Assembly (NCBI GenBank): GCA_020345805.1
Contig: CP070772.1
Coordinates: forward strand, 2,049,920 to 2,094,629
Source: Phycisphaerales bacterium
GTDB lineage: Bacteria > Planctomycetota > Phycisphaerae > Phycisphaerales > SM1A02
DNA length: 44,710 nucleotides
Direction of reading: 5' to 3'
Shown in pieces: positions 1 to 44,710 of the stretch. The notes under the pieces were generated by a model. That model searched no databases and was not told where the DNA came from. It saw nothing but the letters and a program-made list of their open reading frames with translations. The number at the start of each line of letters is the position of its first letter. Positions within the stretch are counted from its first letter, which is position 1. A program made the position numbers and the translations under genes.

Positions 1-56
1 CTAGTTGCACAAAGGGCGCGACGCGCATTCGCAGGCGGCCCGTGGCGAGGACGCCC

Positions 57-95
57 GGGCTCGCTGAGGCGTGAATCACGCGTGGGAGCGAGCCC
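57..95. other. Stem-loop near the window edge
   Basis: A 9-bp perfect inverted repeat (57-65 with 87-95, extended by a C-G pair at 56/96) encloses a second 5-bp stem (69-73 with 77-81) around a 3-nt loop. No T-tract follows on either strand, so it is not a typical intrinsic terminator. No gene is evident in bases 1-160, and the neighbouring gene to the left lies outside the window. Confidence 0.5.
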
Positions 96-160
96 GCTCG
101 TCCTCGAGCCGGGCTGCGTGCAGTGTTCACTTGCGGTCGCTGCGCGGTGCGTTTGTTCAC

Positions 161-817
161 TCACTCATCGATCGGGAACGCGAGATTCTTTGGCTTGACG
201 TACAGCTCAAAGCACGCGATACACACCCAGTCGCCATGTTTGTTGGCATAGCCTTCGTGCTGCGCTCCCTCTACCTCGCTGATAGTCTCCCAGCAGATGG
301 CGCAATGCTCATGATCCCACGCCCCGCGCGCCACAGGCTCGTCATCCTGTTGTTCCGCTTGGATAGGCGGTTCTTCCAGAAAGAAGCGACGTTTCGTTGC
401 GCCACGTGGTCCCGCAGGCTTCAGAATGAGTTCTGCGCCGTCCGATCTGGCGATAGCGTCAAGGGGGACGAACCCTCGACGTTCCCACGCTGGTGACGGG
501 TCCAGGACGAGCTCAGCACGCTCACCCCAATAGCCATCGAATATTGGGTATTCCTGACCTTCCCGCGGGAGTTCACGTGCACTCAAGTCCTCGGTCTCGA
601 AGACTGCATATGGGCCTCTGATTATGCGCTGCAGCCCCTTTCTAAACTCCACGATCCGACCGCCGACCAGTAGATCATCACTTGCATACAGATCAAACCA
701 CCAGCGAAGTCCAAGACGGATTCGCCGATCAGGATGCCCAGCCGCGCGCACTCGCCCTTCGATCTCTGTCAGTCGTTCTATCGTGAACCGAGGGATCTTG
801 TCCAGCCCAACCGCCAT
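161..817 (-). CDS. Hypothetical protein with C-terminal CxxC...CxxC zinc-ribbon-like motif
   Basis: A 218-residue protein that I do not recognise as a named family. The N-terminal 150 residues are soluble, with no signal peptide or membrane segment. The C-terminus carries two cysteine pairs, C172/C175 and C199/C202, spaced like a treble-clef or zinc-ribbon site, with His residues nearby (H169, H171, H194). This suggests a structural metal. The ATG is preceded by a good Shine-Dalgarno sequence (GGGGAGGG, about 6 nt upstream), which supports this start. It lies just downstream of the acyl-CoA mutase gene on the same strand, only 20 bases away, so it may be cotranscribed. No function is inferred. 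Confidence 0.7.
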   Translation of the reverse strand: MAVGLDKIPRFTIERLTEIEGRVRAAGHPDRRIRLGLRWWFDLYASDDLLVGGRIVEFRKGLQRIIRGPYAVFETEDLSARELPREGQEYPIFDGYWGERAELVLDPSPAWERRGFVPLDAIARSDGAELILKPAGPRGATKRRFFLEEPPIQAEQQDDEPVARGAWDHEHCAICWETISEVEGAQHEGYANKHGDWVCIACFELYVKPKNLAFPIDE

Positions 818-837
818 CGCATGCCCTCCCCGTCATA

Positions 838-2550
<1,713 letters not shown>

Positions 2551-2620
2551 GGTTATGTCTCGCGTCTTTACAGCGGGTTGCTTCGTTCTATGTTAGCGGG
2601 CAGGCCCGCCGGGGTCGCAG

Positions 2621-2640
2621 AAAAACCGCCCTTCAGGCGG
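2621..2640 (-). terminator. Intrinsic terminator downstream of nuoG
   Basis: Read on the minus strand, a CCGCC/GGCGG stem (2636-2640 with 2626-2630) with a 5-nt loop is followed directly by TTTTT (2625-2621). It lies about 55 bases after the nuoG stop codon and before the mutase gene, and separates the two transcription units. Confidence 0.65.
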
Positions 2641-2694
2641 GTCGTGCGGCCATAAGAGCACCCGGAGGACGGGGGCGAAGAATTGTGGGGGGGG

Positions 2695-4341
2695 CTACAG
2701 CTCCACGTACTGCATGTCGGCCTCGACCTTTTCCGCGGCCTCGGGAACGCGGACGTCGGTGAGGAACTCGCCCAGGCCGTGATCGGCGGCCATCTCCCTG
2801 CGGGCCGCTGCCGCGTCGTAGGCCAGCGGCGATTCACCGTTCCGCGCGGCCGCCAGGTCCAGGGCGATCTGCGCTTCGCTCTTGCAGAAGTCGATCGGGG
2901 AGATGGCCCGTTCAAATGCCTGGAGAACGGAGTCGACGTTCTCGAACGTGCCGGCCTTCTCGGCCCAGGTGGCCCCCGGAATTACGACATCGGCGCGATC
3001 GACGAGCGTGTTGTGAAGCGTGTCGATCAGCAGGACGAACCGCTTACCCACTTCGCCGTCAGCCGCGAGAAGATCATCGCTCACCCAATCGGCCGGGTAG
3101 TTGCCGGTGATGACTGCGGCATCGATCGCATCACCCTTGAGCTGCTTCAGCAGCGCATCGTAATCGAGCACGGGGCCGAACTTCGCCAGCACGCGCTTCA
3201 CGCCGCGTGCATTGGGGGCTTTCTCGGCGTACATCTTGTAACCGTCGAGGAAGGTCTTGTCCTCGCCTCGCGTCGGGACCGGCCCGATGGCGTAGGTAAC
3301 TTCAGCCTCGAACTTCGAGATGTACTTCGCCAGCAGATATGCGTCCTCGCAGCTCAGCATGGGGCTGACCATCAGCGCGATGTGCTTTGCCTTGCCGAGC
3401 CTCTCGTTGGCTTCCGCGTAGGCTGTCTCGTAGGCGGCCATCGCCTCGATGGGCCGATAGGGATCTTCGCCCTTTACACGCGGCATGGTGAGACGGTTCT
3501 CACTGTGGATGAACTTCCAGCCATAGCGGAGTTCATCGGTGATCCAGTAGCGGTTGATATCGAGGTTGGTTCGCGGCTTGATGCGATAGACCACCCCGTC
3601 GTTGTGCTCGATGGAGATGTTGTCGCCCGAGCAGGTCAGGCCGTCGATGGACGCGGCCTTGCCGAGGAACCAGACGCGCTGCTGGAAGAGGAAGTCCTTG
3701 TCGAGCATCGCCCCCACGGGGCATACGTCGATGACGCAGCCGCTCAGCTCGTTGTTGACCGGCCGGCCGGGGAAGATGTCGATCTGCTCCATCGCCCCGC
3801 GCCCTTCCACCATGATCTCCGCAGTGCCGGGAATCTCCCGGCAGAAGTTCACGCACCGGTTGCACATGATGCAGCGGTCGGAATAGAGCAGGATGTGCTC
3901 GCCGATGTCCTTCTTGGGCTGGACGATCTTCTGCTCCTGGAAGCGGACTTCGCTGCGGCCGTACTGGTAGGAGTAGTCCTGAAGGTAACATTCGCCGGCC
4001 TGGTCGCAGACCGGGCAGTCGATGGGGTGGTTGATGAGCAGGTATTCCATCACCGCCTTCTGGTTGGCGATGGCCTTGGGGCTGTTGGTATAGACCACTT
4101 GCCCGTCGGCCGCGGCGGTCTGGCATGTGGGCATGAGCTTGGGGATGGGCTCAAGCTTGTTGTCGTTGCGGGGGTTGGGAGCCCAGATCTCGCCCAGGCA
4201 GATGCGGCAGGAGGCGCTGATGGACAGGGCCGGGTGGTAGCAGTAGTGGGGGATCTCGATCCCGTTGTCCAAAGCGACCTGCAGAATCATCTGGCCCTTC
4301 TCAAACTCGCAGACCTTGCCGTTGATGGTGATGGTGGGCAT
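2695..4341 (-). CDS. nuoG: NADH-quinone oxidoreductase subunit G (short form)
   Basis: A 548-residue iron-sulfur subunit of respiratory complex I. The N-terminal 2Fe-2S ferredoxin domain carries C34, C45, C48 and C73. The His-Cys motif of cluster N5 follows (H105, C109, C112, C118). Next is a 4Fe-4S site built from C157, C160, C163 (and C167) with C202/C207. The remainder is a shortened molybdopterin-oxidoreductase-like domain. At 548 residues it is far shorter than the E. coli (about 900) and Thermus (about 780) proteins, so the C-terminal half is reduced. The ATG has GAGGA 8 nt upstream. No other nuo gene is adjacent: addA lies upstream and the mutase downstream. Its partners must be encoded elsewhere if it serves in complex I. 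A role in a soluble hydrogenase or formate dehydrogenase diaphorase module is less likely but possible. Confidence 0.9.
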   Translation of the reverse strand: MPTITINGKVCEFEKGQMILQVALDNGIEIPHYCYHPALSISASCRICLGEIWAPNPRNDNKLEPIPKLMPTCQTAAADGQVVYTNSPKAIANQKAVMEYLLINHPIDCPVCDQAGECYLQDYSYQYGRSEVRFQEQKIVQPKKDIGEHILLYSDRCIMCNRCVNFCREIPGTAEIMVEGRGAMEQIDIFPGRPVNNELSGCVIDVCPVGAMLDKDFLFQQRVWFLGKAASIDGLTCSGDNISIEHNDGVVYRIKPRTNLDINRYWITDELRYGWKFIHSENRLTMPRVKGEDPYRPIEAMAAYETAYAEANERLGKAKHIALMVSPMLSCEDAYLLAKYISKFEAEVTYAIGPVPTRGEDKTFLDGYKMYAEKAPNARGVKRVLAKFGPVLDYDALLKQLKGDAIDAAVITGNYPADWVSDDLLAADGEVGKRFVLLIDTLHNTLVDRADVVIPGATWAEKAGTFENVDSVLQAFERAISPIDFCKSEAQIALDLAAARNGESPLAYDAAAARREMAADHGLGEFLTDVRVPEAAEKVEADMQYVEL

Positions 4342-4478
4342 TAATGAAATCCTCGATCGGCTGTCGGGCAGGGCAGACGGCGTCGCCGCCGGCGCAGGAG
4401 AGTGATCCTAGCATGATCCGGGACGCCCGGAAGGTTCCGGCCAGGGCGGAGAGGCCATTTTCAGCGTCTCGGACGAGC

Positions 4479-7400
4479 TCAGGCGAGCTCGATCGCGATC
4501 CCCGCCTGGACGAACAGGAGCACCATCCGGATCGATGGGGCCGGGAGGCCGAAGGCGGTTTCCGTGGCGGCGCGATAGGTCTCAAGCTGGACCCGGTACG
4601 CTTCGGCATGTTGCCGGGCGTCCTTTGGCTCCACGGCGTCCGTCTTGAAATCGATTATGACCGCCGCGGCCGGCGCTCCCCCGGCGTCCCGTTCGATTAT
4701 GAGGCGGTCAATGAAACCTGTCTGGACCCGGCCGTCCAAGAGGCGGGCGAAAGGAAGCTCGCGGAAGACCTGCCGGGCGGTGGTTGGTTCGGTATCCCGC
4801 GAAAGTGCGTCACGGATGTCGGGATGTCCGAGCATTTCCCGGAAGTCCTCGACCTGCCGCTTTGCCCACGCCTCGCCCCGCCGAGGCAGAGTGCGCTGGA
4901 TGAGCCGGCGAAGCTCCGACTCGTCAGGAGTGAAGTCCTCCAGCCACTCGATCTGCTCGAAGAGCTTGTGGATGGCGATGCCCCTGTCGAGGGCCGCCTG
5001 GTCGGGCAGAGTGAAGAGGCGATGATCCGGTCGCGGTTGCGCCGCTTCCTCGTGCAGGGCCGAAGCGGCCTGGGCGGCGATGCCCCGGGCGATGAGGCCC
5101 TTCGGCTCGGCCAGGGGCATCTTATCCGGTATCGCCGGCAGCGCTTGGGGTTCTTCCTTCGAAGCCGGCTCGACGCGACGGGTCCAGCTCTCCTCGCCGC
5201 AGGTGAAGAGAACCGTGTCAGGTTCGGGCGGATCCGCACCGTGCATCGCGCACCGCACGACGCCCGCGGCCGTCTTGGGAATGGTGCTCGATACCTGGCC
5301 GCTCTTTCTTATTGTGGGCGGGTCAATGAGCATGTACAGCGCGTGGCGGGCGCGGGTCATGGCCACGTACAGCACGGAGAAGCTCTCCCGCACCGTGCGG
5401 GTCTCGTAATGGTCGAAGACCGGCTGGATCTCCGGAAGCAGCTCGCGGATCGTCTTGTTCACATACCGGCAGATGCGCCTGACCGGCCCGGTGGGACCGT
5501 CCCGTTCAAAGACCACGGTGGGGTTGCCGCTGCCCGTCAGCGGGCCCTCCAGATCCGGCAGGATGACGATGTCGAATTCGAGGCCCTTAGCCTGGTGGAC
5601 GGTCATCACCTGTACCGGCGCGGGCCGATGAGCGGCCGCGACGTGCTGCTCGACCTGCGTGATGAAGTCCTCGGTGCGCAGCGTGGGGTCTTCATCGTGC
5701 CGGCCTGCCAGCTCGATCAGCTGCAGCAGCCGGCGGTATTGGCGCTCATCGCAGGCCGGGGCCATAGCGGCGACCCAGCCGGCAATCGCCTGGGCATAAC
5801 CCTCCTCCAGAAGCCGGCGCCGCACGAAGCGGGAAATCCGGCGGCGGCGCCTCCCGTCCTGCTCGTCGGCGAATTCCAGCACCTCCCCCAGCGGGCCGCG
5901 GGCGACGTTGAAGGCGGCGATCGTATCGTCGGGATGATCGGCCAGGGTGAGCAGATCCAGTATCGCTTCCACTGCGGGAGTGTCGGTGAGGGGGCTGCCG
6001 CCACGGCCGGATGCGGACAGATTTAGCTGGCCGGGGCTGAACTCAAACAGCAGGCGGGCGACGGCCTTGTTGGTCCGGGTGAGCAGAGCGATGGTCTTGT
6101 CGGGAGCCTTTTCGTGCAGTGACCTGGTCAGCTCCGCCGCCGCGCGCAGGCGGAGCACGTCCTTTGATTCATCCTCTTCAGTCCTGCGCATTGTGCGCAG
6201 CTCGAAGTAGCCGCTCAGTTCGTTCCGGTTGGTCTGGTGGTGCTCGAAGGTCCTGGCGAACGCGGCGACCGCATTGGAGTACTCCTCGGCGGCCGGGTTT
6301 GCCGGCAGTGATTCGAATACGGTGTTTACCGCCTCGATCACCGGCTGCGAAGAGCGCCAGCTTTCCGCCAGCGTCTGCAGATGGATGGCGCTTCGGCCAT
6401 CCGGCCCCGTCAGAAGGTCCGGGATCTCATCCAGGATTTCCGGGGCGGCCTCCCGCCAGGCATAGATCGACTGCTTGGCGTCGCCCACGCAGAAGAAGCT
6501 GCGCGGGCGCGAAATGTCGCTGACGACCTCCTCGGCGATCGGCTCCAGGGCCCGCCACTGCGGAATGCTCGTGTCCTGGAACTCATCCAGCAGCAGATGC
6601 TGAATCTGGGCGTCGATGCGGAAGCAGATCTCCTCGAACCGGCCGAGGTTCCGGGCATCGGTCATGGCGGCGGTGATGTCGGCGAAGGTCATCACCCCTC
6701 GGCGATGTCGTGCCGCGACGTACTGGGCATCAAACATCGCCAGCAGATCGCGGGTGGCGATCGTCTGGTTGCGAAGGCGATTGTTGATTACCGCCCGGGC
6801 GTGTCGGATGAGCGGTTCGTAGCCGGCCATAACTTCCGGCTCGATGGGCTTCCTGTAATAGTCCGTCTTCCCCGCGCAGATTGCCTTGGCGAGTCCGGAG
6901 CCGAGAAAGCTGCTCCAGTCGCGGGCGAGGGCGTTGGTGCAATCGGTCTGATGTGCGGAGGTGAACCGCCCGTCGCCGAACGGAGGTATCTCCTGCAATA
7001 GTTGAATCGCTTCGACAAGGTCCGTTGTCGACAGTGCCGGCATCGCCGGCAGCGGCTTCCACGCCTCCGCGGGCGACTGCCGGTATAGCGAATACAGATA
7101 CGCGACCACCTCGTCGATGGTCTGCATCACCGACCGGTCCGATCTGCCCTGGGTCAGTCGCCGGAGCAGGTCGATAAGGCGCTGCGGGTCGCGCTCATCG
7201 AGCATTAGGCGGATCGCCTCGTGACGCAGCCCCTCGGCGCCCGCTTCATCGGTGATCTGGCCGTTTACCGGGATTCCCAGCTCGATGGCGAACGAGCGCA
7301 CCACCGAGGCGAAGAAGCTGTCAAGCGTACGGATCTGCAGCCGGTGCATGTTTGCGGTGAGCATTCGCAGCATCGCCAGCACGTCGTCACGGCCGAGTCC

Positions 7401-7655
7401 GTCGGCGCGAATCAGCTTCTCCAGCTCCCTGCGCGCGTTCTCATCCTCGGCCGCTTCGGCCAGCCGCATGAGGATGCGGCCGCGGATCTCGCCCGCGGCG
7501 GCGCGGGTGAAGGTTGAAGCGAGGATCGAGCCCGCCGGGGCCCCGGCCGCCACCAGAGCCAGGAAGCGGTGGGTGAGCTGGAACGTCTTGCCCGATCCGG
7601 CCGAAGCCAGAATGCACAGGTGCGGAAAGCGGGTTGAATCCGCGCCGCCGCTCAT
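4479..7655 (-). CDS. addA: ATP-dependent helicase/nuclease AddA-like (UvrD/Rep superfamily)
   Basis: A 1058-residue helicase-nuclease for double-strand-break resection and RecA loading, the partner of the AddB-like protein. The Walker A motif ASAGSGKT is at residues 18-25 and helicase motif II, DEFQD, is at 357-361. The late UvrD motifs appear as VMTVHQAKGLEFD and LYVAMTRARHALY. The C-terminal RecB-like nuclease has D983 (GFIDRL), D1002 and K1004 (IIDFKTD), so its PD-(D/E)XK core is intact. The length is slightly below that of Bacillus AddA (about 1230). The start codon overlaps the addB stop in ATGA (7652-7655), implying translational coupling. No RecBCD-type RecC or RecD gene is present. 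Confidence 0.9.
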   Translation of the reverse strand: MSGGADSTRFPHLCILASAGSGKTFQLTHRFLALVAAGAPAGSILASTFTRAAAGEIRGRILMRLAEAAEDENARRELEKLIRADGLGRDDVLAMLRMLTANMHRLQIRTLDSFFASVVRSFAIELGIPVNGQITDEAGAEGLRHEAIRLMLDERDPQRLIDLLRRLTQGRSDRSVMQTIDEVVAYLYSLYRQSPAEAWKPLPAMPALSTTDLVEAIQLLQEIPPFGDGRFTSAHQTDCTNALARDWSSFLGSGLAKAICAGKTDYYRKPIEPEVMAGYEPLIRHARAVINNRLRNQTIATRDLLAMFDAQYVAARHRRGVMTFADITAAMTDARNLGRFEEICFRIDAQIQHLLLDEFQDTSIPQWRALEPIAEEVVSDISRPRSFFCVGDAKQSIYAWREAAPEILDEIPDLLTGPDGRSAIHLQTLAESWRSSQPVIEAVNTVFESLPANPAAEEYSNAVAAFARTFEHHQTNRNELSGYFELRTMRRTEEDESKDVLRLRAAAELTRSLHEKAPDKTIALLTRTNKAVARLLFEFSPGQLNLSASGRGGSPLTDTPAVEAILDLLTLADHPDDTIAAFNVARGPLGEVLEFADEQDGRRRRRISRFVRRRLLEEGYAQAIAGWVAAMAPACDERQYRRLLQLIELAGRHDEDPTLRTEDFITQVEQHVAAAHRPAPVQVMTVHQAKGLEFDIVILPDLEGPLTGSGNPTVVFERDGPTGPVRRICRYVNKTIRELLPEIQPVFDHYETRTVRESFSVLYVAMTRARHALYMLIDPPTIRKSGQVSSTIPKTAAGVVRCAMHGADPPEPDTVLFTCGEESWTRRVEPASKEEPQALPAIPDKMPLAEPKGLIARGIAAQAASALHEEAAQPRPDHRLFTLPDQAALDRGIAIHKLFEQIEWLEDFTPDESELRRLIQRTLPRRGEAWAKRQVEDFREMLGHPDIRDALSRDTEPTTARQVFRELPFARLLDGRVQTGFIDRLIIERDAGGAPAAAVIIDFKTDAVEPKDARQHAEAYRVQLETYRAATETAFGLPAPSIRMVLLFVQAGIAIELA

Positions 7656-10501
7656 GATTCCTCGCCCCCCGCGCCGGCCCCTTCGCCGTCATCTTCCGCG
7701 AAAGCCGAGGTCTGGCATATGCGGGCGAACTCGTCGTATGGCGAGTGATACTCCTCGTTGATGGCAAATTCGCCGGCTCTTATGTTGCGGACCACCTCGC
7801 GGGCGGTCTCGATCGCCGATCCCAGGTGATCTGAATTCCACCGCGCCGGCTTCAGGCCGGCGTTCTCTGCGTTCTTCGGCAGGACGATGTAAGCCAGCTC
7901 GATGTCGCCGGTGATCCCGTGCTGTCCGGCGAGATGGTGATAGAGCGGCAATTGCAGATCGACCCAGCACATCTCGTCATCATCGGGGACCCTCTTGCGT
8001 CCGTGATGCACCTGGTGCGGCGAGTCACCGTTCTCGCCCGTCTTGTAGTCGATGATGCGCCACCTGTTCAGATCCGGGTGGTAATCGACGCGGTCGATCT
8101 TCCCGTGTATGGGCATGGGATCCTGCCCGGGGATCTCCAGTTGCGACCCCTTGCTGAGATCCAGCTCGGTGTGCTCGATGATCCAACCGTCGGCGCGCAT
8201 CCTGGCCTGGCGTTGGGCGAAGTCGCCCAGTCGCTGGGCGAGGCGGGCAAGCTGAAGTCGCACCGCGGGCATGGGGTCGCCGCCGAATCGTCTTTGTGAT
8301 TGCGCCTCCAGCTCCCGCAACAAATACTCCTCAATCGCGTCGGCCTCGGCTGAACCCCTGATCGCTTCGTTCTGGCCGAAGGCCTGCAGAACCTCGTGGG
8401 CGATGATTCCGAACTGCATGGGGTCCAGCTCGCGCCCGCCGTCGGAAACCGCTTCCAGCTCCAGAAGCCGCGACAAGGCATAGCGATAAGGACACTGCAG
8501 ATACAGCCGGAACTCCGTCACCCTCATATACGTTGGGGCGGCAAGATGATCGGGCAGCGAAGGAATCACGAAGCGCGAGGCGTCGCCGATCGCCGCTGCG
8601 CCAATCGGCAGCGGGCGCTCGCTTTCGGTCGCCTTCCCGCAGAGCCGCCGAACCCGCCTGAGCATCGTCTCGTCATCGCAGGCCAGGAGTAGCCGGCTGG
8701 GGGAAAGCGGGTCATCATCAGCCGAGCGCCGGCCGGCGACAACGATCAGATGCTCCCGGCTGTGGCGGATCGCTTCCAGCAGATAGGCATCGCGTCCGTA
8801 CCGTGTTCGATTGCAGGTCATGCCCAGCGAGTCGCGGAGCGTGTCGGGCAGGAACGCATCGCCGCTCAGCGCGCGGGGGATGTTGCCGTCATTGCACCCG
8901 GTGATGATCAGGACCGGAGCGGTGTCCAGGTGAAGCTCCAGCCAGCCGAGCATCTCGACCTGATCTCTGCGGACGGCGGAGGGCAGGAAAGAACCGCCCG
9001 CCTGCGCCAGCAGCAGCCGCAGTGCCGCGGCGGCGTCCACCTGCATCTGAAGCTCAGGCACCGTCTCGACGTAATCAGCCAGCAGGTCCCGGAGGACGCG
9101 ACAAGCCTCAATGGCCGCCGCCCGGGCGGCTTCATCCCCCCGGTCGGCGGGTGCGCCATATATCTTCCCGAGCAGATCGAGTATCGGCCCGCTCCATTCG
9201 CCGAGGGGCCGCGGCGGACCGGTCAGCGGTCCCAGCAGATCGCCCGCAATCGCCTGATGGACCGCCCGGAGTCGCCCCGCCCGCTTGGGATGGCACAGCC
9301 AGCGCCCGGTGAATCGTTCGTCGAGGTGATCGGAGAAGTACCGATCCAGCAGCGAAAGCCAGTCGGCCGCCCCGCCCGCATGAGATTCACTCCTGGCGTC
9401 TGTCATGCGGGCCAGCAGCCAGCTCTCCAGATCCGGATGGCGCAGGAGTGCGGCGAAGTTGGCGAAACGCGGTTCCTCCAGCCAATCCGCCACCGCCTCC
9501 AGCAGGCGATACGGAGCGGTGCGGGAAAGCTTGATGCCGGCGGCAGAGTGCAAGTGAAGCCCCGCCCATTTGCCGGCTCGCATAAGGCAATCGGCCTGGC
9601 TCTCATCGCCCAACCCGACGGTGATTTCGTCCGGCCCGCGATGGCCGTTCAGTGCGGCAATTGCACGCAGAGCCGCCTGGGCCTGGTCCTCCGGACGATC
9701 GGAACTGATGATCTGCTCGTCCTGTATCGTCAATCGAACGGCGGCCCACGCCTCGGGCAGAACGCAACCGCATTCGTCAAAGCTCTCGGCCAGAGCTTCC
9801 GGTGCGTGCACCAGCGCGGTGGTCCGGGAGTCCAGTTTCTCCAGCAGTGCCCGCTGCCAAGTGTTTAGCTCCACCACGCCGATGAGCACAACCTGCGTGT
9901 CCGGCTCTGGTTCGAAGCGCGCCAGCGCCGCCGCTTGGGCGTCATGTGCGTTGGTCAGGCCGTGCTTCTTCAGAACATCGCGGTACGTGTTTGCCACCGT
10001 CGCCAATGCCCGCCAGCGATCGCCCTCGCCGAACATCTCCCGGCGCTCGGCTGCGGCCGCCACGTCGGTGAAATCCAGTTGCCAGCCGGCGAGCTCATCC
10101 TGCAGGGAGGCGAAGGTCTCGGCCAGCTCGTGCCACGTAGGCAGATCATCATCGCCGGGCCTCACAGGAAACAGCGCCGCGACGGTCCGGCGATCGCATG
10201 CCTTAGCGGCTTCCGTCCAGGCCAGAATCGATTCGCACTCGTCCGCCGCCTGCTCGTCAACCTCCAGCAGCGCCGACGACATCGCCCCCGGGGTCACGAT
10301 CGCGGGGGGGGTGAGGCGGAGCGACCGTTCTTCGCATCTGCGCAGGAGGATTTCCAGGAGCAGTCGTCCCGCCCGGCGGCCCGGGATAACACAGATCGTG
10401 TGCTGCAGATCGCAGGCGTCGTGTTCGCGGTGATGATCGATCAGCCAGTCCGCAGCCGCGGGTAGACAGGATTCAGACCAGTCGAGCCAAACCCGTTGCA
10501 T
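7652..10501 (-). CDS. addB: AddB-like PD-(D/E)XK nuclease subunit
   Basis: A 949-residue protein, first gene of an addB-addA pair. The N-terminal region resembles the inactive helicase fold of AddB. The C-terminus carries a RecB-family nuclease with D803 (GKIDRVD), D818 and K820 (RIIDYKTG). In well-studied AddB proteins four cysteines around this domain bind a 4Fe-4S cluster. Here the first Cys is present (C670, in LQCPYRYAL), but the C-terminal triplet is reduced to a single Cys (C929, in RICQTS), so the cluster is probably missing. A potential Shine-Dalgarno sequence, AAAGGA, lies rather far upstream of the ATG. A terminator at 10629-10668 isolates the pair from the upstream gene, so the promoter should lie between 10502 and 10628. 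Confidence 0.85.
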   Translation of the reverse strand: MQRVWLDWSESCLPAAADWLIDHHREHDACDLQHTICVIPGRRAGRLLLEILLRRCEERSLRLTPPAIVTPGAMSSALLEVDEQAADECESILAWTEAAKACDRRTVAALFPVRPGDDDLPTWHELAETFASLQDELAGWQLDFTDVAAAAERREMFGEGDRWRALATVANTYRDVLKKHGLTNAHDAQAAALARFEPEPDTQVVLIGVVELNTWQRALLEKLDSRTTALVHAPEALAESFDECGCVLPEAWAAVRLTIQDEQIISSDRPEDQAQAALRAIAALNGHRGPDEITVGLGDESQADCLMRAGKWAGLHLHSAAGIKLSRTAPYRLLEAVADWLEEPRFANFAALLRHPDLESWLLARMTDARSESHAGGAADWLSLLDRYFSDHLDERFTGRWLCHPKRAGRLRAVHQAIAGDLLGPLTGPPRPLGEWSGPILDLLGKIYGAPADRGDEAARAAAIEACRVLRDLLADYVETVPELQMQVDAAAALRLLLAQAGGSFLPSAVRRDQVEMLGWLELHLDTAPVLIITGCNDGNIPRALSGDAFLPDTLRDSLGMTCNRTRYGRDAYLLEAIRHSREHLIVVAGRRSADDDPLSPSRLLLACDDETMLRRVRRLCGKATESERPLPIGAAAIGDASRFVIPSLPDHLAAPTYMRVTEFRLYLQCPYRYALSRLLELEAVSDGGRELDPMQFGIIAHEVLQAFGQNEAIRGSAEADAIEEYLLRELEAQSQRRFGGDPMPAVRLQLARLAQRLGDFAQRQARMRADGWIIEHTELDLSKGSQLEIPGQDPMPIHGKIDRVDYHPDLNRWRIIDYKTGENGDSPHQVHHGRKRVPDDDEMCWVDLQLPLYHHLAGQHGITGDIELAYIVLPKNAENAGLKPARWNSDHLGSAIETAREVVRNIRAGEFAINEEYHSPYDEFARICQTSAFAEDDGEGAGAGGEES

Positions 10502-10628
10502 GGGCGGGATCCGTCCTTTCCGCCACCCGCCGCGCCCATGGGGAGGGTCGGGACAGGCAGGCGGTCAACACTCATCCTAACCACCTTGCCCGCACGCTAC
10601 CCGTCCCGGCGGACCATGGCGTGGGTGC

Positions 10629-10668
10629 AAAAAAACCGCGGAACGGGAGCATGGCTCCCGGCCCACGG
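10629..10668 (-). terminator. Strong intrinsic terminator after the PEP-CTERM gene
   Basis: Read on the minus strand, an outer 6-bp stem (10663-10668 with 10636-10641, one G-U pair) encloses an inner 6-bp GC-rich stem (10655-10660 with 10644-10649). A run of seven T residues follows (10635-10629). It lies about 40 bases past the stop of the PEP-CTERM gene and upstream of addB. Confidence 0.85.
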
Positions 10669-10708
10669 TATCTATCTCGCTCGGAAAGAACAGGTAAAGC
10701 GCCGGTTC

Positions 10709-11368
10709 CTACCGTCTTCGTCGGCGGATCAGGCCCGCCAACCCCAGCAGCGCCAAGGCTCCCGGGGCGGGGATGCACAGCGTGTCGACCACGATCTGGT
10801 CGATGTACATGTCCTCGCTCCAGGCGGGGTAGAAGTTGATCCACTCCCACTCGGGGTTGGGCCACATCTCGATGTACCAGCGGCTGTACCACCAGCCATC
10901 GCCCAGTTCGAACTCGTCGGTGATTTCAGCCACGGACCAGTCAACCGGGCCGTGAGGCGAATAGGCATCCCAGACATCCGGCAGCGGCCGGTCACCCTCG
11001 TAGCCGTCCGTCCACCAGGTGATCTGAAGGTAGATGAACTTGACGGGGCTGTAGCAGTCGTAGTTGTCCAGATGCATTTGGAGGTAGTCGCCGCCCCACG
11101 GATTGATCACACCGTCGCGCCCCTCGAACTCATCTAGCCAGTAGGCGTCGTTGTAGTAGCTGTCGATGTAGGGGTCGTCGAAGACGCTGAGTTGCCAGAA
11201 GTCTTCGGCGACATACTGCCCTTCATCGTTTGCCGGGCTGTCGAAGGTCCAGTGTGCAAAGACCGTGTTCGGCGTGTACCGATCCCACGGTGGCGGGATC
11301 AGGTCATCAGCCATTGCCGGTGCCGCCAGGCCAAGCATCAGGACGATAATCACTAGTCGTTTTACCAT
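10709..11368 (-). CDS. Secreted protein with PEP-CTERM-like sorting signal
   Basis: A 219-residue exported protein. The N-terminus MVKRLVIIVLMLGLAAPAMA is a typical signal peptide ending in an AxA cleavage site. The C-terminus has the tripartite exosortase sorting form: a Pro-rich motif (IPAPG), a hydrophobic segment (ALALLGLAGLI) and a basic tail of five Arg. The middle is rich in Trp, Tyr and Asp, and I recognise no catalytic domain there. The start is placed at the ATG ending at 11368 because GGAGGAAC lies 6 nt upstream; a longer frame extending to 11464 would bury the signal peptide. Exosortase (EpsH/XrtA-type) would process it at the membrane. A strong terminator follows, and the gene is probably monocistronic. 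Confidence 0.85.
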   Translation of the reverse strand: MVKRLVIIVLMLGLAAPAMADDLIPPPWDRYTPNTVFAHWTFDSPANDEGQYVAEDFWQLSVFDDPYIDSYYNDAYWLDEFEGRDGVINPWGGDYLQMHLDNYDCYSPVKFIYLQITWWTDGYEGDRPLPDVWDAYSPHGPVDWSVAEITDEFELGDGWWYSRWYIEMWPNPEWEWINFYPAWSEDMYIDQIVVDTLCIPAPGALALLGLAGLIRRRRR

Positions 11369-11648
11369 TCTTCTGTTCCTCCCGGGGATTTCCCCGACCA
11401 CGGCAGACTGCTCGGCCGGTCGATCCCCCAAACAAGCCACCCTTCGGGCGGAGATTCCGATCATGGAAGCTGGACTGCTCCCACCGCGAAACCACAGTCA
11501 TCTCACACTCTCCCTCAATAGCGTGCGTGACGCGGTTTCACCTCCTTTTCCTCTATTGCCACTAACCCACACACAAAACACACGAAGCCACCGTAGCGAC
11601 GACCGCGGTGCCTCTCTTTTTCTTTACGTCCAGTGAATTCAGCAAACG

Positions 11649-11671
11649 TGTTCATCTCTCGTGGATGAACA
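11649..11671. repeat. Perfect 8-bp inverted repeat, operator-like
   Basis: TGTTCATC at 11649-11656 and GATGAACA at 11664-11671 are exact reverse complements separated by 7 bases. The 23-bp palindrome sits in the middle of a divergent intergenic region. Its size and spacing fit a dimeric repressor site as well as a small hairpin. Confidence 0.45.
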
Positions 11672-11868
11672 TTCCCACCACCTGCGCATGGTCCCACAAC
11701 GTCCGTACGCGCAGCGGACGACAGGCGATCTGATATTGATAAGTATGACTGCGAAACGGGCAGAGACCACCAAAAAAGCCGACTCCAATCACGTTTTAAC
11801 CTCGCTGCTAAACGTATTCCACGCACGGATTTATGGAATCTCGCGTTCCGCCCCGCGCCAAAACGTCC

Positions 11869-11919
11869 GGAAAAATCCGCCTCCGGGCGTCGCGAAGTTC
11901 CTGCCCGGGGGGTTTTTCC
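11869..11919 (+). promoter_or_regulatory. Long hairpin in the gmk leader, possible attenuator
   Basis: A 7-bp outer arm pair (GGAAAAA at 11869-11875 with TTTTTCC at 11913-11919) encloses a 6-bp inner stem (CCGGGC 11883-11888 with GCCCGG 11903-11908), with partial pairing between them. On the plus strand the inner stem followed by GGGG and TTTTT also looks like an intrinsic terminator. It ends 31 bases before the gmk start codon. Whether it terminates, attenuates or acts on neither strand cannot be told from sequence alone. Confidence 0.4.
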
Positions 11920-11950
11920 AAGCCCATCCCGGTTGCCCTAAACTGCCTCC

Positions 11951-12601
11951 ATGCCATCGTCGCCTGAACAACCGCGAGCATCAGATCGCCCCGAAAGGGC
12001 AACGGGTGACCGGCCCCTCGGGTTGCTTGTGGTCGTATCCGGCCCTTCCGGTGCGGGAAAGACCACCATCGCACGCGAGGTTCAGGACCGACTGGATGGC
12101 GTGTTCAGCATCTCCGCCACCACCCGCCCCCGATCTGGGCAGGAAACCGACGGACGGGACTATCACTTCGTCACGGACGAGCAGTTCCGGGCAATGATCG
12201 ATCGGGGAGAGTTTCTCGAATATGCCGAGGTGTTCGGCCGGTACGGTTACGGCACGCCCCGTCGGCCGGTCGAGGAGCACCTCTCCGCCGGCTGCCTCGT
12301 TGTTCTGGACATTGACGTGCAGGGTGGGCTGCAGATCCGCAACAACCGCCCGGATGCGCTCCTGATCTTCATCCTTCCCCCCAGCGATGAGGAACTGCTC
12401 CGCCGACTGCGCACGCGGGGCCGGGACGATGAGGAGGCCGTCCAGCGCCGGTTCGCCGAGGCCAAGCGGGAGATCGATCTGGCCCGGTCAAGCGGCGCTT
12501 ACGATGCGTTCGTTGTCAACGACGAGCTGGCGGAAGCGATCGAACGAACCATTGATCTGGTTCAGCGCCGCCGTGCCGGTGATGAAGGTGGCGGGCGGTG
12601 A
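11951..12601 (+). CDS. gmk: Guanylate kinase
   Basis: A 216-residue cytoplasmic enzyme that phosphorylates GMP to GDP with ATP, an essential step of purine nucleotide supply. The P-loop GPSGAGKT is at residues 31-38. The GMP-binding region follows (SISATTRPRSGQETDGRDYHFV), then FLEYAEVFGRYGYGTP and the lid and LDIDVQGG motifs, all intact. An N-terminal extension of about 22 residues precedes the usual start of the fold and is rich in Pro, Arg and Asp. No clear Shine-Dalgarno sequence precedes the ATG, so the message may be leaderless or the start may lie slightly downstream. It converges with the CBM48 gene on the opposite strand, 37 bases away. Confidence 0.95.
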   Translation: MPSSPEQPRASDRPERATGDRPLGLLVVVSGPSGAGKTTIAREVQDRLDGVFSISATTRPRSGQETDGRDYHFVTDEQFRAMIDRGEFLEYAEVFGRYGYGTPRRPVEEHLSAGCLVVLDIDVQGGLQIRNNRPDALLIFILPPSDEELLRRLRTRGRDDEEAVQRRFAEAKREIDLARSSGAYDAFVVNDELAEAIERTIDLVQRRRAGDEGGGR

Positions 12602-12638
12602 TTCATCGCAGAATGCACCGCTGGTGCCGGCGCATATT

Positions 12639-12950
12639 TCACGCCGCCAAGGAGTCCGGATCCAGCCTCAGCGGCGGGCGCCATGCCCGGCTCTTCTCCT
12701 GGCCGTCGGTGGTGCGCACCGTGCCGTGGGCCTCGTCGTCCAGCATCCACTGCTCGCCGTCGATCAGGTAGCGGAACAGGTATTGACCGGGACCTGCGTC
12801 GATGGAGATCGTCCAGTTGCCGCCCTCTTCTCGGACCATCGGATAGCACTGCTCATGCCAGCCGTGGAAAGCGCCGACCAACTCGACTTTCTCCGCCTCG
12901 GGTGCGGAAATCTCGAAAACCAGCCGTCCCTCTCCGTTGTAGCTGACCAT
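12639..12950 (-). CDS. Small stand-alone CBM48 / glycogen-binding-like domain protein
   Basis: A 103-residue protein consisting almost only of an early-set beta-sandwich of the isoamylase-N / AMPK-beta (CBM48) type. The typical segments are the beginning strand LVFEISAPEAEKVELVGAF, GWHEQCYPM, GGNWTISIDAGPGQYLFRY, and DGEQWMLDDEA. This fold usually binds alpha-glucans and is attached to a catalytic domain; here it is alone. AGGTGA lies a few bases before the ATG. It might be a regulatory or targeting subunit, but no glycogen enzyme is nearby, so its partner is unknown. Confidence 0.8.
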   Translation of the reverse strand: MVSYNGEGRLVFEISAPEAEKVELVGAFHGWHEQCYPMVREEGGNWTISIDAGPGQYLFRYLIDGEQWMLDDEAHGTVRTTDGQEKSRAWRPPLRLDPDSLAA

Positions 12951-13055
12951 CTTTCACCTGTTACCTTACTATCGGGGCCGCTCGGGCGATAAACTGACAC
13001 CCACTGCACCTAGTCACCTCGTCTGCCGCAGTGACCCGATCACCGGGAGACCAGC

Positions 13056-14918
13056 TTGTTGCTGCGATTTGTCGCCAACGGATTTCACCGCCGGTCGGTC
13101 AGCCGCCGCAACTCTGAAAAAGTGTCGGCTCCCCTCCGCCGCTGCTTGAGGCCAAGGGCGGCATACCTGCTCCTGCCCGCCGTCCTGACCGGCTCAGCCG
13201 CCGCCGACGAGGCTATCGGCCCCTTGCGCAGCACCGCCGAACGTCCCTTCGCAACTCGCGGCGGGGTGCTCATGCTCCCGCTGGCCGCGGCGAGCGACGG
13301 CTTCGACTGGCCGGATTCGGCCGAATTGACCCTGGCTGATGGGTCCGTGATCGAAGGGACCATCGCCTGGATTCACCCGCGGCTCATTCCGGCCGAGCGT
13401 TACTGGACGGAAGAGCCTCGACGCCTGGGCGTCCGCCCCATCAGGCCGGCCGATGACACCTCCATCCCCGCCTCCGGCCGATCCGTCCTGCTGGCGAGAC
13501 TGCCGGTGAACGGGTATGGGTCGATTACCTTCTTCCGGCAGCAACTGAATCCGGTCTGGCTGGATCGGCCGGCCTCCTCCACGCCCCGACCGGCCGCGGA
13601 CGGTCGTCAGATGCTCACCCTGACCACCGCGCCGGACCTGCCGGATCCCGCCTCGCCCTTCGCATACTGGCGCTGGGTTCTGCTGGCCCGCCGCCTCGGC
13701 GCACAGCCCCCTCCTTCAGATTCCTACGGCGAGGTGGGCCGCATGCTTGCCGAACACGAGGCCGACCTCTGGCAGACCGGCTTCGATCGCCTTGAAGCCA
13801 ACAGCCCGGGCGTGGCCGGGCGCTGCCTCCACACTCTCACCGCAACCTGCCGCGACGATTCGTCTCCGACCGGCTGCTTCGCCGCCTGGCAGATCGATCC
13901 CGCCCAAGCCGCCGCGCTGCTGGCGATCCTCCTGGACTTCACTCGCGACGATCGCGAGATGGCCGACGATGCCCTGGCTTGGGCCAACGATCGCGATGCG
14001 CTGCTCCTCTGGACCGAGGCCGGCCACCAGAGTGAAGTCCGCCTGGCCCTGGCCAATCCCACCCGCGAAGTGCTCGTGGCCCGCTTCACCTGGCTCAGCA
14101 TCTTCGATGATATCCCCATCGCCGCCCAACTTGATCCGGCCGAGTTGAGCCGAGTGGCCATAGACCGGCCGGCTGCGTCCCAGCCGGCCGGGGTCGGTCT
14201 CCCTGCTCCGCCCGATGCGCTGTCACAGGTCCTCCTCGTGGAGATCGGCAACCGTTCGCGTCAACTGAGGTTCGGTCCGCCCGTGGCTGTCGCCCGCCCG
14301 CCCGGTGCGTTCTTCCACACCCTCATGCCGACGCTGCGCCTGTTTGAGGTTCGCGCCCGGCTTCAGGAGCCGCCCCTGCCTCAGCGGGCGACCTTCGTTC
14401 ACCTGAGAAAACGCCAGCAGCGCTGGGAGATCTTCTTCGAATGCCTCCGCCCCCTCCACGATGCTCTACTTACATCAGCGCCGGAAGATGAAGGGGGCGG
14501 GCAGATGCCGCACGAGGATGACGCGACTCAACTGGCCGATTGTCCCGACTGGAAACAGACCGCCAGCATCGAGGCGGTGACGCTCATCATCGGTCCCGAA
14601 GAGGAGCAGGGCGGGCCTTCGGTGGTTCTCACTGTCCCCGAAACCGGTTGGCATCGCCTCTTCGTCGGCAGCAACGACGGGACCATGCAGATCCATCGCC
14701 GGTCGTATCCCGATCGCTGGCTCTGCCGCATCGTGCTGCCGGATGCATGGCTGTTCGATCCGGCTGATCCCGAAGCGCCGCTGCTTCTGGGCGCGATGCG
14801 CACCCACGGCGACTGCGATCTCATCCAGACCGCCCCTAACCCTGCCGTGCCGTGGCGCGCACGTCCCACCCGCGAGGCGATCAATCTGACCCAGTGGGAT
14901 TCCCCCCCGCCGCGGTGA
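13056..14918 (+). CDS. Large exported protein of unknown function
   Basis: A 620-residue protein that I do not recognise. Residues 27-51 (Arg-rich, then YLLLPAVLTGSAAADEA) form a signal peptide with an AxA-type cleavage site, so it is likely periplasmic. The start is a TTG preceded by GGGAGA; a start further downstream but still before the hydrophobic segment is possible. The mature part is rich in Pro, Arg, Asp and Trp, contains few cysteines and has no transmembrane helix. A short early segment (AELTLADGSVIEGTIAWIHPRLI) looks like a small beta-barrel with a DG turn. It is divergent from the CBM48 gene and convergent with the alcohol dehydrogenase. Codon use and composition match the neighbours, so there is no sign of transfer. 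Confidence 0.8.
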   Translation: MLLRFVANGFHRRSVSRRNSEKVSAPLRRCLRPRAAYLLLPAVLTGSAAADEAIGPLRSTAERPFATRGGVLMLPLAAASDGFDWPDSAELTLADGSVIEGTIAWIHPRLIPAERYWTEEPRRLGVRPIRPADDTSIPASGRSVLLARLPVNGYGSITFFRQQLNPVWLDRPASSTPRPAADGRQMLTLTTAPDLPDPASPFAYWRWVLLARRLGAQPPPSDSYGEVGRMLAEHEADLWQTGFDRLEANSPGVAGRCLHTLTATCRDDSSPTGCFAAWQIDPAQAAALLAILLDFTRDDREMADDALAWANDRDALLLWTEAGHQSEVRLALANPTREVLVARFTWLSIFDDIPIAAQLDPAELSRVAIDRPAASQPAGVGLPAPPDALSQVLLVEIGNRSRQLRFGPPVAVARPPGAFFHTLMPTLRLFEVRARLQEPPLPQRATFVHLRKRQQRWEIFFECLRPLHDALLTSAPEDEGGGQMPHEDDATQLADCPDWKQTASIEAVTLIIGPEEEQGGPSVVLTVPETGWHRLFVGSNDGTMQIHRRSYPDRWLCRIVLPDAWLFDPADPEAPLLLGAMRTHGDCDLIQTAPNPAVPWRARPTREAINLTQWDSPPPR

Positions 14919-14948
14919 CGGTGCGCTGAACCCGATTCACCGATGCGT

Positions 14949-15959
14949 CTAGACCACCAGCACGGCCTCGCCTCTTATCGCGTCGTGCTTGAGGGCGATC
15001 AGCGCTTCGTTGGCCTCTTCGAGCTTGAACAATTGCGTGTGCGTCTTCACGCCGGTCCTTGCGGCCTCTTCGAGAAAGTCACGGCCGTCGGCGCGGGTGT
15101 TGTTCGCCACCGACCTGATCGCTCGCTCCTGATAGAGAAGCTCATACTTGATCGGGGGGGAGGGGGACATGTAGATGCCGCCGCAAACTAATGTCCCGCC
15201 GCGGTCGAGCGCTTCGAGTGCGGGCGGGATTATCTCGCCGGCCGGAGCGAAGATGATCGATGCGTCGAGCTTGACGGGCGGTGGATCGACCGTCCCGCCG
15301 ACCCATGCCGCCCCCAGTTCCTCGGCGAGCTTCTGATGCCGATCACGGTCGCGAGTGCAGACATAAACATCCGCACCACGAAAGCGCGCTATCTGAATGG
15401 CAATATGCCCGGCCGCGCCGAAGCCGTACAGGCCGAGTTTCGCGCCGTTCCAGTCGTCGATGCCGCACTGGCGTATGCAGCGGTAGCCGATGATCCCCGC
15501 GCAGAGCAGCGGGGCAACCTGATGATCCTCAAGCGCCTGGGGAAGCGGATACACGAAATCGGCCGGCGCGACGACGTATTCGGCAAAGCCGCCCTGTCTC
15601 GTCCAGCCGGTGAACTCGGCGTTCTCGCAGAGGTTCTCGCGCTGCGATGCGCAGAACCGGCACCCGCCGCAGGTGCAGTGCAGCCAGGCCACGCCCACGC
15701 GATCGCCCGGCACAATCCCGGCGGCGCCTTGGCCCAGTTCAACGACTTCCCCGACGATCTGATGACCCGGAATTACGGGCAGAACCCCTTTCCGGGGGTC
15801 CAGCTCGCCTTCGATGACGTGCAGATCGGTCCGACACACGCCGCACGCCCGCACCTTGATCAACACCTCGCCCGCTCCCGGCGCCGGCGTGTCAACATCG
15901 ACGTACCGCAGGGGACGTTCGGTGATCGGCTTACGCTGGTTGAGGATGCAGGCTTTCAT
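14949..15959 (-). CDS. Zinc-dependent alcohol dehydrogenase family protein
   Basis: A 336-residue MDR-superfamily oxidoreductase. The N-terminal GroES-like domain carries the catalytic zinc ligand C42 (in CGVCRTDLH) and H66 (GHQ). The structural zinc site is C97, C100, C103 and C111 (CGGCRFC then C). The Rossmann domain has the dinucleotide loop [17 protein letters not shown]. At the conserved GHE motif it has GHQ, so the usual Glu after the zinc His is Gln. The physiological alcohol or aldehyde is unknown. It lies 37 bases downstream of the kinase-WD40 gene on the same strand and may share its transcript. No strong Shine-Dalgarno sequence precedes the ATG. Confidence 0.9.
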
Positions 15960-15996
15960 ACTTCAATGGTAACGTGCGGCGCGCTTGCGAGGCGCC

Positions 15997-18057
15997 TCAC
16001 TGCCCCGCGTTCAACGGCCGCATGTAGATATCGCCGGCGGTCCCGCCCAGGGCGTACCACTGTCCGTCGCTGCTGATGGCGGCGGCGTGCAGGAGCGGGC
16101 CCGGCCGCAGGGCATCGCGCAGTTTCCCGCCCGTGTTGATATCCCAGAAGCCCGCCCAATGGTCAGAAGCGCAGATCATCATCCGCCCGGTGGGATCGAC
16201 GCCGACGAAACGAACCGTTTCGGGGCAGGCGACAATCGACTCCCCGGCCGCCTCCGGCTCGTTCAGCTTCCAGTGCATTCCCGCGCCGTCCTCGGCCACG
16301 GCGAGAGCGCGGGTGTTGTCCGCGCTGATTGCCACGCCGACGACTCTTCCGCGCAGACCGTCCAGCGTGTGCAGCACCAAGCCGGTCTCTGCATCCCACA
16401 CATAGACGAGATCGCGCTCCGTGCCGCCTATGAGTTGACTTCCATCAGCGTTAAACGCCACGCTGAGGAATCCACCCCGCGTGCCGCGGATCGTCCTTTC
16501 CTCTTCCCCCTCGACCGGCCGGACGCGCAGGGTCAGGTCTTCCGCTCCCAGGGCGATTCGTCGGCCGTCGGGGCTGATGTCGAGACAGGTCAGGTGTCCG
16601 CAGTCGTGACGGATTCTCGCCCGGAACGCGCCGGTGCGCGCTTCCAGCACCACGATCGTTCCGTCATCGGCTGCGCTGAGAAGCGTTTCACCGTCAGCGC
16701 TGAACAGCAGATGGCGCACGGGCGCATCGTGCTCATCCAATCTGCGCAGAACCTCGCGCGATTGCAGATCCCACAGTGCGATGGAATGGTCCTCGCCGCC
16801 GGCTGCGGAAGCCAGCAATCCGCTGGTGGGATGGAACGCGATGCGCCTCACGACGGCGGTGTGCCCGCTGAGGAGGTATGACTCGTCCTGGGCCGCGGCC
16901 TGCTCCTCCGCCGCGGCCGCCTGCTCCTGAAGGGCCGCCCGGGCCTGCTCCAGGGCCGTGTCTCGTTCCTCCAGCTGCTCCTCGAGCCGTTCGGACAGAC
17001 GCTCGCGCTGCCGTGACTGATGCGAGACTATCAGCACAATCCCCGCGGCAATCATCATCACCACCACGATCACTCCCGCGGCGATGAGCGAAGTCCGGTT
17101 GCGCCGGCTGAAAAGACGGAGGCGATGGGCCACGCTGGCCCTTCGAGCATGAATCGGCTTGTGTGCCAGATACCGCACCAGGTCCCGTCCCAGACTCCCC
17201 GCGTTGCGGTAACGATGCCTGCGATCCTTCGCCAGCGATTTAAGAATGATCGTTTCCACATCGCCGTGCAGCTCCGGCTTGTGTGTGCTGGGCTTGACGG
17301 GCATCTCCTCGCGTATCATCCGCGTGGCCTCGAACAGCGGCATTCCCTCGAAATCATGCGGCAACTGGCCGGTAAGCAGCTTGTACAGCACCGCCCCCAG
17401 CGAATACACATCGCAGCGGGAGTCGATGTCCTGCGGCGTGGCCTCCACCTGCTCCGGGCTCATGTACTGCACCGTCCCCACCAGGCGCCCGGCCTCGGTC
17501 TGCATGGTCTGGCCGGTGAGGCCCGTTTCCATCGCGCGGGCCACGCCGTAATCGATCACCTTCACCTCCCCCCGCTCGTCGATAAGGAGGTTGTCCGGCT
17601 TGAGATCACGATGAATGACCTTGTGCTGATGGCCATGCTCGATGGCCGCACAGACCTTCACGAACAGCTTGAGCCGATCGCGGGTGTTGAGGTCTTTCGC
17701 CGCGGCGAATTCGAGGATGGTCTTGGCGCCGGGCACGTACTCCATCACGAAGTACGGCACGATGCTGGTGCCGTCATCGTGCACGCCTGCGTCATAGACC
17801 TGGGCGATGAACGGGTGCCGCAGCCGGCCGAGTATCTCGACCTCGCGCTTGAAGCGGTGAAGGGCCGAATCGGCATCAATCCCCGCTTTCATGACCTTCA
17901 GGGCGACCGTCCGCCGGGGTTGCTTCTGGAGGGCCGCATAGACCGTGGCCATCCCCCCCGATCCCAGCACCCGCTGGATCTGGTACCCGCCGATCTCGGT
18001 GGGCATATTCACCGGCCGCGGCTGCGGAGTCGGCATGTCGGAAGGGGGTGAGGGCAT
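15997..18057 (-). CDS. Membrane Ser/Thr protein kinase with C-terminal WD40 repeats
   Basis: A 686-residue Hanks-type kinase. The N-terminal kinase domain spans about residues 24-300, with glycine loop LGSGGMATVY (31-40), K54, catalytic HRDLKPDN (149-156), DYG in place of DFG (169-171), and SPEQ (200-203) in the activation and substrate region. A short linker leads to a transmembrane helix (about 323-345), then a coiled-coil rich in Glu, Gln and Ala (348-392). The C-terminal 290 residues contain WD40-like repeats (LLSGHTAVVRRIAFHP, ALWDLQSREVLRRL, and so on), predicted to lie outside the membrane. This is a common planctomycete signalling architecture. The ligand and the phosphorylation targets are unknown. 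Confidence 0.92.
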   Translation of the reverse strand: MPSPPSDMPTPQPRPVNMPTEIGGYQIQRVLGSGGMATVYAALQKQPRRTVALKVMKAGIDADSALHRFKREVEILGRLRHPFIAQVYDAGVHDDGTSIVPYFVMEYVPGAKTILEFAAAKDLNTRDRLKLFVKVCAAIEHGHQHKVIHRDLKPDNLLIDERGEVKVIDYGVARAMETGLTGQTMQTEAGRLVGTVQYMSPEQVEATPQDIDSRCDVYSLGAVLYKLLTGQLPHDFEGMPLFEATRMIREEMPVKPSTHKPELHGDVETIILKSLAKDRRHRYRNAGSLGRDLVRYLAHKPIHARRASVAHRLRLFSRRNRTSLIAAGVIVVVMMIAAGIVLIVSHQSRQRERLSERLEEQLEERDTALEQARAALQEQAAAAEEQAAAQDESYLLSGHTAVVRRIAFHPTSGLLASAAGGEDHSIALWDLQSREVLRRLDEHDAPVRHLLFSADGETLLSAADDGTIVVLEARTGAFRARIRHDCGHLTCLDISPDGRRIALGAEDLTLRVRPVEGEEERTIRGTRGGFLSVAFNADGSQLIGGTERDLVYVWDAETGLVLHTLDGLRGRVVGVAISADNTRALAVAEDGAGMHWKLNEPEAAGESIVACPETVRFVGVDPTGRMMICASDHWAGFWDINTGGKLRDALRPGPLLHAAAISSDGQWYALGGTAGDIYMRPLNAGQ

Positions 18058-18235
18058 GGCGAATGCGATTTATACCACCACGTGGAAGGGCGTGCCGCCC
18101 TGTCAGTGGTCCGGTCAGAGGCTGCTGAAAGCCGCCCGTATCGTCAGACCACGGCTGCTACTAATCGAGACCACCGCACGCGTGTATTCCCGGAGAGATT
18201 GAGCGCTTCTGGAATCCAGTTGAAAGGAGACTTTC

Positions 18236-19129
18236 ATGATCTGGCGCATAATGTTGACGCCGTTCCTGCTAACTGCCGTGTCATGTGATCCCCAGACGGA
18301 TCCGCCGGTGTCAGGACCGCTCGCTTCCCGCTTCACGCAGGAAACGCCTGGGACCACTCCCGTCCAGTTTGCTCCCGATGTCTTCACCCGGGAGTTGCAC
18401 TCGTCGGTGGTCTTTTCGCCTGATGGCCGCGAGCTGTACTGGAGCGAGATGGAAAGAGATCAGATCATGACAATGCGTTTCGAGAACGGCCGCTGGAGCA
18501 GTTCCCGGCCGGTTACGTTCTCCCTGCCTGGCGGGACGGGGGAGCCGATGGTTTCTCCGGACGGAAGGTCTCTGTTCTTCACCAGCGCCCACAGGTTCAA
18601 GGACAGTAGGGGCAGGTACGACGAGAATATCTGGCGCGTGACTCGAGAGGACGGAGATTGGTCCACTCCGGAGCCGTTGCCGCCGGAGGTTAATAATCGC
18701 GTTCTTCACTGGCAGGTCTCGATCGCCGCGAACGGGAACCTCTACTTCGGATGCCAGGAAGGATCCGGAGATATTTTTGTCTCCAGCTACGAGGAGGGGA
18801 AATATCAGGAAGCCGAGATTCTCGGAAACGGGGTCAACACCGGCGATCACGAGGCCACTCCGTTCGTCTCCCCTGATGAGAGCTACCTGCTCTTCTCGCG
18901 AATAGCGCCAGGTAGTGATATGGCCGATCTTTTCGTCAGCTTCCGGAGTGAGGATGGTGTCTGGATGGAGGCGATATCACTTGGCGAAACCGTCAACAGT
19001 CCTGTCCACGAGCTTTGCCCGGTCGTCTCCCACGATGGCCGATACCTGTTCTTCCTCAGAAACCTGCAGGGCGATCTCCGCCCCCACTGGGTGAGCACCT
19101 CGGTGTTCCTGGACCTGCGTCAAGACTGA
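18236..19129 (+). CDS. Putative lipoprotein with TolB/PD40-like beta-propeller repeats
   Basis: A 297-residue protein. The N-terminus MIWRIMLTPFLLTAVSC is a short signal peptide ending in a near-consensus lipobox with Cys17, so it is probably lipid-anchored. The body has WD40-like (PD40) repeats, recognisable as SSVVFSPDGRELYWSEME, EPMVSPDGRSLFFTS, VSIAANGNLYFG, PFVSPDESYLLFSR and PVVSHDGRYLFFLR. This makes about five propeller blades. Related proteins act as periplasmic or outer-surface binding scaffolds; no catalytic motif is visible. AAAGGAGA precedes the ATG at good spacing. It is divergent from the kinase-WD40 gene. Confidence 0.85.
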   Translation: MIWRIMLTPFLLTAVSCDPQTDPPVSGPLASRFTQETPGTTPVQFAPDVFTRELHSSVVFSPDGRELYWSEMERDQIMTMRFENGRWSSSRPVTFSLPGGTGEPMVSPDGRSLFFTSAHRFKDSRGRYDENIWRVTREDGDWSTPEPLPPEVNNRVLHWQVSIAANGNLYFGCQEGSGDIFVSSYEEGKYQEAEILGNGVNTGDHEATPFVSPDESYLLFSRIAPGSDMADLFVSFRSEDGVWMEAISLGETVNSPVHELCPVVSHDGRYLFFLRNLQGDLRPHWVSTSVFLDLRQD

Positions 19130-19247
19130 AACTCCTCGCGGGCGACCGCGCTCCGATAAGGAGTCAGTCAGTTCCGGTCAGTTAGAGACTCCTCGCTGCC
19201 GCGGAGCATTCGGCTGATGGGGAATTCCGAAGATCCTCTTTGCCCGA

Positions 19248-19982
19248 TCAGCGTGTCATGTTCGATCGGATCTGGCGATCATCCTCCGTCGGGATGGCGA
19301 ATCGCTCATCCTCGAGCGGGACATTGAATTCAAGCTCAACCATCGTCGCCGTCAGCACCGTCACCCCATCGCGGCCGGCATAGGTGAATGCGTAGGGGTA
19401 GAGAATTCCGTCCAGCATTCGATAATCGCTGTACATCCGGTCGTACTGATACTCTTTATCACTGACAACAACGTGAGATGAGACCTGGTGAATGAGGAAG
19501 GTTGCCGTATCAAGGTTGTAGGTGACAATCGCTCCCAGTGGAAGAGTGACCTGGAGCTTGTATGTCTCGATGTTATCAACGGTTTCCTCGCCGAGATACT
19601 CGGCCGGGTAGTCGAAGAACGCCGGGACATACCAGGCGATGTCCATCTCGAAGTCCTTCCACTCCTCCTGCGGGACAAGCTCGGGTAGCCTCGGCGTGCC
19701 ATCGGCCTTCGTTCCCCGCAGCCAGGATGCCCGTTTGCCGTCGAACACGAGGTTATTCCCCATCCGGACTCGGTTCGGACGCTTGATCTCGTAGCGGATC
19801 AGCCCTGAATGATCGGGAAATTTCTGAGCGATGCGCATCGTTTTCAGCGAATCGATCTTGTTGGGGCCTCCCATCGCCGCGGCACATTTGCTGACGAGAC
19901 GCTCCGCGGTCATGGGTTGCTGCTGACAGGATGCAAGCAGGCATATGCAGGCACAGGCAAACGCGATACCGGGTTTGGCCAT
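19248..19982 (-). CDS. Lipoprotein with LolA-like / outer-membrane lipoprotein-sorting fold
   Basis: A 244-residue lipoprotein. The signal peptide ends in a consensus lipobox, LLASC, with Cys19. The mature part begins with a helix containing VSKCAAAMGG and continues with alternating strands (IRYEIKRPNRVRM, LVFDGKRASWLRG, YKLQVTLPLGAIVTYNLD). This pattern resembles the LolA/LolB/LppX lipid-carrier fold. That identification is by pattern only. AGGAGAAG lies just before the ATG. It is 187 bases downstream of the pqiB-like gene on the same strand. A PqiC-type lipoprotein would be expected there, but this sequence does not look like PqiC, so a functional link to that transport system is only a suggestion. 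Confidence 0.7.
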   Translation of the reverse strand: MAKPGIAFACACICLLASCQQQPMTAERLVSKCAAAMGGPNKIDSLKTMRIAQKFPDHSGLIRYEIKRPNRVRMGNNLVFDGKRASWLRGTKADGTPRLPELVPQEEWKDFEMDIAWYVPAFFDYPAEYLGEETVDNIETYKLQVTLPLGAIVTYNLDTATFLIHQVSSHVVVSDKEYQYDRMYSDYRMLDGILYPYAFTYAGRDGVTVLTATMVELEFNVPLEDERFAIPTEDDRQIRSNMTR

Positions 19983-20169
19983 CGGCTCTTCTCCTGACGG
20001 TTGACGGGGCGACTAATGACGTGAGGTAGAATGAACTGCCGGGCGCGGAATCTACCAACGTGTTATTACCACGCCGGGCAGGTTGATCGCCGGATGGCAG
20101 CCATTTTTCGTCATCGCCCGTGAGGGTGCGAGGAGCGCCGTTAGCGGCGAACGCGTTGAAGGCGGGTTG

Positions 20170-21642
20170 TCACTTCCAATCCTCAGGCAGCAGGGCGACG
20201 ATCACCTCGTCATCATCGTCGTTGACCAGGACCATTCCCAGCAGCCGGCCGTCGGTGCGAGCTAGGACCGCCGCGCCGTGGAAGGTCTCGTCGATGGGAA
20301 CGGCCTGGTCGATGAGCCAGCCATCCTCGTGCGCGGTGAGACGAGCCGCGGCCAGCGGCAGCGGGTCGGAGGCCGGGTCGGCGACGGCGATGCAGTCCTC
20401 CGGTTCCGTCGCCGCGCGTATGCGGCGGCTCGACCAACGCCGGCAGTCCGTGGGCAATGTTGCCTCAAGCAGGGCTAGGCCGGGATCGGACCAGACCGGT
20501 TCCCTGTCCAGCGACACCACCCGCCCGGCCACCTCCAGCACCACCGTTTCCTCCTCGGCCTTCTCGCCCGGCACCATCAGGTCGGCCGGCCCGAGCAGGC
20601 CGCGCTCAACCGGCAGCACCCATCCCTGCCGCGACTTGGCGCCTTTGAAGATCAGCCCCTGCTTCCAGGTGATTCGCGCCCGCTGGCAGTCGGGCAGAGC
20701 CAGCCCGGGCGGGAGCATGGAGCTGCCGATCGCCACCACCGGCTCCCAATCCAGCCAGTCATCGTCCACTTCGTCGGCCAGATCGAAGCGATGGCCTGTG
20801 CGGACAGGTTCGCCAGCCTCATCCAGCGGGGGCGTAGCGAAGGCGATCCCGCCCAGCAGCAGCGTCTCCAGCGAATCGACATCGAGGGCAATGCCCGCTA
20901 GGCCGAATTCGGCCTCCACGCCCGGCACGCGCCAGAACCGCGTTTCCTGCCGGATGAGCTGGGCGAAGGCGTTCTCGATATGCACGCGGGCCTCCACCGC
21001 CCCGGCGTCGGTGGTCAGTCCCAGGCTCATGATCGTTCCCACCCGCACCTGCCGGTACAGCACGGGCGCGCCGGGCCGCAGACCGCCGCGGCGAGAGGCA
21101 CGAACGATGATCTCCAGATCGCCCGGCTCGATGGCTTCGATGATGGGCGGCGATTCGAGGCCCACGAAGTGGCGCTGAGGCGCGCCATTGCCGGGGAGTA
21201 CGGCCAGGTAGCGGGGACCGATGAGCGTTTCAAGACCTGCAACCCCTCCGAGGCCGACCTCGGGGCGCACCACCCAGAATCGGCTGCCGCGTCGGGCGAG
21301 CTCACTGCCCTGGGATTGCAGGCTCGCGGTGATGAGGATGCTCTCAAGGTCTTCATCGAGGTCAACCTGCCGGACCTGGCCGACGTTGATGCCACGGTAT
21401 CGAACGGGATCGCCGGCTTTGAGGCCGTGGCCGTCGGCGAGCCGGACGATGACCACCGTGCCGCGCAATGACAGCGTTCGATGTGCGAGGAAACCGGCGA
21501 GGATGAGAGCGGCGACGGGGAGCAGCCACAGCGCGGAGATGCGCCGACGGGGGCGGAGGATAGCGGTGGGCAGGGGATTGGAGGCGGGTGTGCTGGAATT
21601 GCCAGCGCCGTCGTGGGGAGGTTCGGTAGGGGGGGCGCTCAT
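20170..21642 (-). CDS. MCE-domain (MlaD/PqiB-like) lipid-transport protein
   Basis: A 490-residue inner-membrane-anchored protein with a single N-terminal transmembrane helix (about 36-55). At least two MCE domains follow: residues 60-160 (VIVRLADGHGLKAGDPVRYR then GINVGQV) and 175-270 (EIIVRASRRGGLRPGAPVLYR then QVRVGTI). In E. coli, PqiB builds hexameric rings that bridge the periplasm for lipid traffic. The C-terminal 180 residues are not an MCE domain. They contain a beta-rich segment ending in GAAVLARTDGRLLGMVLVND, which weakly recalls a protease-like beta-barrel. The start overlaps the pqiA stop (ATGA, 21639-21642), so the two are translationally coupled. Confidence 0.85.
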   Translation of the reverse strand: MSAPPTEPPHDGAGNSSTPASNPLPTAILRPRRRISALWLLPVAALILAGFLAHRTLSLRGTVVIVRLADGHGLKAGDPVRYRGINVGQVRQVDLDEDLESILITASLQSQGSELARRGSRFWVVRPEVGLGGVAGLETLIGPRYLAVLPGNGAPQRHFVGLESPPIIEAIEPGDLEIIVRASRRGGLRPGAPVLYRQVRVGTIMSLGLTTDAGAVEARVHIENAFAQLIRQETRFWRVPGVEAEFGLAGIALDVDSLETLLLGGIAFATPPLDEAGEPVRTGHRFDLADEVDDDWLDWEPVVAIGSSMLPPGLALPDCQRARITWKQGLIFKGAKSRQGWVLPVERGLLGPADLMVPGEKAEEETVVLEVAGRVVSLDREPVWSDPGLALLEATLPTDCRRWSSRRIRAATEPEDCIAVADPASDPLPLAAARLTAHEDGWLIDQAVPIDETFHGAAVLARTDGRLLGMVLVNDDDDEVIVALLPEDWK

Positions 21643-22265
21643 TTCTCAGTCTCCCACAAGCTGTGCGGGTCGAAGGCGGCGGTGGCGAGAAGGGACAGGA
21701 TGACCACGCAGGCGAAGGCCAGGGCCGCGGGACGGGGCTGGACGTCGACCATGTCGCCCAGCTTCAGGACCGCCACGAGCACCGCGACCACCAGCACATC
21801 GAGCATTCCCCACCGGCCGGTCCATTCCACCAAGCGGTAGGTGAACGCTCGATGCGGTCCGGGCATGGCCAGCCCGCCGGCGGAGAGGATAAGCAGGGCC
21901 AGCAGCTTGCCCAGGGGAAGGACGATCGAGCAGAGGAGCACGATCACACCCACCAGCAGATCGCCGTGGGCGAGCAGGGCGGCCACGCCGTCGAGAATGC
22001 TCGATTCGTGGGCGTGCCCGAACCGCTGGACCTGGATCATGGGCATGGTGACGGCGAAGGGATATAGGATCAGGGCGGCCAGTGCGATGGCGGCGGTGCG
22101 GCTGTTGCTGCGGAAGGAGGCGAGGCGATGATGGAGGGGTGTTTCGCACCGCGCGCAGAAGGCGGCCGCCCCGTGCGGGGCGGGGGGAATCTCCTGCAGC
22201 AGCCCGCAGCAGGGGCAGGTGCGGTGCAGGGGCGGGCGACTTGTCTGGCCGGGTGTTTGTGGCAT
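21639..22265 (-). CDS. PqiA-like integral membrane protein
   Basis: A 208-residue protein. Two N-terminal CxxC pairs (C17/C20 and C37/C40) form a rubredoxin-like zinc site. About four transmembrane helices follow, near 56-77, 104-132, 153-170 and 180-198. This is one PqiA unit; E. coli PqiA has two such units in tandem. It pairs with the MCE protein encoded directly downstream in a four-base stop/start overlap. The likely role is energising or gating lipid transport between the membranes. GAAGG lies about 7 nt before the ATG. Confidence 0.87.
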   Translation of the reverse strand: MPQTPGQTSRPPLHRTCPCCGLLQEIPPAPHGAAAFCARCETPLHHRLASFRSNSRTAAIALAALILYPFAVTMPMIQVQRFGHAHESSILDGVAALLAHGDLLVGVIVLLCSIVLPLGKLLALLILSAGGLAMPGPHRAFTYRLVEWTGRWGMLDVLVVAVLVAVLKLGDMVDVQPRPAALAFACVVILSLLATAAFDPHSLWETEK

Positions 22266-22358
22266 CAGACGCCTTCGACAGGTCCCGGGGTTGTTCGGAT
22301 CGGCCTGATGCGGCTGTCAGGCCGCGCCGGTCTCCCGCGACGGCCCGGAGTGGTGGCG

Positions 22359-23156
22359 TCACGGCAGCGGTTGCTTCTTCAGGTCGATGGTCAGCGCGGT
22401 GGTGCCGAATCCCTGCCGCACGGTCAGTCTGACCTTGGCGCCGGCCTTGATCTCACCGTCGAACATGAAGGTGATGGTCTGGGAATCGGAAGCCCAGCCG
22501 GAGTCATCGGTCCATTCGCCGTCTATCTGCAACTCCACGTTCTCGATCAGGTCGCGTGCGGATACGGGACTGAACTCGACCCCGCTGCCCATGAATCCCT
22601 CGCCGAGACGTGCCCTGACGGTGCGGCCTCCGAACCAGCCCTGGTCGAGTGTCGCCCATTCCCTGGCCAGCGGGAATGAGACCGTCTCGGTGGTCTGGAA
22701 GAAGGATGCCTCCAGAACGGTGTCGAGGTCGAAGGTGTCGGCGGAGCGATCGGAGACCGCCAGTCTCAGGGAGAATTCTTCGACGGGTTCGTCGCCGAAG
22801 GACATGCCCATCTCCACATACTGAAGGTCGCCGAAGCGGGGTTTGGGCAGCTTGACCAGATCACGACCGGCCGAGTCCCTGGCCCGAATGGACTTGGGCT
22901 CGGCGACGGTGGTGAGCCTGGCGCCGTCGGGGAGTTTCACCCCGAAGGTCAGGACCAGCCCCGGCTCTTGCTGGGGCATTGCAAACTCGTCCTCGGGGGG
23001 TTTGATGACGTCGACGACGCGGGTTTCCCGGATCTTCTTCAGGAATACCGGGTCGTCCCCCTCGGGTTTGGCCAGATCGGCCGCGGAGGACAGGCAGGCG
23101 GAGACGACGGTGACGGCAATCACCGCCCGCGAGGTGATGATGCTGTTGCGCGACAT
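22359..23156 (-). CDS. Exported protein of unknown function
   Basis: A 265-residue protein starting MSRNSIITSRAVIAVTVVSACLSSAADLA, a signal peptide. The start ending at 23156 is chosen because AGAGGAA lies 6 nt upstream; a second ATG at 23177 would place that Shine-Dalgarno sequence inside the gene. The mature part is beta-strand-rich without cysteines or recognisable catalytic motifs and has a repeated pattern of short strands and acidic turns. I do not recognise the family. It is upstream of pqiA on the same strand (gap about 93 bases) and divergent from the acidic protein gene. Confidence 0.75.
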   Translation of the reverse strand: MSRNSIITSRAVIAVTVVSACLSSAADLAKPEGDDPVFLKKIRETRVVDVIKPPEDEFAMPQQEPGLVLTFGVKLPDGARLTTVAEPKSIRARDSAGRDLVKLPKPRFGDLQYVEMGMSFGDEPVEEFSLRLAVSDRSADTFDLDTVLEASFFQTTETVSFPLAREWATLDQGWFGGRTVRARLGEGFMGSGVEFSPVSARDLIENVELQIDGEWTDDSGWASDSQTITFMFDGEIKAGAKVRLTVRQGFGTTALTIDLKKQPLP

Positions 23157-23382
23157 GTCCAGTTCCTCTACAGACATGGACGGGGCGGTACAGATGTCGG
23201 GGGGAGGGTATCACAGGTCCCCCGATCTCCGCCAACGCCGTGTGGGGCGGCCCGGGGGGCGCGGATGGGGCCACGAGGCGGATCCGGCAAAGGCACGGAC
23301 GGGGGTTGACATCTGCGGGCGGATTGATCCAAATACGTCGCGCCTCGGCATAACTGCCGCTGCGTGCTTTGGAGATCGATCG

Positions 23383-23751
23383 ATGCTTCAGACTGTCGGC
23401 TTGGGGAGCTTGTCCCGCTCCGAATCGGAGACCCAGGAAGAGATCACCGTTGTGGATGCCCTGCTGAAGGAGGAGTTTGAGCTCACTGCCGGCCCGTCGT
23501 GGACACCGGTAATGGGCGTCGAGGACGAGGACGACGATGACGAGGACGTAGACGACGATCACGAGAGGGAAGAAGACGATCTCTTCGACGATGAGGACCG
23601 CGACGACGATGACGACGATGACGAGTTCGACCTATACGACGACGACGATGACGAGGACGACGACTACCTCGACGACGAGTTCGATGATGAAGAACTCGAC
23701 GACGATGATGAAGAAGATGAGTTCGACGGCGACGAACTCGACGACGATTAG
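23383..23751 (+). CDS. Extremely acidic Asp/Glu-rich small protein
   Basis: A 122-residue protein. The N-terminal 46 residues are ordinary (ITVVDALLKEEFELTAGPSW). From residue 47 to the end, 60 of 76 residues are Asp or Glu, broken only by isolated Phe, Tyr, Leu and a few others. The start is the ATG at 23383, with GGAG about 8 nt upstream; the frame stays open much further upstream but overlaps the preceding gene antisense. There is no signal peptide, so it is likely cytoplasmic. Acidic tails of this kind occur in DNA mimics, histone-like chaperones, the RNA polymerase delta subunit and calcium binders. The N-terminus does not let me choose. A GC-rich stem at 23820-23837 may end the transcript. 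Confidence 0.75.
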   Translation: MLQTVGLGSLSRSESETQEEITVVDALLKEEFELTAGPSWTPVMGVEDEDDDDEDVDDDHEREEDDLFDDEDRDDDDDDDEFDLYDDDDDEDDDYLDDEFDDEELDDDDEEDEFDGDELDDD

Positions 23752-23819
23752 GTAACGAGCCGGTCAGTCGCGTGGATTCTGATCAAAGGGGGAATCAAGA
23801 CATACCGCACTGCCCGCTG

Positions 23820-23840
23820 CCGAGCACGTCCGCTCGGGGG
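23820..23840 (+). terminator. Weak terminator-like stem between the convergent acidic-protein and lpxA genes
   Basis: CCGAGC (23820-23825) pairs with GCTCGG (23832-23837) around a 6-base loop, followed on the plus strand by GGGGATTTG. The T-run is short, so this is only a possible terminator. It lies between the acidic protein gene and the 3' end of lpxA. Confidence 0.35.
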
Positions 23841-23865
23841 GATTTGTCGTGCTGAAAGGGCGTCT

Positions 23866-24696
23866 CTAGTGCCCGGGGCAATGCCACTTGTCGTCGGTGC
23901 GGCCGATTTCAAGAGCCCGGCCGTAGACGCCGTCGCCGGCGGCCGACAGCGCGTTGCAGAGTTTAACCACTGCCGGGACATCGGCGAAGCGGTCGCGCAA
24001 CTCGCTCAGCTTGCCCGCCATCGACGAACCGTTGTCACGATATAACAGCTTGAAAGCCTGCTTGACGGCATCGATGTGTTCGGGGCTGTATCCCTGCCGG
24101 GTCATGGCGACGGCATTGATCGCGCGGACCTCCGCAGGATTGCCCTCCACGATCATGAAGGGCGGCACGTCCTTGGCAATGCGGGCCAGCCCCCCGACAA
24201 ACGCGCAGGTGCCCACGGTGGTGAAGTGATGCACCCCGGCCCCGCCGCCGATGTTGGCCCCGCGCTCAACCAGCACGTGTCCGGCGAGCATGACCTGGTT
24301 GGCGATGACGATCTGGTCTTCGATCAGGCAATCGTGGGCGATGTGGGCGGCGACCATGATGAGGTTGTTGCTGCCGATGCGGGTGATTCCCCCGCCGTTG
24401 GCGGTGCCGCGGTGAATCGTGACGTGCTCTCGGATGCGGTTGTGGTCGCCGATGGCACAGGTCGCCCGCTCGCCGCGGAACTTCAGGTCCTGGGGGTCGG
24501 CTCCGATGACGGAGTAGGGATAAAAGATGTTGTCATCGCCGATGGTGGTGAGGGCGGAAACGGTGACATGGTTCTGAAGGACGGTGTGCTCGCCGATGGC
24601 GACCTCCGGTCCCACCACGCAGTAGGGCCCGATTTCGGCGCTGGCGGCGATTTGAGCGGTGGGATCGATGATTGCAGTGGGGTGTATTGTTGCCAT
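23866..24696 (-). CDS. lpxA: Acyl-ACP--UDP-N-acetylglucosamine O-acyltransferase
   Basis: A 276-residue cytoplasmic enzyme of the first lipid A step, moving an R-3-hydroxyacyl chain from ACP to UDP-GlcNAc. It has hexapeptide repeats of a left-handed beta-helix from the start (IHPTAIIDPTAQIAASAEIG). The AHIAHDC motif carries the catalytic His121, corresponding to E. coli His125. Further conserved His lie in LAGHV and GVHHF. The C-terminal helical region (GYSPEHIDAVKQAFKLLYRD) is present. The length is close to that of E. coli LpxA (262). It is the last gene of the ompH-lpxD-lpxC/fabZ-lpxA run. Confidence 0.95.
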   Translation of the reverse strand: MATIHPTAIIDPTAQIAASAEIGPYCVVGPEVAIGEHTVLQNHVTVSALTTIGDDNIFYPYSVIGADPQDLKFRGERATCAIGDHNRIREHVTIHRGTANGGGITRIGSNNLIMVAAHIAHDCLIEDQIVIANQVMLAGHVLVERGANIGGGAGVHHFTTVGTCAFVGGLARIAKDVPPFMIVEGNPAEVRAINAVAMTRQGYSPEHIDAVKQAFKLLYRDNGSSMAGKLSELRDRFADVPAVVKLCNALSAAGDGVYGRALEIGRTDDKWHCPGH

Positions 24697-24762
24697 CAGT
24701 GGTCATCCGTCCTGTTTGCCGAGCCAATGTCCGGATCGTGGGGCACGAGCCGGCGGAGACGA

Positions 24763-26118
24763 TCACTCCCGATCTGCATCCACCATCATGAACCTGATCT
24801 GGGCCTCCGCGGCGAGCTTCGAGCCGACAAAGGCGCGACACTTCATGGTGCAGATTCTCGCCTTGGCCCGCAGGGCCTCCGCCTCCAGCACCAGCTGATC
24901 CCCCGGGGTGACCGGCTGGCGGAGCTTGACCTTGTCGAGGCTGAGAAGCACCGCGATCTTGCCCGTGTGCTCCAGGGTCTGGCTCATCAGCAGGCCGCCC
25001 AATTGGGCCATGGCCTCGACGATCAGCACGCCGGGCATGATGGGGGTGCCGGGGTAATGGCCCTGGAAGAACGGTTCGTTGATGGTGACGTTCTTGACCC
25101 CCACCGCCCGCCGATCACCATCGATCTCCAACACCCGGTCAACCAGGAGCATGGGGAAGCGGTGGGGGAGGATGCGGTGGATGATGCCGATGTCCATTTC
25201 CCGCCCCACGAGCAGGGACTGCCTGTGCCGCTGCCTCTCCATCTGCTGGAAGATCTTCAGCGCCATGTGGTGGTTCAGGTCGTGGCCGGATTTGTAGGCC
25301 ACGAATCGGCCGTGAACCTCGCATCCCACCAGGTAAATATCACCGAGCAGATCAATGATCTTGTGCCGCACGGGCTCATCTTCGAAGCGGTAGGTGTTAT
25401 CGATTGGCCCGTCCTCGCCGATGACGAGCACTTCCTTGGGAGAAAGATGGCGGCACATTCCCTGATCCCACAGGGCCTGAGCTTCCTCTTTGAGGCTGTA
25501 GGTGCGAGCCCGGGCGATCTGCTGGCGGTAGTCGCCGTTCAGCGAGCTATAGACCTGCGTCTGCCGCTTGATGCGGTGGCTGTTGGGCCCGTAGTCCAGG
25601 TCATAGACCAGTTCGAAGGAATTCTGCCGGCTGGGAAAGACCGCCAGCATCGCCTCGTCCTGCTCGACCACCATCGGCTCGGTGATCCGGAAGACACGCT
25701 TGGGAGCATCCTGTTCGACCAAGCCGGTCTCCGCGATGGGATCGACAAACAGCGCGGCCGAGCCGTCCCCGCAGGGCAGCTCCGGCCCGTCAATCCGAAT
25801 CAGCGCGTTGTCCACGCTCATCCCGGCCAGGGCCGACATGCAGTGCTCCACCGTCTCCACGGAGGCCTGGCCGACTTTCAGCGTCGTCCGTCGGGCTCGA
25901 GGGGTGACATTGGTCACCACCGCCGGGATCTTCACCGGCGGCTCCAGATCGATGCGTTCGAAGACAATTCCGTGACCCGGGGGGGCCGGGTCGATCGTCA
26001 CCTCCGCGTGCTCGCCCAGAAGCAGACCGCGCCCGGCGATTCTGACCGGTTCGGCGAGGGTACGCTGCCTCGGCCCTGCGGACAGGGAGGGTTGGCTGTT
26101 TCCGGCGTCCTGGAGCAT
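24763..26118 (-). CDS. lpxC/fabZ: Bifunctional UDP-3-O-acyl-GlcNAc deacetylase / 3-hydroxyacyl-ACP dehydratase
   Basis: A 451-residue fusion. Residues 15-300 are LpxC, the committed zinc-dependent deacetylase of lipid A synthesis. E91 and H92 lie in TVEHCMSAL, H252 and D256 in HKIIDLLGD (zinc ligands), and H279 in KSGHDLNHH. Residues 305-451 are FabZ, the hotdog-fold dehydratase of fatty acid synthesis, with LPHRFPMLLVDRV, catalytic H354 (FFQGHYPGTPIMPG) and E368. This fusion is known from Bacteroidetes and planctomycetes. It physically couples hydroxyacyl-ACP consumption to lipid A synthesis. AAGGAA lies directly before the ATG. The gap to lpxD is 36 bases, which indicates one operon. Confidence 0.95.
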   Translation of the reverse strand: MLQDAGNSQPSLSAGPRQRTLAEPVRIAGRGLLLGEHAEVTIDPAPPGHGIVFERIDLEPPVKIPAVVTNVTPRARRTTLKVGQASVETVEHCMSALAGMSVDNALIRIDGPELPCGDGSAALFVDPIAETGLVEQDAPKRVFRITEPMVVEQDEAMLAVFPSRQNSFELVYDLDYGPNSHRIKRQTQVYSSLNGDYRQQIARARTYSLKEEAQALWDQGMCRHLSPKEVLVIGEDGPIDNTYRFEDEPVRHKIIDLLGDIYLVGCEVHGRFVAYKSGHDLNHHMALKIFQQMERQRHRQSLLVGREMDIGIIHRILPHRFPMLLVDRVLEIDGDRRAVGVKNVTINEPFFQGHYPGTPIMPGVLIVEAMAQLGGLLMSQTLEHTGKIAVLLSLDKVKLRQPVTPGDQLVLEAEALRAKARICTMKCRAFVGSKLAAEAQIRFMMVDADRE

Positions 26119-26154
26119 TTTCCTTCAGATCCGGGAGAACTCCAGTTGGCGCAA

Positions 26155-27258
26155 TTATCGCTTCCCAGTCTGGAGAAGCCGGGAAACGTCACGAAGATGA
26201 TCCGGTAGCTTATGCAGGGCGGAAACCCGACGCAACGTTTTCCGCATGTCATCAGCCGGATAGCCGTACCAGGTCGCGCTGGGCGGTATGTTCCGGGTGA
26301 CGCCCGATTTGGCCGCGACCATCGCCCCTTTTCCGATGGTCAGGTGATCGGCCACCCCCACCTGACCTCCCAGGACCACGCCGTCTTCAAGGTTCACGGA
26401 CCCCGCCAGCCCGCACAGGCCCGCGATGATGCAGCTTCGGCCGATTCGGCAGTTGTGCGCGATCTGGCAGAGATTGTCGATCTTGGTTCCCTCGCCGATC
26501 ACCGTTGCCCCGAACTTCCCCCTATCCACGCAACTGTTGGCCCCGATCTCCACCCGGTCCTGGATCTCCACCGTGCCGATCTGCGGCACCTTCCGCAGGC
26601 CCGAGCCGTCCGGGGCCGGCCGGTATCCGAACCCGTCGGCCCCGATGGAGACGTTCTGATGCAGGATCACCTCCCGGCCGATCGTGCAGCGCTCCCGCAC
26701 CACGCAGTTGGCGTGCAGCACGCAGTTCTCGCCGATTGCAGCGTGGCCGTAAATCCGTACGCCCGCGTGCAGCACCGTCCCGGCCCCGATGGTGCAGTCC
26801 TGATCCACGCTCACGTGCGCACCGATTCTCACCCCTTCGCCGAGCCGAACCGAAGGATGAACGAAGGCGGTCGGGTGCACTCCGAGATCCGGCAGCGGCG
26901 GTGGCGGCTCCCAGAGTTGCAGCAGCTCGATTGTCGCCAGTTCCGCATCCGCCACGTACACCAGAGCCCTTTCCGACGGATCGTGATCAGACACCTCGAT
27001 CGCCTCGGTGACCACCGCCGCCCCGGCCCGGGAGCGGGCCCAGAGTCCGGCATGCTTGCGATCGGCGATGAAGGTGATCTCCCTTTCGGAGGCGTCCCGG
27101 AGGGTGTTGATCCCGCAGAGCAGGGTATCCGGCGGGCCGACCAGCCGGCCGCCGAGCCGTTCGGCGATCTCCGCCACGGAATAGTGCGTCTGCTCTTGCT
27201 CCAAGTTGCCGTCCCCGCTGGTAAGAGGAGGATCAGGGGTTGCCGGCCGCGAAGGCAT
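26155..27258 (-). CDS. lpxD: UDP-3-O-acylglucosamine N-acyltransferase
   Basis: A 367-residue enzyme that adds the second acyl chain during lipid A synthesis. The N-terminal uridine-binding domain (YSVAEIAERLGGRL, ITFIADRKHA) leads to about ten hexapeptide repeats. The catalytic His268 lies in DNLCQIAHNC, the equivalent of E. coli His239. The C-terminus has the usual helical tail (YPADDMRKTLRRVSAL). The ATG lies inside the end of the ompH gene (26-base overlap) and has no clear Shine-Dalgarno sequence. A TTG at codon 19 (27204), preceded by GGGGACGG, is an alternative start, and the first 18 residues are not conserved. Its position between ompH and lpxC is typical. Confidence 0.93.
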   Translation of the reverse strand: MPSRPATPDPPLTSGDGNLEQEQTHYSVAEIAERLGGRLVGPPDTLLCGINTLRDASEREITFIADRKHAGLWARSRAGAAVVTEAIEVSDHDPSERALVYVADAELATIELLQLWEPPPPLPDLGVHPTAFVHPSVRLGEGVRIGAHVSVDQDCTIGAGTVLHAGVRIYGHAAIGENCVLHANCVVRERCTIGREVILHQNVSIGADGFGYRPAPDGSGLRKVPQIGTVEIQDRVEIGANSCVDRGKFGATVIGEGTKIDNLCQIAHNCRIGRSCIIAGLCGLAGSVNLEDGVVLGGQVGVADHLTIGKGAMVAAKSGVTRNIPPSATWYGYPADDMRKTLRRVSALHKLPDHLRDVSRLLQTGKR

Positions 27259-27856
27259 TGTTCATGCGGGTGATGAGATCGTCAGTGACGTCAAGCTGCG
27301 GATTGGCGTAAAGCATCCGCCTAGCGGAGATCTGGCGGGTCATCTCGGCTTCACTGACGCCGATAGGCAGCTCGACCGAGGAATCGTCGACGAACACGAT
27401 GTCGTAGCCGTTCTCTTCCGACATCGCTCGCACTGCCTTCTTTATCTTGCCATAGAGATTACGGACCATCCTGGCTCCTTCGGCATCGATCTTGCGCTTG
27501 ACGAACTCGATGAAGCCCTGGAACTCGTAAGCGGCCAGCGTGGCGGCCTCCATGGCGTTCTGGTGGGCTTCCGAACCCGCGGCGTAGTTCTGGATGTCCT
27601 CTTCGAGCATGTCCGCGCGGTCACGCAGTTCCTGCCCCCGGGCGTCCAGTTGTGCGACCATGTCCTCCAGGTCTGTCCGCGCTTGGGCTCGCTCGGCCAG
27701 TTCGTTGAAGGCCCTTTCCAGATCCACGCACGCGATTACCGCCGGTCCGAGCGGGGCCATGTTTCGGGTGGCGGTTGATTCGTATGTCACCAGGGCGGCG
27801 ATCGCCACCAGGACGGCAACGATCGGCCCGTTGAATCGCTCGTTTAATGACTGCAT
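27233..27856 (-). CDS. OmpH/Skp-family periplasmic chaperone
   Basis: A 207-residue protein. A hydrophobic signal or anchor segment spans residues 11-24 (PIVAVLVAIAALVTY). The first mature strand IACVDLERAFNEL is followed by long charged helices (residues 48-145) and then the C-terminal strands YDIVFVDDSSVELPI, the Skp pattern. Skp holds unfolded outer-membrane proteins in the periplasm. The start is the ATG ending at 27856; upstream in-frame codons overlap the terminator and the leader hairpin, so they are not used. It heads the lpxD-lpxC/fabZ-lpxA operon, but no bamA gene precedes it in this window. A leader with a terminator lies 108 bases upstream. Confidence 0.85.
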   Translation of the reverse strand: MQSLNERFNGPIVAVLVAIAALVTYESTATRNMAPLGPAVIACVDLERAFNELAERAQARTDLEDMVAQLDARGQELRDRADMLEEDIQNYAAGSEAHQNAMEAATLAAYEFQGFIEFVKRKIDAEGARMVRNLYGKIKKAVRAMSEENGYDIVFVDDSSVELPIGVSEAEMTRQISARRMLYANPQLDVTDDLITRMNNAFAAGNP

Positions 27857-27963
27857 CACGTCCAGACCCTTGTTCTGTTGTTCTTGTGGTCGCGATCCGG
27901 CACTCTGCCTAACGCGGCCGTGGGCGATTGTATCGCGGCCGCCGCTGGCGGAGGGCAAAACGG

Positions 27964-27996
27964 AAAAATCCCGGCGATCCGTGGACCGCCGGGATT
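27964..27996 (-). terminator. Intrinsic terminator or attenuator upstream of ompH
   Basis: Read on the minus strand, a 10-bp perfect stem (27987-27996 with 27967-27976), extendable inwards by 3 bp, is followed by TTT directly after two T of the stem, giving TTTTT then CCGTTTT. It is 108 bases upstream of the ompH start and downstream of the tiny Cys-rich ORF. It may end a short independent RNA, or attenuate transcription into the ompH-lpx operon. Confidence 0.8.
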
Positions 27997-28014
27997 CTTG
28001 TATGGATGTGTCGG

Positions 28015-28062
28015 GCTGCACTCCGTGCACTAGCCCGTCGGGCGCACGGTCAGTAGTGCAGC
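28015..28062 (-). ncRNA. Nested leader hairpin overlapping the end of the tiny ORF
   Basis: Three coaxial stems nest: 8 bp (28055-28062 with 28015-28022), 6 bp (28044-28049 with 28023-28028) and 4 bp (28040-28043 with 28033-28036), with a 3-base loop. The 5' arm lies within the last codons of the tiny ORF. A competing fold at 28012-28037 (6 bp plus 4 bp with a 3-base bulge) uses the same bases. This mutually exclusive pairing is typical of translation-sensitive attenuators; that role is inferred. Confidence 0.5.
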
Positions 28063-28091
28063 CCCCTCATACAGTCACATAAGCATTTCAC
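28050..28091 (-). CDS. Tiny Cys-rich ORF (13 codons), possible leader peptide
   Basis: A GTG-initiated frame encodes (V/M)KCLCDCMRGLHY followed by TGA. Cys occupies positions 3, 5 and 7. The start is preceded, 7 bases upstream, by AGGAGG inside AAAGGAGGTGATCCAG (28092-28107 region), which is complementary over about 16 bases to the near-universal 3' end of 16S rRNA. Such an extended Shine-Dalgarno sequence is unlikely by chance. The stop codon lies just past the 5' arm of the nested hairpin. It may be a regulatory leader peptide, a very small protein, or a ribosome-binding decoy RNA. Confidence 0.5.
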   Translation of the reverse strand: MKCLCDCMRGLHY

Positions 28092-28313
28092 TGGATCACC
28101 TCCTTTTCAAGAACGGCCTGTCCCAGCCGTCACAGGCGTGACCACCTGCCGCCGGGTTGTTTTTCCCCGCAGCGTCCCGCGGGGCACACCGCCCGCAGGC
28201 GCGCCCGTGGATCCGAAAGGGCGCCTGCGCTCGTCGCGGCCCGCTCACGACGCCCGGCAGGGGGTTTTCCTCTGGTTTGCCGGTCGCTGACCGCGATACC
28301 GCATTATCGCCTC

Positions 28314-28392
28314 GAAATCGGCCACGACAACAGAAAAGGCCGGAAATCGACCACGCGATTCCGCCGATGGATCCGGGGCGAGAAGTCGGCCG
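28314..28392. repeat. Three operator-like direct repeats, consensus GAARTCGRCC
   Basis: GAAATCGGCCACG (28314-28326) recurs with one change as GAAATCGACCACG (28343-28355), and a shorter relative, GAAGTCGGCC, starts at 28382. They are 29 and 39 bases apart and lie upstream of the GINT1-like gene. They could be repeated binding sites for a regulator. Confidence 0.35.
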
Positions 28393-28492
28393 AAAAGCGC
28401 CGGTGAAAGCAATCGGTTTGGCTGATGTTGGGATGTTGCCGGCTCCGTTCGGTTTGATGCGATTCGATTCGATTAACCCCGGAGAGGACTGA

Positions 28493-29473
28493 ATGGCGAG
28501 GCGGTTGAAGATTGCCCGGAAGACAGCCGTCGCCCCGGCCGGGGCCGCCCTGCTCCTGGGGCTCGCCCTCGGCTTGGCCGTGGGGGCCAGGCGCGGCGTG
28601 CCGTTCGTGGGGAACTCCCGCGCCTGGTCGATCGGCGTCTATGCCGGACCTTCACCGCTGGAGGTCGTACCCGCCGAAGGGATCACCAATCCCGTGCTGA
28701 CCGCCGCGGACGTGACCGACGCGGACGCGGTGTTCGTCGCCGATCCATTCCTCGTTCGCGCCGGGGATGACTGGTGCATGTTCTTCGAGGTTCTCAAGAA
28801 GGACACCGGCAAAGGGGCAATCGGGCTGGCCACCAGCAGCGACGGCCTTTGCTGGACATATCAGCAGATCGTGCTCGAGGAACCGTTCCACCTGTCCTAT
28901 CCGTGCGTGTTCGAATACGCCGGCGACTGGTACATGGTCCCCGAGTCCCACGAAGCGGGCGAGGTGCGCTTGTATCGGGCGAGCGAGTTCCCCACGCGCT
29001 GGGAGTATGAGGCCACATTGCTGGACGAACCCTATGTGGATTCCACTGTCTTTCAGCACGCCGGGTCGTGGTGGATGTTCACCTCCCTGGGGGCGGAGAT
29101 GCTGAAGCTTTATTGGGCCGAGGAGCCGGCCGGGCCCTGGACGGAACATCCCCAAAGCCCGCTCATCCTGGCCGATCCTCACATCACGCGCGCCGGAGGC
29201 CGGGTGCTGGCAGTTGAAGGTAAGCTGTACCGGCTCGCCCAGGACACGGTGCCGACCTACGGCAACCAGGTGCGGGCCTTCGAGATCACCGAGCTGACGC
29301 GGACCACCTATGCGGAGCGCGAGGCGCCGAACAACCCCGTCATCGGACAGACCGGCTCCGGCTGGAACGGCCTGGGCATGCACCAGCTTGACGCCCTGCC
29401 CCGCGACGACGGGGGATGGATCGCCGCAGTGGACGGCTACGGTGACAAGCTCGTCTACGGATGGCGATACTGA
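28493..29473 (+). CDS. Membrane-anchored GINT1-N / GH43-like five-bladed beta-propeller protein
   Basis: A 326-residue protein. A transmembrane or signal-anchor segment (about 13-32) is followed by a five-bladed propeller with the pattern seen in the N-terminal domain of glucosamine inositolphosphorylceramide transferase and in GH43/GH32-like proteins. Examples are VFVADPFLVRAGDDWCMFFEV, GAIGLATSSDGLCWTYQQIV, EEPFHLSYPCVFEYAGDWY, MVPESHEAGEVRLYR, and DSTVFQHAGSWWMFTS. Asp and Glu residues at the propeller centre are conserved, but I cannot name a catalytic pair. It may bind or cleave a sugar at the cell surface. The ATG follows GGAGAGG at good spacing. The GH95 gene follows 78 bases downstream in the same direction. 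Confidence 0.75.
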   Translation: MARRLKIARKTAVAPAGAALLLGLALGLAVGARRGVPFVGNSRAWSIGVYAGPSPLEVVPAEGITNPVLTAADVTDADAVFVADPFLVRAGDDWCMFFEVLKKDTGKGAIGLATSSDGLCWTYQQIVLEEPFHLSYPCVFEYAGDWYMVPESHEAGEVRLYRASEFPTRWEYEATLLDEPYVDSTVFQHAGSWWMFTSLGAEMLKLYWAEEPAGPWTEHPQSPLILADPHITRAGGRVLAVEGKLYRLAQDTVPTYGNQVRAFEITELTRTTYAEREAPNNPVIGQTGSGWNGLGMHQLDALPRDDGGWIAAVDGYGDKLVYGWRY

Positions 29474-29551
29474 TCCCCCGCCGATCCGTGACAGTTACTC
29501 AGAATCAGAAACCAAACCACGCTTTCCGGATTCGACCATCGAGGTGGAGCA

Positions 29552-32302
29552 ATGTTCATCGCGCACTCGTCCATCGCTGTCGTTCTGATTGCCGCCGCCT
29601 GCGCCTGGGGGCAGCCGGGTGACGAGCCGCATGATCTGACGCTGTGGTACCGACAGCCGGCATCGCAGTGGGTGGAAGCGCTTCCGGTGGGAAACGGGCG
29701 TTTGGGGGCGATGGTGTTCGGCGGCGTGAGCGAGGCGAGGATCCAGCTCAACGAGGACACCCTCTGGGCTGGCCCGCCGGTTTCGGAGAATCCGCCGGGT
29801 ATGGCCGCGGATCTGGCCGAAGCTCGCCGCCTCTTCTTTGCGGGAAAGCCCGACGAAGGTCAGCAGCTTGTGCAGGACCGCATGATGGCCCCGCGCATTT
29901 CGCCGCGGAGCCATCAGACGCTGGGGGATCTGACGCTGCACATGATCTACGGCGACCGCCGGCGCGCCGAGCCCGTGTCGATCGAGCAGTGGCGCCGCGG
30001 TCCGGTGGCCGAAGGCCACGATGAGCTTCAGCTTCTGCAGGACTTCGACGACAGCGCCTGGCCGTCGGTCGCGGACGATTCTGATCTTGCGATTCCGGAA
30101 CACTCCACCGTGGTATTCCGCGCCGCGTTCGAGCTGCACGAAGACCAGATTTCCGCGGGACTTTCCCGGCTTGAGCTGAGCCCCATTGATGATGCTTCGA
30201 TTATCTACCTGAACGGGCGGAAGATCGGCGAGACGGTGCAGTGGCATCAGCCGCACGCATTCAATGTCGATGGTGTTCTGCATCCCGGGGAGAATGTGCT
30301 GGCGGTCGCCGCCCGCAACGTCGGCGGCCCGGGCAACATGGCCCGGTCGGTGCGCCTCGTCGCCGCCGACACCGCGGAGGCGTACCGACGGTCGCTGGAC
30401 CTGACCACCGCCATTGCTTCCACGCAGTACGAGATCGACGGGATAACCTATCGCCGGGAGGTGTTCGCCAGCCCCGTCGATGATGTGCTCATCGTGCACA
30501 TCGCCGCGAGCGAGCCGGGGAAGATCTCTTTCGACGCGACACTCGACCGCCCGGCTGATTTCCAGACTCGCGTGCAGGGCGACAATTGTCTGATCATGCA
30601 CGGTCAGGCGACGCAGAACGGCGAACATAATGGCGTCAAGTACCACGCTGTTCTGGCGGCAGGGCTCGAAGGCGGAACCATCCATGCAGAGGATGCATCT
30701 TTGAAGGTGCGCGATGCGGACACGGCGACTCTGCTGCTGGCCGCCGCCACCGATTACAACTTCGCCGATCCGGCCAGTCCGCTCATGCGCAACCGGCTGG
30801 AGGCATGCGAAAGGATCATCGTGGCGGCCGGCGTCAAGTCGTTCGAGCAGCTCAGGCGCGATCACATCACCGCGCACCGACGGCTGTTCGATCGGGTCAG
30901 CCTGGATCTGGGGCCGGGCCCGGATCCGGATTCGCCCACGGATGCGCGCCTGCAAAACGTGATCGAAGGCGGAACCGATCCGAATCTCGAAGCGCTGTAT
31001 TTCCAGTATGGCCGCTACCTGCTGATCTGCTCATCCCGCCCCGGCACGATGCCCGCCAACCTTCAAGGGCTGTGGAACGAGCATCTGGAAGCGCCGTGGA
31101 ACGCCGACTATCACCTGAATATCAACATCCAGATGAACTACTGGCCGGCAGAGGTTACCAACCTCTCGGAATGTCACCTGCCGCTTTTTGACCTGATGGA
31201 AGGCATGATGCCGGACGGGCGGGACCTGGCCCGCAAGCTGGGTTGTCGCGGCGTGGCGTTCGGGCATGTCTCCGATGCCTGGCTGTGGGCGGCGGTGCAG
31301 GGGCAGGCTGTCTGGGGCATGTGGCCCATGGGCGCCGGCTGGCTTTCGGCCCACCTGATGGAGCATTACCACTTCACCGGTGATGCGGCGTTCCTCCGCG
31401 ATCGCGCGTACCCGTTTCTGACGGAGACGGCTACGTTCTATCTTGACTGGCTGGTGGAGGATCCGGAAACAGGCCTGCTCGTATCAGGCCCCACCACCTC
31501 GCCGGAGAACACCTACTGGCTGGATGAGAAGCGCCTCAGCCTGTCCATGGGAACGTCCATGGACCAGCAGATCATCTGGGAGACGTTCACCAACACCCTT
31601 CGGGCGGCGAAGCTGCTGAACATCGACGACGAGTTCACGGAGCAGGTCGCCTCAAGTCTTAGCAGGCTGAGCCCGCCGCGAATCGGCAGCGACGGCCGGC
31701 TCATGGAGTGGGCCAGGGAGTATCGCGACGCCGAGCCGGGCCATCGGCATATGTCGCACCTTTACGGCCTGCATCCGGGCTTCCAGATCTCGGTCACGAA
31801 GACGCCGAAGCTCGCGGTGGCCGCCCGCAAGACGCTCGATGCACGCCTCGCCCACGGGGGCGGGCATACCGGCTGGTCGCGGGCGTGGCTGGTCAACTTC
31901 GCCGCACGATTCCGCGACGGCGAGTTTGCCCACGACAACCTCCGGCTTCTCCTGGGCAAATCCACCCTGCCCAACCTCTTCGACAACCACCCTCCGTTCC
32001 AGATCGACGGCAACTTCGGCGGCTGCGCGGGGATCGCGGAGATGCTTCTGCAGAGCCATGCGGGTGAGATTCATCTCCTTCCCGCCCTGCCCGACGCCTG
32101 GCCCGCCGGGCGGGTCACCGGTCTGTGTGCCCGCGGCGGCTTCGTGGTGGACATCGAATGGGCCGACGGCCGGCTGAGGCAGGCGACCATCCACTCGAAA
32201 CTCGGGAACTCGTGTATCGTGCGCTATGGAGTCCAGACACTGGAGCGCGAAACGGAGCCCGGAGGCGCATATCCACTGACGCCCGATTCCTTCGCAGACT
32301 AG
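29552..32302 (+). CDS. GH95 alpha-L-fucosidase with an inserted beta-sandwich domain
   Basis: A 916-residue exported enzyme (signal peptide about 1-20) that would release terminal alpha-1,2-fucose or related galactose from glycans. The GH95 N-terminal sandwich starts LWYRQPASQWVEALPVGNGR, with the family motif QLNEDTLWAGPP. The (alpha/alpha)6 barrel carries N523 and N525 (HLNINIQMNYWPAE), E652 (SPENTYW) and D819 (QIDGNFGG). These match Asn421, Asn423, Glu566 and Asp766 of the Bifidobacterium AfcA enzyme, so it should be active. Residues about 136-277 interrupt the N-terminal domain with a jelly-roll-like module (FDDSAWPSV ... IIYLNGRKIGE ... LHPGENVLAVAARN) of the type found as carbohydrate-binding domains in beta-galactosidases. 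Its stop overlaps the stop of the next gene in a shared CTAG. Confidence 0.92.
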   Translation: MFIAHSSIAVVLIAAACAWGQPGDEPHDLTLWYRQPASQWVEALPVGNGRLGAMVFGGVSEARIQLNEDTLWAGPPVSENPPGMAADLAEARRLFFAGKPDEGQQLVQDRMMAPRISPRSHQTLGDLTLHMIYGDRRRAEPVSIEQWRRGPVAEGHDELQLLQDFDDSAWPSVADDSDLAIPEHSTVVFRAAFELHEDQISAGLSRLELSPIDDASIIYLNGRKIGETVQWHQPHAFNVDGVLHPGENVLAVAARNVGGPGNMARSVRLVAADTAEAYRRSLDLTTAIASTQYEIDGITYRREVFASPVDDVLIVHIAASEPGKISFDATLDRPADFQTRVQGDNCLIMHGQATQNGEHNGVKYHAVLAAGLEGGTIHAEDASLKVRDADTATLLLAAATDYNFADPASPLMRNRLEACERIIVAAGVKSFEQLRRDHITAHRRLFDRVSLDLGPGPDPDSPTDARLQNVIEGGTDPNLEALYFQYGRYLLICSSRPGTMPANLQGLWNEHLEAPWNADYHLNINIQMNYWPAEVTNLSECHLPLFDLMEGMMPDGRDLARKLGCRGVAFGHVSDAWLWAAVQGQAVWGMWPMGAGWLSAHLMEHYHFTGDAAFLRDRAYPFLTETATFYLDWLVEDPETGLLVSGPTTSPENTYWLDEKRLSLSMGTSMDQQIIWETFTNTLRAAKLLNIDDEFTEQVASSLSRLSPPRIGSDGRLMEWAREYRDAEPGHRHMSHLYGLHPGFQISVTKTPKLAVAARKTLDARLAHGGGHTGWSRAWLVNFAARFRDGEFAHDNLRLLLGKSTLPNLFDNHPPFQIDGNFGGCAGIAEMLLQSHAGEIHLLPALPDAWPAGRVTGLCARGGFVVDIEWADGRLRQATIHSKLGNSCIVRYGVQTLERETEPGGAYPLTPDSFAD

Positions 32303-33426
32303 GCGCTGCCGGCGATGGCGGTGTTGTATTGATCGACGATCTCGCCCACGATCCTGATGCGCTCGATGTCGCCGTGCGATGAAATCTCATCGCTGATGCC
32401 CAGGAGCAGGTTCGGCGCAAAGAGATCGATGCATTCCAGGGCGCTGTCGATCAGGTTCTGCTCGCTAAAGGTGTGGTCAAAATAAACGGCGGGGATGCCG
32501 TCCAGCAGGACCATGTCGCCTAGCGCATCCTTCACTTCCCGCAACGTCACATCGCCCTGCGGTTTCGGGGTGATGGCCTCGATGCCGTCCAGGCCGGTTT
32601 CTTTCAGATAAGGCAGCAGCGGTTTGCAGTCACCGTCCCAGTGGGCGGCAACGAACTTCCCCGCCGCGTGCAGAAGATCGCAGCGGCGCTGATAAACGGG
32701 CAGAACATACTTCTCGAACCACTTCGGGGGGAGCAGGCCGGAGTGCACGTTGTCGCCGAAATTGATCAGCATCACTTCGCTGTCGTTTATGACCTCGATG
32801 AGCCTTTCCTGGGTGGTGGCGAGGGCCTCGAAGTACTGTTCGCAACCTCCCGGATCGTCGTGCAGGGCAAAGATACCCGCCTCCGCGCCCATGTCCTCGA
32901 TAAACAGCTTCTGCACGTTCGTGCGACAGATGCACATCGTCGGGGCGCCCAAGCCGGCCCATTCCCGACTCAGCCGGTCGAAGGCGTCCTGATCCCACGA
33001 CCACGTCCGGCGATGCTCGCGCCACGCGGCCACCTTTAGGTCCCGGGAATCGGAGATGGGCCACTTCACGGGAGCGTGATGCCAGGTGTTGGGAGAACGG
33101 CGATAGACCGCCCGTTGCCGCCCGATCGGGGTCTCCCAGACGATCTCGTAATCCGTTTCGCTGATGTCCTGTTGCGTGATGCGGACGCGCTCATCCTCGT
33201 GCGAGACGAAGCACCGGTCGAACTCGTAGATCCGGTTCGAGCAGCCCAGCGCGCGGTAGACCTCCGCGGGTGTCATGCCGGTGTAAGGCGCGGGCAGAGG
33301 CTCGCCCGCGAATTCCTTGTCGGCGAACCACGCGAGGATGCGCGGCTGCCAGATGATGCGGCCCCCTGCGCGGCCGAAGGCCACGTCCATATGCAGCTTC
33401 GTGAAATCGGGACGATCGTGGATCAT
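32299..33426 (-). CDS. Uroporphyrinogen-decarboxylase-superfamily protein (MtaA-like)
   Basis: A 375-residue soluble protein with the URO-D/cobalamin methyltransferase TIM-barrel pattern. This includes PPKWFEKYVLPVYQRRCDLLHAAGK, then HWDGDC (262-267) as a possible metal-binding site, GLDGIEAITPKPQGDVTLREVKDALGD and the C-terminal NLLLGISDEISSHG. True HemE residues for porphyrin binding are not evident, so it is not heme synthesis. Proteins of this branch are abundant in planctomycetes near carbohydrate genes; the substrate is unknown. The ATG ending at 33426 is preceded in frame by a GTG at 33429, and either may be used. It converges on the GH95 fucosidase and is 27 bases downstream of the metallopeptidase gene on the same strand. 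Confidence 0.8.
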   Translation of the reverse strand: MIHDRPDFTKLHMDVAFGRAGGRIIWQPRILAWFADKEFAGEPLPAPYTGMTPAEVYRALGCSNRIYEFDRCFVSHEDERVRITQQDISETDYEIVWETPIGRQRAVYRRSPNTWHHAPVKWPISDSRDLKVAAWREHRRTWSWDQDAFDRLSREWAGLGAPTMCICRTNVQKLFIEDMGAEAGIFALHDDPGGCEQYFEALATTQERLIEVINDSEVMLINFGDNVHSGLLPPKWFEKYVLPVYQRRCDLLHAAGKFVAAHWDGDCKPLLPYLKETGLDGIEAITPKPQGDVTLREVKDALGDMVLLDGIPAVYFDHTFSEQNLIDSALECIDLFAPNLLLGISDEISSHGDIERIRIVGEIVDQYNTAIAGSA

Positions 33427-33453
33427 CACGGCTTCACACCGGTGCTGCCGACG

Positions 33454-35400
33454 TTATTTGTATATCACGCGAGGCGGCTCGAAGAAGCGGCGGTGCAGCA
33501 CCTCGCCATCCTCCCACACCACGGTGGTGTCCCGGGCGTAATGGATGATCAGGCGCAGCTTGGCCCAGCCGACATCGCCGTTGCTCACGAAGACCGTGAT
33601 GAACCGGCCCGGCTTTTCGGGATTGGATATTGTGTGCATCACCGCCTGGTTCGGCTGGTCGTAGGTCACGCCGCCCACCGTGAACGAGCCGTCGCCGATG
33701 GTGATGGGATCGGCACCGGCCGCGATCAGGCTCTCGTTCTCCTTCACCGCTTCGGCGCCGACGATGAGCAGGTTCTCGCCTTCGTCATCGAGCTCGAACA
33801 TCTGCCGGCACACTTCGATCTCCGGCCGATCGGAAGAGGAGATCAGCTTCATGCCTCCGGGGCCCTGGGTGCCGCCAATCAGCGGGACGACCTGTTCGGG
33901 CGGGAGAACGCGGTAGAGATAGAAGTCCGGGTCCAGCTCGAACCACTTCCTGTTCTCATCCTCGCCGTCTTTCTTGATGAACTCGACATCCTGGGCGTAG
34001 CTCATGGCGAAGCCGATGATGCCCATTCCGTCGCCGGTGGTGGGGGTCATGGGCTTGGTGGCGGTGTTCACCCATCGGCCGAAGTACGTACCAAGGTTCC
34101 GGCCGAACCCGTCCTGGAAGGCGGCCTGTATCTGCGGCCAGCCGGCCCGCTTGCCCATGTTGTCCGCAGCGAACTTGCGCAGCGACTTCCATACCTGATC
34201 TCGTTTGATCTGGCCTTCCCTGATCGGCTTGGCCTTCTCCAGCATGATGAAGATGAACGCGCCCTTGTCGTAGCCGACGAATCTATGCGTCCCGCCATCG
34301 GACGAATCGGCGGACCCGAACTTCGCCAGCGGCCCGTTGTCGAGGTTATTCGGATCGGCCGAGAGCTTCATGAGGGTGCCGCGGCGGTACTCCCGGCCCG
34401 CCTCCTCGCCCCCGTCGGCGATGCGCCGATAGTAATTGGCGCAATAGGTGGTCATCCCCTCGCACCAGTTGCCGCCCTCCGGATCCACGTACACCCCGTT
34501 GCCCCACCAGTTGTGAATCAACTCGTGATCGAGAAAGCCGGGCATCAGTGAGCGAGGGGCCATCGCCACCACCCGCGGGCCCAGGACCGTGAAGCCGGGA
34601 TAGCCGAAGCCAGAGGAGAAGAAATTCTCGACGATGCTGAACCGCTTGAAGGGAAAGGCCCCCAGTAGCGGCGTGTAAAGATCCAGGTAATCGCAGGCGG
34701 CATCGACGAACATCGGAGCAAAGTCGGCGTGCGCTTCCGGCACGTGCATCACCACCTCCACCGGCCCGTGTGGCGTGTCATGAGTCCGACCGTGAAGAAC
34801 GTGTTTGTTGCCGACGATCGCGGCGGTGTCGATCGGCCGGGGCATCTTCCACTTCCAGCGTGGCGCAGTGATGTCACCCTCATCGACCGGATCGCCCGAG
34901 GCGACGAGCGCCCAGCCCTCCACCGGCTTGATGTCGATACTGATCATGTGCAGTGCGGTGTGGCCGTCGGCGCCGATGGGCTGGGGATGCCAGGCCGAGC
35001 CGTCGGAGAGGAAGATCCCGCCCGGCCCGATGTGGGCATCGACCGAGAAGTTGTGGATCTGCCCGACCCGCTCGCCCGCGGAGATGTCCTGCTCGAAAGT
35101 CGCGCTATAGGCGATGGCAATGTTGTGCGCCGCTTCGCCGGTGAGATTGAGCACCAGCGCGGCGTGCGCATCCTCTGAATCAGGTTCCGCAAGCGTGTAT
35201 TCAGCGGCCTGCCCGTCCACCATCACCAGTTGGATCTCGGCCAGCTCCGCCAGCCGCAGGATTAACTCACCCTCGCCTTCCGCGGTGATCTCTGACACCA
35301 CGGAGACGGCGTGCGCGGCCGGCGTTATCTCGACCGCCAGATGCTGGGACTGGACATCCACACCGGCCGCACAAACGAGCATGCACAGACTTGCGATCAT
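33454..35400 (-). CDS. Exported M1-like (gluzincin) metallopeptidase
   Basis: A 648-residue protein with a short signal peptide (MIASLCMLVCAAG). After an N-terminal beta domain comes the zinc site HELIH (292-296), with the third ligand Glu314 in GGNWCEGMTTY. The spacing between the second His and Glu is 17 residues, one less than in classical M1 enzymes. The exopeptidase motif GxMEN is replaced by IVENFFSSGFGYPGF, so aminopeptidase specificity is doubtful. The C-terminal 200 residues are beta-rich and of unknown function. The ATG ending at 35400 is chosen because AGGAG is 7 nt upstream; a GTG just before it is less well spaced. It lies downstream of the iron-sulfur operon on the same strand. 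Confidence 0.82.
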   Translation of the reverse strand: MIASLCMLVCAAGVDVQSQHLAVEITPAAHAVSVVSEITAEGEGELILRLAELAEIQLVMVDGQAAEYTLAEPDSEDAHAALVLNLTGEAAHNIAIAYSATFEQDISAGERVGQIHNFSVDAHIGPGGIFLSDGSAWHPQPIGADGHTALHMISIDIKPVEGWALVASGDPVDEGDITAPRWKWKMPRPIDTAAIVGNKHVLHGRTHDTPHGPVEVVMHVPEAHADFAPMFVDAACDYLDLYTPLLGAFPFKRFSIVENFFSSGFGYPGFTVLGPRVVAMAPRSLMPGFLDHELIHNWWGNGVYVDPEGGNWCEGMTTYCANYYRRIADGGEEAGREYRRGTLMKLSADPNNLDNGPLAKFGSADSSDGGTHRFVGYDKGAFIFIMLEKAKPIREGQIKRDQVWKSLRKFAADNMGKRAGWPQIQAAFQDGFGRNLGTYFGRWVNTATKPMTPTTGDGMGIIGFAMSYAQDVEFIKKDGEDENRKWFELDPDFYLYRVLPPEQVVPLIGGTQGPGGMKLISSSDRPEIEVCRQMFELDDEGENLLIVGAEAVKENESLIAAGADPITIGDGSFTVGGVTYDQPNQAVMHTISNPEKPGRFITVFVSNGDVGWAKLRLIIHYARDTTVVWEDGEVLHRRFFEPPRVIYK

Positions 35401-35569
35401 CACACCACTCCTGTTTCATTCAGACGGCCGGGTCGGAAACCCACCCGTCGAAGACAACCTCGTCAGGGGACATGCGGCCGGCGGCCGCTCGGGACGTGCA
35501 GGGAAAGCGTAGCGGCCATCCGGACCGGTTGCGACCGTTTCTTCTCGACTTACTGCGGGCGGAATGGCC

Positions 35570-36040
35570 TCATTGCGGCTGGAAGCAGCCCACGAGGCGG
35601 ATGTCGTTCTCATCCACGTACCTGATGCGCAGACCCAGGCAGGGCTGATCGTCCAGACTGATGACCACGGTATGGGTGGCCTCGGCGGGAGCCAGGGACT
35701 CTGTTCCCGCGCCGAGCCGCGCCGAATCGCCCGGGGCGACCTCCACTTCGATCTCTCCCGGCCGATCCGCATGACCGCCAAACGCCGCGGCCAAGGATCG
35801 TTCGAGCTGCTCGATCATGATCGGGTCCGAGGACGCGAGCGATCCGGCAACGCTCTCGCCGCGGGCCGCCGATTCGCACAACTCCAGCACGATTTGCTCA
35901 AGCCGGTCGGCCTGTTTCGTGGCCTTTTGCGTACTCCAGATGGTGAAGGCTGCCCCAACGATTATGATCACCAGCGGCAGCAGAAATCGCCGCGTGCGCG
36001 ACGAGGCAGGCGGAGGGGCAAGTTCCGGGATCTGGGCCAT
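35570..36040 (-). CDS. Small membrane-anchored protein of unknown function
   Basis: A 156-residue protein with one transmembrane helix (about 19-35, LLPLVIIIVGAAFTIW), a short amphipathic helix (about 39-62) and a C-terminal beta-rich domain (EIEVEVAPGDSARLG, THTVVISLDDQPCLGLRIRYV). I do not recognise the family. AGGAAG precedes the ATG. It lies 90 bases downstream of iscA on the same strand, with a stem-loop (36106-36122) in the gap, so it may be partly uncoupled from the isc genes. Confidence 0.65.
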   Translation of the reverse strand: MAQIPELAPPPASSRTRRFLLPLVIIIVGAAFTIWSTQKATKQADRLEQIVLELCESAARGESVAGSLASSDPIMIEQLERSLAAAFGGHADRPGEIEVEVAPGDSARLGAGTESLAPAEATHTVVISLDDQPCLGLRIRYVDENDIRLVGCFQPQ

Positions 36041-36105
36041 CGCAGGCTTCCTGGTGATTCGCCCGCTCGGCGGGGTATCAGATAGACAGCCGCGACCTGA
36101 CAGGC

Positions 36106-36122
36106 CGCGGGAAAGACCCGCG
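36106..36122 (-). other. Stem-loop after iscA
   Basis: CGCGGG (36106-36111) pairs with CCCGCG (36117-36122) around a 5-base loop, a few bases past the iscA stop codon. No T-tract follows, so it is more likely an mRNA-stabilising or processing hairpin than an intrinsic terminator. Confidence 0.4.
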
Positions 36123-36130
36123 CAATGTTA

Positions 36131-36499
36131 TCAAGCGCCGAAGCTGCTGCCGCAGCCGCAGGTGGCGGTGGCGTTGGGATTGTTGAACACGAAGCCCCGG
36201 CCCATGAGCTCGTCCTTGAAATCGACGACCGTGCCGTTGAGGTACAGGTAGCTCTTGGGATCGCAGATCACCTTGAGCCTGAAGGGCTCGGTCTTCCCGT
36301 CGCGCTCGATCTGGAAGTCGTACTCCCACTCCTCGTCGGAGTCCTTCTTGTTCTCGGTGAGGTCGAGCAGGTATGAGAAGCCGGAGCACCCGCCGCCTTT
36401 CACGCCCACGCGCAGACACGTCTTCTCCGGATCGAGTTCCTGCTGTTTCAGGACGCCCGCGATTTCCCGGGCGGCGATGTCGGTGAGGGTGACGGCCAT
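36131..36499 (-). CDS. Iron-sulfur cluster assembly protein of the IscA/ErpA (HesB) family
   Basis: A 122-residue A-type carrier that passes Fe-S clusters or iron to apoproteins. The three conserved cysteines are C38 (GGGCSGFSY), C114 and C116 (TCGCGSSF near the C-terminus). An insertion of acidic and basic residues (NKKDSDEEWEY) lengthens the middle loop slightly. GGGAGGA lies 7 nt before the ATG. It is the third gene of iscS-iscU-iscA; whether it is functionally IscA, SufA or ErpA cannot be told from sequence. Confidence 0.93.
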   Translation of the reverse strand: MAVTLTDIAAREIAGVLKQQELDPEKTCLRVGVKGGGCSGFSYLLDLTENKKDSDEEWEYDFQIERDGKTEPFRLKVICDPKSYLYLNGTVVDFKDELMGRGFVFNNPNATATCGCGSSFGA

Positions 36500-36563
36500 A
36501 TCGGAATCCTCCCTATGAGCCTGCGTCAGGCGCCGTGCGGCGTCCCTTGGCGATCGTGATGCG

Positions 36564-36989
36564 TCAATTTACCGACGCTTTCTCAGGGCTGCCTTTGGCG
36601 TTCTTGGACTGGTAGTCCTTGATGGCGGTGCGGATGGAGTCCTCGGCGAGGACGGAGCAGTGGATCTTCACCGGGGGCAGGCTCAGTTCCTCGACGATCT
36701 CGGTGTTCTTGATCTGAAGGGCCTCATCCAGAGTCTTGCCCTTGATCCACTCCGTGGCGAGGGAGCTGGAGGCGATGGCGGAGCCGCAGCCGTAACACTT
36801 GAACCGGGCATCCTCGATCCGGCCGTCGTCGCTGACCTTGATCTGAAGCTGCATCACGTCGCCGCATTCGGGCGCGCCGACGATTCCCACGCCGATCTCG
36901 CTGCTCTCCTTCACCTCCTTGGAGGTTCCGAAGCTGCCGACGTTGCGGGGATGCTCGTAGTGATCGATGACCTTCTTGCTGTAAGCCAC
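36564..36989 (-). CDS. iscU: Iron-sulfur cluster scaffold protein IscU
   Basis: A 141-residue scaffold on which IscS-derived sulfur and iron form Fe-S clusters. The cluster ligands are C42 (APECGDVM, with the neighbouring D44), C65 (KCYGCGSA) and C111 (HCSVLAED); H110 precedes the last Cys as usual. It uses a GTG start at 36989, preceded by GAAAGGA; the open frame continues upstream into iscS but shows no IscU homology there. The IscU-type region for HscA binding is LPPVK (104-108), present here, although no hscA or hscB gene is nearby. The gap to iscS is only 17 bases. Confidence 0.94.
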   Translation of the reverse strand: MAYSKKVIDHYEHPRNVGSFGTSKEVKESSEIGVGIVGAPECGDVMQLQIKVSDDGRIEDARFKCYGCGSAIASSSLATEWIKGKTLDEALQIKNTEIVEELSLPPVKIHCSVLAEDSIRTAIKDYQSKNAKGSPEKASVN

Positions 36990-37006
36990 GGATGGTTTCC
37001 TTTCAG

Positions 37007-38245
37007 TCAGTGGGCTTGCCACTGGATCTTGCTGATGTCCACGCCTTCCTTGTAGAGGTCCCACAAGGGACTCATCGAGCGGAGGTGCTCGACGGTGCGG
37101 GTGATCTGCTCGACGGCGAAGTCGATCTCCTCTTCGGTCGTCCATCGACCGAGACTGAGTCGCAGTGAGCTGTGGGCCAGCTCGTCGTTGACGCCCAGGG
37201 CCTTCAGCACGTAGCTGGGCTCGAGGCTGGCGGAGGTGCAGGCCGAGCCGGAGGAGCAGGCGATTTCGTTGATGCCCATGATCAGGGACTCGCCCTCCAC
37301 GAAGCCGAAGCTGATGTTCGTCACGTGAGGCAGGCGGCGATCGCGATGGCCGTTGATGACGACCATTTCCATGCGCGAACTGAGTTCGTTTTCCAGCTTC
37401 TGCCGCAGCTTCAGAAGTCGATCGCGCTCCGCCTCCATCTCGGCCAGGCAGATCTCGCAGGCCTTGCCGAATCCGACGATGCCGGTGACGTTGAGGGTGC
37501 CGGAGCGCATGCCGCGCTCATGCCCTCCGCCGTCCTGCACCGCCTGCAATCTCACGCGGGGATTGCGCCGGCGAACGTACAAAGCACCCACGCCCTTGGG
37601 GCCGTAGATCTTGTGACCGGACCAGCTCAGCAGGTCGATGTTGTCGGCCTTGACGTCGGTGGGCATCTTGCCCACCCACTGGGTGGCGTCGGTGTGGAAG
37701 ATCACGCCCTTCTCATGGCAAAGCGCGCCGATCTCCGGGACTTCGTTGATGGTGGCGATTTCGTTGTTCGCCCACATGATCGTGACGAGAATGGTGTCGT
37801 CACGGAAAGCCTGCCTGACCATGTCGGCGGTGATGATGCCGTCGGGGCCGGGCTCGAGGAAGGTAACGTCGAAACCTTCGCGCTCCAGGCGCTTGCAGGG
37901 ATCAAGAACCGCCTTGTGCTCGAGGGCGGCGGTAATTATGTGGCCGCGATTCCTCTGCCCGGGCTCGGCCTTGGCGTACATGCACGCCGCGCCCTTTATG
38001 GCGAGGTTGTTGCTCTCGGTGGCCCCGCTGGTCCAGATGATTTCCTTGGGATCCGCGCCGATGATTGCCGCGGCCTGCTTGCGGGCGTTCTCCACCGCCT
38101 CCTCGGCCTCCCAGCCGAACTTGTGGCTGCGGCTGGCGGCGTTGCCGAAGACCTCGGTGAAGAACGGGAGCATCGCGTCCACCACCCGCGGATCACAGGG
38201 CGTGGTGGCGGAATGATCCATGTAGATGGGGAGCTTCAGCGCCAT
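37007..38245 (-). CDS. iscS: Cysteine desulfurase IscS
   Basis: A 412-residue PLP enzyme that removes sulfur from L-cysteine for Fe-S clusters and tRNA thiolation. The first strand is [15 protein letters not shown]. The PLP region has H110 (LEHKAV), DATQ (186-189) and Schiff-base K212 ([12 protein letters not shown]). The active-site loop with C336 is [10 protein letters not shown]. The start is taken as the ATG ending at 38245, just before the conserved N-terminus; an ATG 21 bases upstream is possible. It opens the iscS-iscU-iscA operon. No IscR-type regulator is encoded in the window. The 300-base region to panC is divergent and should hold the promoter. Confidence 0.95.
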
Positions 38246-38546
38246 CGAGTGTTCTCTGCTTTCCATCGCCTCGCGGCCGTTCTTGAGGCGTTCCCCGGGG
38301 GTTATGAAGCCCGCTCGGGGAGGCAACTGATACCTGGAATCATTCTAAGGGGTCCTCGGACAAAATCCAGTTGAGATTGAGTTTATTCCGCATTTGAAGC
38401 TCCGGCCAGGCCCGGATTCGGCCTTTGCGGCTCGGAGGTATGCGGGCCTGGAGGCATGGAAGCATCAAGGCGTTCGGGAATCGAATGCGGACGACGGGCA
38501 AGGTTGGTGGGTTGACCATTCCGGGGGTGGAGACGACCCTGCCCCG

Positions 38547-39380
38547 ATGCAGGTGGTCCGTGACGTCGAAGCCCTGAAGACGGAAACATCCGGGGAGGGC
38601 GTAGTAGGGTTTGTTCCGACCATGGGGGCTCTCCACGAAGGTCATCTTTCGCTCATCCGTCAGGCGGCTGGTCTGGCCCGCCCGGTGGTGGTCAGCCTCT
38701 TCGTCAACCCCACGCAGTTCGGCCCGGGCGAGGACTTTGCGCGTTATCCAAGGCAACTCGACGCGGACGTGGAAATGGCGGCTGAGGCGGGTGCCGAGGT
38801 GGTTTTTGCTCCTTCGGTGGAGACGATGTACCCGCCCGGTGAGGAGACGCCCGTTCCGCCGCTTCCCGAGGTCGCCACCCGACCGGGCCTGGAGGATGCC
38901 CATCGGCCGGGCCACTTTGCCGGCGTGTGCCAAGTCGTGGCTCGTCTCTTCGATCTGGTTCTGCCGCGCTTCGCCGTCTTTGGCGAGAAGGACTACCAGC
39001 AACTGCTGGTGATCCGGGCCATGACGGTGCAGGAGAGCGATCGCTGGCCGGGTCTGGAGATAATCACCGGCCGGACGATCCGCGAACCGGACGGCCTGGC
39101 GATGAGCAGCCGCAACGCGTATCTGGATGCCGGGCAGCGCAAGCAGGCCCTTGCGCTGTCCCGCGGGCTGCAGAGCGCGCAGAGCGCAGCAAGTCCGGGC
39201 GAGGCGGAAACGATAATGCTCCGCGCGCTGGAGACGGGAGGTCTGTCGGCTGATTACGCGGTCGTGCGCGACGCGGAGACGCTGCTGCCGATCGAGTCGT
39301 TCAGCCGGCCGGCCCGCGGTCTCATCGCCGCCCGCGTCGGGAACATCCGCCTGATAGATAACATGGGAATGGAAGTCTGA
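38547..39380 (+). CDS. panC: Pantothenate synthetase
   Basis: A 277-residue enzyme that joins pantoate and beta-alanine with ATP to make pantothenate (vitamin B5, CoA precursor). The nucleotidyltransferase motif is VPTMGALHEGH, with H30 and H33. Other conserved parts are VSLFVNPTQFGPGEDFARYPR, FGEKDYQQL and LAMSSRNAYL. The C-terminal dimer domain is complete. The start is set at the ATG immediately before the conserved beginning (MQVVRDVEAL). No Shine-Dalgarno sequence is well placed, so the message may be leaderless, or the start may lie slightly upstream in frame. It is divergent from iscS. Confidence 0.95.
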   Translation: MQVVRDVEALKTETSGEGVVGFVPTMGALHEGHLSLIRQAAGLARPVVVSLFVNPTQFGPGEDFARYPRQLDADVEMAAEAGAEVVFAPSVETMYPPGEETPVPPLPEVATRPGLEDAHRPGHFAGVCQVVARLFDLVLPRFAVFGEKDYQQLLVIRAMTVQESDRWPGLEIITGRTIREPDGLAMSSRNAYLDAGQRKQALALSRGLQSAQSAASPGEAETIMLRALETGGLSADYAVVRDAETLLPIESFSRPARGLIAARVGNIRLIDNMGMEV

Positions 39381-39429
39381 ACAAGAGCGCTGCGGCAGCC
39401 GGCGCAGGCGCTGATCGCGAGGGGGCACC

Positions 39430-39975
39430 GTGGACACGCGATTCGAGAAAGTGCGACGACACCCCCTGTGCCCCGAATGCGGCTACGACCTGATCGCGAC
39501 GGTCGAGGCGGGGCGGCGGATCTGCCCGGAATGCGGCTGTGAATTCGACCCGTCGGAACTGAGGCCCGAGACTCTGCCCGGCGACTGGACCATCGCCCGG
39601 GGCCTGCGCCGCGCGACAACATCGCTGCTCATCCGCGCGATTCCGGCGCTGGGGGTCTGGTTCGCATTCACCTGGTTCCACACCGCCTTCACCCGGCAAT
39701 TGGGGGACACGATCGTCTGGATCACATTCATCTCGGTGATCCCCGGCGTATTGATCGGCGCCATCCTTGCCTGGAAACTCAGCAGCAACGCCGGCTTTGC
39801 CAGCCGATTACTGGTGGTCATGGCGGTGGCGGTTCTCACACTCGTCATCGCGGCGGGCAGTTTCCTCGTGCATTTGCTCGTAAGCCCGCTGACCTCGCCG
39901 GCAGTTTACTACACGGCGATTGCGGCAGTGTGCGCGGTCGGGATTATCATCTGGGTCCATACTCTCGAGAGCTGA
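39430..39975 (+). CDS. Zinc-ribbon membrane protein, first of a tandem pair
   Basis: A 181-residue protein. The N-terminal zinc ribbon has C14/C17 (HPLCPECGYDL) and C32/C35 (RICPECGCEF). About four transmembrane helices follow (roughly 69-90, 96-118, 126-153 and 159-176). A short conserved linker (LPGDWTIARGLRRA) joins the two. The start is a GTG with GAGGGGG upstream. Zinc ribbons of the xPxCxECGYDL type fused to membrane helices are typical of planctomycetes; their function is unknown. It is 49 bases downstream of panC and two bases upstream of its paralogue. Confidence 0.8.
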   Translation: MDTRFEKVRRHPLCPECGYDLIATVEAGRRICPECGCEFDPSELRPETLPGDWTIARGLRRATTSLLIRAIPALGVWFAFTWFHTAFTRQLGDTIVWITFISVIPGVLIGAILAWKLSSNAGFASRLLVVMAVAVLTLVIAAGSFLVHLLVSPLTSPAVYYTAIAAVCAVGIIIWVHTLES

Positions 39976-39977
39976 CC

Positions 39978-40562
39978 GTGGCACGCGCGCACTCACCAAT
40001 TGACTTCGTTCGGCATCATCCGCTGTGTCCCAAGTGCAAGTACGACCTGGTGGCGACGGTGGCCGAAGGGCGGAACATCTGCCCCGAATGCGGCTACGAA
40101 TTCGAAACGGGCGAGCTGCGTCACGCGGTGCTGCCCGACGACTGGACGATCTGGCGCGGACTGCGCCGTGCCGCCCTGCACCTAGTCCTCCGCTCGAGTG
40201 TCTGCCTGGCAGTGTGGACGGGCCTGCTTTGGGCCGTGACTGCACTCGCGGCATGGATCAGCAGCGGACGGCCCTGGTTCGTGGTGCTGAGTTCCTACGT
40301 GGTCGCCCTGTTGATCCTGATGATCACTGCCGGGGGAATCGGGCGGGCATTGGCCCGAGGAATGGAGGAGAAGGCAGGCGTGGTCAGCATCCTGGTGGCG
40401 GCGCTGGTGACCGTCTTCGCCTGCGTGGTTGTCGCGGCCGGCACGCTGATTGTGAACATCCTCTCATCCGGGGGCGGCACCGGGTTGTGGGGGATGGCGG
40501 TGGTTTCGGGCGGCCTGGCACTGGTCGTGATTGTCAAGACTCATTTCTTCGAAGACTATTGA
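39978..40562 (+). CDS. Zinc-ribbon membrane protein, second of a tandem pair
   Basis: A 194-residue paralogue of the preceding gene product. C17/C20 (HPLCPKCKYDL) and C35/C38 (NICPECGYEF) form the zinc ribbon. The linker (LPDDWTIWRGLRRA) is almost identical to that of its neighbour, and about four transmembrane helices follow. It begins at a GTG two bases after the preceding stop, so the two are probably translationally coupled. The similarity is strong in the ribbon and linker but weak in the helices, which suggests an old tandem duplication followed by divergence of the membrane part. The two may form a heterodimer. Confidence 0.8.
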   Translation: MARAHSPIDFVRHHPLCPKCKYDLVATVAEGRNICPECGYEFETGELRHAVLPDDWTIWRGLRRAALHLVLRSSVCLAVWTGLLWAVTALAAWISSGRPWFVVLSSYVVALLILMITAGGIGRALARGMEEKAGVVSILVAALVTVFACVVVAAGTLIVNILSSGGGTGLWGMAVVSGGLALVVIVKTHFFEDY

Positions 40563-40707
40563 CGGTGATAGACGCGCGGTGGATCCCTGCGGGCGGCGGC
40601 CATTATCGGAACACTCTTCAGCCCGTTCTAATCAAGATCTTCCCCGCCACGACTGATGTGGTGAGGCGGCCTGTCCGGGAAAGTGCCCGCCGGCCTCATG
40701 TTTCCTT

Positions 40708-40736
40708 TTGGGTTTCATCCGGCCCGACACTATCCT
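40708..40736 (+). promoter_or_regulatory. Possible sigma70-type promoter for a leaderless nadD
   Basis: TTGGGT (40708-40713) and TATCCT (40731-40736) are separated by 17 bases. The -10 element ends 7 bases before the GTG at 40744, so transcription would begin almost at the start codon and the mRNA would be leaderless. This supports the GTG at 40744 over an in-frame TTG at 40708. Confidence 0.4.
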
Positions 40737-40743
40737 GAGAAGC

Positions 40744-41385
40744 GTGAGCGAACGCCCGAGGCGCATTCTGCTTTTCGGCGGGACGTTCGATCCGCCGCAT
40801 CTGGCTCATACCAGGCTTCCGCCCATCGTGGCGGACCAGTTGGGCTGTTTCCGCATCCTCTATATTCCCGCGACCATCAGCCCCCACAAGCTTGAGGAGC
40901 CACCCACGGAGGTTCAGCATCGTCTGGCCATGCTCACCCTGGCCCTCTCGGATGTGCCGGAGGCCGAGATCTGCACCCTGGAGCTGGATCGCCCCGGACC
41001 CAGCTTCACCTGCGACACGCTGGAAGCGCTGCGTCGCGAGCATGGGAGCGGCGTCACCTTTCGCCTTCTCATCGGCACCGATCAGGCCCTGGCCTTCCAC
41101 GAGTGGGAGAACTGGCCGCGGGTGCTGGAGCTGGCGGTGCCCGCGGTCATGGTCCGGCCGCCCCTGGACAAGGCTGCCTTCAGTTGGCAGTTGCGCCAGG
41201 CGTATGACGCGGAGGAGGCGGAGAGGTGGCTGAGCTGGTCGGTGCGGGTGCCGGCGATGGAGATCAGCTCTTCGGAGGTCCGCCGTCGCCTGCTCGCCGG
41301 CGAAGACACCGCAGGTCTTCTGGATCCGACGGTCGCTCAGTACATCGCCGCCCACAAGCTCTACACGGCGGTCAAGCAGGCTTAG
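40744..41385 (+). CDS. nadD: Nicotinate-nucleotide adenylyltransferase
   Basis: A 213-residue enzyme of NAD synthesis that adenylates nicotinate mononucleotide. The nucleotidyltransferase signature GGTFDPPHLAH (12-22) supplies H19 and H22. The second ATP motif is ISSSEVRRRL near the C-terminus. The region between (FRLLIGTDQALAFHEWENWPRVLE) is the usual substrate-binding part. The GTG at 40744 is chosen because the conserved fold begins within about 7 residues and a plausible promoter ends just upstream. It converges with rpiB. Confidence 0.92.
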   Translation: MSERPRRILLFGGTFDPPHLAHTRLPPIVADQLGCFRILYIPATISPHKLEEPPTEVQHRLAMLTLALSDVPEAEICTLELDRPGPSFTCDTLEALRREHGSGVTFRLLIGTDQALAFHEWENWPRVLELAVPAVMVRPPLDKAAFSWQLRQAYDAEEAERWLSWSVRVPAMEISSSEVRRRLLAGEDTAGLLDPTVAQYIAAHKLYTAVKQA

Positions 41386-41433
41386 GCGCGCAGCGAATAG
41401 TGGATTCCCATTCAGAAGCCGATTCCGCCGGGT

Positions 41434-41922
41434 CTATTTTGGAGCGTTCACGTCGGCAGGATTTTCCCCCCGCTCGATGGCGGCGATCTTTGCCACCCGC
41501 CTGGCGTGGCGGTCTCCCTCGAACCGGCCGGCAAGGAACGCATCCACGATGGGCAGGCAGTCTTCCGGGGGCGTGCGATCCCCGCTCAGGCACAGGACGT
41601 TGGCGTCGTTGTGCCTGCGGGTCATATCCGCGGCCTGGGCATCAACACAGAAGGCGGCCCGGACGCCCGGGACCTTGTTGGCGGCGATGGAGACTCCGAT
41701 CCCCGATCCGCAGGCGAGGATCCCCCAGTCGGCGCGTTCTTCGACCACCGCCCGGCCCACCAGGTACGCTCCGTCAGGGTAGTCGCACGGCTCGCCGGAA
41801 ATGCGGCCCATGGGCACGGCTTCATGACCGAGGGCCTTCAGATGGCCGCGGATGGCGGCGATTGCCGCCGCTCCCCGGTGGTCACCTCCCAGCGCAATCG
41901 TCAGCGTCTTCGTGTCGCTCAC
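41434..41922 (-). CDS. rpiB: Ribose-5-phosphate isomerase B
   Basis: A 162-residue RpiB/LacAB-family isomerase interconverting ribulose-5-phosphate and ribose-5-phosphate. It has the DH pair (D14, H15, in LGGDHRG), the active-site Cys71 in CGSGIGVSIAANK, and RRHNDANVLCLSG. The GTG start lies inside the end of the phosphatase gene (41-base overlap). The Shine-Dalgarno sequence AAGGAG, about 10 nt upstream, is also within that gene, so the two are probably translationally coupled. The C-terminus is slightly longer than that of the E. coli protein. Confidence 0.93.
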   Translation of the reverse strand: MSDTKTLTIALGGDHRGAAAIAAIRGHLKALGHEAVPMGRISGEPCDYPDGAYLVGRAVVEERADWGILACGSGIGVSIAANKVPGVRAAFCVDAQAADMTRRHNDANVLCLSGDRTPPEDCLPIVDAFLAGRFEGDRHARRVAKIAAIERGENPADVNAPK

Positions 41923-42373
41923 CGGCCAGCATCTCCTTGAGGCGTCTGGGAACGAGCTCCATAAACCTCACCGATAGCGAATCATAGACGTCCTGCCCCA
42001 TGCCGATGGGGTCTTCCACATCTCCGTCCGGCTCCAACAGCTCAATCCCGACCTGTTCTGCCTCCTCGTCCTCCACCAGCGACCTGACGGCGGCAACGTG
42101 GCTTCTGGTCATGCAAAAGACCACCTCGGCTTGGCGGACCATCTCCGCGGTCAACCGTCGGCTCCGGCCGTAGTGCTCAATGCCCAACGTGGCCAGGGCG
42201 TTGATGGCCTCCGGCGAGGGCGGGGAGCCGTCGGCGGCGAACACTCCCGCCGAAGCCACGATCACCTCGGCGTTCTCGCCCAGGCCGCCGTGGGCCAGCC
42301 AGCGTCGCGCGATTGCCTCGGCCATGGGGCTGCGGCAGGTGTTTCCGGTGCAGACGTAGAGGATCGTGGGCAT
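41882..42373 (-). CDS. Low-molecular-weight phosphatase, YwlE-like (probable protein arginine phosphatase)
   Basis: A 163-residue LMW-PTP fold. The P-loop is C8-TGNTC-R14, followed by SPMAEAIA. A general-acid region (EDPIGMGQDVY) sits near residues 120-130. The residue corresponding to Thr11 of Bacillus YwlE is Thr12 here. In that enzyme it confers phosphoarginine specificity, while tyrosine phosphatases have a larger aliphatic residue. The gene overlaps rpiB, the same order as ywlE-ywlF in Bacillus. AGAGA precedes the ATG. A matching arginine kinase (McsB) is not in the window, so the physiological substrate is unproven; a tyrosine phosphatase role remains possible. Confidence 0.85.
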   Translation of the reverse strand: MPTILYVCTGNTCRSPMAEAIARRWLAHGGLGENAEVIVASAGVFAADGSPPSPEAINALATLGIEHYGRSRRLTAEMVRQAEVVFCMTRSHVAAVRSLVEDEEAEQVGIELLEPDGDVEDPIGMGQDVYDSLSVRFMELVPRRLKEMLAGERHEDADDCAGR

Positions 42374-42553
42374 TGATCATCTCTTTGGGCGGGGCCGGAT
42401 GCACTGATGGTATCGCCTTTGCGTGTGGATGTGTGGACCCCCGGCCGTCGGCGGGAGGTCGGGCACGCCCATCGAGTATTGCATCGGGCGAATCTGAGGT
42501 ACAGTAGTAGGCGGTCGCCGGGAAAGGCGGCGCCACATCTGCGGAGAGATCTG

Positions 42554-43126
42554 GTGGAATTCGTTGATAGCGATGATGTGAAGGACCTGCTGCGGGATCA
42601 GGAGATCACCGAGGTTCCGAGCGGAGAAGAGCGTGTCCACATGCGAATGGCCGATGGCGAAGGCGTGGTTCATCTACACCTGGTTGACGAGAATTGTCAG
42701 GTCGTGCCGCGCGACGGAGCCACGGTGGTGGATGTCCCCAAAGACCGGCTTCCCGACGTGGTGGAAGACATCGTCCACAAGCTGCGCCTGGATCAGGTTC
42801 TGCTTATTCCGGTCGGCAAGTGGCGTGACGTGTTCGATGCCGTGGCCTTCAGTCTCGCGGGCAACGAGGACTGGCAGGAGTTTGACGCGGCCTCGACGAT
42901 CCAGCTCAACACCCGCGATCCGTTGCTCTGCGAACCGGGAGACTTTCAGACTTTCAAGGCGCTGATGCGAGCGCTGGTCAGTGATGCCGAAGACCCGCAG
43001 CAGGGGTTGATGGTGCTCACGACCACTGCCCCGGTACTGCTGGAGTTCGTGCCCGACGGTGCAGTCCGGGTGAGCGTGGGGCAGCAGGTGCTGGCCGACG
43101 AGGTTGCTGAGGTTTTTGAGTCCTGA
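42554..43126 (+). CDS. Hypothetical protein, first gene of an unknown three-gene group
   Basis: A 190-residue soluble protein that I do not recognise. It starts at a GTG with GGAGAGA 6 nt upstream. It has an alternating strand and helix pattern (HMRMADGEGVVHLHLVDENCQVV, RDGATVVDVPKDRLPDVVEDIVHKLRLDQVLLIPVGKWRDVFDAVAFSLA) and ends in a strand-rich region (GLMVLTTTAPVLLEFVPDGAVRVSVG). It has no signal peptide or membrane helix. It is 66 bases upstream of the next gene in the same direction, and divergent from the phosphatase gene. Confidence 0.72.
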   Translation: MEFVDSDDVKDLLRDQEITEVPSGEERVHMRMADGEGVVHLHLVDENCQVVPRDGATVVDVPKDRLPDVVEDIVHKLRLDQVLLIPVGKWRDVFDAVAFSLAGNEDWQEFDAASTIQLNTRDPLLCEPGDFQTFKALMRALVSDAEDPQQGLMVLTTTAPVLLEFVPDGAVRVSVGQQVLADEVAEVFES

Positions 43127-43192
43127 GCCGGGGGCAATCGTAGCCGATCATCGGCTTTTCGGTTGACGGTCGGGGCAGCAGGGAGAATCCGG

Positions 43193-43810
43193 ATGAGGGT
43201 GTTCCTTGACCAACAGCTCTGCGAGATTGAGGCGGGAACCGTGGGGGAGGCCGTGGTGGCCGGTGCCGCAGCCGCTGAGAAGCAGGGGCGCATGGTGGTG
43301 GAGGTGACGGTGGACGGCAGCCGATGGACTGATGAGCAGATCGCCTCGGCCGGCAACTCGCCCCTGGCCGCGGAGGAGGTCAGGCTGCAGACTGCGGTTC
43401 CCGCTCGGCTCGTTGCCCAGGTTCTGAAGGATGCGGGGGCGGTACTTGCCGAGGCCGAATCGCTTCAGCGCGAAGCCGCCGAGTTCATCGAGTCCGACCA
43501 GCGTAAAGAGGCTATGGAGCGGCTGAACGAGGCCCTCACGATCTGGGTCAACGTCCAGCAGGCGGTTGCCATGAGCGCTGAGATCATGAGCTGGAACCTG
43601 GACGCGGAGGAGGCCGGTCCCACGTCCCCGGCCGCGATCATCGCCGGTCTCAACGACCAGCTCAGGCTCATTCGGAACGCTCTGGAGGTGGAAGATCCCA
43701 TCGGCCTGTCCGATTCTCTCCGCTATGATCTGCCGGAAGTGATCGGGCAATGGCGTCAACTGCTGGGCGACCTGGTCGGTCGCGCTGAAAAGGGGGACGT
43801 CGTGCAATGA
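43193..43810 (+). CDS. Hypothetical protein, second gene of an unknown three-gene group
   Basis: A 205-residue soluble protein. The N-terminal 60 residues form a small alpha/beta unit (MRVFLDQQLCEIEAGTVGEA ... MVVEVTVDGSRW). The rest is helical, with regularly spaced charged residues (LAEAESLQREAAEFIESDQRKEAMERLNEALTIW), the look of a helical bundle or coiled-coil. GGGAGA lies about 6 nt before the ATG. It overlaps the next gene by four bases (ATGA, 43807-43810), which implies coupled translation. I do not recognise the family. Confidence 0.75.
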   Translation: MRVFLDQQLCEIEAGTVGEAVVAGAAAAEKQGRMVVEVTVDGSRWTDEQIASAGNSPLAAEEVRLQTAVPARLVAQVLKDAGAVLAEAESLQREAAEFIESDQRKEAMERLNEALTIWVNVQQAVAMSAEIMSWNLDAEEAGPTSPAAIIAGLNDQLRLIRNALEVEDPIGLSDSLRYDLPEVIGQWRQLLGDLVGRAEKGDVVQ

Positions 43811-44517
43811 CCGTCGCATCTCAGCGCCAGAAGATCGACGATCTGATGGATAAGGCCAGCGAGTCCCTGGCCCGCACCGCGTACTTCGAGGCCGAGCGGA
43901 TGGCCAACAAGGCTCTCGGCATGGCCAGGCAGGAAGGTGACTTCGACCGCATGGCCCGGATCATCATGCCCCTGCTGGAAGCCCGCCGCCAACGGCTGCA
44001 GCAGGCCCTGGAGGTGAAGGGGATTGTGATTCTGGACGGTGAGGTCACCGAAGATATGAAAATAGATCCCGGCTGCTATCTCGTGCAGCCGCCGCTGGTG
44101 GGGGCCGACGCCCGGCGCTTCCGGCTCAGCGCCCTGCACCGGGAGATCCCCGTGGCCGTAGTCTGCCGCGAACCGCTGACTCAACTGGGCCTGTGTCCGA
44201 TCGTAACCATTGCACCCGCCGGCTCAATCCGTGCCAAGATCGAGCCGCCGAAGAATCCCAAACGTCCCGACCGGGCGTGGTTTGTCATGGCCATGGAGGA
44301 GCTGGGCAACTTCGCAATCGATTCCATCGACCCGGAGCTCGCACCGGATCGCCGCGTGGATGCCGTTCTCAGCCATCTCGATGGGATCCCCGAGCATGAA
44401 GGGTTGCACCGGTACCTCGAACAGGCCTGCCGCGCTGCTCAGGAGGCGAGCAGGGCGGCGTCATCCGGCGAATCCGCCTCCTCCCCCGGCAGGGACCGCG
44501 GGGAGGCAGAGTCCTGA
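43807..44517 (+). CDS. Hypothetical protein with N-terminal TPR-like helices, third gene of the group
   Basis: A 236-residue soluble protein. The first 70 residues form helices with TPR-like spacing (ESLARTAYFEAERMANKALGMARQEGDFDRM). A second domain (about 71-160) is beta-rich (KGIVILDGEVTEDMKIDPGCYLVQPPLVGADARRFR). The C-terminus is an acidic, Ser/Ala-rich tail. It overlaps the preceding gene in ATGA. The nuclease-like gene begins 9 bases after its stop. The function is unknown; the arrangement suggests the group acts together. Confidence 0.75.
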   Translation: MTVASQRQKIDDLMDKASESLARTAYFEAERMANKALGMARQEGDFDRMARIIMPLLEARRQRLQQALEVKGIVILDGEVTEDMKIDPGCYLVQPPLVGADARRFRLSALHREIPVAVVCREPLTQLGLCPIVTIAPAGSIRAKIEPPKNPKRPDRAWFVMAMEELGNFAIDSIDPELAPDRRVDAVLSHLDGIPEHEGLHRYLEQACRAAQEASRAASSGESASSPGRDRGEAES

Positions 44518-44526
44518 GGTAGAGAA

Positions 44527-44710
44527 GTGAGTGGGGCGGCCCCTAGGAAGCGACGAATCAGGCGACGCTGGCCCTGGATAGCCGGCCTGCTGCTGGTGTT
44601 GCTGTCCATCGCCGACCACCGTGGTCTACTCCTGGTGGGAGACGATAATGACATGGCCTATCACGGTCGCACCGGGAGCGTGGTGCGGGTCATAGACGGC
44701 GACACGATCG
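44527..44710 (+). CDS. Membrane-anchored thermonuclease (SNase-like) protein, 3' truncated by the window
   Basis: The first 61 codons only. The start is a GTG with AGGTAGAGAA upstream. The N-terminus is strongly basic (KRRIRRR) and is followed by a transmembrane or signal-anchor helix (about 16-29, PWIAGLLLVLLSIA). The last visible residues, VVRVIDGDTI, are the hallmark start of the staphylococcal-nuclease domain. The catalytic Arg and Glu residues lie beyond the window end. It follows the three-gene unknown group by 9 bases and is probably cotranscribed. Confidence 0.7.
   Translation, partial: MSGAAPRKRRIRRRWPWIAGLLLVLLSIADHRGLLLVGDDNDMAYHGRTGSVVRVIDGDTI

Follow-up and report, generated by a model that had tools for sequence, protein, structure and literature searches.

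A structured RNA with a short conserved reading frame in Planctomycetota, probably free-standing and translated

The window (the whole 44,710-nt stretch analysed here) contains on its minus strand a tiny reading frame, with ompH (OmpH domain), lpxD and lpxC-fabZ just downstream on the same strand and a divergent gene (28493-29473) upstream. The first-pass annotation had reported this frame behind a long Shine-Dalgarno (SD) sequence, AAAGGAGGTGATCCAG, and its coordinates proved exact on re-reading: a GTG start (28091-28089) opens 13 codons, V-K-C-L-C-D-C-M-R-G-L-H-Y, with cysteines at positions 3, 5 and 7 and a TGA stop (28052-28050). The minus strand reads ...TTGAAAAGGAGGTGATCCAGTGAAATGCTTATGTGACTGTATGAGGGGGCTGCACTACTGACC..., and the 16S genes of relatives end ...CTGGATCACCTCCTTT, which is AAAGGAGGTGATCCAGCC on the opposite strand. 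No 16S gene is detectable in the source MAG (80% complete), and complementarity was therefore judged on the relatives' tails, which confirm that the match to the 16S 3' end runs over 16 bases, as proposed. AAAGGAGGTGATCCA occurs only once in the 3.94-Mb genome, and AAAGGAGGTGAT is the sole perfect match within the window. Both other frames are shut by conserved UGA triplets (28091-28072), one within GUGA at the start and one within U-GAC in the ORF. Across 47 compared ORFs the U of the latter never changes, even though the codon that it completes varies widely.

The feature is larger than first described, being the 3' part of an RNA of about 335 nt (about 28297 to 27963; Table 1), whose fold has an energy of -172.5 kcal/mol (z -4.6 against shuffles). 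Conservation among homologues extends upstream to a CGATA..T box, found at a similar distance in 60 of 119 distinct loci versus 10 after shuffling; the window's copy of the box forms the -10 element of the promoter-like site. The bases just 3' of the box pair with the segment before GACGA to form a 5' closing helix, for which own-genome partners gave a mean of 6.36 bp compared with 5.50 when partners were swapped (maximum of 200 swaps, 6.07). At the other end, a terminator-like site follows hairpin P2 at 94 of 116 loci versus 18 of 107 shuffled. Two folds of the region gave the window's terminator hairpin, which is absent from the list of a stricter consensus terminator scan of the window.

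Table 1. Elements of the RNA locus, in window coordinates.
Feature	Position	Strand	Remarks
Promoter-like site TTGTCG-16-GATAAT	28303..28330	-	sole sigma-70-like site in 27800-28500
Full RNA (inferred), ~335 nt	27963..28297	-	promoter-like site to T-run; predicted ends
Hairpin PA, CCCCGC-GGGACGCT-GCGGGG	28165..28184	-	helix 1; compensatory changes in 6/6 pairs
Hairpin P1, CCCGGC..GCTGGG + inner stem	28122..28156	-	helices 2-3; compensatory changes in 7/10 pairs
Shine-Dalgarno AAAGGAGGTGATCCAG	28091..28106	-	16-base complementarity to 16S 3' end; near-universal in homologues
13-codon ORF VKCLCDCMRGLHY + TGA	28050..28091	-	frame conservation
Hairpin P2, 5' arm GGGCTGCAC(T), 3' arm GTGCAGCCC	28013..28064	-	helix 4; compensatory changes in 7/9 pairs
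Inner hairpins P3/P4, CCGTGC..GCACGG around CCCGACGGG	28023..28049	-	helices 5-6; present in window fold
Intrinsic terminator AATCCCGGCGGTCC-ACGG-ATCGCCGGGATT + TTTTT	27964..27996	-	two folds of region

Comparison of homologues indicates that the PA, P1 and P2 helices are conserved. In alignment A4, made with MAFFT and not fitted to the structure, which had been drawn from a single member, standard pairs occupy 93.5% of cells and double-sided changes occur at 23 of 33 pairs. Cells with double changes numbered 162 versus 40.9 in shuffles, none of 500 shuffles being as good, and the covariation score was 0.440 versus 0.195 for shuffled alignments and about 0.10 or less with slid partners. The inner hairpins show some compensatory changes in P3 and one-sided changes only in P4. 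The 5' arm of P2 lies inside the ORF, where it covers the codons for Gly-Leu-His-Tyr, and the SD is unpaired in the consensus structure, in a single-stranded linker.

How widespread is this RNA? Exact 15-mer matches in relatives are nearly all 16S ends, so searches either required a start codon or used a covariance model. One exact 15-mer (L008, genome G027) does precede another 13-codon frame, VTNRSDRTKGLRG-stop. The search requiring a start codon recovered this site again (L031), the window itself (L032), a chance match (L037) and four further genomes with the element (L033-L036), in which similarity goes beyond the ORF to an upstream hairpin, TTATGTGACTGTA within the ORF, a hairpin at the ORF end and then a terminator. 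A covariance model from five sequences (R1) found one copy each in 70 of 181 genomes of the family. A second model from 39 sequences (R2) was run on 397 genomes of the class, with matches in 120, and on 343 genomes sampled across the phylum, with matches in 63; the best matches outside the class reached E about 5e-21. Confident matches are single-copy. G259 and G264 each gave two or three weak ones at around 23 bits, which probably represent 16S antisense, as the match L210 does. Named records from the pattern search all belong to Planctomycetota, mostly Phycisphaerales MAGs. The distribution is patchy: with laxer filters, 26 high-quality genomes lacking a match still yielded nothing except L210, and a search for AAGGAGGTGAT plus a start codon in 23 genomes lacking the RNA returned mainly ordinary genes and no clear diverged copy. 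Since many high-quality genomes of the same family have no detectable copy, the RNA is either dispensable or diverged past detection in them.

The comparison with close relatives suggested by the first-pass annotation found both the frame and the SD conserved. The search model in part imposes the SD; it does not impose the stop, whose sequence varies. Several features of the ORF emerged: (i) in all 39 members of A4 the distance from the start to the 5' arm of P2 is a multiple of three (27, 24 or 21 nt); (ii) an in-frame stop lies exactly 3 nt past the P2 arm in 32 of these members, and 6 or 15 nt past it in the remaining seven (g19-like), with TAA (17), TGA (12) and TAG (10) all in use and the other two frames closing early; and (iii) the 108 distinct ORFs from all loci are every one of 6-18 codons, starting with GTG (83), ATG (17) or TTG (8) and ending with TAG (41), TAA (39) or TGA (28). 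In two distant members the ORF ends after 6-7 codons. At the eighth codon before the stop, Asp is replaced only by Glu. The flanks of GAC, a T before and a TGT behind, hardly vary; such near-fixed bases imply constraint on the RNA letters as well, and ORF conservation is therefore in part not translational. Judged by these comparisons, the tiny reading frame is genuine, its frame, start and stop being kept in dozens of genera far beyond chance, and this conservation argues that it is under selection as an ORF.

The peptide otherwise drifts over class and phylum (VDIGNRRWLP, LRNHGDSARGSGS, VDSYCCSQKGGCT, VPSQIGELP). Short Cys-rich uORFs act as cysteine-responsive attenuators in mycobacteria, and a leader peptide had been among the roles suggested for the window's frame. 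The three cysteines are not a kept set: Cys3 is peculiar to the window's genome, the other two are replaced in many members, and Cys is absent altogether from some members (VTSETMKGLHR*, VIQIREHLQEMHS, VPSQIGELP). With no conserved run of Cys codons, and no conserved downstream gene to be attenuated, cysteine-responsive attenuation is not borne out. The cysS uORFC-8-2 (PMC8632094) and the mycobacterial Cys-rich uORFs resemble the window RNA in having a short ORF with Cys codons, then a hairpin and a terminator, and differ from it in that here the Cys codons are unconserved and no Cys-metabolism gene lies downstream.

The proposed link to the lipid A genes fared no better. In relatives, the adjoining genes, identified by eye from sequence, include ftsK, a pilT-like gene, acyl-CoA carboxylase, a release factor, an EF-G-like gene and others, in either orientation, so that no same-strand downstream gene is conserved. 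The RNA also has its own promoter-like site and terminator, and these sequence-level sites together with the variable neighbours are the signals that it stands alone. Because the neighbours vary in identity and orientation, we conclude on comparative grounds that the RNA is very probably not a leader or switch for the lipid A genes. Of the first-pass proposal, the short conserved ORF with its extreme SD stands, and the lipid A link and cysteine attenuation are not supported. Past the RNA's terminator, ompH has a promoter-like GATACAAT box of its own (27856-27930) and need not depend on read-through; a gene caller might start ompH too early, at a GTG (28030) that lies within the RNA. In one other class (L190, L206), the RNA is flanked by a gene for a peptide chain release factor and, on the opposite strand, by a glutamyl-tRNA-synthetase-like gene, and EF-G-like translation genes adjoin it in L161 and lie near it in L169, a proximity to translation genes that may be due to chance.

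No Rfam 15 family matched the window at gathering score, weak matches appearing only at E up to 10. The Caulobacter sRNA CC2171 (RF01867), which is likewise a free-standing sRNA and contains AAAGGAGGUGAUCCAGUG, scored at best 26.9 bits (20-27) against a gathering threshold of 75; it shares with the window RNA the SD and GUG, the rest being unalignable. PreQ1-III at relaxed Rfam thresholds was a chance-level match, and tmRNA was rejected, as RF00023 has no match in the window and tmRNA is encoded separately, far away from this RNA, in six relatives. The nearest layout is that of the fthC motif (uORFC-39-1, Streptococcus; PMC11109978), a cis-regulator found in one genus upstream of one fixed gene, with P1, an SD-like purine stretch and start in a linker, P2 often with an in-frame stop, and a terminator. 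Unlike fthC, the window RNA has no fixed gene, carries its own promoter-like site and is phylum-wide. The cyanobacterial Downstream-peptide/yfr6 RNA (RF01704; PMC2864571), a glnA-like aptamer 5' UTR before ORFs of 17-100 aa, is similar as a free transcript of about 250 nt with a structured 5' part, a short conserved ORF and indels in threes. It differs from the window RNA, which has no Rfam match, an ORF of 6-18 codons and structure that flanks the ORF on both sides and extends into it.

The literature searched, with most subscription papers and preprints outside its scope, held no description of this RNA, no paper mentioning CC2171 together with Caulobacter and no published small-RNA family of Planctomycetota; Planctomycetes are absent from the ncRNA surveys examined apart from one table entry. 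One RNA may both act as RNA and encode a small protein, as in the dual-function sRNAs SgrS/SgrT, Spot 42/SpfP and AzuCR. The window RNA has no homology to these, and its ORF is shorter and its peptide poorly conserved.

What could such an RNA do? We consider it probable that it is a free-standing, translated (dual-function) structured RNA in which the terminating ribosome opens a hairpin begun inside the ORF. A 30S subunit would bind the SD, from which the ORF should be translated very efficiently, and the ribosome would read about a dozen codons. At termination its A site would stand one codon beyond the 5' arm of P2. The footprint of this ribosome would hold P2 (and P3/P4) melted, and the untranslated RNA would fold P2, a step suggested by the geometry and by general knowledge of ribosome footprints. 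The selected trait would then be the loading and stopping of a ribosome at that place, the peptide sequence carrying little weight. Translation might thereby switch the RNA back and forth between two conformations, or shield it from degradation, so that its activity would depend on initiation, and the output would presumably be a trans-acting RNA or RNA-protein function. Our confidence applies to a translated stand-alone RNA working in this outline and is lower for any specific output. As one such output, we tentatively raise a ribosome-supply sensor, a possibility we hold to be on the unlikely side: the high-affinity binding site and dozen-codon ORF would serve solely to park a terminating ribosome on the hairpin, and the shape, stability or partner binding of the RNA would report free, competent ribosomes, in trans and with no downstream gene.

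Other readings place the function elsewhere. If the RNA were mere mRNA for a functional peptide of 9-14 residues, frame conservation would follow, and Asp/Glu, Cys, Lys/Arg and Gly-Leu do recur in the window's order, in a consensus ([VM]xxxCDCxxGLHx) that looks peptide-like. However, the sequence changes freely over class and phylum, the P2 arm accounts for Gly-Leu-His, and some 300 nt of surrounding covarying structure would be needless, which makes a micropeptide gene distinctly unlikely. The up to 16 complementary bases, the open SD and the lack of a consistent SD partner would suit a decoy in which the long anti-16S match titrates ribosomes or masks the 16S tail and the ORF is incidental. 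Yet some members drop one base in the extended match (GATCAGTG), shortening the complementarity, and an incidental ORF would neither hold its frame through 3- and 6-nt deletions nor keep three kinds of stop codon at one site. We therefore regard a decoy as improbable.

Slightly more improbable still is a cis-acting leader or attenuator, in which ribosome position would decide terminator formation and so control the ompH-lpxD-lpxC operon. The operon does lie just downstream on the same strand, and the ORF, P2 and terminator stand in attenuator order. However, relatives' downstream genes differ and are often oppositely oriented, the terminator is present at most loci regardless of the next gene, and no competing antiterminator pairing was seen in folds or otherwise established. 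That the feature is an artefact, either 16S 3'-terminal antisense or an SD arising by chance in a GC-rich gap, has next to no probability: the string does occur on the opposite strand of 16S ends, and among the weak matches at least L210 (about 20 bits) is such antisense, but in the strong matches this reading is already refuted, the sequence after the SD being unrelated to 16S and the covariation, promoter, terminator and frame conserved.

Planctomycetota is a large phylum with unusual cell biology, and a structured RNA present in one copy per genome in several of its classes, and absent from Rfam, is a direct target for study. Annotation missed the RNA, as its ORF falls below the minimum length of gene callers. 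Ribosome control of the uORF type and a downstream gene, usually paired, come apart here. Since the ORF layout is kept where there is no gene for it to control, translation as the switch of a trans-acting RNA becomes testable.

Sequestration of the SD by an internal anti-SD was considered and rejected, as it gave no consistent signal across the family. Pairing of UCAC in the P1 loop with GUGA of the SD is present in many members but not in all, and the SD varies too little for covariation to show. Two distant members of the phylum (L199, L200) carry GATCACCTC, a copy of the 16S tail, about 95 nt downstream and 3' of their own ORF, which could pair with their own SD. Another (L202) combines a variant SD (GTGTTCC) with a downstream GGAACCTC that looks compensatory. 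The G027 locus (L031/L008) keeps the SD and 13-codon frame, with the P1 region far upstream or rearranged and the remainder of the RNA diverged (27.6 bits, model positions 52-143 only). Finally, L224 in genome G220, which has no model match, shows AAGGAGGTGATTTGGGTG and then a 9-codon ORF, VNSFFYPLL, and is possibly a diverged copy.
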